Assembly: GCA_019637395.1 (NCBI GenBank) | Contig: JAHBVR010000011.1 | Span: 1-64,000 of the forward strand | Direction of reading: 5' to 3' | Source of the DNA: Vulcanimicrobiota bacterium | Lineage (GTDB): Bacteria > Vulcanimicrobiota > Xenobia > Xenobiales > JADMJV01 | DNA: 64,000 bases | Shown: positions 1 to 64,000 of the stretch, piece after piece | Layout: the number at the start of each line of letters is the position of its first letter | How positions within the stretch are numbered: the first letter of the stretch is position 1 | Position numbers and translations under genes: made by a program | The notes under the pieces: model-generated | Database searches by the model: none | Told to the model about the DNA's origin: nothing | The model's input: only the letters and a program-made list of their open reading frames with translations

Positions 1-67
1 TTCCCTTAACCGCACTACCAAAAGCGCGAGCTCTGTGGCCAGGTACAAAACTCTCAGACCTTTTACC

Positions 68-97
68 CTGGCAAATATTAAGGAATTCCAATACAAT
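68..97 (+). promoter_or_regulatory. Promoter for the GAF-GGDEF gene, leaderless type
   Basis: A -10 hexamer TACAAT (92-97) lies exactly six bases before ATG at 104. An 18-base spacer separates it from a weak -35, CTGGCA (68-73). Transcription would begin at or next to the A of ATG, so the mRNA is probably leaderless. This supports the start at 104 over the upstream GTG at 35. Confidence 0.55.
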
Positions 98-103
98 GAA
101 AAC

Positions 104-1765
104 ATGTTCTTGTCTTCGCTGGCCGTCGCACTGCTTGTCTCCACCACCTCTGGCGTGACCTATCTGGCCACCAGGCCCCGCTGGAACAACGCCCAACAGG
201 AAGAAACCGAAAACCAGCTGCGCAAGTACAAGCACGAAGCCGAGCAACTGCTTAAAGAACGCGACGCCCTGGCTGAAGAAGTGGGCAGGCGCAGAGACGA
301 ACTGGCCCTCATCTCAGAGGTAGCCCAGTCTCTGGGTGCCTCCACTCACCTGCGTGAAACCGCTCAGATCGTGCTCTCGATGATTCGGCGCTCGCGCGTT
401 CCTTACCAATCCTGTCTGGTCTTCTTGGGCGATCAGCTCGAAATTATCGCCTCCGAGTTGCCCAACCACCAGCGGTCCGCCCCCCATTCGCTGCTGCTGG
501 CCAAGGCCATGCGCGACAAGCGCCCCGCTCTGCTGGAAGAAGTCCAGCAACACAATATCCTGCCCGACGAGCAGTCGGTCATGCTGGTTCCGCTGCGCGT
601 GCGCAACGAAAATCTCGGCCTGATCTACCTGGGTTCATTACGTCCCCATACCCACCGACCCGAGCATCTGGAGCGCATCAAAGTTCTGGCCGACCTGGCC
701 GCGCCTTCCCTGAAAACCGCCCTGCTCTTCGGCAAGCAAGTGGAACTACTGGATTCCGAGCGCGAAACTCGAGCGGCCGTCGAGGCCAAAAACCGCCAAC
801 TGGGCGGACTGCAAAAACTCGGGGCGGCTATCGGCAGTTCGCTCAAGCTACGTGACACGCTCCGCGCCGTCACCGACAACATCCGATCCATGATCCCCAG
901 CGCCCAGAGCATCATCTTCCTGACCTTCGGCGAAGACGGCCTGCTCAAAGTCGAACACTCCAACAGTCCTTACGGCGACTACCTGGAAAGCCTGTCGCTA
1001 CGCCCCGAGGACGGAATTCTCGGGCGAGCCAGCAACTTCAGCGAGGCGCTGCTGGTAGAAAACACTCGCGGCACCCAGACTCTCATTCACAATGAGCGTA
1101 GCGCCGTGGTGGCGGCCTTGCGCGCCGAGGGCCAGGTGCTGGGCTTTCTCTACCTGGGCGCGGTGGCCGAAAATGAATTCGATGAAGAACACCGCCAACT
1201 GGTCACGACGGTGGCCTATCAAATGGCGGTGGCCATCAACAATGCCCGGCTCTACGAACAGACCCGCCAGATGGCCTTTACCGACGGCCTCACCGGGCTC
1301 TATTTGCACCGCTTCTTCCAGGTGCGGCTGAGCGAGGAAATCAGCGCCGCCGAAAAGGCCGGTACCTCGCTGTGCCTGGTCATGGTCGACACCGACAACT
1401 TCAAGACCTACAACGACACCCTGGGGCACCCGGCCGGCGACGCTCTGCTCAAGGAAATCGCCACCCTGCTCAAGGACAAAGTGCGCCACAGCGACATCGT
1501 GTGCCGCTATGGAGGTGACGAGTTCGCCCTCATTCTCAAAGACGTGCCAAAAGACGAAGCGGCCAGGACCTGCGAACGCATCCGTGAGACATTCCAACTG
1601 CGCTTCGCCAACCAGGGGGTACAGGTGACGGCCTCCATCGGACTGGCCTGCTATCCCAGTGACGCCGACAACAAAGCCGACCTCACCCGCAAAGCCGACG
1701 AAGCTCTCTACGTCTCCAAACGCGGCGGGCGCAACCGGGTCAGCCTGGCTCCCACGCTGAATTAG
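104..1765 (+). CDS. GAF-GAF-GGDEF diguanylate cyclase, membrane anchored
   Basis: Likely makes cyclic di-GMP from two GTP at the inner membrane. From ATG 104 the protein opens with a hydrophobic segment (FLSSLAVALLVSTTSG), then a coiled coil, two GAF-like sensory domains and a C-terminal GGDEF domain. The catalytic GGDEF motif is intact (CRYGGDEFALIL, nt 1511-1525), and an RHSD inhibitory I-site sits five residues before it, so product feedback is expected. A GTG at 35 would add 23 polar residues ahead of the membrane segment; I prefer 104 because of the promoter spacing. The GAF ligand cannot be read from sequence. A PilZ receptor is encoded near 37.5 kb. Confidence 0.92.
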   Translation: MFLSSLAVALLVSTTSGVTYLATRPRWNNAQQEETENQLRKYKHEAEQLLKERDALAEEVGRRRDELALISEVAQSLGASTHLRETAQIVLSMIRRSRVPYQSCLVFLGDQLEIIASELPNHQRSAPHSLLLAKAMRDKRPALLEEVQQHNILPDEQSVMLVPLRVRNENLGLIYLGSLRPHTHRPEHLERIKVLADLAAPSLKTALLFGKQVELLDSERETRAAVEAKNRQLGGLQKLGAAIGSSLKLRDTLRAVTDNIRSMIPSAQSIIFLTFGEDGLLKVEHSNSPYGDYLESLSLRPEDGILGRASNFSEALLVENTRGTQTLIHNERSAVVAALRAEGQVLGFLYLGAVAENEFDEEHRQLVTTVAYQMAVAINNARLYEQTRQMAFTDGLTGLYLHRFFQVRLSEEISAAEKAGTSLCLVMVDTDNFKTYNDTLGHPAGDALLKEIATLLKDKVRHSDIVCRYGGDEFALILKDVPKDEAARTCERIRETFQLRFANQGVQVTASIGLACYPSDADNKADLTRKADEALYVSKRGGRNRVSLAPTLN

Positions 1766-1801
1766 CCAGGAATCCTGGCCCCAGGCGGCCAAGCGCCGGC
1801 C

Positions 1802-2554
1802 ATGCAGTTTCCCTTCAAAATCGCCACCTGGAACCTCAACGGACTGCGCGCCCGCGCCTCCCAACTGCTGGAGTGGGTCCAAAAGGAGCAGCCCGACGTT
1901 CTCTGCCTGCAAGAAATCCGCGTCACTCACGAGCAGATTCCCATGGACCTGTTCGCCCTGCCCGGCTATCACTGCTACTGGCACGGCGGCGGTAAAGGCT
2001 ACTCCGGCGTGGCCCTGATCATCAAGGAGGGCCTGGGCCAACCCACCTTCAGCCATCCGAGCTTCGACTTCGAAAGCCGCATCGTCAACGCCCAGGTCGG
2101 CGAACTCTCGGTCACCTCGGTTTATGTGCCCAACGGCGGCAAGGACTTCGAAGCCAAGATGCGCTTCCTCGGCCAGCTTCAGACCTATTTACAAGAGCAA
2201 ACCGCTCCCCACGTGCTGCTGGCCGGGGATATCAACATCGCCCGCGAGGTGGTGGACGTGCATCCCAAGGAGCGCAAAGCCAGGCCCGTCATCGGCCAGT
2301 TGCCCGAGGAACGCGAATGGTTCGGCCAGGTGCTGGCCAGCGGATTCGCCGACGTGCAGCGCCGGCTCCACCCCGAAGATGACCGCCTCTTCAGCTGGTG
2401 GGCCCCCTGGCGCGAACTCCGCCAGAAGAACATCGGCTGGCGCATCGACTACATCCTAGCCTCCAACGACCTCGCCCAACGTGCCAAAGACTGCGTCACC
2501 CAGCGAGAGTTCGGCACCAGCGACCACGCCCCCGTGGTAGCTAGCTTCGAGTGA
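1802..2554 (+). CDS. xthA: Exodeoxyribonuclease III (AP endonuclease)
   Basis: Exonuclease III/AP endonuclease of base-excision repair. The 250 residues are a normal family length. Visible motifs are the N-terminal ATWNLNGLRAR, the metal-binding glutamate in CLQEIR, GDINIA (around residue 141), the RIDYIL motif and the C-terminal catalytic SDHAPV (around residue 239). It follows the GGDEF gene by 36 bases. Its stop overlaps the 3' end of the convergent oxidoreductase gene by 14 bases. ExoA-type naming would be equally valid. Confidence 0.95.
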   Translation: MQFPFKIATWNLNGLRARASQLLEWVQKEQPDVLCLQEIRVTHEQIPMDLFALPGYHCYWHGGGKGYSGVALIIKEGLGQPTFSHPSFDFESRIVNAQVGELSVTSVYVPNGGKDFEAKMRFLGQLQTYLQEQTAPHVLLAGDINIAREVVDVHPKERKARPVIGQLPEEREWFGQVLASGFADVQRRLHPEDDRLFSWWAPWRELRQKNIGWRIDYILASNDLAQRAKDCVTQREFGTSDHAPVVASFE

Positions 2555-3353
2555 CCAACTCGGCCACCCGTAGCGCCACTCCCGGAGCCACCGCCAAGCC
2601 GTTGCGATAGCCCCCGGTAGCCACCACCACCCCGGGCGCCCAGCGCTGCACCAACAACGACGGCAACCGGGGCCGTAGCCCCCAGACTCGCTCCCCTTCG
2701 ACCCAGCCAGCCATTTCAGAAAGCTGCTCCTCTTCCCGCGCAGGCAGCGAATCGCCCACCCGCACGCCAGAACCCCAGGGGCGCATCGACATGACCCGCG
2801 TGCGCGTATCTCCCGGCAGGCGATACGACCGAGACAGCACGCCCTCCACACCACCCGGCCCCAGCAGGCCGGCGCCGCGCGAGGCGACAACTCCCGTCAA
2901 AGGCAGGCCACTCGCTCCCAGCACCTCATCACACCAGACCCCGGCCGCCAGCACCACCCAGCGCGACCGAAACTCCGGCACCGGCAGCGAGGTCACCCGA
3001 AAAACCACCGCCTTTTCCAGTTCCACCCGCCCGCACCAGACCTGGCCTTTCAAGCGTGGAGAAGGCGCGTAATCCGAAAGCACGCGCTCCTCTACCCACC
3101 CGTCAACAAAAAACTCGCGACAAGCCTTAGAATGCCGCTCTTCCCACCACTCACAAACCGGAGGCCAGGCCGAAGCCCGCACCAAACCGGCCGCCGCCCG
3201 CGAAGCCCCACCCTCCACCACACAATCCAAACACACCACCGACATCCCCATAGAGCGCAAGCGAGAGCAAATCAAGGTCCCCCAAAAACCGCCCCCAACC
3301 ACCACCACGTCGGTCAGGCGAACGGCTCCACTTCGAACCAGTTGGCCCCCCAC
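2541..3353 (-). CDS. Short FAD-dependent oxidoreductase, DAO/ThiO-like
   Basis: Probable amine or amino-acid oxidase of the D-amino acid oxidase fold. The N terminus has the dinucleotide-binding glycines VVVGGGFWG. The C terminus keeps the ThiO-like ATGGYRNGLAVAPG, which closes the FAD site. At about 270 residues it is roughly 90 shorter than typical glycine oxidases, with the substrate-domain middle reduced. The GTG start at 3353 lies inside the end of polA, so the two are probably cotranscribed. Substrate unknown; ThiO (thiazole synthesis) is one option, but no thi genes are nearby. Confidence 0.75.
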   Translation of the reverse strand: MGGQLVRSGAVRLTDVVVVGGGFWGTLICSRLRSMGMSVVCLDCVVEGGASRAAAGLVRASAWPPVCEWWEERHSKACREFFVDGWVEERVLSDYAPSPRLKGQVWCGRVELEKAVVFRVTSLPVPEFRSRWVVLAAGVWCDEVLGASGLPLTGVVASRGAGLLGPGGVEGVLSRSYRLPGDTRTRVMSMRPWGSGVRVGDSLPAREEEQLSEMAGWVEGERVWGLRPRLPSLLVQRWAPGVVVATGGYRNGLAVAPGVALRVAELVTRS

Positions 3354-5788
3354 TTCAGACTCACGCCCAGCGGAACCTCGAGAGAGAGCGCGCCTTCCAT
3401 CTCGCGCCTGACCAGCGCCGCCAAATCGTGGGCAGCGGCGGCGTCCACCTCAAAAATCAGCTCGTCGTGAATCTGCAAAAGCATCCCCGGAACCAGCGGG
3501 TCCAGGCGAACCATGGCCATTTTCATCAGATCCGCCGCACTGCCCTGAATGGGCGCGTTGGTGGCCTCCCGCTCGGCCGCCGCCCGCTGCATATAATTCG
3601 ACGAGCGCAGAGCCGGCATGTAGCGCCGCCGCCCCAGCAAGGTCGACACATAGCCGTTGGCCCGCCCGTCCTCCAACACCCCGGCGATATAGGCCTTCAC
3701 GCTGGGAAAGCGCGCAAAGTAAGCCTGCATCATCTCGCGCGCCTGCGTCTTGGGAATCTCCAGGCGCTGAGCCAGGCCAAAATCGGACATCCCGTAGAGC
3801 AGCCCGAAATTGACCGACTTGGCCACCCGCCGCTGCTGCGCGCTCACCTCGCTCGTCCCGAAGATCTCGCGAGCGGTAAAATCATGGATGTCCTGCCCCG
3901 TCCGGAAAGCTTCGCGCATGGCCGCATCCCCGGACAAGTGGGCCATCAAGCGTAATTCGATCTGGTCATAGTCGGCGGCCAGTAACACCTTGCCCTCTTC
4001 GGCCACAAAAGCCCGGCGAATCCGCCGTCCCAGCTCGCCGCGCACGGGAATATTCTGTAGATTCGGATTGCTCGAAGACAGGCGTCCGGTGGCCGTCACC
4101 GTCTGATTGAACTGGGTGCGCAAACGCCCGTCCTCTTCCACCAGGCCTGGAATGGCGTCGATATAAGTGTTCTTGAGCTTGGCCACTTCACGATATTCCA
4201 GAATCTTGGCGGCAACCGGGTGTTCCAGCGTGTGCAGCACCTCCACCCCCGTGCCCCAGCCGGTCTTGTTGCGCTTTCCCCCGGGAATCCCCAATTTTTC
4301 GAAGAGAATCACGCCCAGTTGCTGCGGCGACCCCAGATTGAACTCCTCACCAGCCAGTTCGTAAATCTCCTTCTGCAGCCGCTCCATGGAAACGTCCACT
4401 TCGGCGCCGATTTCCTTGAGGACCGCCACATCCACCGTCACGCCCCGGCGCTCCATGCCGGCCAGCACGGAGGTCAAAGGCAGCTCCACCCCGCGGTAAA
4501 GGTCCGCCTGGCCCCGCTCCAGCAACAGAGACTCCAATACCGGAGCCAGCTGCCAGGCCGCTCCCGCCGCTGCTCCCAATCCTTCGGGAGGCAGATTGCG
4601 AGCCAGAAATTGTTGCGCGGCATCCTCGACGTTCACAAAACTACGCGAAGAATCCAGCAAATGCGCCCCAATCATAGGGTCTTCCACCACCCGCGCCGCA
4701 CACAGCCGGTGCAACCGTTTAGAATCATAGACCACCATCGGACAGCCCGGTAGCTGGCCCCAAAAATCAATCGGCAATTCCCAACCTTCGGTGGGTCCCG
4801 TCGCCACGCCCAACCGGTCCGCTCCCAGCACCAGCGCCAGGCGCTGAGCTCCCTCCAGAAAGGACAGGTCGGCCCCGGCCTGCAACCAGCGCCCCACCAG
4901 AGCCTCCTCGGCTTTGACCGCGGCCATACTCTCCGGCTCCGGCATGGTCCGCAACAGCGTCTTGAACTCCAGCTCGTAATAAAGCTTGTATAACTCGTCC
5001 GGATCCGGCTTGGACAGCAAAGCCGCCTCCCAGTCCAGGGTCACCGGTAAATCCCGTTTCAAAACCGACACATCACGGCAGGCCCGAGCCTGCTCGCCAT
5101 ACTGCTCGATCAACCCCTGCAGCTTGGGAGTTCCGGCTAACTTCGGATCAGCCAGCAAGGCATCCAGCGAGCCGGCCGCCTGTAAAATCTTGGTGGCCGT
5201 CTTCTCTCCAATGCCCGGCACCCCGGGCAGATTGTCCGACGGGTCCCCTTTCAGTCCGCGGTAATCAGCCAGCTGAGAGGCTTCCAGCCCGAAGCGCTGG
5301 CGCACCGCGGCTTCATCGTAACGGGCCAGTTCGCTGATTCCGCGGCGAGTGACCAGAGCCGTCACTCCTGGCTCAATCATCTGCAAAAGATCCAGATCCC
5401 CTGTAACCACCTGGCGTTCGGCATCCGGGGCGAGCGCCGCCAGCGTGGCAATCACATCATCTGCCTCCTGCCCTTCCAGCTCCACAATGGGAATGCGCAG
5501 AGTTTCCAGAATGCGCCGGATGATGCCGAACTGGGAGCGCAATTCGTCGGGCATGGCGGTGCGCTGCACTTTGTAATCCGGATAGATTTCGCGGCGCTCC
5601 GGGGGCAGACCCTTATCAAAACAGGCAATCACATGAGTGGGCTTCTCATCTACAATGATCTTGTTCAACATGGTGGTGAAACCATAAGCGGCGTTGATGG
5701 GAACGCCCCGAGTGGTGGTCAGCGGAGGCAGGGCGAAGAAGGCGCGGTATACCAGGCCATAGATATCCAGCAGCATCAGTCTCTTCAT
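3314..5788 (-). CDS. polA: DNA polymerase I
   Basis: Family A polymerase for repair and Okazaki processing, 824 residues from ATG 5788. That ATG is preceded by a purine-rich GGGGGGGAAG; an upstream in-frame extension to 5881 looks spurious. Order: N-terminal 5'-3' exonuclease, a central region in the place of 3'-5' exonuclease, C-terminal polymerase. Polymerase motifs are intact: A (DYDQIELRLMAHLSGD), B (RRVAKSVNFGLLYG), C (QIHDELIFEV). The proofreading domain lacks the DxE metal ligands (LALVLGADRLG stands there), so proofreading is probably lost, as in Taq. Confidence 0.97.
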   Translation of the reverse strand: MKRLMLLDIYGLVYRAFFALPPLTTTRGVPINAAYGFTTMLNKIIVDEKPTHVIACFDKGLPPERREIYPDYKVQRTAMPDELRSQFGIIRRILETLRIPIVELEGQEADDVIATLAALAPDAERQVVTGDLDLLQMIEPGVTALVTRRGISELARYDEAAVRQRFGLEASQLADYRGLKGDPSDNLPGVPGIGEKTATKILQAAGSLDALLADPKLAGTPKLQGLIEQYGEQARACRDVSVLKRDLPVTLDWEAALLSKPDPDELYKLYYELEFKTLLRTMPEPESMAAVKAEEALVGRWLQAGADLSFLEGAQRLALVLGADRLGVATGPTEGWELPIDFWGQLPGCPMVVYDSKRLHRLCAARVVEDPMIGAHLLDSSRSFVNVEDAAQQFLARNLPPEGLGAAAGAAWQLAPVLESLLLERGQADLYRGVELPLTSVLAGMERRGVTVDVAVLKEIGAEVDVSMERLQKEIYELAGEEFNLGSPQQLGVILFEKLGIPGGKRNKTGWGTGVEVLHTLEHPVAAKILEYREVAKLKNTYIDAIPGLVEEDGRLRTQFNQTVTATGRLSSSNPNLQNIPVRGELGRRIRRAFVAEEGKVLLAADYDQIELRLMAHLSGDAAMREAFRTGQDIHDFTAREIFGTSEVSAQQRRVAKSVNFGLLYGMSDFGLAQRLEIPKTQAREMMQAYFARFPSVKAYIAGVLEDGRANGYVSTLLGRRRYMPALRSSNYMQRAAAEREATNAPIQGSAADLMKMAMVRLDPLVPGMLLQIHDELIFEVDAAAAHDLAALVRREMEGALSLEVPLGVSLKWGANWFEVEPFA

Positions 5789-5828
5789 GACCAAGGGCTT
5801 CCCCCCCGCTCGTGGAAATCCGCCCAGG

Positions 5829-7097
5829 ATGGAGATCGCGGTCACCAGGCTCCCACCCATCGCCCAGATGCGCCCCCTCACGGCGGCGCGTTGCGCCCGG
5901 CTACCCGCTGATCAACTCAAACTTCATCACCAATACTACAACGAAGTGCTGGCCCTGGTGGAGCACCTGCGCGCCGAGCGCTATCGCCTGCCCCCGGACC
6001 CTGTCATGCAGGCCACCGAACCTCGGCCTGACGATGATGAAGCCACCGCCATCCATAAAAGCGAATACGCCCGCCTGCATAAAAGCCTGGCTCGCGAAAT
6101 GACGCGCGGCTGCCGCCAGGCCGACCAGCTTGGCGACGGCAGCCACGTCCTGAGCGAACACGTCCAGGTGGAAATCGCCGGCCCGCGCGTGGTCAACTAC
6201 CGCAGCGACGGCAGTAGCCGCTATGCCGACCTGGACCGGCAAACCCTGGTGGAAATCAGTGAGGACGGGGTGCCGGAGGCCATTTCCCGCCAGGGCACCA
6301 CCCTCTATTCGGGTTCTCAAGCTTTTCCGTTGCCCACCCAGAAAAGCCCCGCCCGTGCGGCCACGGCTATTCCCCCCTCCTTCAGCCTGGTGGTGGGCAA
6401 CCCCAGCGTGGAGGTTCTCTGCCGCACGCTACCCACCGGTCTCATCGAAATGGACTTTCAGGGTCATCACCTGCAGGTGGCTTTTTCCGAAATCACCCCC
6501 AACCGCCGGACCCTGGAGAAAATTGCTTATAACTACCTGGAAGCCGTCAAAGAAAGAGTTCCCACCCAGCGCCTGGCCAAAGAATTTACCGTCACCAAAG
6601 TCCCCCAGGCGCCGCCGAAAATCAGCGGCAACCTGAAACCCCAGCCGCTGCCGCCGCTTCCCCAGGTGGCCGGGCCGGCGGCCAAAAAGAAAGCGGAACC
6701 GGTCGCCAAGAAAGCGGTCGGCAAAGCCCAGCCGGCCCCCAAGCAGCCCGCCGAAGTCAAGCCCGACCTCAAACCCAAGCCCCCCTCCCCTCCGCTACGC
6801 ATTCAACTGGCCAGCGGAGCCAAGCTCAGCTCCACCAAGGCGCGCCTGCGCAAAGCCCGCAAACTGGCCGCTAAAGTCACCAAGTACGACCCCCATCCCG
6901 CCACCTTCTCGGTCAAAGAGCAAGTGGCGCGGCGCCTGGCCATTCTCAGCGAGGAAGAGCTGGAAGCTTTCCAGGAAGAAATCAACATCAACCCCTCCGG
7001 CCATCCCAGCCGTGAAGGCTGGCTGAACGAAGAGTGGCTCTACCAAAAATCCGACCAGGATCCTCTCCTGTTACTTATTCTGCAACTGCTTTCCTGA
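5829..7097 (+). CDS. Hypothetical protein with Lys/Pro/Ala-rich linker
   Basis: Not recognised. The N-terminal 200 residues are mixed alpha/beta and begin with a helical segment (LHHQYYNEVLALVEHLRAERY). A low-complexity Lys-Pro-Ala linker follows (roughly nt 6600-6790), then a helical basic C-terminal domain with ARLRKARKLAAKVTK. No signal peptide or membrane helix is visible. It diverges from polA with about 40 bases between starts. The ATG at 5829 is chosen because an earlier ATG at 5787 would overlap the polA start; 5871 is also possible. Basic composition and linker could fit a nucleic-acid-binding role, but that is only a guess. Confidence 0.6.
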   Translation: MEIAVTRLPPIAQMRPLTAARCARLPADQLKLHHQYYNEVLALVEHLRAERYRLPPDPVMQATEPRPDDDEATAIHKSEYARLHKSLAREMTRGCRQADQLGDGSHVLSEHVQVEIAGPRVVNYRSDGSSRYADLDRQTLVEISEDGVPEAISRQGTTLYSGSQAFPLPTQKSPARAATAIPPSFSLVVGNPSVEVLCRTLPTGLIEMDFQGHHLQVAFSEITPNRRTLEKIAYNYLEAVKERVPTQRLAKEFTVTKVPQAPPKISGNLKPQPLPPLPQVAGPAAKKKAEPVAKKAVGKAQPAPKQPAEVKPDLKPKPPSPPLRIQLASGAKLSSTKARLRKARKLAAKVTKYDPHPATFSVKEQVARRLAILSEEELEAFQEEININPSGHPSREGWLNEEWLYQKSDQDPLLLLILQLLS

Positions 7098-7186
7098 TTT
7101 TTCCGATTCTTTTCATCGCCCGGGGCTAAACTCATGCTGGAGAGCCGCAGAAGGCCCCTTCCTGGTGGAGCGACCGGGAGGCATCG

Positions 7187-8755
7187 TTGCACATATCTTC
7201 CATGCGCCAGGCATTCCAAGCAGTGCCTACGCCCGCTCAACGCACGCGCACCACGCTGCTGGCAGACAACCTGCAGGCCTGGTCAGCCCGTTGGAAGCTG
7301 CTCGAATCCGCCCAGGAAAGCATCAACGCCCAGTATTATGCCTGGGATCACGACATCTTCGGCAAAGCCCAACTCGGCCACATCTATCTGCGCGCTCGCC
7401 AGGGCGCCGAAGTCAAAGTCATGGTGGACGCCGTCGGCGATACCTTCGGCCAGCGCGGCTTCAAATCGCACCGCAGCGGCCAGGACTATCTGCAGGAACT
7501 GGTGGCGTTGCCCAACGCCGAAGCCAAGGTCTACCATCCCCACTACAAAAAGTTGGCCAGCGCCCTGCTCCACCCCACCGGTTTTCAGGGCCTGGCCGCC
7601 AACCACGACAAAATCCTGGAGGTAGACGGCCGGGCCGGCACCACCGGCGGGCGCAACACCGGCTACCAGTATTTCACCCATCCCGCCGACGACCCGGCCG
7701 CCTGGCGCGACTGCGACGTGCTCTTGCAAGGCGAGGGCGCGGCGTTGGAATTGCGCGACGCCTTTCACCAGGAGTTCGACAAAGTGCTCATCAACCACCG
7801 GGTTCATCCCGATCTTTTGGGCAACTGGCGCAAGCGCGACATCGAACTGCTGGGCGCCTACTCACTGATGGATCAGTGGCTCAAAGCGCCGGTGCTGAGC
7901 GCCGAGGCCAAGGACAAACTCCGTCACTCCCCCGAAGAAAAGCAGAAAATGGCCGAGCAACTGGTGGCCCGAGCCGTGTCCAACCTGCCCGACCTGGGAG
8001 TGGAACGCAAGCCCCGCCAACGCGAGCGGGAGGCACTGCTCAAAATGGCTCTGGAGGTGGTCGCCTACCCGGAAATGCGCGGCAGTTACTATGACGAGCA
8101 GCAGCCGGCTTTCGAGAGCGAAGTCAAGATTATCGACAAAACCTCGGCCGTGGGCAGCGGTTTGGACGAAATGAATCCTTCCCTGCTCAGCCTGATCGAA
8201 TCTTCTCAGCATAAGATCAACCTGCAGACCCCTTACTACGTGCTGACCGATCCTGTCATCGACGCGCTTCAGGAGGCCGGCGAACGGGGTGTGGATATCC
8301 GCATCAACACCAACAGCCCCTCCAACACCGACAGCTACTTCACCCAGGCTTTCTTCCTCAACGACTGGGAGAAATCGCTGCGGACCATTCCCAACCTGAC
8401 CTTGATGGCGGCCACCGGCGAACGCAAGCATCACGCCAAGATGGGCACCTTCGACGAGGAAGTCTCCTTCGTGGGCACTTACAACCTCGACCTGGTCAGC
8501 GCCAGGGTCAACGGGGAAGTGGGCGCCATCGTCTACGGCGCCGACTTCGCCCGCGAAGTCAACGGAGCTATGGACAAAGACCTGGCCGACCCCACCGTCG
8601 GATATAAGCAATATTCCGTGGGCGGCTTCGGACCCGAAGACCACGTCGCTCCGGAGGTCCTGCAGTCTTACGAAAAACGCATTTCGCGCTGGAATTGGGC
8701 GCGCCAACATCTACCCCAGCTCAAATCGGTCAGGCGCTTCGCCGGGAAGGAATAA
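7187..8755 (+). CDS. Phospholipase D-like (HKD) protein
   Basis: PLD superfamily phosphodiesterase or transphosphatidylase, 522 residues. Both HKD motifs are present: HDKILEVD near residue 139, followed by GGRN, and HAKMGTFD near residue 415, followed by GTYNLD. The start is a TTG, supported by GGGAGG (7176-7181) five bases upstream; an ATG at 7202 is the alternative. No signal peptide. The GDPD gene begins three bases after its stop, so the pair is probably one transcript acting on phospholipids. Cardiolipin-synthase-like chemistry is possible, but the usual N-terminal membrane helices are missing. Confidence 0.85.
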   Translation: MHISSMRQAFQAVPTPAQRTRTTLLADNLQAWSARWKLLESAQESINAQYYAWDHDIFGKAQLGHIYLRARQGAEVKVMVDAVGDTFGQRGFKSHRSGQDYLQELVALPNAEAKVYHPHYKKLASALLHPTGFQGLAANHDKILEVDGRAGTTGGRNTGYQYFTHPADDPAAWRDCDVLLQGEGAALELRDAFHQEFDKVLINHRVHPDLLGNWRKRDIELLGAYSLMDQWLKAPVLSAEAKDKLRHSPEEKQKMAEQLVARAVSNLPDLGVERKPRQREREALLKMALEVVAYPEMRGSYYDEQQPAFESEVKIIDKTSAVGSGLDEMNPSLLSLIESSQHKINLQTPYYVLTDPVIDALQEAGERGVDIRINTNSPSNTDSYFTQAFFLNDWEKSLRTIPNLTLMAATGERKHHAKMGTFDEEVSFVGTYNLDLVSARVNGEVGAIVYGADFAREVNGAMDKDLADPTVGYKQYSVGGFGPEDHVAPEVLQSYEKRISRWNWARQHLPQLKSVRRFAGKE

Positions 8756-8758
8756 CCT

Positions 8759-9580
8759 ATGGAAGTCATCGCCCACCGAGGCCACGGTTCACAACCCGAG
8801 AACACCATGCGCGCCTTCCGTAAAGGCCACGAAGTCGGCGCCGCCCGCATTGAATTCGACATCCAGAAGACGGCCGACGGCGACTACGTGGTCATCCACG
8901 ACCCCACCGTCGACCGCACCACCAACGGCAAGGGCAAGGTGAGCAGCTTCCACACCGCCGACATCGTCAAGCTGGATGCCGGTCAGGGAGAAAAGCTACC
9001 GCTCTTTACCGAAGTGATCGACTGGGCCGTCAAAAACGACGTGGCCCTGGACATCGAGGTCAAGCACCCCCATAAGGGAGACGAAGTCGGCCTGGCCCAG
9101 ATGGTGCGCCAGTCCGGACTGCGCGAGCCCTGGGTGATGTCGTTCGACGGCGACTTCATGGACCGCTTCGAAAAGGAAGCCCCCGAGATTAAAACCGGCG
9201 TGCTGGTCCACGAGCGCCCGCTCTTCGACAATGCCATCAAAGGAGCTAAAATCGGTGGCCTGGTCGGACTGGCCGGAGCCCTGCTGGCCGGAGCCTCGGC
9301 CCTCCCCGCCATCGGCGGTCTGGTGGCTGGCGTGGCGGGCGGAGCCACCCTTGGCTATAGCCTGACCATGCACAACCTGCGCAAGCGCGATTTGCAACGC
9401 GAAACCGACCTGGTCATCCCGGGCAAACGCATCCTCAGCTCCAAAATGGTCGAGCGGGCCCACGAACAAGGCAAAGAAATCGCCGTCTACACCGTCGACG
9501 ACGTCAAGAAAGGCAAGAAGTTCATCAACTGGGGCGTGGACGCGCTCATCAGCAACTACCCCGAACGCCACCTCCGGTAG
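8759..9580 (+). CDS. Glycerophosphodiester phosphodiesterase with membrane insertion
   Basis: GDPD family: hydrolyses glycerophosphodiesters to glycerol-3-phosphate and an alcohol. Active-site signatures are visible: IAHRG at the start, EFDIQKTADG, VIHDPTVDRTTNG and DIEVKHP. The C terminus has the usual strand-turn (GVDALISNYPERH). Between residues about 160 and 200 sits an unusual Gly/Ala-rich hydrophobic hairpin (IGGLVGLAGALLAG, LVAGVAGGATLG) with GxxxG-like spacing, absent from ordinary UgpQ-type enzymes. It would anchor the enzyme to, or insert it into, a membrane. Probably cotranscribed with the PLD-like gene three bases upstream. Confidence 0.9.
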   Translation: MEVIAHRGHGSQPENTMRAFRKGHEVGAARIEFDIQKTADGDYVVIHDPTVDRTTNGKGKVSSFHTADIVKLDAGQGEKLPLFTEVIDWAVKNDVALDIEVKHPHKGDEVGLAQMVRQSGLREPWVMSFDGDFMDRFEKEAPEIKTGVLVHERPLFDNAIKGAKIGGLVGLAGALLAGASALPAIGGLVAGVAGGATLGYSLTMHNLRKRDLQRETDLVIPGKRILSSKMVERAHEQGKEIAVYTVDDVKKGKKFINWGVDALISNYPERHLR

Positions 9581-9621
9581 AATTGCTCCTCAGCCCGCAC
9601 CTGTGCTCACACGTGCACGAG

Positions 9622-10596
9622 CTACCCGCCCTCTGACCGTCGCACAGCCTCCAGCTCAGCCCTGACGCGGGCTAACTCAGCCTCCGCTTGCTCAGCTCGC
9701 TCACGCTCCTGAGCTGCTCTCTCACGCTCCTGGGCTGCCTGCTCCTCGGCCTTCCGAGTTCGCGCACGCTCTTCTTCACGGCCCTTTCTTAGAGCTCTTC
9801 GTTCACGATTGCTCAGCAATGGCATCATTTTCATCTTCTCCAATTTCTCCACTCGCCTATCCAGCTCCCTCTGGAGAGAAGGAGAAAGCACCAGGCAATG
9901 GTCGACCATAATCAGGAAATCTACAATCTCGCGGCGGCTAAGCTTCAGAGCATAGAGCTTTTCCAGGAGGTTGAACTTGCGCTCCAGGCGTTCCTTGGAG
10001 TCTGGCCGGCAGGCATGGCCGTGGAGGGTGGCGGCCACCAGCAAGGCAAAAGGATTGGAGGAACTTTCGAGCTCCTCCAATCGGGGCAGAAAATCCAAAA
10101 GCTTGATCACGGGAAACTTGAAGTCCACGCTGCTACCGGCGAACTCTTGGTAATACCGCCCCGGCCTCCAGGCTGGATGCTGGTCGGCCAGAATCACCAG
10201 AGTGCACAGCTTTTTGCGGTGCACCTCGGTGATCCGCACGTGATAAAAGAAGAGGCGCTCCGCCAGGTCGGATACCTTTTGAGCCTGCACTTCGATGTGC
10301 ACCAACACCAGAAGCGGTGAATCGTCGGCCAGCCAGCGCAACTCAACCAGGAGATCGACCAGCCTCTTGCCGGTCCGGCCCCGGCTCTTGGGCGCCAGAG
10401 CCTGGAGCTCTCGGTCGAGAAATCGGGCCTTTTTGCTCCAGTCAATGCGGGCATGCAGTTCAGGAAAGAAAAACTCGAAGAATTTTGGGAGGTAGACGAG
10501 CAAGGCCGCCTTCCAGGCCGAATCATGGTCGGCGACAACTCTTTTCTTCTTGGACCTGGTGCTGTGCTTGGCCACGGCCGCCGCTTCGATCGACAT
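9622..10596 (-). CDS. Rpn/PD-(D/E)XK-family nuclease-like protein
   Basis: Resembles Rpn (recombination-promoting nuclease)/transposase_31-like proteins. It carries a PD-(D/E)XK core with RLVDLLVELRW and the HIEVQ strand, and ends in a Glu/Arg/Ala coiled coil with near-perfect heptads (AQERERAAQERERAEQ). ATG 10596 is chosen; an in-frame TTG at 10623 would add nine residues. Members are often multicopy and promote DNA cleavage or horizontal transfer. No terminal inverted repeats were seen around it, so I do not call a transposon. Confidence 0.75.
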   Translation of the reverse strand: MSIEAAAVAKHSTRSKKKRVVADHDSAWKAALLVYLPKFFEFFFPELHARIDWSKKARFLDRELQALAPKSRGRTGKRLVDLLVELRWLADDSPLLVLVHIEVQAQKVSDLAERLFFYHVRITEVHRKKLCTLVILADQHPAWRPGRYYQEFAGSSVDFKFPVIKLLDFLPRLEELESSSNPFALLVAATLHGHACRPDSKERLERKFNLLEKLYALKLSRREIVDFLIMVDHCLVLSPSLQRELDRRVEKLEKMKMMPLLSNRERRALRKGREEERARTRKAEEQAAQERERAAQERERAEQAEAELARVRAELEAVRRSEGG

Positions 10597-10652
10597 ACGG
10601 CCAGGCCTGCCCGGCGTGGCCAACGTTTCCGCAGGAGCTCGGAGAGCGGAGC

Positions 10653-10682
10653 TGGACGTTACAACATACCATCTGGTATGGT
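10653..10682 (+). promoter_or_regulatory. Promoter of DUF3995-tetR-SRPBCC operon
   Basis: TGGACG (10653-10658), an 18-base spacer, then TATGGT (10677-10682) six bases before ATG 10689. The geometry predicts a leaderless mRNA. The -10 hexamer is embedded in the inverted repeat at 10665-10685, so a bound regulator would block RNA polymerase. Confidence 0.5.
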
Positions 10683-10685
10683 ATG
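10665..10685. promoter_or_regulatory. Inverted-repeat operator, probable TetR site
   Basis: Perfect 8-bp arms CATACCAT (10665-10672) and ATGGTATG (10678-10685) surround CTGGT. A nested ATACCA-TC-TGGTAT repeat (10666-10679) offers an alternative register. It lies four bases before the start codon of an operon that encodes a TetR regulator, and it covers the -10 hexamer. Autorepression by that TetR protein is the natural inference. Confidence 0.6.
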
Positions 10686-10688
10686 CTT

Positions 10689-11033
10689 ATGAAAACCACC
10701 GTGGTCTGGACAGCCCTGCTGCTGATATCCGCTCTACACTTCTACTGGGCGGCGGGAGGTCGGTGGCCGGGTAAAGACCACCGCGAACTCTCGGCCAAGG
10801 TCATTGGAGACCGGCCGCTACCCGGCCCCGTCGCCTGCCTGGCCGCGGCCGTGCTGCTCCTGCTCGGCCCGGCCCTCTTCCCACGAATGGCGGCCGTCCT
10901 CTTCTGCCTGCGTGGAGCCCTGGGAATGGTCGAGGACCACTTCCGCCCCACCATTCGTGGCACTCACCAGAGCCTGAGCAAGCGCATCTACTCGCCCCTC
11001 AGTTTCCTGATTGGCCTACTGCTATGGCCCTGA
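10689..11033 (+). CDS. DUF3995-like small membrane protein
   Basis: 114-residue integral membrane protein with three or four hydrophobic helices. The N terminus ALLLISALHFYWAAGG and the C terminus LSFLIGLLLWP resemble DUF3995 proteins, whose role is unknown. Its ATG lies six bases after a -10-like hexamer and just behind the operator. The tetR gene starts inside its last codons (10-base overlap), so the two are coupled. The role is likely tied to what the TetR protein senses. Confidence 0.75.
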   Translation: MKTTVVWTALLLISALHFYWAAGGRWPGKDHRELSAKVIGDRPLPGPVACLAAAVLLLLGPALFPRMAAVLFCLRGALGMVEDHFRPTIRGTHQSLSKRIYSPLSFLIGLLLWP

Positions 11034-11557
11034 GAAAGTCCCGCCAGGACTGGATCGACGCCGGCATGGACCTGCTGCGCAATCAAGGCCAGCAAGCCCT
11101 GACCATCGAGCGCCTCAGCCAAGAACTGGGCGTGACCAAAGGCTCCTTCTATCATCATTTCGGCAACCTGGCCAACTACCGCCAGGCCTTGCTGGAGTGG
11201 TGGGAAGATGCTTTTACTCACGAACCCATGCGCGTCGCCTGCCAGGAGCACGACCCTTCCCTGCGGGTCCAGCGCCTGAGCCGGGCCGTGCGTGACCTCG
11301 ACCATCCCCTGGAAATCGCCCTGCGCGCCTGGGGTCTGCGCGATCCGGAAGTAGACCGGACGGTCGCCCGTGTCGACAGCCAGCGTCTCGAATGCCTGAC
11401 CGGCCTCCACCGCGATCAGGGGCATGCTCAACCTGAACTGCTCGCCTACCTGGAATACACCGCCTTTGTCGGAACGCAACTGGTCCAACCCGCGCCCGCA
11501 GGAGCCGCCCGCGCCCTCCAACAGGCGCTAGAACTCTGGAGGAAGCATGATACTTAA
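11024..11557 (+). CDS. TetR/AcrR-family transcriptional regulator
   Basis: 177 residues with the TetR DNA-binding head at the N terminus: a helix from ARG-rich residues, then LTIERLSQELGVTKGSFYHHFGN, whose recognition helix (TKGSFYHHF) is highly typical. The remaining ~120 residues form a helical ligand-binding domain of unknown specificity. It overlaps both neighbours by about ten bases. The inverted repeat at 10665-10685 is the likely target. Confidence 0.92.
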   Translation: MALRKSRQDWIDAGMDLLRNQGQQALTIERLSQELGVTKGSFYHHFGNLANYRQALLEWWEDAFTHEPMRVACQEHDPSLRVQRLSRAVRDLDHPLEIALRAWGLRDPEVDRTVARVDSQRLECLTGLHRDQGHAQPELLAYLEYTAFVGTQLVQPAPAGAARALQQALELWRKHDT

Positions 11558-12017
11558 CACTCACCAGCGGTTTCTACCGTGCTCTCCAAACCAGGCTGCC
11601 TACCTGATCGACAACCTGGCCGGTCCCCACGAAGCGCTCTGGCCGGTGGGACGCTGGCCAAGAATACGCCTGCACGCAGGACTCTCTCCCGGATCCCAAG
11701 GGGGCCACGGGCCCATCCGCTACTTTGTGGAAGACTATCAGCCCGGCCGGAGCGTCAAATTCCGCTTCACCGCTCCCCGCGGTTTTTACGGCTACCACGC
11801 TCTATCTTTGAAGGAACACAGCCAGGGATGCCTGCTCGAACACGACCTGCAAATGACCACCAGTCTGTGGGGCTGGCTGCTATGGCATTTTATCTACGGA
11901 CCCCTGCACGACGCTCTGCTGGAAGACGCCCTGGATCAGGCCGCCGGCCACTTCGGCCAACCCGCCCGCAACCGTCACTCCCCCTGGGTGAGGTTACTGC
12001 GCGCTCTGCTTCGCTGA
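11547..12017 (+). CDS. SRPBCC-family protein
   Basis: 156 residues of the START-like SRPBCC (polyketide cyclase/Bet v1) fold, a helix-grip domain that usually binds a hydrophobic ligand. Supporting stretches are GGHGPIRYFVEDYQPGRSVKF and the C-terminal long helix IYGPLHDALLEDALDQA, typical of SRPBCC proteins encoded beside TetR regulators. The start overlaps the tetR stop by 11 bases. It is the last gene of the operon, and an intrinsic terminator follows at 12058. Ligand unknown. Confidence 0.75.
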   Translation: MILNTHQRFLPCSPNQAAYLIDNLAGPHEALWPVGRWPRIRLHAGLSPGSQGGHGPIRYFVEDYQPGRSVKFRFTAPRGFYGYHALSLKEHSQGCLLEHDLQMTTSLWGWLLWHFIYGPLHDALLEDALDQAAGHFGQPARNRHSPWVRLLRALLR

Positions 12018-12057
12018 CTTCTGCGCTCCTGGCGCCCGCGTCCGAGGGGAGCAACGA

Positions 12058-12087
12058 AAAAACCACCCGATTGCTCGAGTGGTTTTT
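12058..12087. terminator. Bidirectional intrinsic terminator
   Basis: Arms AAAAACCAC (12058-12066) and GTGGTTTTT (12079-12087) give a nine-pair stem with a 12-base loop. Poly-T follows the stem in both directions. It ends the rightward DUF3995-tetR-SRPBCC operon and also the leftward candidate RNA transcribed from 13046. Confidence 0.85.
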
Positions 12088-12285
12088 CTCGTCTGGATAC
12101 CGTCCCGCCTATGCCAGACACCCAAAACTCGTTTCCTCAGGACCTGCGCCGCTTATGACCGCGGCGAGGCTTGCGACCTCGCGGTTCCTGAAGCCGATTT
12201 TGGCCTCTCTCATACACTCCGTAGAAGCCGGAGCGCGTTCTGCCTCGTTAGTGGCTTACGCTGGTTGAGCTCAGCGGTTTGCTCT

Positions 12286-12971
12286 GGTCTGCAAACTACC
12301 CCTGACACATCCGGGCCGTATCAGAGCCCCCTGGCCGCCATCCCCTGGCCAGGCTCCCACGTCCATCGAAAGGCGTAACCTTCTTTATGGTCGCATCGGT
12401 TTTCCCCGGCTTTCCTCAACTTTCGCCGATTCCCGCCGTATCTTTTTCACCCTTTCAGGTCCGACACGATGACGTGAGCCTCGTGACAATGCTTTCGGTT
12501 CACTGGAGCCGATGTCACCCGGCTGCTTACTCAGGTTTGCAAGCTACCCCTATCTCATCGGACGAGATAGAATCCCCTGGTCTCCCTACCCGGACCAGGC
12601 TCCTAATTTAGTCGACTGAGTGCCACGAATTTTCCCCGGTGCGTTTCCGGTTCCCATTCGCGGGCTTTCACCTCGCGGTTCTCAGGACCAATCTAGGCCC
12701 AGAGGCAAAGATTTCGCTGCCTCGTGCGCTGCTGGCTCAAGTTACCAGCCCCTCTGGCGATATGGTCCGCCAGAACCTCCCGAATGCCTACCGCCCAAAT
12801 CGGGTTCCTCGAAGTTCATAGCCTGATCGGGATGACTTTGCCGCCGCCTATCAAGCCCTGAAGCCTGCCTGACGTCGCCTGCGTCCTCACGGACACCCGG
12901 ACTACCTCGAGCCTCGTTTCTTTTTTTACAGAGCTGAAACTCTCTGACTTACTCGGTCTGCAAGTTACCCC
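12286..12971 (-). repeat. Three dispersed 17-nt repeats inside the candidate RNA
   Basis: Copies at 12286-12302, 12534-12550 and 12955-12971 fit GGTYTGCAARYTACCCC on the plus strand, with only three variable positions. Two of them sit next to perfect hairpins of different sequence. A second repeated block, about 20 nt starting ACCTCGCGGTTC, occurs at 12176-12195 and 12670-12689. This suggests a modular RNA built from duplicated, diverged units. Confidence 0.65.
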
Positions 12972-13051
12972 TGACTCTTTCGCTCATCAGTGCGCCGTTT
13001 CTTACGCTCTCCGGTGCGCTCGCCGCCTTCGTTACTGGCTTCGAGGTCCGC

Positions 13052-13080
13052 AATGTATAACACCCCAAGCCATCCGTCAA
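13052..13080 (-). promoter_or_regulatory. Promoter of the candidate structured RNA
   Basis: On the minus strand: TTGACG (13080-13075), a 17-base spacer, then TACATT (13057-13052). TATACA (13059-13054) is an alternative -10 with a 15-base spacer. Transcription would start near 13046 and run to the terminator at 12058. It is back to back with the rightward promoter at 13107. Confidence 0.6.
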
Positions 13081-13106
13081 GCACTTGTCGCAACGTTAAC
13101 AACCTG

Positions 13107-13136
13107 TTTACATCCAGCACCTTTTTGGGCTATCCT
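13107..13136 (+). promoter_or_regulatory. Promoter of PilX-like gene, leaderless type
   Basis: TTTACA (13107-13112), an 18-base spacer, then TATCCT (13131-13136), six bases before ATG 13143. No Shine-Dalgarno sequence is present, so the mRNA should begin at the start codon. Confidence 0.6.
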
Positions 13137-13142
13137 GAAGCG

Positions 13143-14321
13143 ATGCGCCAAAGCAAAAGACGCGGGGCCACCCTGGTGGCCGGACTGCTGATCGTGACCG
13201 TGCTGGTGACCCTGGCTTCGGCAATGGTGATTATCGGCAGCGGCAACCTGGCCGGCTCCTTCCAATCGGTACAAACCGACCAGGCCGTCTACGCGGCGGA
13301 AGCCGGCGCCTGGAGGGCAGCCAAGGAACTCTCCGACAACGCCAGCTGGGTGCCGCCCACCACCAACACCACCCTGCCCGCCACCCAATCCCAGTATCTC
13401 GTGCAGCTTTTCGATCCCGGAGAGGCCAATCCCGTGGGAGTGACCGTGCCGCCGGGACTGAAATTGGTCCTGGCCACCGGGGCGGTTCCCTCAGGCAAAA
13501 CCAAGCAGGTCGGTTTTATGCTGAAGACCGGAGTGGGAGCCCTCAATTATGCGGCCCTGACCGTGAACGGCATCACCGTCGACGGCGGCTCGGCCATCGA
13601 CTCGCGCGACCCGATCACCGATGGAGTGCTGACCGCGCCCTCCTCGGTGGCCGTCAATACGCCCGGTCAGACCATTTCCGTCACGGGAGGCTCCAGCATC
13701 GCCGGCTCGGCCTTCGTAGGGCCTGGGGCCTCCACTTCGCTGATCTTGGCTGACCCCGGTTCCATCACCGGCACTCTGGGCTCCCTGTCGGGCGCCATCC
13801 CGCTCACCGGAGTCACCCTGCCCAGCGATCCCAGCGCCCTTCCGGCCGGCGGCGCCACCAGTGGGGCCACCGTTACCTATGCGCCCGGAGCCTTCGGAGA
13901 TGTGGTGGTCGATGGCGGAGCCACTCTGAACCTGGACCCCGGAACCTACGTTTTCAAATCCCTGACGGTCACCGGAGGCGGAAAACTGGCCATCACCGCC
14001 GGAGTGCAGATCTACATTCAAAATGGCCTGGATGTAAACGTAGGCTCGCTGCTCAACCCGACCAAAAATCCTAACAATATGAAGTTCATGATCGCGGCTG
14101 GAGCCGTCAACATCAATAGCGGCGGAACCTCTTACGGAGTCTTCTACGCCCCCACCAGCCCGGTCACCCTGACCGGCAACGGTACCATCTACGGAAACCT
14201 GATCGGCGACTCGCTAGAAGTCAGTCACGGCTCCCACCTCCACTATGATCCGAACAGCACGGGAGCCGGGGTACCCGGCGGAGGAACCACCGCCCTGGTG
14301 GTCAGCCAGCAGACCTTCTAG
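13143..14321 (+). CDS. PilX-like protein with beta-helix (module I)
   Basis: 392-residue PilX-type minor pilin or pilus-associated protein. A short basic leader (MRQSKRRGATLVAG) precedes a hydrophobic helix (LLIVTVLVTLASAMVIIGSG), and then residues VYAAEAGAWRAAKEL typical of PilX. The rest is Gly/Thr/Ser-rich repetitive beta structure resembling DUF7305/polymer-forming domains (DPGTYVFKSLTVTGGGKL). Start 13143 follows a -10 box by six bases; an upstream in-frame extension to 12990 is not credible. The partner pilin genes lie on the opposite strand and end one base after its stop. Confidence 0.75.
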   Translation: MRQSKRRGATLVAGLLIVTVLVTLASAMVIIGSGNLAGSFQSVQTDQAVYAAEAGAWRAAKELSDNASWVPPTTNTTLPATQSQYLVQLFDPGEANPVGVTVPPGLKLVLATGAVPSGKTKQVGFMLKTGVGALNYAALTVNGITVDGGSAIDSRDPITDGVLTAPSSVAVNTPGQTISVTGGSSIAGSAFVGPGASTSLILADPGSITGTLGSLSGAIPLTGVTLPSDPSALPAGGATSGATVTYAPGAFGDVVVDGGATLNLDPGTYVFKSLTVTGGGKLAITAGVQIYIQNGLDVNVGSLLNPTKNPNNMKFMIAAGAVNINSGGTSYGVFYAPTSPVTLTGNGTIYGNLIGDSLEVSHGSHLHYDPNSTGAGVPGGGTTALVVSQQTF

Positions 14322-14927
14322 CTAATTGCGCGCCCGCACCTGAGTGGCGGTGCGCAACTCGGTCAAATGAGTCGAATCCACCGCCAGAGTCACTCGGAAG
14401 TTCAGTTGCACGGTGGCGGCCGTGGTGGTGGCGTCCACGCGAAAATCCGTCAAATGACGGGCCACCACCCGACCATCCGCAGCCGTAAAAACGGCCAGAG
14501 CAGGACGGGTGCCAATCGGCAGGGCACCCACCGGAAAAAGTCCGCCCATGGTCTGCTCCACCCGGTGCAGCTCGCCGGCGCCGTTGCGAAAATAACAGAC
14601 CCAGGTTCGATAAGCCAGGTCGTTTCCCGTGAAAGTATACTTTTTGTAATCGGGATTGGTGCGCACATCGAAGGGAGAGCCAAGAATGCAGGAATCGGTC
14701 GTCCCCAAAGTCATGCTGGCCGTATTGGACGCTCCCAAATCCTCGCCGACCCACTGCAAGGCCAGCAAAGTCTGCTGCTGGACGGTATTGTAGGCCGTAA
14801 ACTGCCGCAAACAACGCAAAGCATAGATGACCAGACTGGTCAAACCCGCCATCAGCAGCCCCGCTACCGTCAGGGCCACCATCGCTTCGATCAGGGTAAA
14901 GCCCCTCAGCCTAAAGGTTTGCCGCAC
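14322..14927 (-). CDS. Prepilin-like minor pseudopilin, PilW/GspJ type (module I)
   Basis: Type IV pilin or type II secretion minor pseudopilin of about 200 residues. The cleavage site RG/FTLIEAMVALTVAGLL is clear, with the conserved Glu at +5. GTG 14927 is preferred because GGAG lies four bases before it; an in-frame ATG at 14960 would reach further into the upstream gene. The globular part has a C-A-like disulfide candidate pair (DSCILG, WVCYF). It is coupled to the PilV-like gene by a short overlap. Confidence 0.8.
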   Translation of the reverse strand: MRQTFRLRGFTLIEAMVALTVAGLLMAGLTSLVIYALRCLRQFTAYNTVQQQTLLALQWVGEDLGASNTASMTLGTTDSCILGSPFDVRTNPDYKKYTFTGNDLAYRTWVCYFRNGAGELHRVEQTMGGLFPVGALPIGTRPALAVFTAADGRVVARHLTDFRVDATTTAATVQLNFRVTLAVDSTHLTELRTATQVRARN

Positions 14928-15309
14928 TGGTCTCCAATTGAATCTCGCGGGGAATGTCACCGTGCTTCCAGGAAACTTTCACGAGAATATCTTTGTACTG
15001 GCCGCCGGCATCATGGACGGTCACGCTGACCGTATACTCGATGGCCAGCGATTGCCCATTATTCGTAAAGGGCACCACCACCAGATACGGAGCCGGAGGT
15101 GGAACCCCAATCGAAGCAAAAGGTTGATTTCGCTGCTCCTCCATGGCCTGCCGGGCGGTTTCGCGTGCCAAGGTATATTCCCGAGATTGAGCCGAACTCT
15201 GCGAAACTCCGGTAATGATCCCCATAGTGACCAATAAGGCCACCGCAAAGACTCCCAGTGTCACAATCGTCTCCAGGAGCAGCGAAACCCCCCGCCTCTT
15301 CCAGCTCAC
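14911..15309 (-). CDS. Prepilin-like minor pseudopilin, PilV type (module I)
   Basis: 132-residue pseudopilin. The start is GTG 15309, whose GTGA overlaps the TGA of the upstream gene. A longer in-frame reading to 15525 runs through the neighbouring gene and is rejected. Leader SWKRRG is followed by VSLLLETIVTLGVFAVALL with the Glu at +5, as expected for prepilin peptidase cleavage and methylation. The C-terminal half is a small beta domain. It probably assembles with the downstream PilW-like pilin. Confidence 0.78.
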   Translation of the reverse strand: MSWKRRGVSLLLETIVTLGVFAVALLVTMGIITGVSQSSAQSREYTLARETARQAMEEQRNQPFASIGVPPPAPYLVVVPFTNNGQSLAIEYTVSVTVHDAGGQYKDILVKVSWKHGDIPREIQLETSAANL

Positions 15310-16142
15310 GAAGGAGGGGTCTCCAGGCGCCAGCCCGCCTCTTCCTTGACCAGGTCCCAGGTCCAATGCTCCTGTTTGGCTGCCTGCCCCAGGGGGATCA
15401 CCCTGACCTGGCAATGCATCGGCCCGGCGCGAACCACCTGAACCTGGCGGAACTTCAAACCCCAGGCCCGGTCCGAGGCAGCCAGCCAACCCTGAGTCTG
15501 ACGCACGAAGCGGGCCTCGCTCCACTTTTCCTGGACCGAACGGCTGAGCAAACGATAGGCTCCGGGTAAATTTCCGCTACGCAGACCGGCCAGATAGCTC
15601 TCGGCCACCGTGGCGGCCGGGGCGCGCCCGCTCGACAAGGTGACAATCTTGGGACCGGCCCTGGGCACCGGCGCGCGGCTCCCGAACCAGAAAGGAAAAG
15701 ACAGCAAGGACACGGCCAACCCGAGGAAGACCAGGGGCCGGGTAAAATTGCGGGGCGGAACGGGCGGCGTCTTGAGTTGCTCGGTCAAGGCGCCGGAGCG
15801 CACCATCCAACTGTTCAAATGTTCAAATGTAAAGGCCCGGGGATTGGAATCCTCGATCCAAACCAACCCCAGCACCGAAGCGCCGCTGAGCACGGGACAG
15901 CAAAGCGCGGAACGGAAGGGAGCCGGGGGAAATTGGGCCACACGTTCGTCTTTGTGAGCATCCATGACAATCACCGGAGCGGCAGTCCGATCCGCTTCCT
16001 GCAGTAAACACAGACGGGCGGTGCCCGCCGAGAAATCCCAGTCAGACCCGTGGGAGGACGTATGCCAGGCGCCCCCCCGCCGATAAAGGACGATCAGCCG
16101 CTGGCCGGCCGTGAGCAGACCCGAGAATTCGTCCAAATCCAT
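15306..16142 (-). CDS. GAF-like/transmembrane/NTF2-like protein
   Basis: 278 residues from ATG 16142, with AAGGAA about ten bases before it. Domains: a divergent GAF-like N-terminal half (FRSALCCPVLSGASVLGLVW, residues about 85-110), one transmembrane helix (LVFLGLAVSLLSFPFWF), then a C-terminal NTF2/DUF4878-like domain (VAESYLAGLRSGNLPGAYRLLS). It begins the leftward pilin operon of module I. The GAF part resembles the GAF domain fused to GspF in module II, suggesting a shared sensory input. The mechanism is not known. Confidence 0.6.
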   Translation of the reverse strand: MDLDEFSGLLTAGQRLIVLYRRGGAWHTSSHGSDWDFSAGTARLCLLQEADRTAAPVIVMDAHKDERVAQFPPAPFRSALCCPVLSGASVLGLVWIEDSNPRAFTFEHLNSWMVRSGALTEQLKTPPVPPRNFTRPLVFLGLAVSLLSFPFWFGSRAPVPRAGPKIVTLSSGRAPAATVAESYLAGLRSGNLPGAYRLLSRSVQEKWSEARFVRQTQGWLAASDRAWGLKFRQVQVVRAGPMHCQVRVIPLGQAAKQEHWTWDLVKEEAGWRLETPPS

Positions 16143-16214
16143 ATCTAGCGTTTCCTTCGAGAAATATAATGTCCTTTTCAGAAATAAATCCCCCGAAGCA
16201 GCGACCCGCACCCC

Positions 16215-18902
16215 ATGCGAAAAACACTCCTGCTTTTGCTTCTCAGCACCGGCCTCAGCGCCCGGCCCGAACTGGCCAGGCCTCCCGTCCATCTCACCTC
16301 TTCCGACGGAGTCGGCCTGCGCCTCACCCAGTATCGAGCCAAAGTCGCCGTGCAGGGGCCGCTCGCCTTCACCGAACTGCACCTCAAATTCCACAACCCG
16401 CAGGATCGCGTGCTGGAAGGCCGCTTCGAAATCACCCTGCCCGAAGGAGCCGCCCTCAGCCGCCTGGCGATGAAAAACGAAAAAGGCTGGCAGGAAGCCG
16501 AAGTGGTCGAATTGCAGCAAGCTCGCCAGGCCTACGAAGATTTTCTGCACAGACGACAAGATCCGGCGCTTCTAGAAAAGCAGGCAGGGAATCAGTTTCA
16601 AGCCCGCGTCTTCCCCATTCCCAGTGGCGGCCACAAAGAACTCATCCTCTCCTATTCGCAAGAATCCCTCGGGGACTATCGCCTGCCCCTCGGGGGCCTG
16701 CCCAAAGTCGACGACCTGTCCGTCGAAGCCACCGTCTGGAACGGCCAGACTTACGAAAAGCTCAATTATAGCCTGCGTTCCGAAGCTCCTAAAGGCGACT
16801 TCCAGATCCATCAACCCAAGAACGTTTCCCCAGGCCTGGTCAACGGCCAGGACGTCTTGCTGGTGGTCAAACCTCAGGTCAAAGTCACGGTCACCGACAA
16901 GCAAGAAAAAGCACTGATTCTCGTCGACACCAGCGCTTCACGAGCGGCTGGCTATGCCAAACAAGTCCAGCTTATAAGAACCCTCGAGTCCCAATGGAAA
17001 AAGGCCCGCATCGACCTGGCCGCCTTCGATCAAGAGGTCGTCCCCATTACACAGCAGCAGCTGGCCCAACGGCGTCCCCTGGGCGCCACCGACCTGAACA
17101 AAGCCCTGCACTGGGCCTCCCAACAAAAAGGCTATGACCGCCTGGTCATCGTTAGCGATGGTGTCAACACTGTCACTCAGGCTCAGCCCCATTTGAAAAA
17201 CTTCGCCAGACTGGACGTCATCATGGTGGGCGGCATCCGTGACTCGCAGACGCTCCAGCCCCTGGCTTACCAACGGAAAGGCTACATACTGGACGGTGAA
17301 AAGCCGGTGACCGAACTCGTCCAGCGACTGCAAAGCCCTTCGGCTTCCTCCATCCAGGTGGCCGTCAAAGGCGCCGACTGGGTCTGGCCCAACCGCCTCG
17401 ACGGCCTGGCCCCGGGTGAGGAACGCGTTGTCTACGCCCACCTCCATCAACCCACCCAAGAAGCGGAAGTCAGCCTGGGCGGGCAGAGCTACAAGCAATC
17501 CCTGGTCACCACGCCTCAACCCCTGCTGCATCGCTCGGCCGTGGCCGCCAACCTCAACCGCCTCAACCTGCAGTACAAACAGGCCCGGGGCAGCCAGAAA
17601 GAGCAAATCGGCCACCACATGGTGGAACTCTCCACCGGCAACCGCGTCGTCTGCGACCTGACCGGCCTGCTGGTGCTGGAAACCGAGGACGACTACAAAC
17701 GCTTCAAGATCGACCGGCGCGCCCTCAGCGACATCCTGGTGGCCGGCGACCAGGGCGTGCGGGTGGAAAAACGCAGCGACATCGCCCCAGCCAGCGCCAA
17801 AGCCGCACCCGGAGGCGCAGCCGACTCCCTCTCGGCTGGACACACACCGCCGATGGCTCGGCCCGCCCCCAGCGCCGCCGCCCCCGCCATCGGCGAGAGG
17901 CGTAACCGTGTCTCCACCACTCGGCCGCAACCGGAACCCTACCTGCTTGAACGCGAAGAAGCCTTGGAAGACGGCGTCGCCCCCCTCAACGGCACCTTCG
18001 CCCAAATCGACCGCCTGCTCAAGCAACACCAGGCTCGGGCAGCCCTGCAACTGGCCCGCCAATGGCAGTCCAAAGAACCCGGTGACGTGCTCGCTCTAGT
18101 AGCCCTGGGCCGCAGCCTGCAGGCCACGGGCCAACTCAAGGAAGCCGCCCGCGCCTACGGCTCGCTCATCGACCTCTACCCCGGCCGAGCCGACCTCAGG
18201 CGATACGCCGGTGCTCTGCTTGAAAGCCTGAGTTCATCCAATGCCCTGGCTATCGACAGCTTTACCCAGGCGGTCCAACAACGTCCCGATCACCCCTCGG
18301 GAGCACGCATGCTGGCCTACAGCCTGGTCAAAGCCGGGCGCACTCAAGAAGCCTTCAACACCCTGGAAAAAGCCCTTATCCGTAAATATCCCGAGGGCCG
18401 TTTCGCTGACGTCCAGGAAATACTCCAGGATGACCTGGGCATGGTGGCGGCCGCTCTCATTGCCAAAGATCCCGACCAGAGACCGAGAATCATCAAAAAG
18501 CTCCACCAACTCGGAGTCAAACTGGCCGACAAACCCAGCATGCGTTTTGTGCTCACCTGGGAAACCGACGCCAACGACGTTGACTTCCACATCAAAGACG
18601 CCCAAGGCGGCCACGCCTACTACTCGCAACCCGACCTGCCTTCAGGCGGCCGACTCTACGCCGACGTCACCACCGGCTACGGGCCCGAGTGCTTCAACCT
18701 TCCCGGCGGCGGCCAGGCGGGGCCCTACAACATCTCCATTCATTACTACTCCCGAGGCCCGATGGGCTACGGCATGGGCAAAGTGCAGATCTTGAGACAC
18801 GACGGCAAAGCAACCTTTCACTTTGAAGAGCGGCCCTTTGTGGTCATGAACGATCAGGCCTACGTCGACCTGGGGAAAGTAAAGCCCTTCAGCAAAATTT
18901 GA
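16215..18902 (+). CDS. VIT-vWA-TPR-DUF2135 exported protein
   Basis: 895 residues with an N-terminal signal peptide (KTLLLLLLSTGLSA). Residues about 20-150 form a VIT domain, and about 232-390 a von Willebrand A domain with an intact MIDAS start DTSAS (around residue 236). A Pro/Ala-rich linker follows, then TPR-like helices (about 590-750) and a C-terminal DUF2135 (FVLTWETDANDVDFHIKDA; PGGGQAGPYNISIHYY). This order matches large bacterial inter-alpha-trypsin-like surface proteins thought to mediate envelope protein assembly or adhesion. It diverges from the GAF-TM gene with 72 bases between starts. Confidence 0.88.
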   Translation: MRKTLLLLLLSTGLSARPELARPPVHLTSSDGVGLRLTQYRAKVAVQGPLAFTELHLKFHNPQDRVLEGRFEITLPEGAALSRLAMKNEKGWQEAEVVELQQARQAYEDFLHRRQDPALLEKQAGNQFQARVFPIPSGGHKELILSYSQESLGDYRLPLGGLPKVDDLSVEATVWNGQTYEKLNYSLRSEAPKGDFQIHQPKNVSPGLVNGQDVLLVVKPQVKVTVTDKQEKALILVDTSASRAAGYAKQVQLIRTLESQWKKARIDLAAFDQEVVPITQQQLAQRRPLGATDLNKALHWASQQKGYDRLVIVSDGVNTVTQAQPHLKNFARLDVIMVGGIRDSQTLQPLAYQRKGYILDGEKPVTELVQRLQSPSASSIQVAVKGADWVWPNRLDGLAPGEERVVYAHLHQPTQEAEVSLGGQSYKQSLVTTPQPLLHRSAVAANLNRLNLQYKQARGSQKEQIGHHMVELSTGNRVVCDLTGLLVLETEDDYKRFKIDRRALSDILVAGDQGVRVEKRSDIAPASAKAAPGGAADSLSAGHTPPMARPAPSAAAPAIGERRNRVSTTRPQPEPYLLEREEALEDGVAPLNGTFAQIDRLLKQHQARAALQLARQWQSKEPGDVLALVALGRSLQATGQLKEAARAYGSLIDLYPGRADLRRYAGALLESLSSSNALAIDSFTQAVQQRPDHPSGARMLAYSLVKAGRTQEAFNTLEKALIRKYPEGRFADVQEILQDDLGMVAAALIAKDPDQRPRIIKKLHQLGVKLADKPSMRFVLTWETDANDVDFHIKDAQGGHAYYSQPDLPSGGRLYADVTTGYGPECFNLPGGGQAGPYNISIHYYSRGPMGYGMGKVQILRHDGKATFHFEERPFVVMNDQAYVDLGKVKPFSKI

Positions 18903-18927
18903 GTCCCTCGGGTTAGGCTGGTAAACC

Positions 18928-19107
18928 ATGAAAATCCAGCGAAGCTTTCCCGCCCTGGGTTCCCTCCGGAGTCTGAACCACCAGGAGCATCTGGCCGAAG
19001 GGGTGAAAAGAGCGGAACTGCAGCCCAAAGATCCACAACATATCGAGAAATTTCTACACGATCCGACCCAGGAGGAGAACTCCAACTCCAGAAAACCTGG
19101 GCAGTGA
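18928..19107 (+). CDS. Small 59-residue protein coupled to GAF-GspF gene
   Basis: ATG 18928 opens 59 codons (MKIQRSFPALGSLRSLNHQE start) ending in TGA 19105-19107. That TGA overlaps the GTG start of the next gene in the GTGA arrangement used by many gene pairs here. It is hydrophilic, rich in Gln/Glu/Lys, with no membrane helix and no recognised domain. The overlap and codon make-up argue that it is translated. It may be a small partner, or simply a leader that couples translation of the GAF-GspF protein. Confidence 0.5.
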   Translation: MKIQRSFPALGSLRSLNHQEHLAEGVKRAELQPKDPQHIEKFLHDPTQEENSNSRKPGQ

Positions 19108-20633
19108 CTCAATTCGGTCCCTACCCTGACAGTCTGAAGTCAGCCATGAAGCTGATGCAGGAGGGAATTCGCGCGGAACGCTACCTGGTTTGCTGGCGCG
19201 GGCTGGACAAACAGTTACAGGTGGTTTCTTCCCAAGGGCTGGACGCGGAAGCCGTCTTCGTCAGTGAAGCTCTTTCCGTCACCCTGCTGGAAGAAGTTGC
19301 CGCCTCCGGTGAGCCCCGCTGGAGTGACGAAAAGAAGAGCCTCGATGGCTCCCTTACCTTTCTGCTGGCCGGCATCAAATCCTACATGTGTGTTCCGGTC
19401 AAGTTCCCGGGCCGCCCAGAAACAGCCGTGCTCTACGTGGATGACCGCAAAACCGTGGCCCGCTTCAGCTACACCGACTACACCAACCTGCTCAATCTGG
19501 CTCGCAAAATCGGTAACCCCACCGCCCACGTCAACCAAAGAATGGCGGCCGCTCCCCCACCCGGCCTGCGGGCGCCGGAAGTCAGAGCGGAGCAAACCTT
19601 CAAATTACCCATCGCCCAGCAAGTCAGCTTTTTTCGCAGCATGGCCACCTTCATCCAGGCCGGCATTCCCTTGCTGCATGCCCTGCACGCCCTGGCCCAG
19701 AGCGGTGAATCCCCGGTGCTCAAGCGGTTCTGTGACTCCCTACACCGCCTGCTCTTGAAGGGGAACCCCCTCTCCGACGGATGTGCCCGCCTCAGCAACT
19801 TCTCACCCATGGTCTTACACATGCTCAAATCGGCGGAAAGCTCCGGCCAGTTAGCCGAGGTGCTCAGCCAGTTGGCCATCTACCTCGAAGAAAACTATGC
19901 GCGTCAAGGACGCATCCGCACCGCCCTGGTCTACCCGGCTATCGTGCTTTGCGCCAGTCTGGTGATGGCCGTGGTGCTGCCCACCTTCGTTTTGCGCGAC
20001 CAGCTCAAAAGCTACACCAGCCTGGCTGACCTGCCTCTACCCACCAAAATCCTGGTCCTGGTCGGCGACATCGCCCGCTTTCCCGGCACCTGGGTGGGAG
20101 GCGTGATCTTGCTCCTGCTTTTGCCCCGCCTGGCCAAAAGACTCTTCGGCTACGGTCGCATACGCCGCTTTATTCATCACTTCAGCCTGACCGCCAGCCC
20201 CACCGCGCGCGCCTACTGCGCCTGGCAAGAAGTCTCCCTGGCCAGCTCTCTCGGCCTGCAGCTAAAATCCGGCGTCAACTTGCTCCAGGCCTTGCGCACT
20301 TCGTTGGCGGTCAGCGGTTCGCCCCTGCTGATGGATGTCAGTGACGACATCCTGGAAAAAGTCCGCCAGGGAGAAACCCTCTCCCGAGCTTTACAACTGG
20401 CCCCCGGCATCAGCAAGCCTTTCCGCCAGCTCTTGGTCGCGGGCGAAGAGAGCGGCCACATTGTTTCCGCCCTGGAATGGATCGCCCGGGCCGCCAAGCT
20501 CGACTTCGATCACGCCGTCGACACCTCTATCCGTCTGATCGAACCGATGGCCATGATGATCATGGGAGTGATCGTGGGCGTGGTCACGCTGGGAACCTTG
20601 CTGCCTTCGCTGAAAATGATGGAGTCGATCTAA
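19104..20633 (+). CDS. GAF-GspF/PilC fusion (module II)
   Basis: 509 residues. The C-terminal 340 residues hold two type II secretion F domains (about 172-295 and 375-500), each with the FxxxLxxxIxAGIPLLHAL-type start (SFFRSMATFIQAGIPLLHAL) and long hydrophobic helices such as ALVYPAIVLCASLVMAVVLP. This is the inner-membrane platform of type IV pili and type II secretion. The N-terminal 150 residues are GAF-like (YMCVPVKFPGRPETAVLYVDD) in place of the usual cytoplasmic extension. A GAF-GspF fusion is unusual and suggests ligand or redox control of assembly. The pilin genes converge from the right. Confidence 0.85.
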   Translation: MTQFGPYPDSLKSAMKLMQEGIRAERYLVCWRGLDKQLQVVSSQGLDAEAVFVSEALSVTLLEEVAASGEPRWSDEKKSLDGSLTFLLAGIKSYMCVPVKFPGRPETAVLYVDDRKTVARFSYTDYTNLLNLARKIGNPTAHVNQRMAAAPPPGLRAPEVRAEQTFKLPIAQQVSFFRSMATFIQAGIPLLHALHALAQSGESPVLKRFCDSLHRLLLKGNPLSDGCARLSNFSPMVLHMLKSAESSGQLAEVLSQLAIYLEENYARQGRIRTALVYPAIVLCASLVMAVVLPTFVLRDQLKSYTSLADLPLPTKILVLVGDIARFPGTWVGGVILLLLLPRLAKRLFGYGRIRRFIHHFSLTASPTARAYCAWQEVSLASSLGLQLKSGVNLLQALRTSLAVSGSPLLMDVSDDILEKVRQGETLSRALQLAPGISKPFRQLLVAGEESGHIVSALEWIARAAKLDFDHAVDTSIRLIEPMAMMIMGVIVGVVTLGTLLPSLKMMESI

Positions 20634-21223
20634 TAACCAACGGTATCCAACGCATACAAATTAGGCAGAACGGAAACCTGGGTTGAACTGGTAGCCGTGT
20701 CATCCTGAGTCACGATGGTGACCTTGAGCTTGATATCCCCGGTTCTGGAAGAAACCTGGAACTGACTGACGTGGCCGGCCACCAGCGAAGTCTCGTCGGC
20801 ATCCCAGGCCGGAGCGGGCTCGGTGGGTTCACTGGAGGGAGTGGCCAGCGGAACCTCGCGCCGGCGCACGCTATGCTTGGCCGGCTCGTAAAAATACTGG
20901 TTCCACTTACGCCAGAGAACCTCACCATTCTCGTTCCACATCGTCTCGGTGCCCTGCACCGACTCGTAGGATAAGAAAGATAGCAGGACGGTGTCACTAC
21001 CCCGCTGCACTGCCAGGCTCTCGGGCCGGGAAGCTGCGAAATCCCGGCGCAGGCGAAAGGAGAGCGCCAGTGTATCGCGCTGGGCTGTTTGCAAATTCCC
21101 GCTGCGCTGCCAGGCCTGCCAGCAAATTCGCATAATTGGAACAAAAAAGCCCAGTAACAGCAAAAAGAGGCTGGCAGCGACGATTGTTTCGGCCAACGTA
21201 AAGCCGCGGAACCGGGGGTTCAT
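20630..21223 (-). CDS. Minor pseudopilin, PilW/GspJ type (module II)
   Basis: 197 residues with leader MNPRFRG and cleavage site before FTLAETIVAASLFLLLLGF. Here the Glu sits at +5 of a FTLAE motif. The globular part is beta-rich. ATG 21223 overlaps the TGA of the upstream PilV-like gene (ATGA), so the operon order is PilX-like, PilV-like, PilW-like, as in module III. Its stop overlaps the stop of the convergent GAF-GspF gene. Confidence 0.82.
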   Translation of the reverse strand: MNPRFRGFTLAETIVAASLFLLLLGFFVPIMRICWQAWQRSGNLQTAQRDTLALSFRLRRDFAASRPESLAVQRGSDTVLLSFLSYESVQGTETMWNENGEVLWRKWNQYFYEPAKHSVRRREVPLATPSSEPTEPAPAWDADETSLVAGHVSQFQVSSRTGDIKLKVTIVTQDDTATSSTQVSVLPNLYALDTVGY

Positions 21224-21603
21224 CGAGAACCGCTACGTTCCATGCGGCTGGCCAGGCGAATGGGAGGAAAATTCGAGTCCAGCAACAGGACGTTGACCAC
21301 CACGTCGACACGATCCGCGCCCACCGCGTAGAACTCGCGAGCCACCCGGTACCGGTAGGGAGGCAGGGACACTTCCTCATTCAAATTGAGCCCCGGACCC
21401 ACATTCAAAAGATTGGCTTCATCCATTCGGTAGGCCGCCAGCGTAGTGGCCACCTGGAGGCGCTCCGCACGGCGCAGGCTGACCATGCTGGAGGGCAATA
21501 AATTCACCAGCAATGGAATGATGCAGGCTAACAGGCCGAGCGCCACCATCACTTCCAGCAGGCTGGCCGCCCGCAGCCCTCGGCCCGCGGCCACTGGTCT
21601 CAT
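21220..21603 (-). CDS. Minor pseudopilin, PilV type (module II)
   Basis: 127 residues. Leader MRPVAAGRGLRA precedes SLLEVMVALGLLACIIPLLV; the expected Gly before the cleavage point is replaced by Ala, so processing may be atypical. The rest is a short beta-rich domain. It is coupled on both sides by 4-base overlaps (ATGA at 21600-21603 and 21220-21223). Confidence 0.75.
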   Translation of the reverse strand: MRPVAAGRGLRAASLLEVMVALGLLACIIPLLVNLLPSSMVSLRRAERLQVATTLAAYRMDEANLLNVGPGLNLNEEVSLPPYRYRVAREFYAVGADRVDVVVNVLLLDSNFPPIRLASRMERSGSR

Positions 21604-23642
21604 TGACGAAGTTCGGTGGCCAGAACCTCGAAGTTGCCGAAGTTGTTCAGACCGCGCAGATACTGGGGCGCATACTCAAGGTAGCACGAAGAGAGCATCA
21701 AACCGCGCATCTGCAGAGGCTCGATAGCTGTCAGCATCGACTGGGGCGGCGAAGAGGCGCCATCCAGAGTGGGATCGCCCTTGACCAGCAGATCGGTGCC
21801 GCCGATCAATAACCCGCCTTTGATATGCAAGCCGGGCTGGCCGGGTGGCTCGGCCGCGCCGGCACCGTAGAGAGCCGCTCCCTTCTCGGCCACAATCAGA
21901 CCATTGAAGTTCCCTTGCGACTTCATAATCAGACGGCGGCAGAAAATCACCAGGCCATTGTCACCAGCATCCAGATAGCCACCGTCCAGGGTCAGCGTTC
22001 CGTCCACGATCAGGGTGGCCTTGGAACCTCGGAGAACGTAGTTCTGCAGCGACAGGTTGCCATCCACCGACAGCGACACATCTTGCAGCGTCAGCGAGCC
22101 CTGCACGTTATAGCCTTCGGGCAGGTGAAAATACTGGGCGTAGTAGGCCGAATAGTCCTGGCCCGCCGCGGTGCTCAGGTCGTAACCGGAGGGCTCGAAG
22201 TTCCCCTGATAACGAATCTTTCCCGTCTCCGCGCGCACGTAGATGGGCGGGGTGGACAGGCCGGATTCGGACTTCAAAACTCCCGGCGCCGGGTCTTTAC
22301 CGATGATGATCTCCTTGGCGCGGAGGAAATTATTGACCGGCCAGTGCGCCGTATCCGGCTTGGTGAAAAGCTCGCGCATTCGCTCGCGCGCAGGTGCCGC
22401 GGCCGGATCCTGGCCATTCAGCCAGTAGTCGTAGCGGGCCTTGCCATTGAGCTTGTTGCCCTCTTTGATGGTGACTTTTTCCTGAGTGGTAAAGCCGTCT
22501 CCACTAGGGGGAGAATTCTCCAGCAGATCCACTCCGCGGTGCACTATAGCCCCCTTGGTAGTAACATTATACGTCTGGATCTGCCAGCTGCCATCCCCTT
22601 GGGGCGGGAGTTTCGTGTCGGTGGGCGCCCCCCGCTCAATTCCCTGACCCCCCATCCCACCTGGAGGTTGGGGCGGAAAGCCGTACGGGGGCGTTACTTC
22701 CTTTCGAAGCAGAGGAGACTTGGAACCGAGGTTGATAAACTCGCTCAGCTCAAAGCCCGCGTAGACGAGCTTGAAAATCTTATACCCGCCGCCCAAAATC
22801 AAGCGAGAATCGGATTCCTCACGGATGGTCGAACTGGCGCCGCCGGTATTCAATCCCGCTCCCGCCCCGCTACTACCCACGCCGGAAACGGGCACTCCCG
22901 TCATTCCACCGCTGTAGGCGTAGGGATAAAGCGCCTGATAGGCGGCCATGGAGATCTTGATGGGATTGACCAGGTTACCGGCGTGAGTTTCCCCCGAACG
23001 ATGCTCATCGATATCCGAAGTGACGTCCGTCTGGAGCGCCAGAACGCGGCCTTTCACTTCCGAGGGCGCGGACCAGAAAGCCTGGGGGAGCGTGGTTTCG
23101 TCGGGGCTGCCATCGGGTGCCGGCCCGACTCGTCCCGGAATCAAAACCGGACCGGGAGCCACCAGGGCGTAGGGCCAGCGCTGTTGCACCAGGCTCTCGT
23201 ACAAATAGCTGCGGCTGCCCAGCTTCACGTCATAGACGACGCTGAGGCAAAACGGCGGCACGCTGGTCTTGCCGGCGGAATCAAAAGCGCTGCGGGCGGG
23301 CAGCGGATTGCCGCTATTATCCACGCATTTGGCCAACTGCAGGCGCGCGTACCCGTCCACCCGGGCCTGTTTCTCCAGCAGCACCTCGCGCCCGACGAAC
23401 TTGGGAAAAATCGGATCGGGAGGACTGGTGACGTCGTGTTTGCCGGTCATGGCTCGAGCGCGCACGACAAACTCCGTCATGGCGGCGCGAGCGGTGTAGT
23501 CCGCCTGCGTCCGCTGGGCATAACGGGAACTCAGGTTCAGTTGGGAGAGACTGGAGGTAGCCAGGGCGAAGGCGGCCAGTAAGACCAGGCTGATCAGAGC
23601 CAGGGTGTGGATCATCGCAGTACCGCGCAATTTCTTCACCAA
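21600..23642 (-). CDS. Large PilX-like beta-helix protein (module II)
   Basis: 680 residues, the largest pilus-associated protein here. A short basic N terminus and hydrophobic helix (MIHTLALISLVLLAAFALATSS) are followed by PilX-like helical residues. A long, Gly/Pro-rich surface region comes next, and the C-terminal part has polymer-forming beta-helix character (LTLDGGYLDAGDNGLVIFCRR, read to residue LVIF). The start is TTG 23642 or GTG 23639. Its upstream region is only ~37 bases from the divergent kinase gene. Likely a tip or adhesin-like component. Confidence 0.7.
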   Translation of the reverse strand: MVKKLRGTAMIHTLALISLVLLAAFALATSSLSQLNLSSRYAQRTQADYTARAAMTEFVVRARAMTGKHDVTSPPDPIFPKFVGREVLLEKQARVDGYARLQLAKCVDNSGNPLPARSAFDSAGKTSVPPFCLSVVYDVKLGSRSYLYESLVQQRWPYALVAPGPVLIPGRVGPAPDGSPDETTLPQAFWSAPSEVKGRVLALQTDVTSDIDEHRSGETHAGNLVNPIKISMAAYQALYPYAYSGGMTGVPVSGVGSSGAGAGLNTGGASSTIREESDSRLILGGGYKIFKLVYAGFELSEFINLGSKSPLLRKEVTPPYGFPPQPPGGMGGQGIERGAPTDTKLPPQGDGSWQIQTYNVTTKGAIVHRGVDLLENSPPSGDGFTTQEKVTIKEGNKLNGKARYDYWLNGQDPAAAPARERMRELFTKPDTAHWPVNNFLRAKEIIIGKDPAPGVLKSESGLSTPPIYVRAETGKIRYQGNFEPSGYDLSTAAGQDYSAYYAQYFHLPEGYNVQGSLTLQDVSLSVDGNLSLQNYVLRGSKATLIVDGTLTLDGGYLDAGDNGLVIFCRRLIMKSQGNFNGLIVAEKGAALYGAGAAEPPGQPGLHIKGGLLIGGTDLLVKGDPTLDGASSPPQSMLTAIEPLQMRGLMLSSCYLEYAPQYLRGLNNFGNFEVLATELRQ

Positions 23643-23678
23643 AGGGAATTTCGCAGTTCAAAGCAAAACCCCCCTGGC

Positions 23679-24944
23679 GTGTTCCCCTTAAAAGTATTAA
23701 GGACTTGCAAAAATTTTTGGCTGGCCAGTCTGGTGGCCACCCTGGCGATGGCTCAAGAGCCGACTCACAAAGTGAAGCTTTGGATGCAAGAACCGACCCG
23801 TGCCCGCTACCGGCTGAGCGAGAAAAAACCCTGGGTAAATCTAGGGCTGTGCTCACCAGGCCAACAGGTCACGCTACCCGTGGATGACGCTTACCTGCAA
23901 TTGACCCGAGACAGAGGTTTGTGGTCCGACGTCGCCACTCATAAGGTCACGGTGGGACAAAATGATCTGACCGTCCGTCCGGAAGACTTCAATCGCGCCG
24001 TCCACTGGGAACGCATCTTGGGCGGACTTCTGATCTTGCTCGTGGGCGGAGCCGGAGTGGCTCGCAAGTTCAAGAAAGTGGCCGGCACCGGCACGAACCA
24101 GGAGCCCCTGATTCGTGCCGACGGTAAAGTCCCCAAGCGCAGAGTCGGCAATTACCGCCTTACCGGCGTCCTGGGAACCGGCGGTATGGGCGTGGTCTAT
24201 CAAGCCGAGGACAACGAAGGCAACCAGGTAGCCATCAAAGTGCCCGCCCCCCATCTGGTCTCGCAGAACGACTTCCACCAACGCTTTTTGCGGGAAATCA
24301 AGCTGGGACTGGACCTGCAGCACCCGCGCGTGGTCAAAGTGCTGGAAATGCCCTTGGAAGAAGAGCTTTACGTGGTGCTGGAGTACGTCGAAGGGACGCC
24401 TCTGGACAAAGTACCCGTCCAACCCTGGTCGGTGGAATGGAAGCGCTGTCTGGAATGGGCGGCGCAAACTTTGGAAGCGCTCGCCTACATTCACTCCCAG
24501 GGGGTCATTCACCGCGATCTGAAACCGTCTAACCTGATGGTGCTCAAAGACAACAGCATCAAACTGATGGACTTCGGCATCGCCCACAAAATTCATGGCA
24601 CCCGGCTGACCGGCACCGACTCGATCATGGGCACCCCCATCTATATGGCCCCCGAGCAGTTACAGGGAGCCGAAATCGACCCCCGCGCCGACCTTTTTTC
24701 ACTGGGGCTGATTCTCTACGAACGCCTTAAGCCCGGACTCCCTTACGCCGACGACCTGATCGAGACCCTGCGCCAGAAGCTGAGCCAGCCGATGGCTCCA
24801 CTGCGCGAAACCAATCCCAACTTTCCCAGCGCTTTCGACGAATTCATCCTCACTCTGCTGGCCATGCAACCCGGTCAGCGTTTTCCCAACGCCCAGGCCG
24901 CCCTCGACTCGCTCAGACCTCTGTTGACCTTAACCAGGCGCTAA
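23679..24944 (+). CDS. Transmembrane Ser/Thr protein kinase (STPK1)
   Basis: About 421 residues from GTG 23679: signal-like N terminus (FWLASLVATLAMA), a short extracytoplasmic domain, one transmembrane helix (ILGGLLILLVGGAGVA, around residue 110), then an intracellular-type kinase domain. Catalytic motifs are complete: GTGGMGVVY, VAIK, HRDLKPSN (around 277), DFG (around 297), APEQ. The topology puts the small N-terminal sensor outside. An upstream ATG at 23607 would overlap the divergent pilX-like gene. Close linkage suggests it phosphorylates module II components. Confidence 0.88.
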   Translation: MFPLKVLRTCKNFWLASLVATLAMAQEPTHKVKLWMQEPTRARYRLSEKKPWVNLGLCSPGQQVTLPVDDAYLQLTRDRGLWSDVATHKVTVGQNDLTVRPEDFNRAVHWERILGGLLILLVGGAGVARKFKKVAGTGTNQEPLIRADGKVPKRRVGNYRLTGVLGTGGMGVVYQAEDNEGNQVAIKVPAPHLVSQNDFHQRFLREIKLGLDLQHPRVVKVLEMPLEEELYVVLEYVEGTPLDKVPVQPWSVEWKRCLEWAAQTLEALAYIHSQGVIHRDLKPSNLMVLKDNSIKLMDFGIAHKIHGTRLTGTDSIMGTPIYMAPEQLQGAEIDPRADLFSLGLILYERLKPGLPYADDLIETLRQKLSQPMAPLRETNPNFPSAFDEFILTLLAMQPGQRFPNAQAALDSLRPLLTLTRR

Positions 24945-25387
24945 CGAACGGTGACCGTCATGGTCACGGTGGTGTCGCCGCCGGTGGGATCAATGTTGTT
25001 GGCTTTGAAAGAACCGGTACGATTTCTGAAAGCGCTGTTGGCCGCATAAGGAGTGCCGAAGTTCACCACTTTCTTCTCGCCGGGCTTCAGGGCGGGTAGC
25101 GGTTCGGCCTGACTGAACGGATCCCACATGGTGGGCACGTCGCTCTTGGGCTTGTTGGCCGAAGAGCCGGAAGGCTTGAGCACCAGCTCTAAATTACCGG
25201 CGGTGGAATCGGCCTGGCCGCGGTTTTCCACCGTAACCTCGACGGAAATCGTATAGGGTGTCCGGCTCTGCGGAGTCGAGGCCGAGGCCGTAATGAAAAG
25301 ATTGGGGCGAGGGGTGGGCTGAGCCTGAGCCAGCCAGCCGCCCAACAGAGCCACCCCGATCAAGGGCAAAAAGAGTCTACGCTTCAT
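24941..25387 (-). CDS. Secreted CARDB-like protein
   Basis: 148 residues with a Sec signal peptide (MKRRLFLPLIGVALLGGWLAQA). The mature part is a single beta-sandwich like CARDB/DUF11 domains (ISVEVTVENRGQADSTAGNLEL). Such domains often serve as surface or cell-adhesion modules, but nothing here shows a ligand. It overlaps the upstream PEP-enzyme gene by 11 bases and the convergent kinase stop by four, so it is probably the last gene of a two-gene operon. Confidence 0.7.
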   Translation of the reverse strand: MKRRLFLPLIGVALLGGWLAQAQPTPRPNLFITASASTPQSRTPYTISVEVTVENRGQADSTAGNLELVLKPSGSSANKPKSDVPTMWDPFSQAEPLPALKPGEKKVVNFGTPYAANSAFRNRTGSFKANNIDPTGGDTTVTMTVTVR

Positions 25388-27542
25388 CCCTCCCCTTTCC
25401 CCCTTCAGCCGGGCCTTCCTCGTCGGCCAGCCAGGTGAGCAGGCCCTGCTGGCCGTCCACCCGCAAACGCTGACCGCTGCGAATCAAACCGATGGGAATG
25501 TTGGCCAGGGCCGGCAGGCCCAATTCGCGGGCCACGATAGCGCCGTGGGAGAGCACCCCGCCGGTTTCGACCACCAACGCGCGGGCCCGGCTCATGGCCG
25601 CCGTGTAAGCCGGGTCGGTCGTGGGACAAACCAGGATATAACCGCATTCTCCGTCACCCACCTGTTCAGGGCGCTCGACCACCAGCGCCCTTCCCTCGGC
25701 TATCCCCCAGGAAAGCGGCGTTCCTTGTTTTTGCTCCCCGGCAGCGGCCTGCTCCGGCAGGGGCCGGCCGATGGCCTCCGGATCGTCGCTGAAAAGTACG
25801 GCCGGGCAGGCAATGGATTGCAGCAACCGGTGCTGGCGCCGGCGCCGCGCCGCCAAGTCGAGGTCGGGCGCGGCCAGTTCCGCCGGAGTCAACCAGAAGA
25901 TGTTGCCCTGCAAATGAAGCGCGCGATCCAGAGCCAGCAGCGTGCGGCGGATCTCGGCCCAGCCCGCCATCAGCCAGTGCCGGCCCAGCTCGCGCAGCCG
26001 TAGCCACTCGTGGTCGGGGTGCTCGTCCGTGCGAACCGGCGCGGCCGCCGGGCCCAGCCGGGACAGTTCCGCGCGCAACTGTTGGGGAACCTCACGCCAG
26101 CGCGGATTGGCCAGTTCCATCTCGCCATTGCCCCGGTGGCCTATACGTTCCAACAGTTCCGCAAACGGCAAGCGCCCTGAAGCCGCCTCGCGCATCAAAC
26201 CCGCCAGGTCCGCCTCCGGGTCCAGACGAAAAGACGCCGGACCCCCTTTCAGCATGTGCGCGAAAGCCGAGGCCTTCAAGGTATCCCCGGCAAAATCGTC
26301 CACCACCAGACGCAGCAACTCCTCAAGACGCTCGCGCAACTGCTCGCCCGAAAATCCTCCTAAATCTTCCGCCGCCTTCTGCTCCATTCGGCGCAGAAAC
26401 GACGGCGCGATCCGCTGCCGCAAGTCTTGGGAAAAATCACGGCGCAATTTCCCCAGACGGGATTGAACGCGAAACATCTTCCACAGGGTAGCCGGCAGGC
26501 GCCTCCAGAAACCCGCTCGAGCGGCCTTCAGATCCACCTCGGGCGTGGGATAGCTGGCCAGGCGCGGGTCGGCCTTGAGTTTAGCCAGCGGGTAGGCCAA
26601 AGGAAAGTCTTTGAAATAAAGCCGTGGCTCGCGGCTCAGATTGATGTAGGGCCGCCCGCAGATCAGGTCGGCCACTCCGGCCGGACCCAGGGCCGGATCC
26701 GGATCGTAGCCCAGGTCGCGATAGAGCTTGCCGTAGGCGCCCCTCAGACTGAGCATCCGATCGACGATGGCCCAGGTCATGGGAGTGGGATGGGGCAGCG
26801 TTTCAGCCAGGCTGTAACGGCTCCACACGGTGCCACCAGGCTCAGCCAAACTCCGCAAAAGCTCCTGTTGCTGGCGGCACAGCTCCTGGCTGCCAAGGGC
26901 CCGCGCGGTAATGGGACGGGCTTGCAAAATCCAGGGCTCGGGCTCGTCGGTGAAGGCAAATTCCAGGTCCAATTCCCCGCCCAGAAGCGTCCGGGCACGC
27001 TCGGCCGCCGCTTGCAAACGCAAAATTTCTTCCTCACCCAGACAGGCCGAACCATCCAGCAGGGTCAAGCCGGCCGCATCCAGCCGCCAGGCGCCGGGGC
27101 GAACGCGCCCGCTCACCAGTTGTTCTCCCAGGCCCGGCGTGGCCTCTACACGAGCGCACTCCTCACCCACGGTAGGATCAGCGGTAAAATAAACTCCCGC
27201 CACGCGGGCGGGTAACATCGGTTGAACCAGTACCGAACCGACGCCGATGGAGGCCCGCACCGCCGCCAAGGCCTCCCGAAGAGCCTGCTCGCCGGCCACT
27301 CCCAGCACCGTGCAGAATTGGCCGGCGAAGCTCTCCACGGCGCCATCTTCCCGCGCCGCCGAGGAGCGCACCGCCACCGGCCGGCCGCCCAGTAACCGCC
27401 GCCAGGCGTCCACCGCCGACTCCAGGCTATCATCCAGAAGACAGAATCCTTCCGGGATTTTTTCTCCCGCTCTCAGCAAGCGGCCCAGTTGGTAAGCCTT
27501 CCCACCGGCCTCGGAAGGAGCGTCACGCAGGGGGATGATCAC
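25377..27542 (-). CDS. PEP-synthase/rifampin phosphotransferase-like enzyme
   Basis: About 721 residues with three parts: an N-terminal ATP-binding PPDK domain (GGKAYQLGRLLRAGE; VRSSAAREDGAVESFAGQF; ILQARPI), a helical middle, and a C-terminal swivelling phosphohistidine domain (ETGGVLSHGAIVARELGLPA, catalytic His in LSH). The PEP-binding barrel of true PEP synthase is missing. This layout matches rifampin phosphotransferases and relatives, which move phosphate from ATP to a small molecule. The substrate here is unknown. GTG 27542 is chosen as the start; longer readings to 27653 would overlap the divergent gene. Confidence 0.75.
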   Translation of the reverse strand: MIIPLRDAPSEAGGKAYQLGRLLRAGEKIPEGFCLLDDSLESAVDAWRRLLGGRPVAVRSSAAREDGAVESFAGQFCTVLGVAGEQALREALAAVRASIGVGSVLVQPMLPARVAGVYFTADPTVGEECARVEATPGLGEQLVSGRVRPGAWRLDAAGLTLLDGSACLGEEEILRLQAAAERARTLLGGELDLEFAFTDEPEPWILQARPITARALGSQELCRQQQELLRSLAEPGGTVWSRYSLAETLPHPTPMTWAIVDRMLSLRGAYGKLYRDLGYDPDPALGPAGVADLICGRPYINLSREPRLYFKDFPLAYPLAKLKADPRLASYPTPEVDLKAARAGFWRRLPATLWKMFRVQSRLGKLRRDFSQDLRQRIAPSFLRRMEQKAAEDLGGFSGEQLRERLEELLRLVVDDFAGDTLKASAFAHMLKGGPASFRLDPEADLAGLMREAASGRLPFAELLERIGHRGNGEMELANPRWREVPQQLRAELSRLGPAAAPVRTDEHPDHEWLRLRELGRHWLMAGWAEIRRTLLALDRALHLQGNIFWLTPAELAAPDLDLAARRRRQHRLLQSIACPAVLFSDDPEAIGRPLPEQAAAGEQKQGTPLSWGIAEGRALVVERPEQVGDGECGYILVCPTTDPAYTAAMSRARALVVETGGVLSHGAIVARELGLPALANIPIGLIRSGQRLRVDGQQGLLTWLADEEGPAEGGKGRDEA

Positions 27543-27594
27543 CAGGTTCTGCGTTCGCCCAGGTCTCGAGGCGCCCTCTGATAAAGGAAAGGTG

Positions 27595-28959
27595 ATGCTG
27601 ACAATCGACTTTCTCGGTGCGGCCGGGACGGTGACCGGCAGCAAATATTCCATTACTTACGGCCATCGCCACCTGCTGGTCGACTGCGGCATGTTTCAGG
27701 GAGAGCCGGAATTGGTCGAACGCAACCGCGAGTCCTGGCCCTTTCCGGCCCGAGATTACGACGCTTTGCTGTTGACCCACGCTCACATCGACCATTCCGG
27801 AGCCATTCCTAAATTCGTAGCCGACGGGTTTGACGGTCCCATTCTCTGCACCGAGCCCACCATTGAATTGTGCGAATTGCTGTTGCCCGACTCGGCCAAG
27901 ATCATGCGGCTGGAGGGCGACCCGCTTTTCAGCGAAGAGCATGCCCAGCAAGCTTTGCAGCTTATGGAGGGCTGCCGTTACTACAAGCAATACGAAGTAT
28001 TTCCCGGTGTCGGGGTGACATTTCTTGACGCCGGCCACATCCTGGGCTCCGCCTGGCTGGAATTGGAATTCGATCCACTACCGGAGTGGCCTGAACAGCG
28101 TCCCATCCGGGTGGTTTTCTCGGGTGATCTGGGCCGCGGCCTCAGCCCTCTATTGGCGCCGCCCGATCGCCCCGACCGGGCCGATTTTCTCATCTTGGAA
28201 TCGACCTACGGCGGGCGGCTGCACAGCCGCGTCAGCGCGACCAGCCAGTTACGTGAGGCTGTCGAACGCGTTCAGCGCCGACGTTCCACCCTGGTCATTC
28301 CGGCCTTTGCCGTGCAGCGTTCGCAAGACATCGCCTACCTTTTCGAGTCCCTGGGAGTGGGTAACATCTCGCTCTATGTGGATTCCCCCATGGCGGCCAG
28401 GGCCATTCGCGTGTTTGAAAGGTACCCGGATTACCTCAGCCAGAAAGCCGGCCAACTACTCAATGAATATGACCAACTGCTGCGCTATCCTCACCTGCGG
28501 GTCTGTGAAACCTCCGATCAATCCCGGGCGATCTTGAATTTCAGGCCGCCTCGTGTAATCGTTTCGGCCAGCGGCATGGCCGAAGGCGGGCGCGTGCTTC
28601 ACCACCTCCGCCATCATCTGCCCGATGCGCGCAGCCTGATTTTGCTGGCCGGCTACCAATGCGAAGGCACGCGGGGATGGCAACTGCAGTGCGGCGATCC
28701 CTACCTGGACATCGACGGCCGCTCCGTTCCGGTACGCGCCGAGGTGGAGAGCCTGGACGGACTTTCCGGCCACGCCGACTATGCGGAAATCACCGACTGG
28801 CTCAGCGAACTGGAGCGCCCGCCGCTGGCCACCTTCCTGGTGCATGGCGACGAAGAGTCGCTGCAAGCCCAGCAGCATCGGCTCAGCCGGTGGGGCTGGC
28901 GAGTGGAAGTGCCCGAGCATCGCCAACGATTTGAGCTGATGGCGCGATCGCGGGACTAG
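27595..28959 (+). CDS. Beta-CASP metallo-beta-lactamase nuclease
   Basis: 454 residues, likely an RNA (or DNA) endo/exonuclease of the YSH1/CPSF-73 type. The N-terminal metallo-beta-lactamase core has THAHIDHSG. The beta-CASP insertion carries SASGMAEGGRVLHHL, and the C-terminal zinc-dependent RMMBL region has DGLSGHADY and FLVHGDEES. Start ATG 27595 is preceded by AAGGAAAGG. It stands alone and diverges from the PEP-type enzyme gene with about 50 bases between. Bacterial homologues process or degrade RNA, but no substrate can be named. Confidence 0.88.
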   Translation: MLTIDFLGAAGTVTGSKYSITYGHRHLLVDCGMFQGEPELVERNRESWPFPARDYDALLLTHAHIDHSGAIPKFVADGFDGPILCTEPTIELCELLLPDSAKIMRLEGDPLFSEEHAQQALQLMEGCRYYKQYEVFPGVGVTFLDAGHILGSAWLELEFDPLPEWPEQRPIRVVFSGDLGRGLSPLLAPPDRPDRADFLILESTYGGRLHSRVSATSQLREAVERVQRRRSTLVIPAFAVQRSQDIAYLFESLGVGNISLYVDSPMAARAIRVFERYPDYLSQKAGQLLNEYDQLLRYPHLRVCETSDQSRAILNFRPPRVIVSASGMAEGGRVLHHLRHHLPDARSLILLAGYQCEGTRGWQLQCGDPYLDIDGRSVPVRAEVESLDGLSGHADYAEITDWLSELERPPLATFLVHGDEESLQAQQHRLSRWGWRVEVPEHRQRFELMARSRD

Positions 28960-28983
28960 TATTTGGGGCGTCTGAGCGCGCTC

Positions 28984-28997
28984 CACGCCTTGGCGTG
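28984..28997. promoter_or_regulatory. 14-bp inverted repeat before FHA-BTAD gene
   Basis: CACGCC-TT-GGCGTG is a perfect inverted repeat in the 100-base gap between the nuclease stop and the GTG of the FHA-BTAD gene. It could be a small hairpin or a protein site. No poly-T follows, so a terminator is unlikely. Confidence 0.3.
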
Positions 28998-29059
28998 ACT
29001 GCGCGATACCACTCCCGGAATTAACAGGGCACAGACGGCGGGGCTGAGAATGGCCAACT

Positions 29060-30442
29060 GTGAGCAATGAAGAGGAAGCCACCCAGGCCGTATCCAGTTT
29101 GGACTTTAGAGTCGCCAACGCCTACCTGGAGCTTCACCTGCTCCTGGCCGACGGAAGTGAACGCTGGCTGAGCTTTGGCCAGGAAAGCTTGCCTCTCGAT
29201 CCCCTGTGCCCCGAGGGCGAGGGTTGGACGGCTCAGGTCAGCGACCAGACAGTCCATTTCGCTTCCACGGCGGCAAGTTTGCCCTGCCTGTGGCAGGGAC
29301 ACGAAGTGCGCGAAGCGGTGCTACATCCAGGCGAGAGCCTCGAGCTTGGAGCAACCCGCATCTGGCTGGTGGATGCCCGCCGCCCCGAACTGGCCAGCCT
29401 GGACTCCCTCGAAGGCATGGAACTACCGCGGCATTGGCCCTTGAGACCTCAGGCCTATCGCATGGGGCGACGAACAAGCAGTCGCCACAACCACCTGGAA
29501 ATTCCCCATCCAACCGTCTCGCGTGCCCAGGCCACCTTGCTTCCCGCGCAAGGTGGCCGATTTGCCCTATTGGCCGAGTCAAACACCAGTCCTACCGCTA
29601 TCAATGGCCGGCGGCTTGAATGGAACGAGATTGCTCTCCTGCATCACGGCGACCTGATCAAAGTGGGACAGGTCTCGCTGCGCTTCCGCCAGACCGGCCA
29701 TGAAACGGCCGGCAAAAAGATTCTGACCGTCAAATCGTTGGGCGGTTTCCAGGTGCAATGGGGTGAACTGATGCTGGCCGAAACCGCCTGGAAGGTGGAG
29801 AAAGCCGGCTGGCTACTGGCTCGGCTGGCCTGGGCCTGGGGACAGCCGGTTTCCGTGGACTTGATCATGGAGATGCTCTGGCCGGAACTGCCGGCTCTGC
29901 GCGGTCGCAAGAACCTGAGCCAGTGCCTCGGCGGTCTGAAGCAGACCCTGCAGTTGCAGAAAGACGAAGAGGAACTGCTCCTGCGCACTCCGGCCAGTCT
30001 CCAACTCAATCCCAGCCTGCTGGCCGAACATGACGCCTATCTGGTAAAGAGACTGGCCGATGGTCAGGAAGCAGCCGGCTGGAGCAAAGCTTTGGACCTC
30101 TATCAAGGACCGTTTTTACCCGGCAATTTCACAGACTGGGCGGAACTCATTCGCCAGGAACTCCACGGCCTGGTCGTTGACTGCGCCGTCAAGCTGTCCG
30201 CCCATCATAGCAAGATGGAGAACTGGAACGCGGCGGTGAAAGAGGCCCAACGCGGATTGGTTCTCGACCCCTGCCACGAAGGCCTGGCGCTCCAAGCAAT
30301 GGAAGCCAACCTGCACCAAGGTCGCTCCGATCAGGCGGTGCGCTGCTTTGAGATGGTTCGCAAACAGCTTCAGACCGTCCTGGGCGTGGAGCCCGGCATC
30401 GAATTGCTGAGGCTCTACCACCGGGCCAAGCTGGAGCCTTAG
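29060..30442 (+). CDS. FHA-wHTH-BTAD (SARP-like) regulator
   Basis: 460 residues. A ~125-residue N-terminal region leads into an FHA phosphothreonine-binding domain (about 130-215, with GRRTSSRHNHLEI and HPTVSRAQATL). Next comes an OmpR/SARP-type winged helix (about 225-310, LTVKSLGGFQVQWGE) and a C-terminal BTAD helical domain (about 320-455). The FHA part should bind a phosphorylated partner, plausibly the kinase encoded convergently, whose N-terminal module is homologous. It is thus a candidate kinase-switched transcription activator. The start GTG 29060 lacks a clear Shine-Dalgarno. Confidence 0.82.
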   Translation: MSNEEEATQAVSSLDFRVANAYLELHLLLADGSERWLSFGQESLPLDPLCPEGEGWTAQVSDQTVHFASTAASLPCLWQGHEVREAVLHPGESLELGATRIWLVDARRPELASLDSLEGMELPRHWPLRPQAYRMGRRTSSRHNHLEIPHPTVSRAQATLLPAQGGRFALLAESNTSPTAINGRRLEWNEIALLHHGDLIKVGQVSLRFRQTGHETAGKKILTVKSLGGFQVQWGELMLAETAWKVEKAGWLLARLAWAWGQPVSVDLIMEMLWPELPALRGRKNLSQCLGGLKQTLQLQKDEEELLLRTPASLQLNPSLLAEHDAYLVKRLADGQEAAGWSKALDLYQGPFLPGNFTDWAELIRQELHGLVVDCAVKLSAHHSKMENWNAAVKEAQRGLVLDPCHEGLALQAMEANLHQGRSDQAVRCFEMVRKQLQTVLGVEPGIELLRLYHRAKLEP

Positions 30443-31923
30443 TTCAAGGTGGGATCCGTTTCGCGGAGCTCACGCAGGGCATGCAGGGCCTCCTGAGCGC
30501 TACGGAAGCGACGTTCTGGATCGCTGTCAACCAGAAGGTCGACGAAGTGGCAGAGTGAGCCGGGCAGATGGGGAGCCCGTTCTTGCAATGCAGGTAAATC
30601 TTCACTCAGTTTGAGGCGATAAATCTGCATCAATTCGGTCGGATAGGGCAGCGGTCCGGACAGCCATTCGTAAAGAATCGCGCCCACCGCAAAAAGATCG
30701 GTGCGCGGATCGTAGGGGTGGCCGCGCAACACGGCCGGATCCAAGTAAACGGGGGTTCCCAGGATCGCCCCGCTCTGGGTGAACTGGTCAATTCCGTCTT
30801 TGAGGTGAGCCAAACCCAGATCGGCCACCTTCAGGCCGTGCGGGGTCAAGTAGAGATTGGCCGGTTTGAGATCGCGGTGCACCACGCCGGCACCGTGCAA
30901 AACCTCCAGAGCTTCCAGCAGTTGCTCGGTCCAGTCGAGCGCCTGAGCCACTGCCACCGGCAGCGTTTGACCGGAAAGGTCGGAGCCGCTCAACTTTTCC
31001 ATCACCAGATACGGGTAGCGCCCTTCGCCAGCCGTTTCAAAGTGAAAAATCTCGGTCAGACGCGGATGTTTTAGCCTGGCGCCCAGTCGCATTTCGCGAT
31101 TGAAGCGGCGGATGAACTCCTCATCCTGCACCAGGTTGGGCAGCGGCACCTTGATAGCCACTTCTTTGCCTTCCGCATCTACGGCCTCGTAAACCACGCC
31201 CATGCCGCCCGCTCCCAGCTTGCCAACAACACGATATCCACCGATAGATTTAGGCAATGTTCCATCGTGAGGGAAAAGCTGGTAGCTCAACTGGCGATAG
31301 CGAAAAGTCAACTGTCCGAAAACCACCACGTCACCGCTCTGGAGACGCACCTTTTCTTCGAGAGCAACCGGCACTCCATTTACCTGCACGGGGCTCTTGG
31401 AGGTTTCCGAGAGCAGATACATCTCGCCCGAGTTCTCGGGCATAAGTGTGGCCTGCACGCGTGAAACGGTGGAATCGTTGAGTTCGATGTCATTGAACCG
31501 GGTGGAACTGCGGCGCCCTACCTTGTAAGGCCTGAATCCCAAATTCCAAACCGTGCCTTTATAATCGCCGCTGTGCCCTTCCAACTGGCCCAGGTAAGGA
31601 TTGCGCACGTCCACCACCCAAAAAACGTGCTGCAGCAAACGGAAGCAATCGCCGACTTGAAAAGCATAGCGAGAATGATACTGGCCCTGGAACTCGAGCT
31701 GGGAGTGACCGCGGGTGCGCTCGAACAATACGCCGCCTTCGCGCACGATCACCTGCCAGCCGTCATCGCTATCAGGGAAAAGAGTGTCCAGGCTCTGGCG
31801 ACCTTCCTGCAGAGCGATCGTCGTCTGAGCGGCCTCCGGAGTGGTCACCTGAAGTTCGAAGACCGCCAGTTGTTCCGGGAGCACCGGATAGGCCACGGCA
31901 CTGGTTAATTCATCGGATTCCAA
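30439..31923 (-). CDS. FHA-Ser/Thr protein kinase (STPK2)
   Basis: 494 residues. An N-terminal region like that of the neighbouring FHA-BTAD protein includes an FHA domain (about 130-210; GRRSSTRFNDIEL, NDSTVSRVQATL). The kinase domain follows (about 228-490): GAGGMGVVY, VAIKVPLPN, VHRDLKPAN. The DFG triad is DLG (VADLGLAHL). No transmembrane helix is visible. It overlaps the convergent FHA-BTAD gene by four bases. The start is TTG 31923 with GAGGGT just before it. Autophosphorylation bound by its own or the partner's FHA is likely. Confidence 0.87.
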   Translation of the reverse strand: MESDELTSAVAYPVLPEQLAVFELQVTTPEAAQTTIALQEGRQSLDTLFPDSDDGWQVIVREGGVLFERTRGHSQLEFQGQYHSRYAFQVGDCFRLLQHVFWVVDVRNPYLGQLEGHSGDYKGTVWNLGFRPYKVGRRSSTRFNDIELNDSTVSRVQATLMPENSGEMYLLSETSKSPVQVNGVPVALEEKVRLQSGDVVVFGQLTFRYRQLSYQLFPHDGTLPKSIGGYRVVGKLGAGGMGVVYEAVDAEGKEVAIKVPLPNLVQDEEFIRRFNREMRLGARLKHPRLTEIFHFETAGEGRYPYLVMEKLSGSDLSGQTLPVAVAQALDWTEQLLEALEVLHGAGVVHRDLKPANLYLTPHGLKVADLGLAHLKDGIDQFTQSGAILGTPVYLDPAVLRGHPYDPRTDLFAVGAILYEWLSGPLPYPTELMQIYRLKLSEDLPALQERAPHLPGSLCHFVDLLVDSDPERRFRSAQEALHALRELRETDPTLN

Positions 31924-31991
31924 GACCCTCAGGCATTAGGCGCCCGCCCGGACAACTCCTCGTAGCCACTAAGATCGTTGGAGCGCGAGAG

Positions 31992-32010
31992 GCCGACAGG
32001 GGCTGTCGGC
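31992..32010 (+). promoter_or_regulatory. Perfect hairpin just before STPK3 start
   Basis: GCCGACAG (31992-31999) and CTGTCGGC (32003-32010) pair perfectly around GGG, ending four bases before GTG 32015. In mRNA it would occlude ribosome entry; as DNA it could be an operator. There is no U-tract, so it is unlikely to be a terminator. Confidence 0.5.
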
Positions 32011-32014
32011 TTGG

Positions 32015-33445
32015 GTGGCCAATCACAGACCGGTGAAGATCTTTAAAGAACTGGCCTGCTGGAGTCTCTTACTCTGGTGGGTGCCCGTGGCCTGCGCCGA
32101 AGAAGGGGTCAAGCAATTCTCCATTCGCTTCCGGACCCGGCCCGAGGATGCCGTGGTCTTTCAGTACGAGAGAGACACCGGAGCTCTACGCCCCCTGCCC
32201 CTGCTCTCGGGAGGCAGCCAGGTGCAATTGAAAGAGGGCCAGGGGCTTCACCTCAAGTTCGGCCTGCGGCCGCGAATTCTGCCTCGTCCCCCAGAAATGC
32301 AGCCCATCCGGGACGACAACCAGACCTACGGGCTTTCCGAGCTCCTGTCTCTGCCGCCTGAGAAGCTGAACAGGGCCATTGATTCAGGGGTCTGGCCACC
32401 TACCGATCAGGCTCCCTTCGAGTTGCAATTTGATCCAAAGGTTTCGAGGTTTCGCAATCTCGATCTGTGGGCTTCCCGATTGATCTGGATAGTGCCCTCC
32501 TTGCTGGGGCTGACGGTGTTGGTCATCGGGGCGCTACGTTATTCCCGAGCCCGTCCAGCCGAACCCCAAGCGTTGAGCCCGCAAACCGTCGGTGCCGGCA
32601 GCCAGCTCGGGCGTTTTCGTCTCCAGGCCTTATTGGGCAGAGGTGGGATGGGAGAGGTGTACAGGGCTCTTGACGATCAGGGACAGCCGGTAGCCCTGAA
32701 AGTCCTGCGCGGCGAATTTTCCAATGATCCCAGTCATCAAAAGCGATTTCAGCGCGAAATCCAAATCTGTTCACGCCTCAACCATCCCAATCTCATCCGC
32801 ATCTATGACTGGGGCCAACAGGACGATGTTCACTACCTGGCCATGGAATTGCTGGAAGGCCGGTCTCTCCAAGAACGGCTGGAGGAAGGTCCGATTCCCC
32901 CTGAGGAGTTTGCTCCCCTGGCGAAGCAAATTGGCGAGGCGCTCTCGGCCTTGCACCAGGAGGACCTGGTCCATCGAGACATCAAGCCCGAAAATATCTT
33001 TCTCCACCGCAATGGCACAGTAAAGCTGATGGACTTTGGCATCGCTCGCAGTCAGGATCTCACTCAGGCCACCCAGACCGGCATCGCCCTGGGAACACCC
33101 GCCTACATGGCCCCCGAGCAGGTCCAGGGCCAATTGAACCCGGCTTCGGACCAATATTCTTTCGGAGTGGTCGCCTTCAGAGCGCTCACCGGCCACCGGC
33201 CCTTCGAGGGGGAAGATCCGATGGCCGTCGTCTTTCAGGCCGTTCACAGTCCGGCGCCCAAGCCCTCCAGCTTCAACCCCGGTCTTTCTATCCACGTGGA
33301 TCACGTGATCGGGCGCATACTGGCTAAGAACCCTCGGGACCGCTACCCCAGCGCCCTGTCGGCCTGCATGGAGTTAGCCCGAGCGCTCAAAGCCTCACCG
33401 GACGACGAAGAGGAAGCTACCGGGCTGGTGGGGTTCGGCCCTTGA
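32015..33445 (+). CDS. Transmembrane Ser/Thr protein kinase (STPK3)
   Basis: 476 residues: signal-like N terminus (LACWSLLLWWVPVACA), a ~120-residue extracytoplasmic domain, a transmembrane helix (LIWIVPSLLGLTVLVIGAL, around 155-175), then a kinase domain from about 198. Motifs are intact: GRGGMGEVY, VALKVL, HRDIKPEN (around 318), DFG (around 339), APEQVQG. The layout matches STPK1, but with a longer sensor. Start GTG 32015 is directly downstream of a strong hairpin. The pilin operon of module III converges on it with three bases between the stops. Confidence 0.88.
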   Translation: MANHRPVKIFKELACWSLLLWWVPVACAEEGVKQFSIRFRTRPEDAVVFQYERDTGALRPLPLLSGGSQVQLKEGQGLHLKFGLRPRILPRPPEMQPIRDDNQTYGLSELLSLPPEKLNRAIDSGVWPPTDQAPFELQFDPKVSRFRNLDLWASRLIWIVPSLLGLTVLVIGALRYSRARPAEPQALSPQTVGAGSQLGRFRLQALLGRGGMGEVYRALDDQGQPVALKVLRGEFSNDPSHQKRFQREIQICSRLNHPNLIRIYDWGQQDDVHYLAMELLEGRSLQERLEEGPIPPEEFAPLAKQIGEALSALHQEDLVHRDIKPENIFLHRNGTVKLMDFGIARSQDLTQATQTGIALGTPAYMAPEQVQGQLNPASDQYSFGVVAFRALTGHRPFEGEDPMAVVFQAVHSPAPKPSSFNPGLSIHVDHVIGRILAKNPRDRYPSALSACMELARALKASPDDEEEATGLVGFGP

Positions 33446-33448
33446 GTT

Positions 33449-34054
33449 TCAGAGGCTGACGTTCTTGAGAAAGACCGCCTGCTCCATACGGCAACGGTGC
33501 TCAAGATGCTCAAGCACCAGCACGATCCGCACAGGGTTGGCCACATTGGGGGCCGGGATGGCGCTGCTCACGGTGAACTGCTCGACATCTCCCGTCAACA
33601 GGTGGGACTCGAAGAAGCCGGTCAGCCCTGCCAGTTGATTCAATTGGGCCGCGGAAATTCGGTGGGGAGCGGCGGTTTCAAAAGCAACCCCCAGGTTGGG
33701 CGGAGGTTGCCAGATCCGGCGCCAAAGCCGGCGATCCCCTGTGACGTGATAGGAAATCAACTTTATCTGGTAGGTCGGGCGGCCCAGAGTGGTTCTCAGT
33801 TCCAGCGGTTGCAGGGCCAGGATCGACGGCCTGTCTGGTTCATCGGTCCGGCTGACGGCGCCGGCACTGGTGAGGAACAGGTCGGCCTGGAGCTTCTGCA
33901 GTGAGAGCGCACAACGCTGCTGCATGGAAACGCGGGCCTGGCTGCGCAGGCTGATGCGCACGGCCGGAACGAAAAACCGGAACGTCAGGGTCAGCAGCAA
34001 GAAGGACAGACCCGCCGCAAAAACCAGTTCAAGCAGGCTGAAGGCACGTTTCAT
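33449..34054 (-). CDS. Minor pseudopilin, PilW/GspJ type (module III)
   Basis: 201 residues from ATG 34054, whose ATGA overlaps the stop of the previous gene. Leader MKRA precedes FSLLELVFAAGLSFLLLTL, with Glu at +5; the residue before cleavage is Ala rather than Gly, which would weaken processing. The globular part contains beta-rich sequence. Last gene of the GspF-PilX-PilV-PilW operon of module III. Confidence 0.78.
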   Translation of the reverse strand: MKRAFSLLELVFAAGLSFLLLTLTFRFFVPAVRISLRSQARVSMQQRCALSLQKLQADLFLTSAGAVSRTDEPDRPSILALQPLELRTTLGRPTYQIKLISYHVTGDRRLWRRIWQPPPNLGVAFETAAPHRISAAQLNQLAGLTGFFESHLLTGDVEQFTVSSAIPAPNVANPVRIVLVLEHLEHRCRMEQAVFLKNVSL

Positions 34055-34410
34055 CGCGGAATCTTGCACACCGAAATCCGGCGCACGGTCTCTTGGGACT
34101 GATGGCGATAGGTCCAGCGGACCCGGAGGGTCAACTTCTTGAGACGTGGATTGGGAGATTCCACCTCCAGGTGAATCCGGTAATCGTCAACCGGTGGCAG
34201 GTCGGTGCTTTGCAAGGCCTCAAAATCGGAGTGAGCCTGTTCCTGAAGCAAGTTCTGGGCCAGATTGGCAGCCACCACCTTCTGCTCGCCCAGGGACATG
34301 GCGCGCAAGGAATGGGGCAACAGGTTGATACCCAGAACCAGCACCAGCAGGAGCAGGGTCCATCCCGCCACGGTCTCCAGCATGGTCAGGCCTCGCTCTG
34401 CCCGCTTCAA
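34051..34410 (-). CDS. Minor pseudopilin, PilV type (module III)
   Basis: 119 residues. TTG 34410 is chosen because TTGA overlaps the TGA of the upstream PilX-like gene, the same coupling seen elsewhere in this cluster; a longer in-frame reading extends to 34485. Leader KRAERG is followed by LTMLETVAGWTLLLLVLVLG, with Glu at +5. The remainder is a small beta domain. Its size and place match the PilV-like genes of modules I and II. Confidence 0.72.
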   Translation of the reverse strand: MKRAERGLTMLETVAGWTLLLLVLVLGINLLPHSLRAMSLGEQKVVAANLAQNLLQEQAHSDFEALQSTDLPPVDDYRIHLEVESPNPRLKKLTLRVRWTYRHQSQETVRRISVCKIPR

Positions 34411-36146
34411 TAGCTTACCCAGAGAAGAACCCGCGAGCGTTCGGCGGCGGGCAGCAGATTGTTGATGGCCGGGAACTGGATCCATTGGTTCTGCTCCATC
34501 TGCTGGCGCGAGCGCTGGAAGGTATTGTTAATTTGGGTATAGGCGTCGTTCTGATCGCCATCAGAGGGCATGGGAAGGTACCAATTTGTCTTGGTGAGAG
34601 GGGAGTGCCACCCATGGTTCTTCTCGTCCGGACGGGTCCACTCACTGATCTGGTCTGAGGAGATGTTCTTCCAGGTCGTGATTCGAGGGGGAGTCCAGCC
34701 GCTGTTGATCATCGTAAAATCGAATTTCCGCGCACCGTCCGTGGACGAGTCCGGGAAGTCTCGCAAACTGGCGGGAGTCTCGGAAAACTGAAAGAGAATC
34801 TTGCTCGGTTTTTGGACCGGAACATTCGGTGGAGATTTATTCTCCTTTGAGGCTGATTTGCCGTTCGTGTTGACGATGTCTTCCACGGTGAGGGCGATGC
34901 TGCGGGAAAGATTCAGACTGTCCGGTTGCATCGCGAAGTCGACATCCTGCAAAGTCATCTCGCCCCGATTGGGGTCGGGTGAATCGGTGATGACGGAGCC
35001 CAAAACGGTCATCTGGTGGGCCGAGAAATTCCCGTTGGTGTAGACCAGACCCTGGAAGGAGTAGGTGGAGCGCTCCAGGCCTTCCAGGCTGACGTCACCC
35101 TTGGCGGCCAGGGCCACCATATTTTCGGAGTTGAGCTGGCTGCCCTTCTGGACCGTAACGTTACCACCCGAGAGGATCAGCCCCTGTCCTTTAACCCCGC
35201 CGGTGACGGTCAGATTGCCGCCAGTCCAGAGCACCCCGTTTTCCAATTCGAGGTCACCCTGGACGGTCAGGTCGCCACTGGGGCAGCCGCAATACCAGGT
35301 CACTTTGCGACCAGCCACGGTGCCGCTGAGAATCTCCGTGCCGTCGACATTCTGAATATCCTTGATGCAGGCCTCGACGTCGATCTTGGGGATGGGCTGG
35401 GGATCGCCCTTCATCCGGACCTCGCCATCGATCTGAGACAGAGCGTCGACCTTAATCTCACCGGCGGCCGCCACGTCTCCGGAGACCTGGCAGTTAATGA
35501 GCTTGATGGCCGGGTTGGAACCACTGGCGCGGCTGTTGCTCTGCAACGACCCGGGAGCCAGCGCGGCGGAACTACCGGGTGGGTAGTCCTCTCCCGCCTT
35601 CAATCCGGTGACATGGGCATTGGTGGCCACGATCGGCCCGCTGGAGCTGATGGCCTTAGGAAAAGGGGGCCGGTAAAAAAGAACCTCCACGGTGCGCTGA
35701 CTGCGGCCGGCGTAGCCGCAACCCACCAGGTGAACCGTATTGGCGGGGACCGGGCGACCGGTGGAGCCGGTAACTTCGTCCATGGACTCCAGATGGTTGA
35801 GAGAGCGCGGAACCCGCCCGTCCGAGACGAAGCTGACGATGCCATAGTGTTTGCCGGCATCTCCCACGATCAGAGGAGGCTCGCCGTTCTTTCCGTAATT
35901 CTGACCCTGGAGCAATTCGGACATGGCCTCGTGGACGGCGGACTCGGCCAGATTGCGAGCTTCATGCTCGGACTCCAGGCTGGTGGCGAACTGAAGATGG
36001 AAGACCACCGCCTCGGCCATGGTGAACAGTACCGTCAGGAGCAGACCGCTAACAATAAGGACAGTACTGAGTGAGGACCCCCGACGACGTCTGAACATGA
36101 AGACGAATTTCTTTCTCACCATACCCGATCCTTGCGCTGGAAGCAT
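34407..36146 (-). CDS. PilX-like beta-helix protein (module III)
   Basis: 579 residues. A basic N terminus (FRRRRGSSLSTVL) and a hydrophobic helix lead into PilX-like residues (EARNLAESAVHEAMSEL). A Gly/Val-rich region with bactofilin-like or DUF7305-like repeats follows (DLTVQGDLELENGVLWTGGN, GGNLTVTGGVKGQGLILSGG). A CGC motif in the middle could form a disulfide. Start ATG 36146 shares its A with the TAA of the upstream gspF-like gene (TAATG), so translation is coupled. Confidence 0.72.
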   Translation of the reverse strand: MLPAQGSGMVRKKFVFMFRRRRGSSLSTVLIVSGLLLTVLFTMAEAVVFHLQFATSLESEHEARNLAESAVHEAMSELLQGQNYGKNGEPPLIVGDAGKHYGIVSFVSDGRVPRSLNHLESMDEVTGSTGRPVPANTVHLVGCGYAGRSQRTVEVLFYRPPFPKAISSSGPIVATNAHVTGLKAGEDYPPGSSAALAPGSLQSNSRASGSNPAIKLINCQVSGDVAAAGEIKVDALSQIDGEVRMKGDPQPIPKIDVEACIKDIQNVDGTEILSGTVAGRKVTWYCGCPSGDLTVQGDLELENGVLWTGGNLTVTGGVKGQGLILSGGNVTVQKGSQLNSENMVALAAKGDVSLEGLERSTYSFQGLVYTNGNFSAHQMTVLGSVITDSPDPNRGEMTLQDVDFAMQPDSLNLSRSIALTVEDIVNTNGKSASKENKSPPNVPVQKPSKILFQFSETPASLRDFPDSSTDGARKFDFTMINSGWTPPRITTWKNISSDQISEWTRPDEKNHGWHSPLTKTNWYLPMPSDGDQNDAYTQINNTFQRSRQQMEQNQWIQFPAINNLLPAAERSRVLLWVSY

Positions 36147-37201
36147 TAGAGTCTGTCCATCACCGAGAGCAGAGGCTGCAAGGTGGCCACCAGCGTGAAT
36201 CCCACCAGCATACCGATGATGGAAAGAATGAGCGGTTCCAAAGCACGGGTCATAACCTCCAAACGCTGATCCAGCTCCAACCTGAAAATGGATTCGAGAT
36301 TCTTCAACATAGCCGGCATGCGTCCGGCTTCCTCACTGGCTCGAACTCCCTGAATCAAGGTACTGGGAAAAAACTGCGCGTAAGCAAGTGAATCCGACAG
36401 TTCCTCTCCCTCCTTCACCCGCGCCGCTACGCGGCCGATGATTTCATCCATCAGCACCAGATCCGTCCCTCGGGCGCTCAGCTCCAAAGCCTGCAGCAAG
36501 GGAATTCCGACCTCGAGCATCACGGCCAGGTTCTGCACGAAATTGGTGATGTAAACCAGGCGCAGGCTCTCACCAATCACGGGCAAAGAAAGAAACCTTC
36601 GCTGCCATTCTGGTTCCTCACTCCAGCGAGCGCACAGCCGGCTTATCCCCCAAAGGCCCAGACCGGCCACCAGCCAACTGATCGGACTGCAGAGAAACCC
36701 GCTGAAACCCAGCAGCAGACGGGTCATCCAGGGAAGTTGCCCGCCGATTTCCGTCAGCATTTCGAAGAGTCCGCGAAAAAGCAGAGGCGGAGCCACCAGG
36801 GCCAGGATGATACAAAAAGCACTGACCAACAGCGGCATGGTCAGCGAGCTCTTCAGCTTCTGCATCAGCTCGCCATTCTTTTCCTCACGTTCGGCCAGGC
36901 TCAGCAAAGCAGCATTAAGTCGGCCGGAACGCTCCCCACTCATCAGCATTTTTTGGTGAAATGACTTGAAAATCTGTGGATAGTCTTGCATCGCGCGGGA
37001 CAGGTAATGGCCCTGCTGCAACTTCCTGGCCATGCCCTGACAGGCCTCGGCCAGAGCTGGATGTTCCTGTTGCTCGGCCAACATTTCCAAAGCCGATACC
37101 AACGGCACACCGCTGCTGAACATGGTCCCGAGACTGCGAAAAAACACCGCCCGCATGCGAGCGCTGGGCGCGGGACTCAGAAACGACAACCTGCTACTCA
37201 C
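36146..37201 (-). CDS. GspF/PilC-like platform protein (module III)
   Basis: 351-residue inner-membrane platform protein of type II secretion or type IV pili. Two F domains start with FFRSLGTMFSSGVPLVSALE and ITNFVQNLAVMLEVGIPLLQ. Hydrophobic helices include LLVSAFCIILALVAPPLLF and the C-terminal LILSIIGMLVGFTLVATLQP. Unlike the module II protein, it has no GAF domain. It is the first gene of the leftward operon; GTG 37201 carries an overlapping GGAGG. A TAATAT box lies just upstream. Confidence 0.9.
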   Translation of the reverse strand: MSSRLSFLSPAPSARMRAVFFRSLGTMFSSGVPLVSALEMLAEQQEHPALAEACQGMARKLQQGHYLSRAMQDYPQIFKSFHQKMLMSGERSGRLNAALLSLAEREEKNGELMQKLKSSLTMPLLVSAFCIILALVAPPLLFRGLFEMLTEIGGQLPWMTRLLLGFSGFLCSPISWLVAGLGLWGISRLCARWSEEPEWQRRFLSLPVIGESLRLVYITNFVQNLAVMLEVGIPLLQALELSARGTDLVLMDEIIGRVAARVKEGEELSDSLAYAQFFPSTLIQGVRASEEAGRMPAMLKNLESIFRLELDQRLEVMTRALEPLILSIIGMLVGFTLVATLQPLLSVMDRL

Positions 37202-37294
37202 CTCCGCCTTCGAATATTAAGCCCAAGTTTATCACTCGGATAGCCGAAGCGATTCCGTTTTAGAAGCAGCTTGTTTCCGAAAGGTTACTTTTTC

Positions 37295-37666
37295 TCAACA
37301 GGCGGTTTCGAGTTGAGCCAGCAGATTCTGATAGGGGACTTCGTCGCACTCCGACTGAAACTTGACTTCCACGCCGGTGGAGTAGCGGGTCTCCACCTCG
37401 CGGCTCCAGCGCACCTTACCTTCGACCCAATACTGGCGGGCCGACAGCGGCTGGTTGTAGAGGACCTGCACCTCGGCGCCGTTGGGGATATACTTGGGCA
37501 GCGTCAGGCGAAAGCCACCACCGCTGACGTCTTCCAGTTGAGCCTTCTGGAAAGGTCCTTTATCCACGCGGAAGTGCACCGTCTGGCGATACGGCAGGCG
37601 CCGATCCAGGCGTCGCTTGTCGCCCTTGCTCTTGGCCTCCCGCAGAAACTTCTGGATATCGAACAT
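37295..37666 (-). CDS. PilZ-domain c-di-GMP receptor
   Basis: 123 residues of a single PilZ domain. The c-di-GMP-binding signatures are visible: an Arg-rich N-terminal loop (KRRLDRRLPYRQTV) and DVSGGGFRLTLP matching the (D/N)xSxxG motif. Small stand-alone PilZ proteins transmit c-di-GMP levels to motility, pili or polysaccharide synthesis. It sits next to pilus module III and, in this window, the GGDEF enzyme at 0.1 kb is a possible source of its ligand. A TAATCT box six bases before ATG 37666 predicts a leaderless mRNA. Confidence 0.85.
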   Translation of the reverse strand: MFDIQKFLREAKSKGDKRRLDRRLPYRQTVHFRVDKGPFQKAQLEDVSGGGFRLTLPKYIPNGAEVQVLYNQPLSARQYWVEGKVRWSREVETRYSTGVEVKFQSECDEVPYQNLLAQLETAC

Positions 37667-37672
37667 AGCTTC

Positions 37673-37678
37673 AGATTA
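37673..37678 (-). promoter_or_regulatory. -10 box of PilZ gene, leaderless type
   Basis: TAATCT (37678-37673) is followed by GAAGCT and then ATG 37666, the same six-base spacing as at 104, 10689, 13143 and 46120. No convincing -35 is seen at 16-18 bases. Confidence 0.4.
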
Positions 37679-37705
37679 CTCATGATCCTGGAAAAATCTC
37701 TGAAA

Positions 37706-38104
37706 TCAGAGTTCCTTGATCAACTTCACGAAGCCGTTCTGGCTGGGAAACAAGGCATAGCCATTATTCAGGTACAATTGGTGCAGCCGGGTATTGGCCT
37801 CGGCCGTATAGGTGGCGGCTCGCGCCAGTCCCAGTTCGCGCATCCATTCCTGACCCCGCTGGAGCAGAGCCTGAGCCACACCGCGGCGCCGCCACTCCGG
37901 CTCCACGTAGGTGGTGGAGAAAAGCCCCAAAGTCGCTTCCTCGCGGCGCACGATGGTATAACCGAGCCGTTCTCCCGAGGGCAGGACGGAAAGAAAAATC
38001 TGCCCGGTGCACTGGAGAGGATCCAGGTGGTAACGCACCCGGCGCTCCAACCAGTCCATGGTATAGAGCGACTCGCCCAGCACTTCTATCAAGGTACGCC
38101 GCAT
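37706..38104 (-). CDS. GNAT-family acetyltransferase
   Basis: Acetyl-CoA-dependent N-acyltransferase fold: the acetyl-CoA loop motif RRRGVAQALL follows a central strand (LGLFSTTYVEPEW), and a C-terminal NNGYALF matches the family end. From ATG 38104 it is 132 residues and lacks the usual first strand and helix. In the same frame, sequence upstream reads RPEIRTVQSHDREEILWLAER, which restores both but offers only a CTG (38170), overlapping the stop of the Omp85 gene as CTGA. A non-canonical start is therefore possible. Substrate unknown. Confidence 0.8.
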   Translation of the reverse strand: MRRTLIEVLGESLYTMDWLERRVRYHLDPLQCTGQIFLSVLPSGERLGYTIVRREEATLGLFSTTYVEPEWRRRGVAQALLQRGQEWMRELGLARAATYTAEANTRLHQLYLNNGYALFPSQNGFVKLIKEL

Positions 38105-38166
38105 ACGCTCGGCCAGCCAGAGAATCTCTTCCCGGTCATGGCTCTGGACGGTGCGAATCTCCGGCC

Positions 38167-39426
38167 TCAGTAGCGGTCCCCGACCACAAAGTTGATCTGG
38201 CGGCGGCCCTGAGGCGCAAAAGCCCCTTCCAGGCGAATCAACCCGAAGTCGCTCAAAGCCTGCACGCCCAGACCGTAGCCGAAGCCGCTGTCCGGCTTCT
38301 CGCGCACCACTCCCGGCTGTCCGTAGACCTGGGAAGCGCTCTTGAAAGCGCTGCCGTAGTCCACGAAAGTGGCGAAGCGGAAGGGCACGTTCGAACCGAA
38401 AATATTCAGGCTTCCCAGGGGCGCGCGAAATTCCAGAGTACTTTGCACAAAGCTGCGGCCTCCGCCCAATTCACCCAACTGGTAGCCGCGCACCGAATTA
38501 ACGCCGCCCAGATTATAAGATTCATACTGAGGCAGCAGGCCCATGGCCGAACCTCCCTGCAAGTTGAAGATCAGCGTTTGCGGCTCCTCACCCCACAGGT
38601 GAAGGGGCTGAAAATGAGTGTAGTTGAGGTTGAAGCGGGTGAAGCCGGCCTGAGTCGCTCCCACCGGAATGGCCTGATCGGCCTGAAAGCGCAGTTTGTC
38701 GCCGGAAGTGGGAAATTGCAGATGGTCCAAATCCATATAGAGACCGCTGGCCCGGACGTAGAGCAGATTGTCCACGCCTCCGGGCGAGACGGTAAGGGGA
38801 TGCCCGGCTGGATCGTAAGGAATGGTCAGACCGCCGAAGGGCCCGTTGCGCAAACTCAAGTGTTCGTAAATGGCCCCCGCCGACAGGGTTAAATTCTGGG
38901 ACGGATCGGTGGTGTAGCTAAAACCGGTGGCCGTGCGGAAAAGCCAGGGCTGGGTATTGTCGGTGAAACGCCCCAGATCATGGTGGCCGCTCATGTAGGC
39001 TGAATTCCAGGAACGGGTCTGATTGGCGTAAAGCGAAAAATACCCGTCCATGTCGTCCGGAATGAAGCTGTAATCCAGATCCAGGGCGCCCACGGTAGTG
39101 CCCGCCGCCCCCGTGATCATCAGGCGTTGGTGCGGGCCCAAATAAATGCCGTAGTGTCCGGTGATGCTGGCGTTGTCTACATAACGACTGCCCTGCAACA
39201 CCGTTTCCTGACGGCCCGTGCCCTGGAACGAAGTGGGGTCCGGCAGCACGGGGCCTAATCCAAAACCTTCGTCTTCCCCATTGCGCAGAATCCCTCCGGT
39301 GGGAGAACTGAAGACTCCGCGCGGATTAGGCCCACCGAGGTTGGTTTTATCTTCGGGAGCGGGTGGGGGTTCCTGGGCCCAGACGGCCAGGGACAGCAAT
39401 CCTGATAAAATCAATCGACGCAACAT
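38167..39426 (-). CDS. Omp85/BamA-like outer membrane barrel without POTRA
   Basis: About 419 residues with a signal peptide (LRRLILSGLLSLAVWAQ) and a long beta-barrel. The diagnostic VRGY motif is in NSVRGYQLGELGGG, and alternate aromatic and Gly strands run to a C-terminal VVGDRY. There are no obvious N-terminal POTRA domains, unlike BamA/TamA. Short Omp85 proteins exist, with uncertain jobs in outer-membrane assembly or secretion. ATG 39426 has AGGA eight bases upstream; ATG 39435 is nine bases longer. It supports a diderm envelope. Confidence 0.78.
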   Translation of the reverse strand: MLRRLILSGLLSLAVWAQEPPPAPEDKTNLGGPNPRGVFSSPTGGILRNGEDEGFGLGPVLPDPTSFQGTGRQETVLQGSRYVDNASITGHYGIYLGPHQRLMITGAAGTTVGALDLDYSFIPDDMDGYFSLYANQTRSWNSAYMSGHHDLGRFTDNTQPWLFRTATGFSYTTDPSQNLTLSAGAIYEHLSLRNGPFGGLTIPYDPAGHPLTVSPGGVDNLLYVRASGLYMDLDHLQFPTSGDKLRFQADQAIPVGATQAGFTRFNLNYTHFQPLHLWGEEPQTLIFNLQGGSAMGLLPQYESYNLGGVNSVRGYQLGELGGGRSFVQSTLEFRAPLGSLNIFGSNVPFRFATFVDYGSAFKSASQVYGQPGVVREKPDSGFGYGLGVQALSDFGLIRLEGAFAPQGRRQINFVVGDRY

Positions 39427-39492
39427 CTTGGACATCCTGTTGCCAATTGGACACGAAAGAACCTGCCCGCGTAAAGTAACTCAAGTACTAAG

Positions 39493-39510
39493 TTGCCCCA
39501 AATTTGGCAA
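39493..39510. promoter_or_regulatory. Inverted repeat in divergent intergenic region
   Basis: TTGCC (39493-39497) and GGCAA (39506-39510) flank a perfect CCAAATTTGG palindrome (39498-39507). Further TTGCCAA copies lie nearby. The 240-base gap separates the Omp85 gene from the lipase-like gene, so this could be a regulator site. Confidence 0.35.
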
Positions 39511-39670
39511 GAGTTGCCAAAAAGCCGGCAAGCCAACCCCGGCCGGCGGGGAGCTGGCAGCCACCCCCGTTTTGCTCGCCAAAGTCTTTAACATCATAGC
39601 CTCAGGCCGGCAACATGTCGGCAACGGATTTTTGGCCGATTTAAACGGGCGGGGCTAGGATAAGCGGGAG

Positions 39671-40870
39671 ATGACCGTCTCCCCGTTAAAAAACGTCTCG
39701 CCGCTGGCCGGGCGCAGTCCTTTGCAGCGTAAGCCCCCCGGGCCGGGCGTTTGGGATGGCTTTGAAAAGGCTCCACCAGTGGATCCGGCTGAGATCGCCG
39801 AGGCCCGCAAGCTGGCCAAACGCAAGCACAAGGTGGCCAAGATCGTGCTGGGCACGCTGGGGGCCACCACCGTTTTGGGCACCGGAGCCGCCACCGTAGC
39901 CACGGTGGCGATTGTAAATCCGGGGGCCCTCGGCCCCCTGGGCCCCTCACTCAATCAACTGGTGGTCGAGCACCTTCCAGGCGGAGCACAGGACGCCTAC
40001 CATTGGGCCACCGATCCCAATCCTCAAGCCGAGGACGCTTCCAACTACGGCCAACTCTACCAGATCAATCCAGGTAGCCGGGACTACCAGGTGCTGGCCG
40101 GGAACGGCCAGACCTCACCCGACGGCAACGACATCCCCGCCGAGGCCATCAAGGACGGGCGGGTCATCATCGGTTTCGAGGGCATCGACGGCACCCAGGA
40201 CAGCTACGTGCGTGCTTTCAACAAGTTGTTCAATAGCGACGAGGCGGCCATTCCGCTGAATCAGCCGATGCTTTTCATTCACGAGGGACATCGGCCCAGT
40301 CGCATCGACGATATCAAGCGAGTGCTGCACGACTATTCGATCACCAAAAAGGTCCAGGCTGGTGAAAAGGTAGACCTGCAAGCTGCCTTCGAGGCCGATC
40401 CCGCCGTGGAAACCGGCTACAATGTGATCAAACAGGCTCTGGACAAGGATCTGGATGTGCTCGTCTTCGCCCACAGCGGCGGCGGTGCGGAAAGCGTGGA
40501 AGCTCTGAATCTGCTTTCCTCACAGGGCTACCACGATGAAATCGGGGAGCACGTCAAGATCGTCATCATGGCCGGAGCTTCGCCGGCTCAAGATGCGGTG
40601 GAAGCCGGCGTCCAGCCCGGCAACGCCCTTTACATCGGCATGAAAGCCGATCTGGTGGCCGAGCTGGGCCATGTCTACATTGACCCGCACGACCCGATGA
40701 AAGGCCTGGTCAATCTGGTCAAGGACCTGCGCGAGACCTCCGACTTCACCCTGGGACCGATGCACAGTCCTGACCGGGCTATCGTGCCCAACAACCTGGA
40801 CCATCTGAAAGACTTCTTCGAAAAAGGCATCGGCGGCACGTATCTGGCTGAAACTCCACCCGCGAGGTAG
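39671..40870 (+). CDS. Putative alpha/beta-hydrolase-like membrane protein
   Basis: 399 residues, not clearly recognised. The N terminus is Pro/Lys-rich (SPLAGRSPLQRKPPGPG), followed by a hydrophobic Gly/Ala segment (IVLGTLGATTVLGTGAATVA). A globular domain has FAHSGGGAES, a possible nucleophile elbow, and then VIMAGAS. The pattern fits a lipase/hydrolase fold, but the catalytic Asp and His are not assignable. It may be anchored by the hydrophobic segment with the enzyme on one side. A TAGGAT box nine bases before ATG is a likely near-leaderless promoter. Confidence 0.5.
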   Translation: MTVSPLKNVSPLAGRSPLQRKPPGPGVWDGFEKAPPVDPAEIAEARKLAKRKHKVAKIVLGTLGATTVLGTGAATVATVAIVNPGALGPLGPSLNQLVVEHLPGGAQDAYHWATDPNPQAEDASNYGQLYQINPGSRDYQVLAGNGQTSPDGNDIPAEAIKDGRVIIGFEGIDGTQDSYVRAFNKLFNSDEAAIPLNQPMLFIHEGHRPSRIDDIKRVLHDYSITKKVQAGEKVDLQAAFEADPAVETGYNVIKQALDKDLDVLVFAHSGGGAESVEALNLLSSQGYHDEIGEHVKIVIMAGASPAQDAVEAGVQPGNALYIGMKADLVAELGHVYIDPHDPMKGLVNLVKDLRETSDFTLGPMHSPDRAIVPNNLDHLKDFFEKGIGGTYLAETPPAR

Positions 40871-40897
40871 TCCCCTCCGGATCTTGAAACCGCCTCC

Positions 40898-42838
40898 ATG
40901 CTGTCGCTTTATCAATCCATTCTCACTCCCCGGCTGATCGAAGAGCGCATGCTGCTGGCTCTGCGCCAGGGCAAGCTGAGCAAGTGGTTTTCCGGCATCG
41001 GTCAGGAGGCCATCTCGGTGGGGGCAACCCTGGCGCTGGACGAAGATGAATGGATCCTGCCGCTGCATCGCAACCTCGGAGTCTTTACCTGTCGCAATCT
41101 GCCCCTGCAGCGGCTTTTTTCTCAATGGCTGGGCAAAGCGACCGGCTACAGCCACGGGCGCGACCGTTCCTTTCACTTTGGTAGCCGCGACCATCATATT
41201 GTAGGCATGATTTCCCACCTCGGCCCCCAACTGTGCGTGGCCAACGGCATCGCCCTGGCCCACCGTCTGCGCGGCCAATCCAAGGTCACCATGGTTTTCA
41301 GCGGCGAAGGCGGTACTTCCCAGGGCGACTTTCATGAGGCGCTCAACCTGGCCAGCGTCTGGGAACTGCCCGTACTCTTCGTGATCGAGAACAACGGCTA
41401 TGCGCTGTCCACTCCGACCCATCAGCAGTATCGCTGCCAGCAACTGGTGGACCGGGCCCAGGCTTATGGAATGGAAGGGCATCAGATCGACGGCAATGAC
41501 CTGTTGCTGGTGCACCGCACCGTCCAGGAACTGACCCGCTCCATGCGCGAGCAGCCTCGCCCGGTCTTGCTGGAATGCCTGACCTTTCGCATGCGCGGCC
41601 ACGAAGAAGCCTCCGGCACCGACTATGTGCCGGACGAACTCGCCCTGAAGTGGGCCGAGAAGGACCCGGTCTTGCAGTTCGAGCGCTATCTCCTCCGTGA
41701 GAAGCTGGTGCAGGCGGAACAGTGCGAAACGATTCGCGAGAAGCTCAAAGCGAAAATTTCGGCTGACTTTGAAGCAGCCCTGCAAGAGCCCGCCCCGGCA
41801 CCCAACGCCGAGCGAGAAAGCCGCGGAGTCTACCGTAGCTTCTCGCAGACCTCCCGAGAAAATTCTCCTTCCGGCCGGGAAATCCGCTATGTCGACGCCA
41901 TCGCCGAGGGCCTGCGCCTGGCCATGCAACGGCACTTCAACATGGTCTTCATGGGCCAGGACGTGGCCGAATATGGCGGGGTCTTCAAAATTTCCCAAGG
42001 GCTCTTGGAAGAATTCGGCCCCGAGAGGGTGCGCAACACGCCCCTTTGCGAATCGGCCATCGTGGGGGCGACCCTGGGTCTTTCGGTGGCCGGCCTCAAG
42101 TCGATCATGGAAATGCAGTTCGCCGATTTCGCCAGTTGCGCGTACAACCAGATCGTCAACAACCTGGCCAAATCTCACTACCGGTGGGGGCAGAACGCCG
42201 ACGTGGTCATTCGCTTTCCCAGCGGGGGCAGCCTGGGTGCGGGCCCGTTTCACTCGCAGTCACTGGAAGCGACCTTTGCGCACGTTCCGGGTCTGAAGAT
42301 CGTCTATCCGGCCTTTCCGGACGAGGCCAAAGGCCTGCTTTTGGCGGCCGTGGAGGATCCCAATCCGGTGCTCTATTTCGAACACAAAGCACTCTACCGG
42401 CGTCTCAAAGGCCCGGTTCCCGACGGCTACTACACCACTCCTTTGGGGGTGGCCCGGCAGTTGCGCCAAGGCGACCAGATCAGCATCATCACCTACGGCC
42501 TGGGCGTGCACTGGGCGCTGGAAGTGCTGGCTGCTCACCCGGAGATTCGAGCTACCCTGCTCGATCTACGCACTCTACTGCCGCTGGACGTGGAGGCGAT
42601 TCTGCAAGCAGTGCGAGCCAGCGGCAAAGCGCTGGTCCTGCATGAGGATACGCTAACAGGAGGAATCGGTGGAGAAGTCGCCGCTCTGATCGCCCAGCAC
42701 TGCTTTGAATATCTGGACGGACCGGTGATTCGCTGCGGCAGCCTGGATACACCGGTGCCCTTTGCCAAAGAATTGGAACAGGATTTTTTGGCCAGAGCCC
42801 GCTTCGAACAGCAATTACTCGAATTAGTCGCCTACTAA
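40898..42838 (+). CDS. Fused E1 alpha-beta subunit of 2-oxoacid dehydrogenase
   Basis: 646 residues joining both E1 halves. The alpha part holds the thiamine diphosphate site (GEGGTSQGDFHEALNLAS, VIENNGYALST) and the beta part follows (GQDVAEYGGVFKISQGLLEE; MQFADFASCAYNQIVNN). The single chain matches fused branched-chain or pyruvate dehydrogenase E1 enzymes. No E2 or E3 gene is in the window. Its last codons (QQLLELVAY) lie inside the left direct repeat of the inserted element and are nearly repeated at 44683, a sign that the 3' end was restored by the insertion. Confidence 0.9.
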   Translation: MLSLYQSILTPRLIEERMLLALRQGKLSKWFSGIGQEAISVGATLALDEDEWILPLHRNLGVFTCRNLPLQRLFSQWLGKATGYSHGRDRSFHFGSRDHHIVGMISHLGPQLCVANGIALAHRLRGQSKVTMVFSGEGGTSQGDFHEALNLASVWELPVLFVIENNGYALSTPTHQQYRCQQLVDRAQAYGMEGHQIDGNDLLLVHRTVQELTRSMREQPRPVLLECLTFRMRGHEEASGTDYVPDELALKWAEKDPVLQFERYLLREKLVQAEQCETIREKLKAKISADFEAALQEPAPAPNAERESRGVYRSFSQTSRENSPSGREIRYVDAIAEGLRLAMQRHFNMVFMGQDVAEYGGVFKISQGLLEEFGPERVRNTPLCESAIVGATLGLSVAGLKSIMEMQFADFASCAYNQIVNNLAKSHYRWGQNADVVIRFPSGGSLGAGPFHSQSLEATFAHVPGLKIVYPAFPDEAKGLLLAAVEDPNPVLYFEHKALYRRLKGPVPDGYYTTPLGVARQLRQGDQISIITYGLGVHWALEVLAAHPEIRATLLDLRTLLPLDVEAILQAVRASGKALVLHEDTLTGGIGGEVAALIAQHCFEYLDGPVIRCGSLDTPVPFAKELEQDFLARARFEQQLLELVAY

Positions 42839-42856
42839 ACCAAAGAATCGCACCAG
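42809..42856 (+). repeat. Left 48-bp direct repeat of inserted element
   Basis: Matches 44683-44730 with four mismatches; the last 30 bases (42827-42856) are identical to 44701-44730. It contains the end of the E1 gene. Three mismatches are synonymous in the E1 frame and one changes Leu to Phe, so the second copy once served as E1 coding sequence or was imported as a replacement 3' end. Confidence 0.85.
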
Positions 42857-42901
42857 TTACACACCGCAGGTCAGCCGCGGCATTGTAGCAAAGCACGGGG
42901 G

Positions 42902-43681
42902 ATGAGCGAGATTGGCTGCGACTTTGACCATTTCGTTGCTGGTCTGCCAGCTGCTTTTTCGACAAAAGGCGAGAAATCGTGGAAGGACGCTGTCTCGCAA
43001 GCTTTGGTAGGATCTGCTCCTCCAGCTTCCAATGCAATCAATCTGAGCCTCGAATTTTCGGTAGCCCCGGCCCCCGGCTACCCACTTGGACCAGACATTG
43101 ATAATCTCTGCGAACCGTTGCTGGCTGTGGTCGTAAATCAGCTGGGTTGGTTTGGACGCCGCCGGCCAAACATAATGGGTCTGATAGCGCGAAAGCGAGT
43201 TGCCACACCCACCGGCTGTCGGGTTCGCGTCGGGGGGCGGGAGTTGAGTTGGCAATGCCCTGGCGAGGAGCTCTTGAAGGCCGAATGTAGCTTCCCGCTG
43301 CCCAAAAGTGCGAGAGATCCTGACTGGGCGAACTGGGTTGATTCAAACATGGCAAGAAAGGCGCGTCCGGGCGCTCTGCTGAGCGTAGAACTCCAATTTT
43401 CCGACTCTTTCAACCTGGGCGATATTTCTACGGGCCGGCTCAAGAACGTAATTGATTGTCTCCATCCAGTGCTCGGAGGGAAGAGCGGCGCACCCGCTGA
43501 TGACCGAATCGTCGAACTGGTTGCGTCTAAGGGGGTTCACGGTATCGTCGGGGTCGGTCACGGTCCGTGTCGTAGAATTCTCTCAGCAAGCAAATGCCCC
43601 AAGTGGCGCCAAGGCCAGGCAAAGGAAAGCCCCAGCCAAGCCGGTTTTCGCCGAGGAACACGCCTTCAGCGAAGTCGTTGA
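42902..43681 (+). CDS. RusA-like hypothetical protein
   Basis: 259 residues, family not firmly recognised. GPDIDNLCEPLLAVVVNQ and a late acidic GAPADDRIVEL resemble the acidic motifs of RusA-type Holliday junction resolvases. The segment FNLGDISTGRLKNVIDCLHP is typical of actinobacterial hypothetical proteins of this kind. After position 43535 the reading looks less protein-like, while the +1 frame gives SGSVTVRVVEF, a better final strand. A GGGGG run (43531-43535) could be a frameshift site or error. It is inside the repeat-bounded element. Confidence 0.5.
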   Translation: MSEIGCDFDHFVAGLPAAFSTKGEKSWKDAVSQALVGSAPPASNAINLSLEFSVAPAPGYPLGPDIDNLCEPLLAVVVNQLGWFGRRRPNIMGLIARKRVATPTGCRVRVGGRELSWQCPGEELLKAECSFPLPKSARDPDWANWVDSNMARKARPGALLSVELQFSDSFNLGDISTGRLKNVIDCLHPVLGGKSGAPADDRIVELVASKGVHGIVGVGHGPCRRILSASKCPKWRQGQAKESPSQAGFRRGTRLQRSR

Positions 43682-43682
43682 G

Positions 43683-44666
43683 ATGATCCACGATGCTCGC
43701 GAACGCGCTTTGGCAGTGGTCAACAGTGGCCTGATCGATCTTTACTGGCGATTGGGAGAGTCGATTTACCGGCGGATTGAGACAGATGGGTGGGGCAAAC
43801 ATACGGTCGCGGCGCTGGCGGCTTATATCCAGCAACATCACCCGAACACTCGGGGTTTCTCAGCCCAAAACTTGTGGAGAATGCGGCAGTTCTTCGAACA
43901 GTATCGTAATCAACCATTTCTCTCAACACTGTTGAGAGAACTTTCGTGGTCGTCCAACCTGCACATCTTGGCCAAATGTAAGCGACCCGAGGAACGGGAG
44001 TTCTACCTCCGCATGGCCACCCAGCAGCGATGGTCAGTCCGGGACCTGGCTCGGCAGATTGACGGGAGCCTTTTTGAGAGAGCAGTCCTCAATCCGCCTC
44101 AGGTCTCCGCAGCAATGAAGCAGTTCCATCCTGACGCTTCAGCCACTCTCCGGGATGCCTACGTTGTGGAGTTTCTGGAGCTACCGAAACCCTATTTAGA
44201 ATCGGATCTCCACAAAAGCCTGCTGCTCAACCTGCGCAGCTTCCTGGCTGAACTAGGCCGGGACTTCTGTTTCATTGGTAGCGAAGTGCCGGTCCAAGTT
44301 GGGGGTCGAGATTTCGCCTTAGACTTGCTGTTCTTCCATCGCGGGTTGTCTTGTCTGGTGGCCTTTGAGCTTAAAATCGGAGAGTTCCAGCCGGAGTATC
44401 TCGGAAAACTCAACTTCTACTTGGAAGCGCTTGACCGGGATCTCCGCAAGCCAAACGAAGGCCCGTCCATTGGTGTGCTTCTCTGCGCCAGTAAAAACAG
44501 CGAGGTCGTTGAGTATGCCTTAAGCCGCACGCTTTCGCCAGCGCTTGTGGCCGAATATCAGACGAAACTCCCCGACAAGCGGGTCCTGCAAACCAAACTC
44601 CACGAGTTCTATGAATTAACCAGGTCAGCCGCAGTCGAATCCGATATAGAAGGACCGCACCTCTGA
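43683..44666 (+). CDS. YhcG/DUF1016 PD-(D/E)XK nuclease-like protein
   Basis: 327 residues from ATG 43683; the frame stays open from 43452, overlapping the previous gene. N-terminal DUF1016 domain (AVVNSGLIDLYWRLGESIY) and C-terminal PD-(D/E)XK nuclease domain with LDLLFFHRGLSCLVAFELKI, holding the D and ExK ligands, and YLGKLNFYLEALD after it. YhcG proteins occur sporadically and with restriction or mobile loci; their target is not settled. Joined in frame with the upstream gene if one G is lost at 43531-43535. Second gene of the inserted element. Confidence 0.85.
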   Translation: MIHDARERALAVVNSGLIDLYWRLGESIYRRIETDGWGKHTVAALAAYIQQHHPNTRGFSAQNLWRMRQFFEQYRNQPFLSTLLRELSWSSNLHILAKCKRPEEREFYLRMATQQRWSVRDLARQIDGSLFERAVLNPPQVSAAMKQFHPDASATLRDAYVVEFLELPKPYLESDLHKSLLLNLRSFLAELGRDFCFIGSEVPVQVGGRDFALDLLFFHRGLSCLVAFELKIGEFQPEYLGKLNFYLEALDRDLRKPNEGPSIGVLLCASKNSEVVEYALSRTLSPALVAEYQTKLPDKRVLQTKLHEFYELTRSAAVESDIEGPHL

Positions 44667-44682
44667 TTGCCGCTCGGTGATT

Positions 44683-44730
44683 CAGCAGCTACTCGAGTTT
44701 GTCGCCTACTAAACCAAAGAATCGCACCAG
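44683..44730 (+). repeat. Right 48-bp direct repeat of inserted element
   Basis: Second copy of 42809-42856. Read rightward it would encode QQLLEFVAY and stop, i.e. a second E1 3' end. Read leftward, it encodes the C terminus of the esterase (LVRFFGLVGDKLE). So it preserves the esterase end, as the left copy preserves the E1 end. Confidence 0.85.
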
Positions 44731-45495
44731 GTGGGCGCTGGCGTCCGGGCCTTCGGGATCGGTCCAGGCGCCCTCCGGGCTGCCGCCCGACCAGGCATGG
44801 CCCAGTCCTTCCACCACCCAGGACTCCACTTGAACCCGGCCCTGGTCATTGAGAAACTGCCCGCGCCGAACCCGGCGTCCGCCTTCCTGCAGCGTTTCCT
44901 CACGTGTGGTCAGGTCCGTCTGACAGGCCTGCCGGCACAGGCGCTCGGCGTTTTTGACCGAGACCACATTGTCTTTGTCACCGTGAAAAATCAAAGTAGG
45001 GCTGGACCAGCCCTGATCCTTACCCCAACGGCTCAGACCGCGCATGGCCAGCAAAGCGCCCAGGGTGCTGGCGGCCGCTCCCAGGGGCACTCCCGAGTGC
45101 AATCCCACACCGGCGAAAAAGTCCGGATAACGGGCCGCCAGGATGGCCGCCATGCAGGCCCCCGCCGATAGACCCGCCACATAAACCCGCCCCGGCGCAA
45201 TCGCCAGCTCAGCCATGGCCTGGCGCGTCCTATCCAGTAAAAGACCCGGTTCGCCGGAGCCCGCCTGCTGGTGTGCTTTCATAAACCAGTTCCAGCACAG
45301 GCGACTATTCGCCTCGGCGCTTTGCTCCGGATAGAGCACCGCAAATCCCCCCCGCTCCCCCCACTCGTTCATGCGCGTCCCGCGCGCGAAATCGGCCGAA
45401 TTCTGGGTACAGCCGTGGAGCATCAACAACAGCGCCCGAGGCGGCCCCTGAGAAGGAACAAACAACTCATACCAATCCTCGCGGCGAAGGGTCAC
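44689..45495 (-). CDS. PHB-depolymerase-like esterase
   Basis: 268 residues of the esterase PHB-depolymerase (LpqC/feruloyl-esterase) alpha/beta-hydrolase family. The oxyanion motif is LHGCTQNSADF, the nucleophile elbow is GLSAGACM, and the acid and base lie in FHGDKDNVV and GLGHAWSG. No signal peptide, so a cytosolic ester or polyhydroxyalkanoate oligomer is likely. GTG 45495 overlaps the toxin stop (GTGA). Its C-terminal codons sit within the right direct repeat of the inserted element. Confidence 0.85.
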   Translation of the reverse strand: MTLRREDWYELFVPSQGPPRALLLMLHGCTQNSADFARGTRMNEWGERGGFAVLYPEQSAEANSRLCWNWFMKAHQQAGSGEPGLLLDRTRQAMAELAIAPGRVYVAGLSAGACMAAILAARYPDFFAGVGLHSGVPLGAAASTLGALLAMRGLSRWGKDQGWSSPTLIFHGDKDNVVSVKNAERLCRQACQTDLTTREETLQEGGRRVRRGQFLNDQGRVQVESWVVEGLGHAWSGGSPEGAWTDPEGPDASAHLVRFFGLVGDKLE

Positions 45496-45827
45496 AATCC
45501 CAAGTAGAGTCGCAGTCCCTGGTCGACGGCCTCCATCTCCAAGGTGGTTAGAGAGCCCGCTATCGCAATGACCCGACGTTTGTCGACGGAACGAAGCTGA
45601 TCGATCAGAGCGCTTGACGATTCGCGAATTCCACTCTGGCCAGGTTCGACTCTAGGATAGAGGGCACCGAAAATCTGCCTGCTTGTCAATGGAATGATGC
45701 AGAGCATAGGATATCTTTGCTCCGCCCCTACTTCGTGGTCGCTGACGACTACGCAAGGGCGACGTCCTCGTTGTTCATGGCCCGAAGTGGGGTCCAATCC
45801 TACGACGACTACACTTCCTCTCGTCAA
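45492..45827 (-). CDS. MazF/PemK-family toxin
   Basis: 111 residues, the normal MazF length. RGSVVVVGLDPTSGHEQRGR is the canonical N terminus with the catalytic Arg region, and DQLRSVDKRRV is the conserved C-terminal motif. The TTG start at 45827 overlaps the antitoxin stop as TTGA, so a longer in-frame reading to 45941 is rejected. It probably cleaves RNA and is neutralised by the upstream protein. Unusually, the esterase gene follows in the same coupled transcript. Confidence 0.88.
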   Translation of the reverse strand: MTRGSVVVVGLDPTSGHEQRGRRPCVVVSDHEVGAEQRYPMLCIIPLTSRQIFGALYPRVEPGQSGIRESSSALIDQLRSVDKRRVIAIAGSLTTLEMEAVDQGLRLYLGL

Positions 45828-46120
45828 GCTCCTTCCTTCCAGCCAATCCCAGGTTCCCATTGGATAGGTCGCAAGCGAGCCGGGTCGATTAAATCCGAAT
45901 CCCCCTCGGCAGCCATTGCCACCCATTCCTGGAAACCACATTCAGCCATGTCGACAGACTCAGGATGAGGTTTTTGGAGACAGTGAATCAGACGTTCTTT
46001 CCGACGCCGATTTAACTCCGCTCGGACGGCTTCAGCGACGAAAAGGCTTCTGTTTTCCGCCTGCTGATCTATTTCGGCCAGCATCTCTTCAGGCAGAGTA
46101 ACGGTTACCCGGGTAGTCAT
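45824..46120 (-). CDS. Ribbon-helix-helix antitoxin (MazE/CopG-like)
   Basis: 98 residues. N-terminal ribbon-helix-helix DNA-binding domain TRVTVTLPEEMLAEIDQQAE, then a C-terminal tail rich in Trp, Pro and acidic residues (FQEWVAMAAEGDSDLID) that would bind the toxin. ATG 46120 is six bases after a perfect-spacing -10 box. It should repress its own promoter (46127-46155). First gene of antitoxin-toxin-esterase. An upstream in-frame extension to 46195 is not needed. Confidence 0.85.
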   Translation of the reverse strand: MTTRVTVTLPEEMLAEIDQQAENRSLFVAEAVRAELNRRRKERLIHCLQKPHPESVDMAECGFQEWVAMAAEGDSDLIDPARLRPIQWEPGIGWKEGA

Positions 46121-46126
46121 ACTTTT

Positions 46127-46155
46127 ATCATATTCGTCTCGGCGGCCGTCGTCAA
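46127..46155 (-). promoter_or_regulatory. Promoter of antitoxin-toxin-esterase operon
   Basis: On the minus strand: TTGACG (46155-46150), exactly 17 bases, then TATGAT (46132-46127), six bases before ATG 46120. The -35 overlaps the stop codon of the carotenoid oxygenase gene. Predicted transcript is leaderless. Confidence 0.75.
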
Positions 46156-47546
46156 CGACCAGCAACTTCGCGGACGGCGCAAAGTTCGAAGCCACCGTGA
46201 AAGCCGAAAGGCACCACCGCCGGCACGTAGGCGCGCGCCCGTTCGGTCATGGTGGCGGCATCCAGCACCAACAGGAAACTCTGGCCCCGGGTGGAGTCTA
46301 ATACGACGGAGAGGAGCACGGTCTCGTCTCCGTCGGGTGCTTTCTGAGGAACCGGCTCGCCGGCGAAGCAGCCCCGCTCACTCCATACCTGAGCCGTGTC
46401 GGTGTGGGTATCCAAACGTACTAACCCCTCGTAGAAGCGACTCTCCCGCTGGGTAATGCCATAGACGTAGCGATAAGGCTGCCCCTGCGCCTCCTGAATA
46501 CGGGGCAACTCGAGCGGGGTGCGACTGAGCGTTTCCACCCGAGCCCTGGCTCCCTCTACCCGCACCCGCACCAGATCGGGCGTATCTACCGGCTCACCAC
46601 CCTTTTTCATCAGATCATCCAAATACAGTTGCTGGACCGAACCAGCGTCCTGGTAAGCCAACATGTCCACACACAGACAGGCACCTTGATAAAACGAGTT
46701 CACGTGGTGGAAAACGAAGAGCGGGGGAAGTTCAAAAGTCTGGCTGTGGCCGTCGCGGCCCAGGCGCACCAGCCGGCTTCCCAGCTCCGGGCGCCAGCGA
46801 AAATTCTCGATGTAGGGCCGGTCGCGCCAGAGCAGTTCCAGCGGTTTGACGGTAAAGGGCCCCTCCCAGAGCAATAACTCGCGCTCGGTCAGGGCACAAC
46901 TATGCAGATAAGCCGGTGTCCTGGTCAGATGGTGGGCAAAGGGCTGGCGCTCGCCTCCGGGCGGCCAGCGATAGGCGGTGTAACGCGTCTCCCTGCCCAG
47001 CTTGACGGTGAAGTTATACAGCACGCCATTCTCCAGCACCGGATGAGCGCTGGTGATCTGGCGGTGCAGCTTATCCTGATCATAGTCATACAAACCCAGC
47101 GTCTCCAAAGTCTGGCTGTCAAACTCGATGGCCAGCGGGGTTTCCGTCAGAGCCAGCCAGCGCCGGCCTATCTTGACCACGTTGACGTTGGGATTGCAGC
47201 CCAGTTCGTTGACGAACAGGCTGGCCACTTTCTTGAAAAAACTGCGGCACGGATCGGTGGCAAACTGCGGGTGGCAGAGCTTGCCGCGCTCTTTCGCCGC
47301 GCACCAATCGGGGCCGCGCAGAAATCGACTTCGATAGGTAACGCCGGTTTGATCCAACGTAAAAGCATGCAGCATGGCAAAGCCGTCGAACCAGTGGCGC
47401 AGGCGGTCCGCTCCCGCCTCCCAGCGGGCGGGCCCATTGCGAATGAGCGTGCCGCGCAGCCATTTCGGCAACCGGCCGCTGATCTGGGCCCGCACCGGCT
47501 CCTGCTCGTCGGTCAGGCTGGTTAAGCCAAGCGTATAGTTCTCCAT
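46152..47546 (-). CDS. Carotenoid oxygenase (RPE65/CCD family)
   Basis: 464 residues, a seven-bladed non-heme iron dioxygenase that cleaves carotenoid or stilbene double bonds. All four iron-binding His regions are visible: SAHPVLENG, LHSCALTE, FHHVNSF and the terminal FGFHGGFEL. The N terminus NGPARW and GFAMLHAF are typical. No carotenoid biosynthesis genes are in the window, so the substrate is undetermined; aromatic olefin cleavage is the alternative. Confidence 0.92.
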   Translation of the reverse strand: MENYTLGLTSLTDEQEPVRAQISGRLPKWLRGTLIRNGPARWEAGADRLRHWFDGFAMLHAFTLDQTGVTYRSRFLRGPDWCAAKERGKLCHPQFATDPCRSFFKKVASLFVNELGCNPNVNVVKIGRRWLALTETPLAIEFDSQTLETLGLYDYDQDKLHRQITSAHPVLENGVLYNFTVKLGRETRYTAYRWPPGGERQPFAHHLTRTPAYLHSCALTERELLLWEGPFTVKPLELLWRDRPYIENFRWRPELGSRLVRLGRDGHSQTFELPPLFVFHHVNSFYQGACLCVDMLAYQDAGSVQQLYLDDLMKKGGEPVDTPDLVRVRVEGARARVETLSRTPLELPRIQEAQGQPYRYVYGITQRESRFYEGLVRLDTHTDTAQVWSERGCFAGEPVPQKAPDGDETVLLSVVLDSTRGQSFLLVLDAATMTERARAYVPAVVPFGFHGGFELCAVREVAGR

Positions 47547-47773
47547 TCAACAAGCTTGGGCCAGTAACACAGATCTAAAACACGGATCTGGCAAAACTCC
47601 GAAATAACCGCTGCAAACGCGATGGTTATCGCAGGCGCGGCCGATTGTGTGCAAATCACCTCAATTTCACTCCCCGGTTACAACCAGAGCCAGCTTTTGG
47701 CTGGGGCTTGTCCGTGGCCATCTATGCTGGGGGAGTCAGATAAATAGAAAAGCAGATCAGAGGAGCACCAAAC

Positions 47774-48763
47774 GTGGCAATTCCCGGCATCAGCCTTCCC
47801 GGACTCGCCCCTAACCAAGGAGGCGGACTTCAAGGTATCCAGGGATTATTGGGGGGTCTAACCACTGGCGCCAAACCGGGCGGCCAGCTCGATCCGAATG
47901 TGCTGATGCAGCTCATTCAAATGATCATGCAGTTGCTGCAACAGGGGAACCTGAGTCAGGAACAAGCCCAGCAGGCTATCGAAGGTCTGACGGGCGGCAT
48001 GGGTGGCGGCGGGGAAGCCGGGGCCGCCGGGGGCACTGGCAATGCCGGCAATGCCGGTAATGCCGGCAACGCGGGCGGGGCCGAAGCGGCCGGAGCCGGC
48101 GCCGTGCTGTCGCCGATGGCCGCCGCCGGACAGGCCCAGGAAGCCATGAACGGGGCCCGCCAACTGGGCGATGCCTTCGCCGGACTGCTCGGTTCAGGCG
48201 GCCCCACCGTGGCGGTGCTCGACGATTTCAGCCAGGCCGGCGGACACGGCGACGAGATTGCCGGTATCATCGCCGGCGGCGGCGCCACCGCCGCCAAATA
48301 CAACATCAACACCGGAGGGGACCTGGCCGGCAATATCGCCAACTCGTTGAGCGGCGTCATTGCCCGCGTGCAAAACGGAGCCCAGGTGGACGCCGTCAAT
48401 CTCTCTCAGCAGATGTTCCAGTCCAGCGGCAATTCGGAAGCGGTGCAACAGCGCATCGCCCAGTTGCAGGCGATGGGCATCCCGGTGGTGGTGGCGGCCG
48501 GCAACGGCGGTCCCGGCCAGCAAAACACGCTGGCCCGCGGGGCCGCCCTTCAGGTGGAGAACTCCAATCGCGGCAGCGAAGCCCGCGCCGCCAGCTCGGG
48601 AACGGGCAACGTGCGCTCGGAAGGCTCCTTCACTTCGCAGGCCACCGCCAACGTCAGCATCCAGGCGGCCCGGGCTCACCAGCAGGGCCAGAGCGTCCAA
48701 CAAATTCAGCAGACGGTGCAGCAGCAGGCGGCCGCTCAGGGCGGCTCACTCAACGCCAAATAG
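47774..48763 (+). CDS. Degenerate subtilisin-like protein with Asn-Ala-Gly repeat
   Basis: 329 residues with no Sec signal. A Gly/Ala-rich N-terminal half includes four tandem Asn-Ala-Gly units near nt 48042-48078. The C-terminal half resembles a shrunken S8 fold: VAVLDDFS (Asp), GGHGDEIAGIIAGG (His), VVAAGNGG (oxyanion Asn) and a GSFTSQATANVS stretch where the Ser motif GTS would be. The nucleophile motif is weak, so activity is doubtful. Tail is Gln-rich. GTG 47774 has AGAGGAG nine bases upstream. Confidence 0.5.
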   Translation: MAIPGISLPGLAPNQGGGLQGIQGLLGGLTTGAKPGGQLDPNVLMQLIQMIMQLLQQGNLSQEQAQQAIEGLTGGMGGGGEAGAAGGTGNAGNAGNAGNAGGAEAAGAGAVLSPMAAAGQAQEAMNGARQLGDAFAGLLGSGGPTVAVLDDFSQAGGHGDEIAGIIAGGGATAAKYNINTGGDLAGNIANSLSGVIARVQNGAQVDAVNLSQQMFQSSGNSEAVQQRIAQLQAMGIPVVVAAGNGGPGQQNTLARGAALQVENSNRGSEARAASSGTGNVRSEGSFTSQATANVSIQAARAHQQGQSVQQIQQTVQQQAAAQGGSLNAK

Positions 48764-48764
48764 T

Positions 48765-49727
48765 TCAGTAAGGGCACTGGCGTAGCGGGGCTCCGCTGCG
48801 CCTTTGTCCATGCATGAACCAGCGTCCCGGGTCCCCGGGCCCGGGCGTGCCTTCCGCCTGGCGAATGGAAGGAGGAAGCCAGCCGCGCACTTCGGCCAGG
48901 CGAACGAAGCGACCCAGCAGCCGGGGGAGCAAGCCCACGGCCTCGCCGTCCAGCCGGGTCAGGCGGCGAAAGTGGTTGTCCAGGCGCCGGCCGATGCGGC
49001 CCTGGAATTTAGCCCACACTTCATCGCCGATGGGCTCCCCTTTCTCGTCCAGGCCCAATCGCCGTGGTGACGGCCGCCAAACCTGCCCTCCATCACAAAA
49101 CAAGTCACAAATGCTGAGGATGCCGCCCAGGCGGCGGTGCACCACCCGGTCCGGCTCCCCCTGGAGAGCGCAGGCGTGGCCGTGAAGAGCCGCGCGAATC
49201 AAAGGATGGTCGCGATGCCTGGGACACCTGCTCCAGGGGACCATACGAACCTCACCGTGGGCCTGCAAGCCGATTTCCAGCGGCTGCAAACGGTCCTTGT
49301 CCAGACTCAGCGAGACCCACTCCAGGTCGCCTTGATGGCGGCCGAAATCCCGAACCAGGCAATCGTAAGGTTGGCGGCTCAAGTGCCAGCGAGCCGTCTG
49401 CGGACCCTGGTAAGCGTAGAGCATCAGGTAGGTGATTTCGTAGCAGCTATCCCACTCCTGAACGGTCACGTAGCTGGGAGCGCTCTCCAGGTGGCCACCG
49501 TATCCGCTTGAGGCAATGTCTAAATACGGGGTGGAGCCGGCCGGATGATCGGCCTGCCAGTGAGCCAGCAAATCACGCCGGGTCGGTCGCAGAATGCGCA
49601 ACGAACTCCGGGTATGGCGCAGACAGCAGTGCTCAAGCAGCCATTCCAACGAGCATGGGAAATAGCGCTCGAACGGGTGAAAGTGGACTATAGGCGCGTA
49701 TCGCTCCAGTATTTCTTGACTTACCAT
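48765..49727 (-). CDS. Vps62/DUF946-like protein
   Basis: 320 residues whose N terminus (RYAPIVHFHPFERYFPCSL) matches plant and fungal Vps62/DUF946 proteins and their bacterial relatives. Downstream there is DLEWVSLSLD, another conserved piece. Many Cys and His residues (CCLRH, RCPRHRDH) are present, possibly for metal. The function is unknown even in the family. It is third in an operon (start overlaps the metallophosphoesterase by seven bases) and ends two bases after the subtilase-like gene. Confidence 0.6.
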   Translation of the reverse strand: MVSQEILERYAPIVHFHPFERYFPCSLEWLLEHCCLRHTRSSLRILRPTRRDLLAHWQADHPAGSTPYLDIASSGYGGHLESAPSYVTVQEWDSCYEITYLMLYAYQGPQTARWHLSRQPYDCLVRDFGRHQGDLEWVSLSLDKDRLQPLEIGLQAHGEVRMVPWSRCPRHRDHPLIRAALHGHACALQGEPDRVVHRRLGGILSICDLFCDGGQVWRPSPRRLGLDEKGEPIGDEVWAKFQGRIGRRLDNHFRRLTRLDGEAVGLLPRLLGRFVRLAEVRGWLPPSIRQAEGTPGPGDPGRWFMHGQRRSGAPLRQCPY

Positions 49728-51019
49728 CGGGCCAGGCGCAGACCGGCTACCAAGGGACGCAGCTCAAATTCTCCATCCTGCAATTGGCCCAGGATCGCGA
49801 ATTCCTCTTGAGGCCAGAAAAAGCGCACTCCCTGACACAGACCCGGGCCGCCCAGCAAAATACGCTGTTCCCGGCGCAGAGCCAGCACTTCGCTGCGCTG
49901 CTCCTGACCGACCAGAAAAAATCCTGGTCCGTAGTAAGATTGAGCCGCGCCGGGCAAATGCGCATAATTGAGGACATGCAGCGGTTGTTCGCGGGCTCCC
50001 AGCAGACTGACCGGGCGATCATCGTAAGCGAAGCGATACAGGCAGTCCCGCTGCAGTTCCATTTCTTGCGAAACCCAACGTATCCATTGGCGCATTTCCT
50101 GCCATTCGCCGGCGGGCGCGGCCGGCAGGATTTCGTCATCCCCGTCGTGGCGGCTGCGCCCGACGCGAATCAGGCGCACTCCCTGGGAATCCAGGCGTGC
50201 GTAGCCCAATTCGCGTCCGGCCGCAAAAATGACCGTGTTGCGCGGGCCCATTTCCCACTCCCAGCCCGTTTCTCGGCTGATAGGCGTGTGTCCAACGAAC
50301 AGGTGCCCGTCCGGCACTCCGCACAGTTCCAAGAACCGCTCCACGTCGGAATCGGTGTAAGCCTTCTGTCCGTTGGGACTCCATTTGACGTGGCGATTGC
50401 AGGTTAGCTCAAGCACCGCCGGGTGCAAGGACTTGGGCTCGACGTCGCTGACCGGCAGACTCTTCAGCTCCTCCCAATCCCTCAGGCTCCGGGCGGGAGC
50501 GGCGTGCACACCGACTCCGCGCGGGTGGGCCACCACCAGCGGACTGGCCTCCATGAACGCTTCATAGGTGGCGCGCAATCCGGCCTGATCCAGGGCGAAG
50601 CCGAACAAAACGCCCTGGAAAAACCCGTGTTTGCAGCGCAAAGTCCGCGTGAACTCGTGATTTCCCAGCAACACATAAAAGGACCGAGGATAAGCAATTT
50701 TCAGGCTCATCATCTGGCGGAAAGTGTCCAGCGAGCTATCCATCTCGCCGGCCCGCTCCGACTCTTCGCGATGAAACAGATCCCCCAGGAGGACGACCAC
50801 CGCCTGCCCGGCGGCCAATTGTTGAGGCAGCCCGGCGTGACGGAAAACCTCGTGAATCCTGGCGCTTCTGGCATGGACATCGCCCACCAGATAGAGGATC
50901 TCAGGAGCCTGAGGGTCGCGCAGATCGATCACCCGGCCGTCCTGGTAGCCTCCCTGAGCCACCATGCCCTGCTCCATAGCTTCCAAGAAGGCAGCGCAAA
51001 GCTCCTGGTCGGCCGTCAC
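49721..51019 (-). CDS. Metallophosphoesterase
   Basis: 432 residues of the calcineurin-like phosphoesterase family. Metal motifs are in order: GDVHAR, GDLFHRE, LGNHEF, VHAAPA and VGHTP. The inserted residues between GNHEF and VHAAPA and the ~170-residue C-terminal extension differ from small Ser/Thr phosphatases. It could act on nucleotides or phosphoproteins; with four kinases nearby, a protein phosphatase is possible but unsupported. ATGA overlaps the preceding gene. Confidence 0.85.
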   Translation of the reverse strand: MTADQELCAAFLEAMEQGMVAQGGYQDGRVIDLRDPQAPEILYLVGDVHARSARIHEVFRHAGLPQQLAAGQAVVVLLGDLFHREESERAGEMDSSLDTFRQMMSLKIAYPRSFYVLLGNHEFTRTLRCKHGFFQGVLFGFALDQAGLRATYEAFMEASPLVVAHPRGVGVHAAPARSLRDWEELKSLPVSDVEPKSLHPAVLELTCNRHVKWSPNGQKAYTDSDVERFLELCGVPDGHLFVGHTPISRETGWEWEMGPRNTVIFAAGRELGYARLDSQGVRLIRVGRSRHDGDDEILPAAPAGEWQEMRQWIRWVSQEMELQRDCLYRFAYDDRPVSLLGAREQPLHVLNYAHLPGAAQSYYGPGFFLVGQEQRSEVLALRREQRILLGGPGLCQGVRFFWPQEEFAILGQLQDGEFELRPLVAGLRLARW

Positions 51020-51690
51020 ACTACCCGCCGAAGATTCAAATCCACCCTATACTCTCGTCGTTTTTCATCGCGAACGAGGAGATACTCTCCCTCCATCGCC
51101 AGGGAAGTAATAAAGACGTCTTCACCTTCCTCCGGTTCATAGACCCGCAGGCTCCACAACAGACCTCCCCCTTCGTCCTGACTGGCCACCAGCCAGCCGC
51201 CATGCTGGCCTCCCAGGCTTTCCAGACCTCGCTGCAGGGCCTGCTGACTGGCTTGCCAGCGGCTCACCGCTTCCTGGCGCTGCTCGCCGCTCAGCGTTCC
51301 GTCCTTCTCGAGGGCTTCCAGCAGCCACTCCGGCGAGATCGCCGCCATTGGATTGGGAGGACCGCCCTGGCTCAGACTTTTAGCGATGAGCTCGTGCAAA
51401 GATTGCGTAATCACGCGGCGGAGCACGCGCTCGCTCTCCAGGTGACGATCCATCAGCTCGATGTCGGGGGAAGAAAACCCTTTGCTTTCCAGCACCTCCC
51501 GGCAACGCGCCGGATCGGTGAACAGGGCCGCCGGATTGGAGGGGTCAGCCGATTGCTGCAAGACCTGCATCATGCGCTCGCGCGCGCTCAACTCGGGCGG
51601 CTTGACTTCTTCGCTCTGATACCAGTGGGGGGCTTCATAACGCACGCCCTGGTGCACAACCGGGGCTACCTCTCGGGGGGACATTCGCAT
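51016..51690 (-). CDS. Hypothetical helical protein
   Basis: 224 residues, unrecognised. Helical and charged N-terminal two thirds (HLESERVLRRVITQSLHELI), then a beta-rich C terminus (GGWLVASQDEGGGLLWSLRV). No signal or membrane helix. ATG 51690 is five bases after the previous gene, and its stop overlaps the metallophosphoesterase start (ATGA), so it belongs to the 52199-48765 operon. Confidence 0.6.
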   Translation of the reverse strand: MRMSPREVAPVVHQGVRYEAPHWYQSEEVKPPELSARERMMQVLQQSADPSNPAALFTDPARCREVLESKGFSSPDIELMDRHLESERVLRRVITQSLHELIAKSLSQGGPPNPMAAISPEWLLEALEKDGTLSGEQRQEAVSRWQASQQALQRGLESLGGQHGGWLVASQDEGGGLLWSLRVYEPEEGEDVFITSLAMEGEYLLVRDEKRREYRVDLNLRRVV

Positions 51691-51695
51691 GGGGT

Positions 51696-52199
51696 CTATT
51701 GGGCCTTAGGAGTACGAGCGGCCTGGAAGGCGCCCCAACCGGCGGTTACGCTCAAACCGACGGCAGCCGTAACGGGTGAGCCTAAAACCAGATCCGCGGC
51801 CAGGTTGAGCGCGGTTCGACCAGCCACTTCAGCCCCCAAGGCATGCTTGGGGCTCAGCCTGGCGGCGCTTCTGCCGGCCCAGTCGCTGACGTTACCCATG
51901 ACCTTGTAGCCGGCTACGCCGCCTACCCCGGCCGAAGCCAGAGCCGCCACCCAGCACACCGGTCCCGAAGCTCCCAGCGAGGAAGCCGCCAGCGCGCCCC
52001 CCAGGTACCCGAAGGAGGCGCCATTGGTAAAACCGCCGATTTGCGACAACTTGCGCGCCGCCGCTCCGCTGGAACGCAAAAAAACCTCGCCCTTACCGGG
52101 CGGGGGGGTGGGCGTCTGGGCCGGCTCCGGAGGAATCGTAGCCGGTTTGGGCAAGCGCTTGGGCAGTGGCGGCGTTCCGTTATGGCGAGCGATGATCAC
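51696..52199 (-). CDS. Hypothetical Pro-rich N terminus, glycine-zipper protein
   Basis: 167 residues. A disordered Pro-rich start (TPPLPKRLPKPATIPPEPAQ) is followed by Gly/Ala hydrophobic stretches with GxxxG spacing (VAALASAGVGGVAGYKVMG), similar in style to the GDPD insertion and the M48 protease N terminus. GTG 52199 lies eight bases after a TAGTCT box. First gene of the operon leading to the Vps62-like protein. Unrecognised; a small membrane-associating or pore-like protein is a possibility only. Confidence 0.5.
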   Translation of the reverse strand: MIIARHNGTPPLPKRLPKPATIPPEPAQTPTPPPGKGEVFLRSSGAAARKLSQIGGFTNGASFGYLGGALAASSLGASGPVCWVAALASAGVGGVAGYKVMGNVSDWAGRSAARLSPKHALGAEVAGRTALNLAADLVLGSPVTAAVGLSVTAGWGAFQAARTPKAQ

Positions 52200-52289
52200 A
52201 GTAACCTAGACTAACCGCAGTACCCGGAAAAAGTCCTGAAAATCGCCTTTCAGAAGATTTTCAGGCCCTCGGAATTTACTGCTGACATC

Positions 52290-53195
52290 ATGAATGTTTC
52301 GCGGACTCACGCTTTTTCTCGCCTGTCGCCGCTGGCCTCCCCAAATCCGGGTCCGTCCACGCCTCCCCCTCAAGCACCGGAACCTCCAGATCAGAGCGGC
52401 GACAAAGTCTCCATTTCACGCAAAGTCAAAATCGGAGCCGGCGTGATGCTCGGTTTGACCGCGGCCGGCGTGGCCGGCGGCCTGCTGGGCGCCCCCCAGG
52501 CTCAGGTACAAGTCCGCGAGATGCCCGGCCAGACCTGGCTATCCACCTCCGACGAAGTGGAGTTGGGCAAACAGGCCTCTCAACAACTGGAGAAGCAATA
52601 TAAAGTCTGGAACAACCCGGAGCAGCAGGCGCGCCTGGACTCGATCGGCCAGCGCCTGGCCGGCACTTCGACTCGCCAGGACATCAAATTTAGCTTCAAA
52701 ATGCTCGACACCGACATGGTCAACGCCATGGCCCTGCCCGGTGGCAACGTCTACGCCACCCGCGCCCTCATGCAAAAATTTCCCGACGACGGCCAGCTGG
52801 CTTTCGTGCTCGGCCACGAAATCGCCCACGTGGAACAACGCCACTCGGTGGACAAGATGGGCGAGACGCTGCTGCGCAAACTCATTACCCTGCCTCTCAG
52901 TTTCCGCCAATGGAACATTTCCAAATTCGCTCTGAACGCCGGGGATGACCTCATCGGCAACCGCTATGGCCAGGTCAAGGAAACCGAAGCCGACAAGCTG
53001 GGTCAGGAGCACATCGCCCGCATGGGCATTGATCCCGACAAAGCGGCCGAAGCCATGAAACACCTCATGGAAGTCTCCGGGAACAAACATGACATTCCCG
53101 TCCGAATCGAGCAAATCTTCAGCGATCACCCGCCCTCCCAGCAGCGTATCGACAGCCTGCATCAATGGGCCGCCGAGATCAAAGCCCGCCCATAA
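52290..53195 (+). CDS. M48-family metalloprotease with Pro-rich N terminus
   Basis: 301 residues. The zinc site HEIAH (in LGHEIAHVEQRHS) and the third ligand ETEAD (KETEADKLGQ) identify an M48 (Ste24/BepA-like) peptidase. A Pro-rich N terminus (PPPQAPEPPDQSGDKVS) leads to a Gly/Ala membrane helix (GVMLGLTAAGVAGGLLGAP). There is no Sec signal. The domain lacks tetratricopeptide repeats, so it is a short M48 form. Likely membrane or envelope proteolysis; substrate unknown. Confidence 0.88.
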   Translation: MNVSRTHAFSRLSPLASPNPGPSTPPPQAPEPPDQSGDKVSISRKVKIGAGVMLGLTAAGVAGGLLGAPQAQVQVREMPGQTWLSTSDEVELGKQASQQLEKQYKVWNNPEQQARLDSIGQRLAGTSTRQDIKFSFKMLDTDMVNAMALPGGNVYATRALMQKFPDDGQLAFVLGHEIAHVEQRHSVDKMGETLLRKLITLPLSFRQWNISKFALNAGDDLIGNRYGQVKETEADKLGQEHIARMGIDPDKAAEAMKHLMEVSGNKHDIPVRIEQIFSDHPPSQQRIDSLHQWAAEIKARP

Positions 53196-53202
53196 GAATC
53201 AG

Positions 53203-53237
53203 AAAAAAAAGCCCCGCCGGGTTGCGTCCGGCGAGGC
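53203..53237 (-). terminator. Intrinsic terminator of small secreted protein gene
   Basis: On the minus strand, the stem GCC-CGCCGG/CCGGCG-GGC (53211-53220 with 53228-53237, one C.A mismatch) is followed by eight T residues (53210-53203). It terminates leftward transcription of the gene at 53292-53519. Confidence 0.8.
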
Positions 53238-53291
53238 TGATACTGGGGTTTTGGGCGTGGCCGCCCGGGCCCAAGCCCGGCTCGGCAAACT

Positions 53292-53519
53292 TTAGAAACT
53301 GCGGAAGTTGAGCTCGACCGGCTTCTTTTCCCTGGCCGGAGCCGATTGGGTTGGGGCCTGCTCCTTCTTCCCCTCAGGCTGGGGCGCAGTGACCGGGGTG
53401 GTGGTGGTCACCACGGGCGCGGGAACAGGCTGGTTGGTGGCATTCTTCTCAACCGGCTCGGCTACGGCGGCCATTCCCAGCGAAAGCATCATCAGTCCGG
53501 CGGCAATCATCTTCTTCAT
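53292..53519 (-). CDS. Small secreted Pro/Thr-rich protein
   Basis: 75 residues with a Sec signal peptide (KKMIAAGLMMLSLGMAAVA) and a mature tail of Pro, Thr, Lys and Gln without Cys. No domain is recognised. A GAGGAG lies upstream of the start; downstream is a strong terminator. An 18-bp palindrome (53537-53554) in its promoter region suggests control by a regulator. It may be a periplasmic or surface linker-like peptide. Confidence 0.65.
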   Translation of the reverse strand: MKKMIAAGLMMLSLGMAAVAEPVEKNATNQPVPAPVVTTTTPVTAPQPEGKKEQAPTQSAPAREKKPVELNFRSF

Positions 53520-53536
53520 CTCTTCATACTCCTCAA

Positions 53537-53554
53537 ATGTAGACTAGTCTACAT
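53537..53554. promoter_or_regulatory. Perfect 18-bp palindrome, operator-like
   Basis: ATGTAGACTAGTCTACAT is self-complementary throughout. It lies just upstream of the small secreted gene, and a related GAC-TG-GTC core sits at 53617-53624 on the rightward side, close to a TATAAC box (53611-53616). A shared regulator of both divergent genes is a reasonable guess. The perfect symmetry and length fit a dimeric helix-turn-helix protein. Confidence 0.5.
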
Positions 53555-53579
53555 ATATTTATCGGGGAGGGTCCCCGTC

Positions 53580-53653
53580 CGAGCGCTTCGCTCGTTTGCT
53601 ACACTCAAAATATAACGACTGGTCTAATTACTGGCCATAGGTCCAAAGACCTA
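53580..53653 (+). promoter_or_regulatory. Leader region with hairpins before repeat-protein gene
   Basis: CGAGCG-CTT-CGCTCG (53580-53594) is a perfect hairpin, and TAGGTC-CAAA-GACCTA (53638-53653) is another. The second lies in the untranslated leader of the 953-residue protein if transcription begins near the TATAAC box. The leader ends in AAGGTG upstream of ATG 53730. No known riboswitch consensus was recognised. Confidence 0.35.
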
Positions 53654-53729
53654 ACTTGAGCGACCCCTCGCCTATAGACAAAACCCATGCCGGAAGTGAA
53701 TAAATAAAAAATCTCTAAGGTGGGGCCCT

Positions 53730-56591
53730 ATGGATCCGTTGCCAATCCGAATCCCTCAAAATACAGTGCCGATGCGCACCAACCTTGGGCTGCAGCCCAC
53801 CGCCGAACTGAACGGCAACCCCATCGATGGCCAAAACTACATCCCCAATCTGCAGGCCGCCGTGGGTGACCAACGCCTGGTGGAAAACGCCGAATTCCCG
53901 GCCTGGACCGCTCCTCATAACCGGACGGACAAAGCCGAGCAGCAGCCGGCCGAAAAGAAAGAGCTCACCGCTGAGGACAAAGTCGTCCAAGAACTTGGCC
54001 TCAAAGGCCCGCTCAACGAGAAAACCAAAGGCATGGTCGCGCAACTGGCCCAGCTCAAGCAGGCTCAAGAAGCCCGCGACCAGGAAAACGCCCGCGATCC
54101 CAAGACCCGCCTGGCCGAGGCCATGGGAGATAACAACAAAGCCACTTCCTTCCTCAGCTGGCTGACCAGCGACCTGGCCGCCGCTCCCGGCGGCATGGCT
54201 CCCTCGGCAGCGCTGGCCCAACTCATGGGCGAACCCGATTCCGCCGGTCAACTGCTGCGCCTGCGCGGCAACATCTCCAGCGGCAAAACCGCCGGACTGG
54301 AAGCCCGCCTGCTCGACACCATCGGCAAGAATACCTCGCTCTCGGCCGCCAATCAGAAGGCCATGGCCGACAACATGGCCGGTGAAGGCCAGAACTACCT
54401 GTCAGCCATTTCCAACAATTCCAAGCTCTCCGAGAAGTACTCCCAGGTGCAGGCCAACGCCGCCAGCAGCGGTGAGGGCAAGGCCGCCATGAAAGACTAC
54501 TACAAAGCCCTGGCCAGCAACCCGGGCGCGGCCGCGGCCGACGCCAAAGTGCAGGAAAAGGCTGCCGCCACCGGAGGCGGCCGCGACGCCATCGCCTCTC
54601 TGCAATCCAATCTGGCCCAGGACCCCTCCACCGCCGCCGCGGCCGTGGAAGCGCAAGCGGCTGCCGCCCGTGGAGGCGGCGCCGAATCTATCGCCAAAGT
54701 CAACAAAAGCCTGGATTCCGACATCACCACCGCCGGTTCCGGGGTGGCTCTGCACGCGGCCGCCTCGCAGGTTCCCGAAGGCCGGGCCGCCCTCGGCGAA
54801 ATGTACAAGGCCGACGCCGCCAACGGCGGCCAACTATCCGAATCCTGGGCCACCGCCAGCCGCACCGGAAAAGGTGCGGGCGCCCTCGGCGATCTGTTCT
54901 CCAACCTGGCCAAAGATCCACAGGCATCGACCGCCGCCCTGCAAATCCAGGTCAAGGGTCAGGGCTCCGGCGAGCTGATGAAAAACCTCTCCAACAGCGC
55001 CACCGGCTCGGCCGGACAGGTGGCCATGATGGCCTCGGCCAGCGACACCGATGAAGGCAAAGCGGTCGTCACCCAGTTCAATAACAAGATGGCCCAGGGC
55101 GGCGAAAGCGCGGCCAACACCGTCAAGATGCACGCCATGGCCAGCAGCACGGCCGACGGCGCCGCCGCCGAACGCAAGCTCAATCAGAACATCGCCAAGG
55201 ACCCGCTGGCCGCCACCTCGGCCGTCAAGCTTCAGGCCAAAGCGGCCGAAAGCAACGCGGGGCGGGCCGCGGTGGGCCAGCTCAACGCCAACCTGGCCAA
55301 AGATTCGGCCGACGCGGGCGCGGCCATGGCCGTCCAGGCCGCGGCCAGCTCCACCGGCGAAGGCCGCCAGGCTATCGAGGGCCTCTACAAGGGCCTGGCC
55401 AAGGACAAAGCCGCCGCCGGCGCCACCATGGCCATGCAGGCTGCCGCCAGCCAGTCCCCCGAAGGGCTCAAGGCGGTTACCGAGTTCAACCACAACACCG
55501 CCAAAGACGCCGGTGCCTCCAGCGCGGTGGCCGAGTTCCAGGCCACCGCCAGCAAAACCGGCGGCGGTATGGCCGCTTACGCCCAACTCAACCGCAACCT
55601 GGCCAAAACGCCGGAGTCGGCCGCTTCGGCGGTGGAGCTACACGCCTCGGCCAGCTCCACCGACTCGGGCCGCAAAGCCCTCACCGAACTCAACAAAAAC
55701 CTGGCCAAGAGCCCGGACGGCGCGGCCAGCCAGGCCGTACTCATGGGCACGGCGGCCGAGTCGGCTCAGGGCCGCGAAGCCTTCAAAACGCTCAACACCA
55801 ACCTGGCCAAAGACCCGGAAGCAGCCGCGGCGGCCATGGCCATGCGCGCCACTGCCTCCACCACCAGAGAGGGCCGCGCCGGCCTGGCTCGTTACAACGA
55901 GGGCCTGGCTCAGGACCCCAAAGCGGCCGCCAGCGAGATGAAGCTGCAGGCCTCGGCCAGCGATACCAAAGAGGGTCTCGAAGCCATCACCAAGATGAAC
56001 GAGAACCAGGCCAGGTTTGCCACTTCGGCCGGTCCCGCCATAGCCATGCAGGCCGCCGCCACGCGCACTCCCGAGGGCCTGGCCGCCAAGCTGAAGCTCA
56101 ACAACAATCTGGCCAAGAACCCGCAGGCGGCCGCTGCGGCGGTGGCCCTGGAGGCCACCGCCGCCAAGAGCAAGGGAGGTCGCAAAGCCCTCACCGACCT
56201 CTACGGCAATCTCTCCGCCAACCCCCAGGCGGCCACCTCGGAAGTCAAAATGCAGTTGGCCGGCTCCAGCGGTCCCAAAGGCGGCGACGCCCTGGGCAAG
56301 CTTTACAAAAGAATGGCCGGCGACCCCAAAGCCGCCGCCGCCGCCCGCCAGATGCTCGATTCAGCCGCCTCCACCAGGGAAGGTCGCGGACCCACCGAGC
56401 AGCTACGCCAGGTCATCGAGCGCCGCACCCAGCAGCCCAACCAGGAGGAAGCCGGTCCCCGCGGTCTACCGGGCCAGCCCGAGCAGCCCCCGACCACTCA
56501 GAACAACCAGGGCCAGGAACTGACCCCATCCGAGCAAAACCAGAAAGCCCACGAGCAGGCCGAGGAAGTCGAAGAAGGCGGCGAAGGCTAA
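53730..56591 (+). CDS. Ala-rich protein with ~nineteen 34-residue repeats
   Basis: 953 residues, unrecognised family. Residues 1-~255 form a polar N-terminal region with no Sec signal. From about 260 to 895 come about 19 copies of a 34-residue unit, consensus NLAKDPxAAxxAVxLQAxA then SxTxEGRxALxxLNx; four copies vary by a few residues. The unit predicts a helix-loop-helix, so the whole is probably an extended solenoid. The C terminus is a Pro/Gln/Glu tail. ATG 53730 follows AAGGTG. It ends 18 bases before the glycosyltransferase gene. Confidence 0.7.
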   Translation: MDPLPIRIPQNTVPMRTNLGLQPTAELNGNPIDGQNYIPNLQAAVGDQRLVENAEFPAWTAPHNRTDKAEQQPAEKKELTAEDKVVQELGLKGPLNEKTKGMVAQLAQLKQAQEARDQENARDPKTRLAEAMGDNNKATSFLSWLTSDLAAAPGGMAPSAALAQLMGEPDSAGQLLRLRGNISSGKTAGLEARLLDTIGKNTSLSAANQKAMADNMAGEGQNYLSAISNNSKLSEKYSQVQANAASSGEGKAAMKDYYKALASNPGAAAADAKVQEKAAATGGGRDAIASLQSNLAQDPSTAAAAVEAQAAAARGGGAESIAKVNKSLDSDITTAGSGVALHAAASQVPEGRAALGEMYKADAANGGQLSESWATASRTGKGAGALGDLFSNLAKDPQASTAALQIQVKGQGSGELMKNLSNSATGSAGQVAMMASASDTDEGKAVVTQFNNKMAQGGESAANTVKMHAMASSTADGAAAERKLNQNIAKDPLAATSAVKLQAKAAESNAGRAAVGQLNANLAKDSADAGAAMAVQAAASSTGEGRQAIEGLYKGLAKDKAAAGATMAMQAAASQSPEGLKAVTEFNHNTAKDAGASSAVAEFQATASKTGGGMAAYAQLNRNLAKTPESAASAVELHASASSTDSGRKALTELNKNLAKSPDGAASQAVLMGTAAESAQGREAFKTLNTNLAKDPEAAAAAMAMRATASTTREGRAGLARYNEGLAQDPKAAASEMKLQASASDTKEGLEAITKMNENQARFATSAGPAIAMQAAATRTPEGLAAKLKLNNNLAKNPQAAAAAVALEATAAKSKGGRKALTDLYGNLSANPQAATSEVKMQLAGSSGPKGGDALGKLYKRMAGDPKAAAAARQMLDSAASTREGRGPTEQLRQVIERRTQQPNQEEAGPRGLPGQPEQPPTTQNNQGQELTPSEQNQKAHEQAEEVEEGGEG
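54508..56412 (+). repeat. ~102-bp tandem coding repeats (34 residues each)
   Basis: About 19 diverged units, mostly 34 codons, phased by the NLAKD-type start. Unit-to-unit divergence is high, so this is old duplication under selection, not recent expansion. Clean 34-residue units run consecutively from residue ~480 onward. Confidence 0.8.
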
Positions 56592-56609
56592 CGTCTCAAA
56601 GCCTGAGCC

Positions 56610-57644
56610 ATGCATCTATTCGTGGATGGCCGTATGGCCGACACTCCCCATTTGCACGGCATCGCCCGTTATCTCTACACCATCATCGAATGGGGCACAC
56701 GCCACCGGCCGCAGCACAAGATCAGCGTGGCCGCGCGCAATCCCGAGCGCTGGAAGGCGCTGCCGGTCAACGTGGTCAAAGTTCGCTCCAAGCCCTTCAG
56801 CCTTTACGAACACCTGGAATTCTACCGGCTGCTGCGTAAGAGCAACTACGACCACGTCCACTTTCCTTCGCTGGCCGTCCCCATCTGGTGCCCCAAACGC
56901 TACTCCATGACCGTGCACGACCTGATCCCCTGGCATTACCCCCGTTCGCCTCTGGTGCGCGTCTACCTGACCACGGTGGCCCGCTGGACGGTGCGCCAGG
57001 CCCATACGGTGCTGTCCGCTTCCCGCCATACCGCCAAAGAAATGCAAAAATACCTGGGCTTCCCGGCCGACCGGGTGCTGGTCATCTACCACGGCGGCCT
57101 GGAGGGCGAGCCGCTGGCCCCCGAACCGGCCGGCAGACCCTACCTGCTCTGCGTCACCAACCCCAAGCCCCACAAGAACCTGCATACACTGCTGGAGGCG
57201 TTTCGCGGCCTGGAAGAGCGCTGCCGCCTGGTAGTGGTATGCTCCGACTGCCCGCAACTCAATCCCGCCCCCCCCGGAGTGGAACGGCGTAGCGGCCTGA
57301 CCGACGAAGAAATTCGCCGCCTCTACGCCAACGCCAGCGTAGCCGTTGTTCCGTCTTTCCACGAAGGATTTGGACTTCCCGCCCTGGAAGCCATGCTGCT
57401 CGGCGCCCCTCTCATCAGCTCGCACGCGACCTCGTTGCCCGAGGTGACCGGCGACGCGGCCTTACTCTTCGATCCGCACAATGCGGATGACCTCCGCGCA
57501 AAACTAGTCCAGGTATTGGACAACCCGCAACTGGCTTCCGAACTTCGCCAACGCGGCCTGAAGAGGGCCCAAACCTTTAGCTGGGACAAAAGTGCCCGGC
57601 TGCACTGGGATTATTTTGAGAGAACGGCCGCCCAACCGGACTAG
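56610..57644 (+). CDS. Glycosyltransferase family 4
   Basis: 344 residues of GT-B fold. The retaining nucleotide-sugar site is in SFHEGFGLPALEAMLLGAPL, where the EGFGLP and E-x7-E pattern is complete. N-terminal half includes TVHDLIPWHYPRSPL and the middle SASRHTAKEMQKYLG. Transfers a sugar to a lipid or glycan acceptor; specificity unknown. First gene of the run to the sulfatase, with the next gene overlapping by about 50 bases. Confidence 0.9.
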   Translation: MHLFVDGRMADTPHLHGIARYLYTIIEWGTRHRPQHKISVAARNPERWKALPVNVVKVRSKPFSLYEHLEFYRLLRKSNYDHVHFPSLAVPIWCPKRYSMTVHDLIPWHYPRSPLVRVYLTTVARWTVRQAHTVLSASRHTAKEMQKYLGFPADRVLVIYHGGLEGEPLAPEPAGRPYLLCVTNPKPHKNLHTLLEAFRGLEERCRLVVVCSDCPQLNPAPPGVERRSGLTDEEIRRLYANASVAVVPSFHEGFGLPALEAMLLGAPLISSHATSLPEVTGDAALLFDPHNADDLRAKLVQVLDNPQLASELRQRGLKRAQTFSWDKSARLHWDYFERTAAQPD

Positions 57645-58002
57645 AGACCGGGCTGAGTTCTTGGGGCTCGGACTGCTGGCCCTGCTGCTGGCGGCCGGTC
57701 TGGCCTGGAGATCGCAGCCCGGGGTGGATCCGGTAGAGGTCCGCTGGGCCGGCATCCAGGGGCGGGGCTACCTGTTGGTGGATGCACGCGGGCCGGAGCA
57801 GTACCGGCGCAATCACCTGGCGGGGGCTTATTCGGTGCCCGGTGCCGACCCGGTGGTGCCCACTCCGCTGCAAGATGGAGCCAGCCGGGTGGTGGTCTAC
57901 GGCGACCGTCTGGCCGAAACCGTCAAGACAGCCCGGGCCCTGGCCGCTTATCAAAGCGAACCGGTTATGATTCTGCTCGATCCTCCCCTGTCCCGGCCAT
58001 GA
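57592..58002 (+). CDS. Membrane-anchored rhodanese-like domain lacking Cys
   Basis: 136 residues from GTG 57592, with GGGA five bases upstream; TTG 57616 is the alternative. One N-terminal transmembrane helix (FLGLGLLALLLAAGLAW) and a rhodanese-like domain follow (YLLVDARGPEQYRRNHLAGA). The catalytic loop reads VVVYGDRLAETV, with Gly where the active-site Cys should be, so sulfur transfer is unlikely. Overlaps the glycosyltransferase. The MauE gene starts inside its stop codon (ATGA). Confidence 0.7.
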   Translation: MPGCTGIILRERPPNRTRDRAEFLGLGLLALLLAAGLAWRSQPGVDPVEVRWAGIQGRGYLLVDARGPEQYRRNHLAGAYSVPGADPVVPTPLQDGASRVVVYGDRLAETVKTARALAAYQSEPVMILLDPPLSRP

Positions 58003-58400
58003 AAAGGAGCTTGCTCCGCTTCATCGGACTGGTGCTCGTGCTCAGTTCGTTGCCGAAAATAATGGATACCCACCGCTTTCTGTTGGCGCTACGGGGCTAC
58101 CGTATTTTTCCAGAATTCTGGCTGCCCGGGCTGGTTCACTTCGCGCCGGCCCTCGAACTGGTAGTGGGGGCAGCGCTGATCGTCAGGTGCTCTCGCGCGG
58201 CGCACTGGTGGGCCACTTTGCTCTTCGGGCTGTTCAGCGGCCTCTTGCTGTGGAGCCGTTTCCAGGGACTCGGTCTGAACTGTGGCTGCTTTGGCCGCTG
58301 GGAGAGCTGGCTGCACCGCCAACCTTTCGGATTGGATATCCACATTCTGGGAGTCTCGCTTCTTTTTGCAGGGCTCGTCCTGGCTTTGCGCAAACCGTAG
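57999..58400 (+). CDS. MauE/DoxX-like redox membrane protein
   Basis: 133 residues with four hydrophobic helices. The conserved CGCFG (in LNCGCFGRW) matches the MauE/DoxD family, thought to pass electrons or disulfides across the membrane for maturation enzymes. The order rhodanese-like, MauE, sulfatase maturase suggests it supports redox chemistry of the downstream pair. ATG 57999 overlaps the previous stop as ATGA; it ends six bases before the next start. Confidence 0.8.
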   Translation: MKRSLLRFIGLVLVLSSLPKIMDTHRFLLALRGYRIFPEFWLPGLVHFAPALELVVGAALIVRCSRAAHWWATLLFGLFSGLLLWSRFQGLGLNCGCFGRWESWLHRQPFGLDIHILGVSLLFAGLVLALRKP

Positions 58401-58405
58401 GGCCT

Positions 58406-59704
58406 GTGAGCGTTACGGCATTCCATATTATGACCAAGCCCACCGGTCCGATTTGCAATCTGGACTGCAAATACTGCTTTTATCTCGAAAAAGAACGTCT
58501 TTACCCCGGCGCAAGAAATTGGAAGATGGCTCCGGAAACCCTGGAGTCCTACATTCGCCAGCATATCGAAGCGCAAACCATCAATGAAGTCACTTTCGCC
58601 TGGCAGGGCGGTGAGCCCACCCTCATGGGCCTGGATTATTATCGCAAAGTGGTGGAATTGCAGAAACGCTATGGGCCCGAGCGGCGCATCATCAACGCTT
58701 TTCAGACCAATGGGGTCTTGCTCGATGACGAATGGTGCAGTTTCTTCGCCGAGCATGAGTTTCTGGTCGGTATTTCCCTCGACGGACCGGAAGGGCTGCA
58801 CGACCATTACCGCGTGGATCGGGGGGGACGTCCCAGTTTCCAGCGGGTGATGCGCGGACTGGAATTTCTCCACAAGCATCAGGTAGACTTCAATACCCTG
58901 ACGGTGGTGAACGACCAGAATTCGCGCCAGCCGCTGGAAGTTTATCGCTTTCTCAAATCGATCGGCAGTCTGGTCATGCAATTTATTCCGGTGGTCGAGC
59001 GGGTGGCCGAAAGTCCGGCTCCTGATGGCCTGAATCTGGTCTCGCCTCAGCACGGCGGCCAGGCCAGAGTCAGCGACTGGTCCGTCCGGCCCGAGCAATA
59101 CGGAAATTTCTTGTGCCGCATCTTCGATGAGTGGGTGCTCAAGGATGTCGGCCAACGCTTCGTTCAACTCTTCGACATCACCCTGGAGTCCTACATGAAG
59201 ATGCCCCAGAGTCTGTGCTGGTTCCGCGAACGCTGCGGCGCCGCCCTGGCACTGGAACATAATGGAGATTTATATTCCTGCGATCATTTCGTCTACCCCG
59301 AGAATCGCCTGGGCAACATCCTGGAGTCTCCCCTGCTTTCGCTGGTCAACTCGGAACCGCAGAAAATTTTTGGCGACGCCAAAGCCGACGCCTTGCCCGG
59401 CCAGTGCCGCCAGTGCGAGGTGCGCTTCGCCTGCAATGGGGAATGTCCCAAGCATCGCTTCTTGCGCACGGCCGATGGTGAAGAAGGGCTGAACTACCTT
59501 TGCGCTGGTTACCTCCAATTCTTCCGTCACGTCGACCCTTATATGCGCTTCATGGCCGAGCAATTGAAGGCCAAACGCTCCCCCGCCGAGGTCATGAAAT
59601 ATGCAGTAGCTTTATATAAAGGTTTTACTCAAGCCGGACGGAATGACTTCTGCCCCTGTGGGAAATCGATCAAATACAAGAAATGCTGTGGGAGAACTCG
59701 GTAA
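58406..59704 (+). CDS. Anaerobic sulfatase-maturating radical SAM enzyme
   Basis: 432 residues. Converts a sulfatase Cys/Ser to formylglycine. N-terminal radical SAM cluster CNLDCKYC (CxxxCxxC) followed by FYLEKERL, the middle FQTNGVLLDDEW and a C-terminal SPASM-type Cys set (CSCDHF, CRQCEVRFACNGECPKH). The very end is a SEC-C zinc motif (CPCGKSIKYKKCCG). GTG 58406 is chosen; an in-frame reading to 58187 overlaps the MauE gene. It shares TAATG with the sulfatase gene, its likely substrate. Confidence 0.92.
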   Translation: MSVTAFHIMTKPTGPICNLDCKYCFYLEKERLYPGARNWKMAPETLESYIRQHIEAQTINEVTFAWQGGEPTLMGLDYYRKVVELQKRYGPERRIINAFQTNGVLLDDEWCSFFAEHEFLVGISLDGPEGLHDHYRVDRGGRPSFQRVMRGLEFLHKHQVDFNTLTVVNDQNSRQPLEVYRFLKSIGSLVMQFIPVVERVAESPAPDGLNLVSPQHGGQARVSDWSVRPEQYGNFLCRIFDEWVLKDVGQRFVQLFDITLESYMKMPQSLCWFRERCGAALALEHNGDLYSCDHFVYPENRLGNILESPLLSLVNSEPQKIFGDAKADALPGQCRQCEVRFACNGECPKHRFLRTADGEEGLNYLCAGYLQFFRHVDPYMRFMAEQLKAKRSPAEVMKYAVALYKGFTQAGRNDFCPCGKSIKYKKCCGRTR

Positions 59705-61713
59705 TGAATAAAAAGCTCAGCCGCAAATCATTCTTGGAAATGGCCCTGGCGGCCGTGGGCGGAGCGGTGGTGGCCCCGACCCTGCTCGCCTCCGGATGCT
59801 CCAGCGATTCCGCCAGCCAGGGTTTTCCAGGCGGGGCTCCCGGCGCGGACAATCCGTTGAAAGTCCGTCCCAACATCTTGCTGGTGCTGATGGACGAATT
59901 TCGCTTGCCGCCTAAATATCCCGACAATAGCGGCGAAATCCCGGACCTCCGCCAGGTGCTCGGCTTCTCCAAACAACTGTCCCCCAACAATTCGATGACT
60001 CGCTTCTTTGAAGGCATGATGCGCCTGCGCAAGAACGCGATCGTGCTGCGCAACCATTACGTGGCCTCGGCCGCCTGCGTGCCCAGCCGCAGCAGCTTAT
60101 TGACCGGCCAATATCCGACCGTCCACGGCGTCACCTCCACGACCGGCATTTTCAAGGAAGGCAGCGATCCGGGCTTCGTCTTCCTCGACCCCAACGGGAT
60201 TCCCACCATCGGGGATTGGTTTCAGGCGGCCGGCTACACCACCCATTACTTCGGCAAGTGGCATGTCAGCGAAGCGTGCGATGACCTCGGCCCCTGGGGC
60301 TTCCCCTTCGGAGCTTGGGACGGTCCCGAGCCGCACGGCTCCAATCCCGCCAGCATGGGCGTCTACCGCGACCCCAAATTCGCTTCCGACGCAGCCGATT
60401 TCCTGAAGTCCAAGGGAACGGCCGCGCCCGACGAGAAACCGTGGTTCGCGGTCGCCTCTTTGACCAATCCCCACGACGTCTCCAACTGGCCGATTCCCTG
60501 GTTCCTGCCCCAGGGCCGGGGCGTGCAGGATGCGCCAGCCGACCAGACGGTCATCCCTCCCATTCCCGCGCCGGGAGCCATCAGCAACCCGGTCACGGGC
60601 GCTGCTCCGCCCTTTAATACCGCCTCTTGCCCGCCTCCGGACTCGGGGCCGGTGCCGCTCAATCCCGACGGCTTCCCGCAGTTTGCCTACAATGCTCCGC
60701 CTACCCTCCACGAAGATCTGAGCAGCAAGCCCCGCTGCCATGCCGAGATGGCCATCAAGCTGGGCCTGGCTCTCAAATCCATTCAACCGGAGGCCCTGCG
60801 CTCCGCCAGCGCCCTGCCCTACCCGCTCAATCCCAAAGGAGACGAATGGCTGCTGGCCTACGGGCAATGGTGGACCTATCTGCACTACCTCTCGGATCTG
60901 AACATGCGCCGAGTATTGCAGGCCCTGGATGAATCCGGATTGACCGACAACACCATCGTGGTCTTCACCTGCGATCACGGCGACTATGCCGGCTCTCACG
61001 GCGGCCAGATCCAAAAATGGCACAGCGCCTACGAGGAGTCCATCCACGTGCCCATGGTGGTTTCTTCTCCTCTGCTAAACCCCAGTGCCGATACCATGCT
61101 GGAACTCACTCAACCCACCTCGCACATCGATTTGCTGCCGACTCTGCTCGGCCTGGCCGGCTTCGGCAAATCGACCTGGCCGTTGCTGGCTTCCCGCATT
61201 CCCAACCAGGATATCAGTCACCCCTTGGTGGGAAGCGATCTGAGTGCCTTCGTGCGCAGCACCGGTGGCCAGGGTCCCATTCCCGGCAACAACGGGGAGC
61301 CGCGACCCGGCGTTCTCTTCATGGCGGCCGACGCCATCACTGAAATGACCACCATCAATCCGCAGAACGAGGGCTTTGAAGGCTACGGCGTATTCCTGGA
61401 TCTGGTCGAACAAACCCGGCAGACCGTAACCACTCTCACGCCGGGACCGATCGCACAACCGAATCGAATTCGCTCGCTGATGACCGGAGATTGGAAATAT
61501 TCGCGCTACTTTGACCCCACCGGCGGCGTTCCCCAGGAATTCGAATTATACCATTTACCCACGGATCCGACCGAATCCATCAACCTGGTTGACTTCCAAA
61601 CGGGAAATATCCGCGCGGGGGCCTCGGTACCCGGGTTAACCGATCGGGAACTGGAGGCCCAGAAGCAATTACTGGCTGCGCAACTGGCCGCTCAAGAAGC
61701 CGCTTTACTGTAA
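59704..61713 (+). CDS. Cys-type sulfatase, lipoprotein
   Basis: 669 residues. The formylglycine motif is CVPSRSSLLTGQ (CxPxR, Cys type), matched by the upstream maturase. Also visible are HYFGKWH and TCDHGDYAGSHGG; the first Asp-Asp of the metal site is replaced by MDEF. The N terminus SRKSFLEMALAAVGG resembles a Tat signal with RK in place of RR, followed by a lipobox LLASGC. So it is probably exported and lipid-anchored. ATG 59704 shares TAATG with the maturase. Substrate (sulfated glycan?) unknown. Confidence 0.9.
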   Translation: MNKKLSRKSFLEMALAAVGGAVVAPTLLASGCSSDSASQGFPGGAPGADNPLKVRPNILLVLMDEFRLPPKYPDNSGEIPDLRQVLGFSKQLSPNNSMTRFFEGMMRLRKNAIVLRNHYVASAACVPSRSSLLTGQYPTVHGVTSTTGIFKEGSDPGFVFLDPNGIPTIGDWFQAAGYTTHYFGKWHVSEACDDLGPWGFPFGAWDGPEPHGSNPASMGVYRDPKFASDAADFLKSKGTAAPDEKPWFAVASLTNPHDVSNWPIPWFLPQGRGVQDAPADQTVIPPIPAPGAISNPVTGAAPPFNTASCPPPDSGPVPLNPDGFPQFAYNAPPTLHEDLSSKPRCHAEMAIKLGLALKSIQPEALRSASALPYPLNPKGDEWLLAYGQWWTYLHYLSDLNMRRVLQALDESGLTDNTIVVFTCDHGDYAGSHGGQIQKWHSAYEESIHVPMVVSSPLLNPSADTMLELTQPTSHIDLLPTLLGLAGFGKSTWPLLASRIPNQDISHPLVGSDLSAFVRSTGGQGPIPGNNGEPRPGVLFMAADAITEMTTINPQNEGFEGYGVFLDLVEQTRQTVTTLTPGPIAQPNRIRSLMTGDWKYSRYFDPTGGVPQEFELYHLPTDPTESINLVDFQTGNIRAGASVPGLTDRELEAQKQLLAAQLAAQEAALL

Positions 61714-61714
61714 T

Positions 61715-62995
61715 TCACAAGGTCTGGCTATAGGCCAGCAGCTGGTTGCGCACGTCGCGGGCACAGCTCAGGCGGTGCTCGGGATTCTTCTGCAATAAGA
61801 GGAAGTCCAATTCCACCAGCCAGTCGGGAACGTGGGGATTGTAGGTCTTGGGGTGAGCCGGCAGGGTCAACAGTTGCGACTTGACCACTTCGGCGGTGGT
61901 GCGCCCTCGAAAAGGCGGAATGCCGGTCATCAATTCGTAAAGAATGACTCCAACCGCGTACATATCGGTGCGCGGGTCGGCGGAAAAGCCTTCGAAGAGT
62001 TCCGGAGCCATGTATTCCACCGTGCCCAAGAGCACGCCCGTGCTGGTCATGCGCACGCCGTCCTTGACCTTGGCGATGGAGAAATCGGTGAGCGCGATAA
62101 TATCCTTGCTTTCGTCTATCAAAATGTTGCCGGGCTTGACATCGCGATGAACCACTCCGTTGCCGTGGGCATGCTCGAGCGCACTGAGCAATTGCTCCAG
62201 AATGGTAATGATACGCTTGTTGGGAAACGGCCGCTTATATTCATCGATGAGCGTCTGCAGGCTGCGCGGGCTCAGGCACTCCATGACCAGGAAGACGAAG
62301 CCGTCGCTCACGCAAATGTCGACCACCTGAATGATATTGGGATGGCGTAGCGAGGAGGCGACTTTCGCTTCCATCTGAAAGCGCTGCAGCACGCTGGCGT
62401 CTTTGATCACCTCGGGAGCCAGAATTTTAATCGCGTAGGTCAAATCCCAACTGGCATGCCGGCCCAGGTAGACGCGGCCGACCGAGCCGCGCCCCAGTTC
62501 CTTGATCAGTTGATAAGGTCCCAGTCTGCGCCCGGCCAGGTCAGCGGGCAATTCACGGCACAGATTGGCGGGCAGCACGGCCTTTTCGGCCTCATCTTTG
62601 CTGAGTAATGAATTGGCTTTGAGCACCGGAGGCAACTCCAGAATATTGCTGCGAATGTGGTCGGCCTTGGGCGCCTTCTGCACCTCAAGAATCAGTTTAC
62701 CCATCACGATGCGGTCCCCCAGCTGCAGGACCTGGTTCTGGATGACTTTCTCGTTGACTCGGGTCTGATTCGTCTTGGAAAGGTGCTGGATATGGTAGAC
62801 TTTGGAACGATCCTCCCAGATCAGGCGGGCATGGACCCGCGAAACGGTTCCCTCGAAAAAAACGAAATGGTTGGGAGCGCAGGGCTCCTGGGCGTCGGCG
62901 GCTCGCCCCAGGCGAATCTCCTCGGTGCTCAAGGGAAGGATGCGACCATAGCCGGGTCCTTCGATTACCTTGAGCTGATATCCCGAATTGAACAT
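61715..62995 (-). CDS. FHA-Ser/Thr protein kinase (STPK4)
   Basis: 426 residues. N-terminal FHA domain (about 1-107; GTVSRVHARLIW, NQTRVNEKVI), a linker, then a kinase domain (about 162-420): GRGSVGRVYLG, VHRDVKPGN, APELFEG. The DFG motif is DFS (LTDFSIAKV) and the Gly-rich loop has S in place of the second invariant residue. No membrane helix. GAAGGAACG precedes ATG 62995. It converges with the sulfatase operon one base apart and diverges from the RiPP radical SAM gene. Confidence 0.88.
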   Translation of the reverse strand: MFNSGYQLKVIEGPGYGRILPLSTEEIRLGRAADAQEPCAPNHFVFFEGTVSRVHARLIWEDRSKVYHIQHLSKTNQTRVNEKVIQNQVLQLGDRIVMGKLILEVQKAPKADHIRSNILELPPVLKANSLLSKDEAEKAVLPANLCRELPADLAGRRLGPYQLIKELGRGSVGRVYLGRHASWDLTYAIKILAPEVIKDASVLQRFQMEAKVASSLRHPNIIQVVDICVSDGFVFLVMECLSPRSLQTLIDEYKRPFPNKRIITILEQLLSALEHAHGNGVVHRDVKPGNILIDESKDIIALTDFSIAKVKDGVRMTSTGVLLGTVEYMAPELFEGFSADPRTDMYAVGVILYELMTGIPPFRGRTTAEVVKSQLLTLPAHPKTYNPHVPDWLVELDFLLLQKNPEHRLSCARDVRNQLLAYSQTL

Positions 62996-63055
62996 CGTTC
63001 CTTCTCTTACTTCTCAGCCGGAGGGGCGCTAACCCTTCCTCAAGAATTTCCCTCC

Positions 63056-64000
63056 GTGATTCTTCTGGTCAACCCCCCCTTTGCTTCGTTAGGGCGCCCC
63101 AACTTGGGCTTGAGCCTGCTCAAGGGCCAACTTCGGAGAGACGGACACGAATGTCGTATTTTATACGCGGATCATCGCCTGGCCGCAAGGGTGGGCCTGG
63201 AAAATTATGCCTGGGTGCATCGCGACTATGAAGCCTTAACGGGAGAATGGCTATTTTCGGGCTTTGTGCGCGCCAGCCGGGAGTGGGATTTCGGCTACCT
63301 GGAACACGCCAAACGCAATTATCCGCCCAGGGAATTAGAGTTGTTGCGGGCTGCGCTCCAACTGCTACCGGAATACTTGGAAGAAGTGTGCCGCGAGATC
63401 TTGGATTTCCACCCGAAAGTGGTCGGTTGTAGCTCCACCTTCCAGCAAAACAATGCGGCTCTGGCCATTTTACGCCGCCTCAAGGAACTGCGCCCCGAAC
63501 TGGTCACCATCATGGGCGGAGCCAACTTAGAAGGTTCCCTGGCCGAGCCCATCGAGAACTTCCCCTGGGTCGACTACACCGTGTCGGGCGAAGCCGAGGG
63601 CTGCATCAGCCGCCTCTACGAGCTGGCCTGTGAACACGGCGCTCATATTCCTCACCAGCTTTTACCGGCCGAGGTGGGCTGCCGCGGCCGTCGCCCCGGG
63701 CGTGGCCAGATCAGCCAGATGGACGATCTGGCCTATCCCGACTTTGCCGACTGCTTCGAGGGCCTGGCGGCCTGGCCGGCCCTGTCCGAAGTCCGCCCCA
63801 CCCTGACGCTGGAAGGGTCGCGTGGCTGCTGGTGGGGCCAGGTCAAGCATTGCACCTTCTGCGGACTCAACGGCAGCGGCATGAACTATCGCGCCAAATC
63901 AGCTGCACGCCTGTTGCGAGAGATTGACGAGTTGAGCCAACGCTACCAAACCCGCACCGTGGAGATGGTGGACAACATCATCGCGCCCAAGCACCTCAAG
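63056..64000 (+). CDS. RiPP-type B12/radical SAM C-methyltransferase, partial
   Basis: The first 315 codons of a gene that runs off the window. An N-terminal cobalamin-binding-like region (MILLVNPPFASLGRPNLGL) is followed by the radical SAM motif EGSRGCWWGQVKHCTFCGLN, a C-x7-C-x2-C arrangement typical of RiPP maturation C-methyltransferases. Sequence after it includes VEMVDNIIAPKHL. The start is GTG 63056; no Shine-Dalgarno is clear. Precursor peptide and partner genes would be downstream. Confidence 0.85.
   Translation, partial: MILLVNPPFASLGRPNLGLSLLKGQLRRDGHECRILYADHRLAARVGLENYAWVHRDYEALTGEWLFSGFVRASREWDFGYLEHAKRNYPPRELELLRAALQLLPEYLEEVCREILDFHPKVVGCSSTFQQNNAALAILRRLKELRPELVTIMGGANLEGSLAEPIENFPWVDYTVSGEAEGCISRLYELACEHGAHIPHQLLPAEVGCRGRRPGRGQISQMDDLAYPDFADCFEGLAAWPALSEVRPTLTLEGSRGCWWGQVKHCTFCGLNGSGMNYRAKSAARLLREIDELSQRYQTRTVEMVDNIIAPKHLK

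Follow-up and report, generated by a model that had tools for sequence, protein, structure and literature searches.

Which family does the 953-residue repeat protein encoded at 53730..56591 (+) of the window belong to, and what could such a protein do for the cell? The window is the whole 64,000-nucleotide stretch of DNA that was analysed, and its genome belongs to Eremiobacterota, to our knowledge a little-studied phylum with almost no cultured members. A sequence-only reading had described an alpha-solenoid of about nineteen 34-residue repeats of unrecognised family, possibly acting as a scaffold or a secreted effector. Period, predicted fold, selection, relatives and gene neighbourhood were analysed, and the results were set against known solenoids.

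Period, units and composition of the repeat protein

The open reading frame was translated from the plus strand and is referred to as the A type of the family. A Shine-Dalgarno-like AAGGTGG precedes its ATG (53717..53723, +), and sequence comparison showed that leader and site are kept in three species. BLOSUM autocorrelation over residues 181-900 gave 1.02 at lag 34 (best of 100 shuffles, -0.05) and 0.81-0.86 at lags 68, 102 and 136, which bears out the proposed period. The repeat region spans residues 230-898 (54417..56423, +), as delimited by autocorrelation, profile and AlphaFold2. A refined 34-mer profile found 18 units there; with two irregular units at residues 298-330 (33 aa) and 396-422 (27 aa), about 20 tandem alpha-alpha units were counted, close to the nineteen first read. 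The unit consensus is DPxAAAAAVAMQAAASSTxEGRxALTxLNxNLAK, and Gly21 occurs in 18 of the 18 profile units.

Residues 1-229 (53730..54416, +) comprise, in the AlphaFold2 model, an N-terminal tail of low confidence (1-80) followed by a helical stretch that may contain degenerate repeats. Residues 899-953 (56424..56588, +) form an acidic low-complexity C-terminal tail with 11 D/E and 3 K/R. The composition was as first described, Ala-rich (21.6%) with few aromatics (Trp+Tyr+Phe 2.3%) and no Cys; Ser accounts for 7.5% and Thr for 5.8%. With 72 K/R against 62 D/E, the repeat region is almost neutral in charge. No Sec signal was visible when the N-terminus was read by eye, in agreement with the earlier reading.

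Predicted fold

AlphaFold2, run on the whole protein with a three-sequence alignment, placed helix pairs along residues 231-900, with pLDDT 90-96 roughly between 680 and 840. pLDDT was mostly <50 for residues 1-211, where helices were predicted from residue 81, and was also low in the C-terminal tail. Nine repeats modelled on their own (residues 593-898; 55506..56423, +) reached a mean pLDDT of 97 and a pTM of 0.93, with the two helices per unit that had been anticipated, each of 14-15 residues; the seven aligned rows of this prediction were drawn from the same three proteins. The alignments behind the models thus comprised 3 to 7 rows, and Ala-rich tandem repeats are a case in which AlphaFold2 may overstate its confidence. 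Independently of AlphaFold2, the solenoid is supported by the exact 34-residue spacing, a two-helix hydrophobic pattern and purifying selection.

Foldseek gave no global structural match in the PDB among the best-ranked chains (TM 0.32 or less, the top chain being a designed helical repeat protein), and a viral fold search with the predicted model likewise gave no global match. The top neighbours of the model in VIA-align 2 were armadillo proteins and designs with Z about 10.6; the program's own note warns that values of Z below about 13 can reflect no more than an arrangement that helical repeats commonly share. Lack of a PDB or viral structural match is not proof of a new fold. On the strength of the model, the window protein is read as an ordinary kind of solenoid to which none of the solved structures compared is closely related.

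Selection and age of the repeats

Orthologues in SCN18_25_8_15_R3_B_62_28 and SZAS-1 are 92% and 84% identical to the window protein, respectively. dN/dS was about 0.05-0.11 in the repeat region, indicating purifying selection, and 0.07-0.12 over the whole gene. Units at the same position share mean identities of 95%, 87% and 75% between species or paralogues, and units within the window protein share 34% on average and 53% at the highest. Since same-position units are more alike than neighbours, and since irregular unit spacings are common to the compared species and paralogues, copy number has long been fixed. Variation in copy number, which the earlier reading had proposed to check, was accordingly not seen between species for the window gene, whereas paralogues and distant relatives do differ. 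TRF reported no tandem DNA array at the gene; with no DNA-level array and with position-fixed divergence, a recent tandem expansion was ruled out. Between the A and B paralogues, the central units (about residues 525-830) are the most conserved, with identities of 0.82-0.94.

A repeat family in Eremiobacterota

Searches of Pfam, NCBIfam, PADLOC and PDB sequences returned sub-threshold or spurious matches at most for the repeat protein, and none to a catalytic family. A gap-free family profile of 102 columns (A2) was built from 23 three-repeat stretches representing several families of the phylum; Gly is the sole invariant residue per unit. PDB sequences gave no acceptable match to this profile (best E 0.066, fusion-protein chains). 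When family members were compared with Pfam, no family matched more than two of them, and no match above cut-off was credible. The window protein scored 483 bits (E 3.4e-149) against A2, a profile partly built from it, and carries the family traits: the gap-free 34-residue unit, the conserved Gly21, the DP border and T/S18.

A profile search of 149 Eremiobacterota genomes detected the family in 13. These include five of five genomes of the genus and one weak match from the same family; the others came from the order or class and from two more distant families. Beyond the phylum the search had limited reach, and "lineage-bound" holds only as far as it was tested. Viral and genome contigs were scanned with exact peptide patterns, which reach close relatives only; phages, plasmids and viral contigs gave no match, and a phage or plasmid origin was rejected. 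Nothing on such a repeat family was found in the literature. The family is thus not named in any searched database and was found here only in Eremiobacterota. With no Pfam match above cut-off and a confident prediction of a two-helix solenoid, not of disorder, the claim of a new alpha-solenoid family stands. The alpha-solenoid itself is a known architecture; it is the 34-residue repeat that is absent from the databases searched. So regular a unit, in which a single glycine hardly ever varies, makes an appealing building block for protein design.

Four repeat proteins are encoded in the window genome: A in the window, B on contig C36 (69% identical to A), and two larger ones, of 1691 aa on C31 and of 1407 aa on C2. 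The complete members that were counted have between 18 and 43 repeats, and open frames in genome G033 reach 5776 residues. In that genome, adjacent giant frames of 3010 aa and about 5776 aa (L055:2833-11865 and beyond, contig C13) contain weak copies of the 34-residue repeat. In genome G002, a frameshift or an assembly error divides the B-type gene into two frames that overlap (L044:8575-11555).

Neighbourhood of the window copy and of the B paralogue

Upstream of the repeat gene lies an M48 metallopeptidase gene (52290..53195, +; PF01435, E 7.8e-26) whose product has a single membrane-like segment. It is kept as upstream neighbour in three species (synteny family fam10), and further conserved genes lie near it. 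A small ORF with a Sec-like N-terminus (about 53300-53560, -) was apparently located between the M48 and repeat genes. Downstream, a GT4 glycosyltransferase gene (56610..57644, +; Pfam PF00534/PF13692) begins 18 nt past the repeat gene, and spacing and sequence are alike in three species. Rhodanese-like, small membrane protein, radical SAM/SPASM and sulfatase genes are also present downstream. The genes of the glycosyltransferase-sulfatase operon reported earlier are in place, but GT4 alone among them is a conserved neighbour in other species; within the flank read, radical SAM/sulfatase genes were not found beside GT4 in the other two.

The B paralogue has a neighbourhood unlike that of A, conserved among four genomes. 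Read by eye, this neighbourhood encodes a protein with several membrane spans and another that resembles glycoside hydrolases. The B-type protein and a small downstream neighbour built of FASFNNVFV-type repeats (L043:7543-8079, -) share the N-terminal motif QQTxxxALGALGQLQGSYLxILGGxxLFP (E about 9e-6; L037, L041, L043, L044). This common module suggests that these N-terminal tails convey information for specific pairing or sorting.

Several of these features would suit an exported or surface structural protein that travels by a non-Sec route and is perhaps glycosylated on Ser/Thr by the co-transcribed GT4. The GT4 spacing in three species, the Ser and Thr content, the membrane and glycoside-hydrolase-like neighbours of B and the module shared with the FASFNNVFV-repeat protein all point this way. 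However, neither a signal peptide nor a membrane anchor is visible, no export route was found, and a conserved GT4 neighbour does not by itself prove modification. We consider a surface role of this kind unlikely, although the window protein may still be exported by a non-Sec route.

Zinc-ribbon-like and fam20-associated relatives

Most members outside the A/B subtype whose C-terminus was seen end in a zinc-ribbon-like CxxC...CxxC domain, which is absent from the Cys-free window protein. Its orthologues, the B paralogue and a relative in genome G004 lack it as well, so the window protein is assigned to a subtype without the zinc domain. Like the window protein, the other members of the phylum (G000:C31 and C2, of the window genome; G002, G003, G010, G013, G015, G033) have a gap-free 34-residue unit, the conserved Gly and no visible Sec signal. 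Most of them differ from it in combining the CxxC...CxxC terminus with fam20-, fam25- or MerR-type neighbours, features replaced in the window copy by an acidic tail and an adjacent GT4 gene.

Nine loci (L038, L039, L046, L048, L050, L051, L052, L087 and L088) have a gene with the fam20 domain directly beside the repeat gene or close to it. At seven of the nine it is accompanied by fam25, a small gene for a helical protein of about 128 residues, and by a MerR-type gene; the C-terminal part of the MerR-type protein resembled fam25 in three cases tested. The ORFs L050:4988-6667 and L048:11118-13226 were discarded as artefacts of antisense reading, since the opposite strand carries the genuine MerR-type and fam25 genes. 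One zinc-type locus, L054 (G026), has no fam20, fam25 or MerR-type neighbour. The contigs of several relatives were too short for the neighbourhood to be judged.

The fam20 domain is N-terminal in its carriers, and their C-termini correspond to PTP-like phytase, calpain-type protease with EF-hand, subtilase, or no recognised domain. Fusions to PTP-like phytase adjoin the repeat gene at L039:12442-14388 and L087:3335-5206 (PF14566, E 3e-29 and 8e-28), and a fusion to a calpain-type cysteine protease (PF00648, E 5e-12) and EF-hand was found at L085:5967-7970, in a bacterial genome. From the sequences, one domain with exchangeable enzymes looks like the pattern of modular effector or regulatory repertoires, and its recurrent link to the repeat family offers a starting point, open to testing, for studying how the phylum lives. 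Subtilase-like proteins were also noted repeatedly near repeat or fam20 genes (window 47774-48763, +; L045:7563-8909; L091:2121-3257); no signal peptide is obvious in them, and some look degenerate.

The repeat protein could accordingly be read as a chaperone-like adaptor or other partner of fam20-domain proteins that would act as a modular effector repertoire, the window copy serving one encoded elsewhere in the genome. Such a partnership would fit the nine loci, the enzymatic fusions and a fam20-domain-like protein of 436 aa in the window itself (5787-7097, +; E about 1e-8), whose C-terminal part was not recognised. The window copy, however, has no adjacent fam20 gene, the nearest lying 47 kb off, and both fam20 and fam25 are present as well in genomes where no repeats were detected. 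For the window protein, we regard this role as doubtful. Equally speculative is the broader proposal that the repeat proteins are dedicated adaptors for modular, MerR-linked fam20-enzyme proteins in an undescribed, phylum-specific system of protein handling or delivery, in which the window gene would be a duplicated member that has moved to a new locus.

Proposed role of the window protein

On balance, the window protein is probably a non-Sec, non-catalytic scaffold or adaptor that binds proteins in the cell and represents a new alpha-solenoid family. A binding scaffold or adaptor is the best supported role because there is no known domain and no visible Sec signal, the repeat surface is constrained, and tails are present at both ends. 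About 20 two-helix units would stack into a long, rigid alpha-alpha solenoid, flanked by a disordered tail at the N-terminus and an acidic one at the C-terminus. Its surface, above all that of the central repeats (about 525-830), would hold one or more partner proteins. In the form of the family that looks ancestral, the solenoid has a terminal zinc-ribbon-like domain and its gene adjoins those of fam20-domain proteins whose C-termini carry different enzymes; as the window copy has no adjacent fam20 gene, a role drawn from relatives may not carry over to it. Observed here are the repeat itself, how it is conserved and distributed, and which genes surround it; the fold is a prediction, and that the protein is a scaffold, that it resides in the cytoplasm and which partners it has are inferred. 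Of the two functions suggested at the outset, a scaffold is thus plausible, and a secreted effector found no direct support in the window protein.

Comparison with known solenoids

The repeat length of TPR and TALE units, combined with another consensus, had been pointed out before, and signature tests for both failed. With tetratricopeptide repeats the family shares 34-residue two-helix units, a border proline and a tandem solenoid, and a very divergent TPR protein would be consistent with the "DP" at the place of TPR positions 31-32. In the DP-border register of the signature W4-L7-G8-Y11-A20-F24-A27-P32, positions 4, 20, 24 and 32 agreed in 44-67% of 213 units, the helix-B positions 20 and 24 being compatible; positions 8, 11 and 27 agreed in 3%, 6% and 19%. 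No TPR model matched at its curated cut-off: Pfam had none, and the NCBIfam match to LapB (E 0.0017) reached 17.5 bits against a cut-off of 474. hhalign gave the repeat profile a probability of 0.2% against consensus TPR, and Foldseek superposed the predicted model on an 8-repeat consensus TPR superhelix with TM 0.16. The invariant Gly ahead of helix B and the Ala-rich helix A further set the family apart, and a very divergent TPR protein is a very improbable reading.

A sequence-reading DNA-binding solenoid of the TALE type, which has 33-35-residue units of two helices each and headed the phmmer list for the single window protein (E 0.01), can practically be dismissed, since the units are highly diverged (34% identical on average) with no repeat-variable residue pair, no TALE chain matched the family profile up to E 10, and the repeat region is near neutral in charge. 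No HEAT or armadillo Pfam model matched at gathering score. By structure, importin-alpha, beta-catenin and designed armadillo proteins were the best VIA-align 2 neighbours (rmsd 5.6-6.2 A over 223-237 residues), a likeness that may be no more than that of helical solenoids in general; for the HEAT/armadillo comparison as a whole, Z was about 10 with rmsd 5-7 A. Armadillo units comprise three helices in about 42 residues, whereas the window repeat, in the model, packs two helices into 34.
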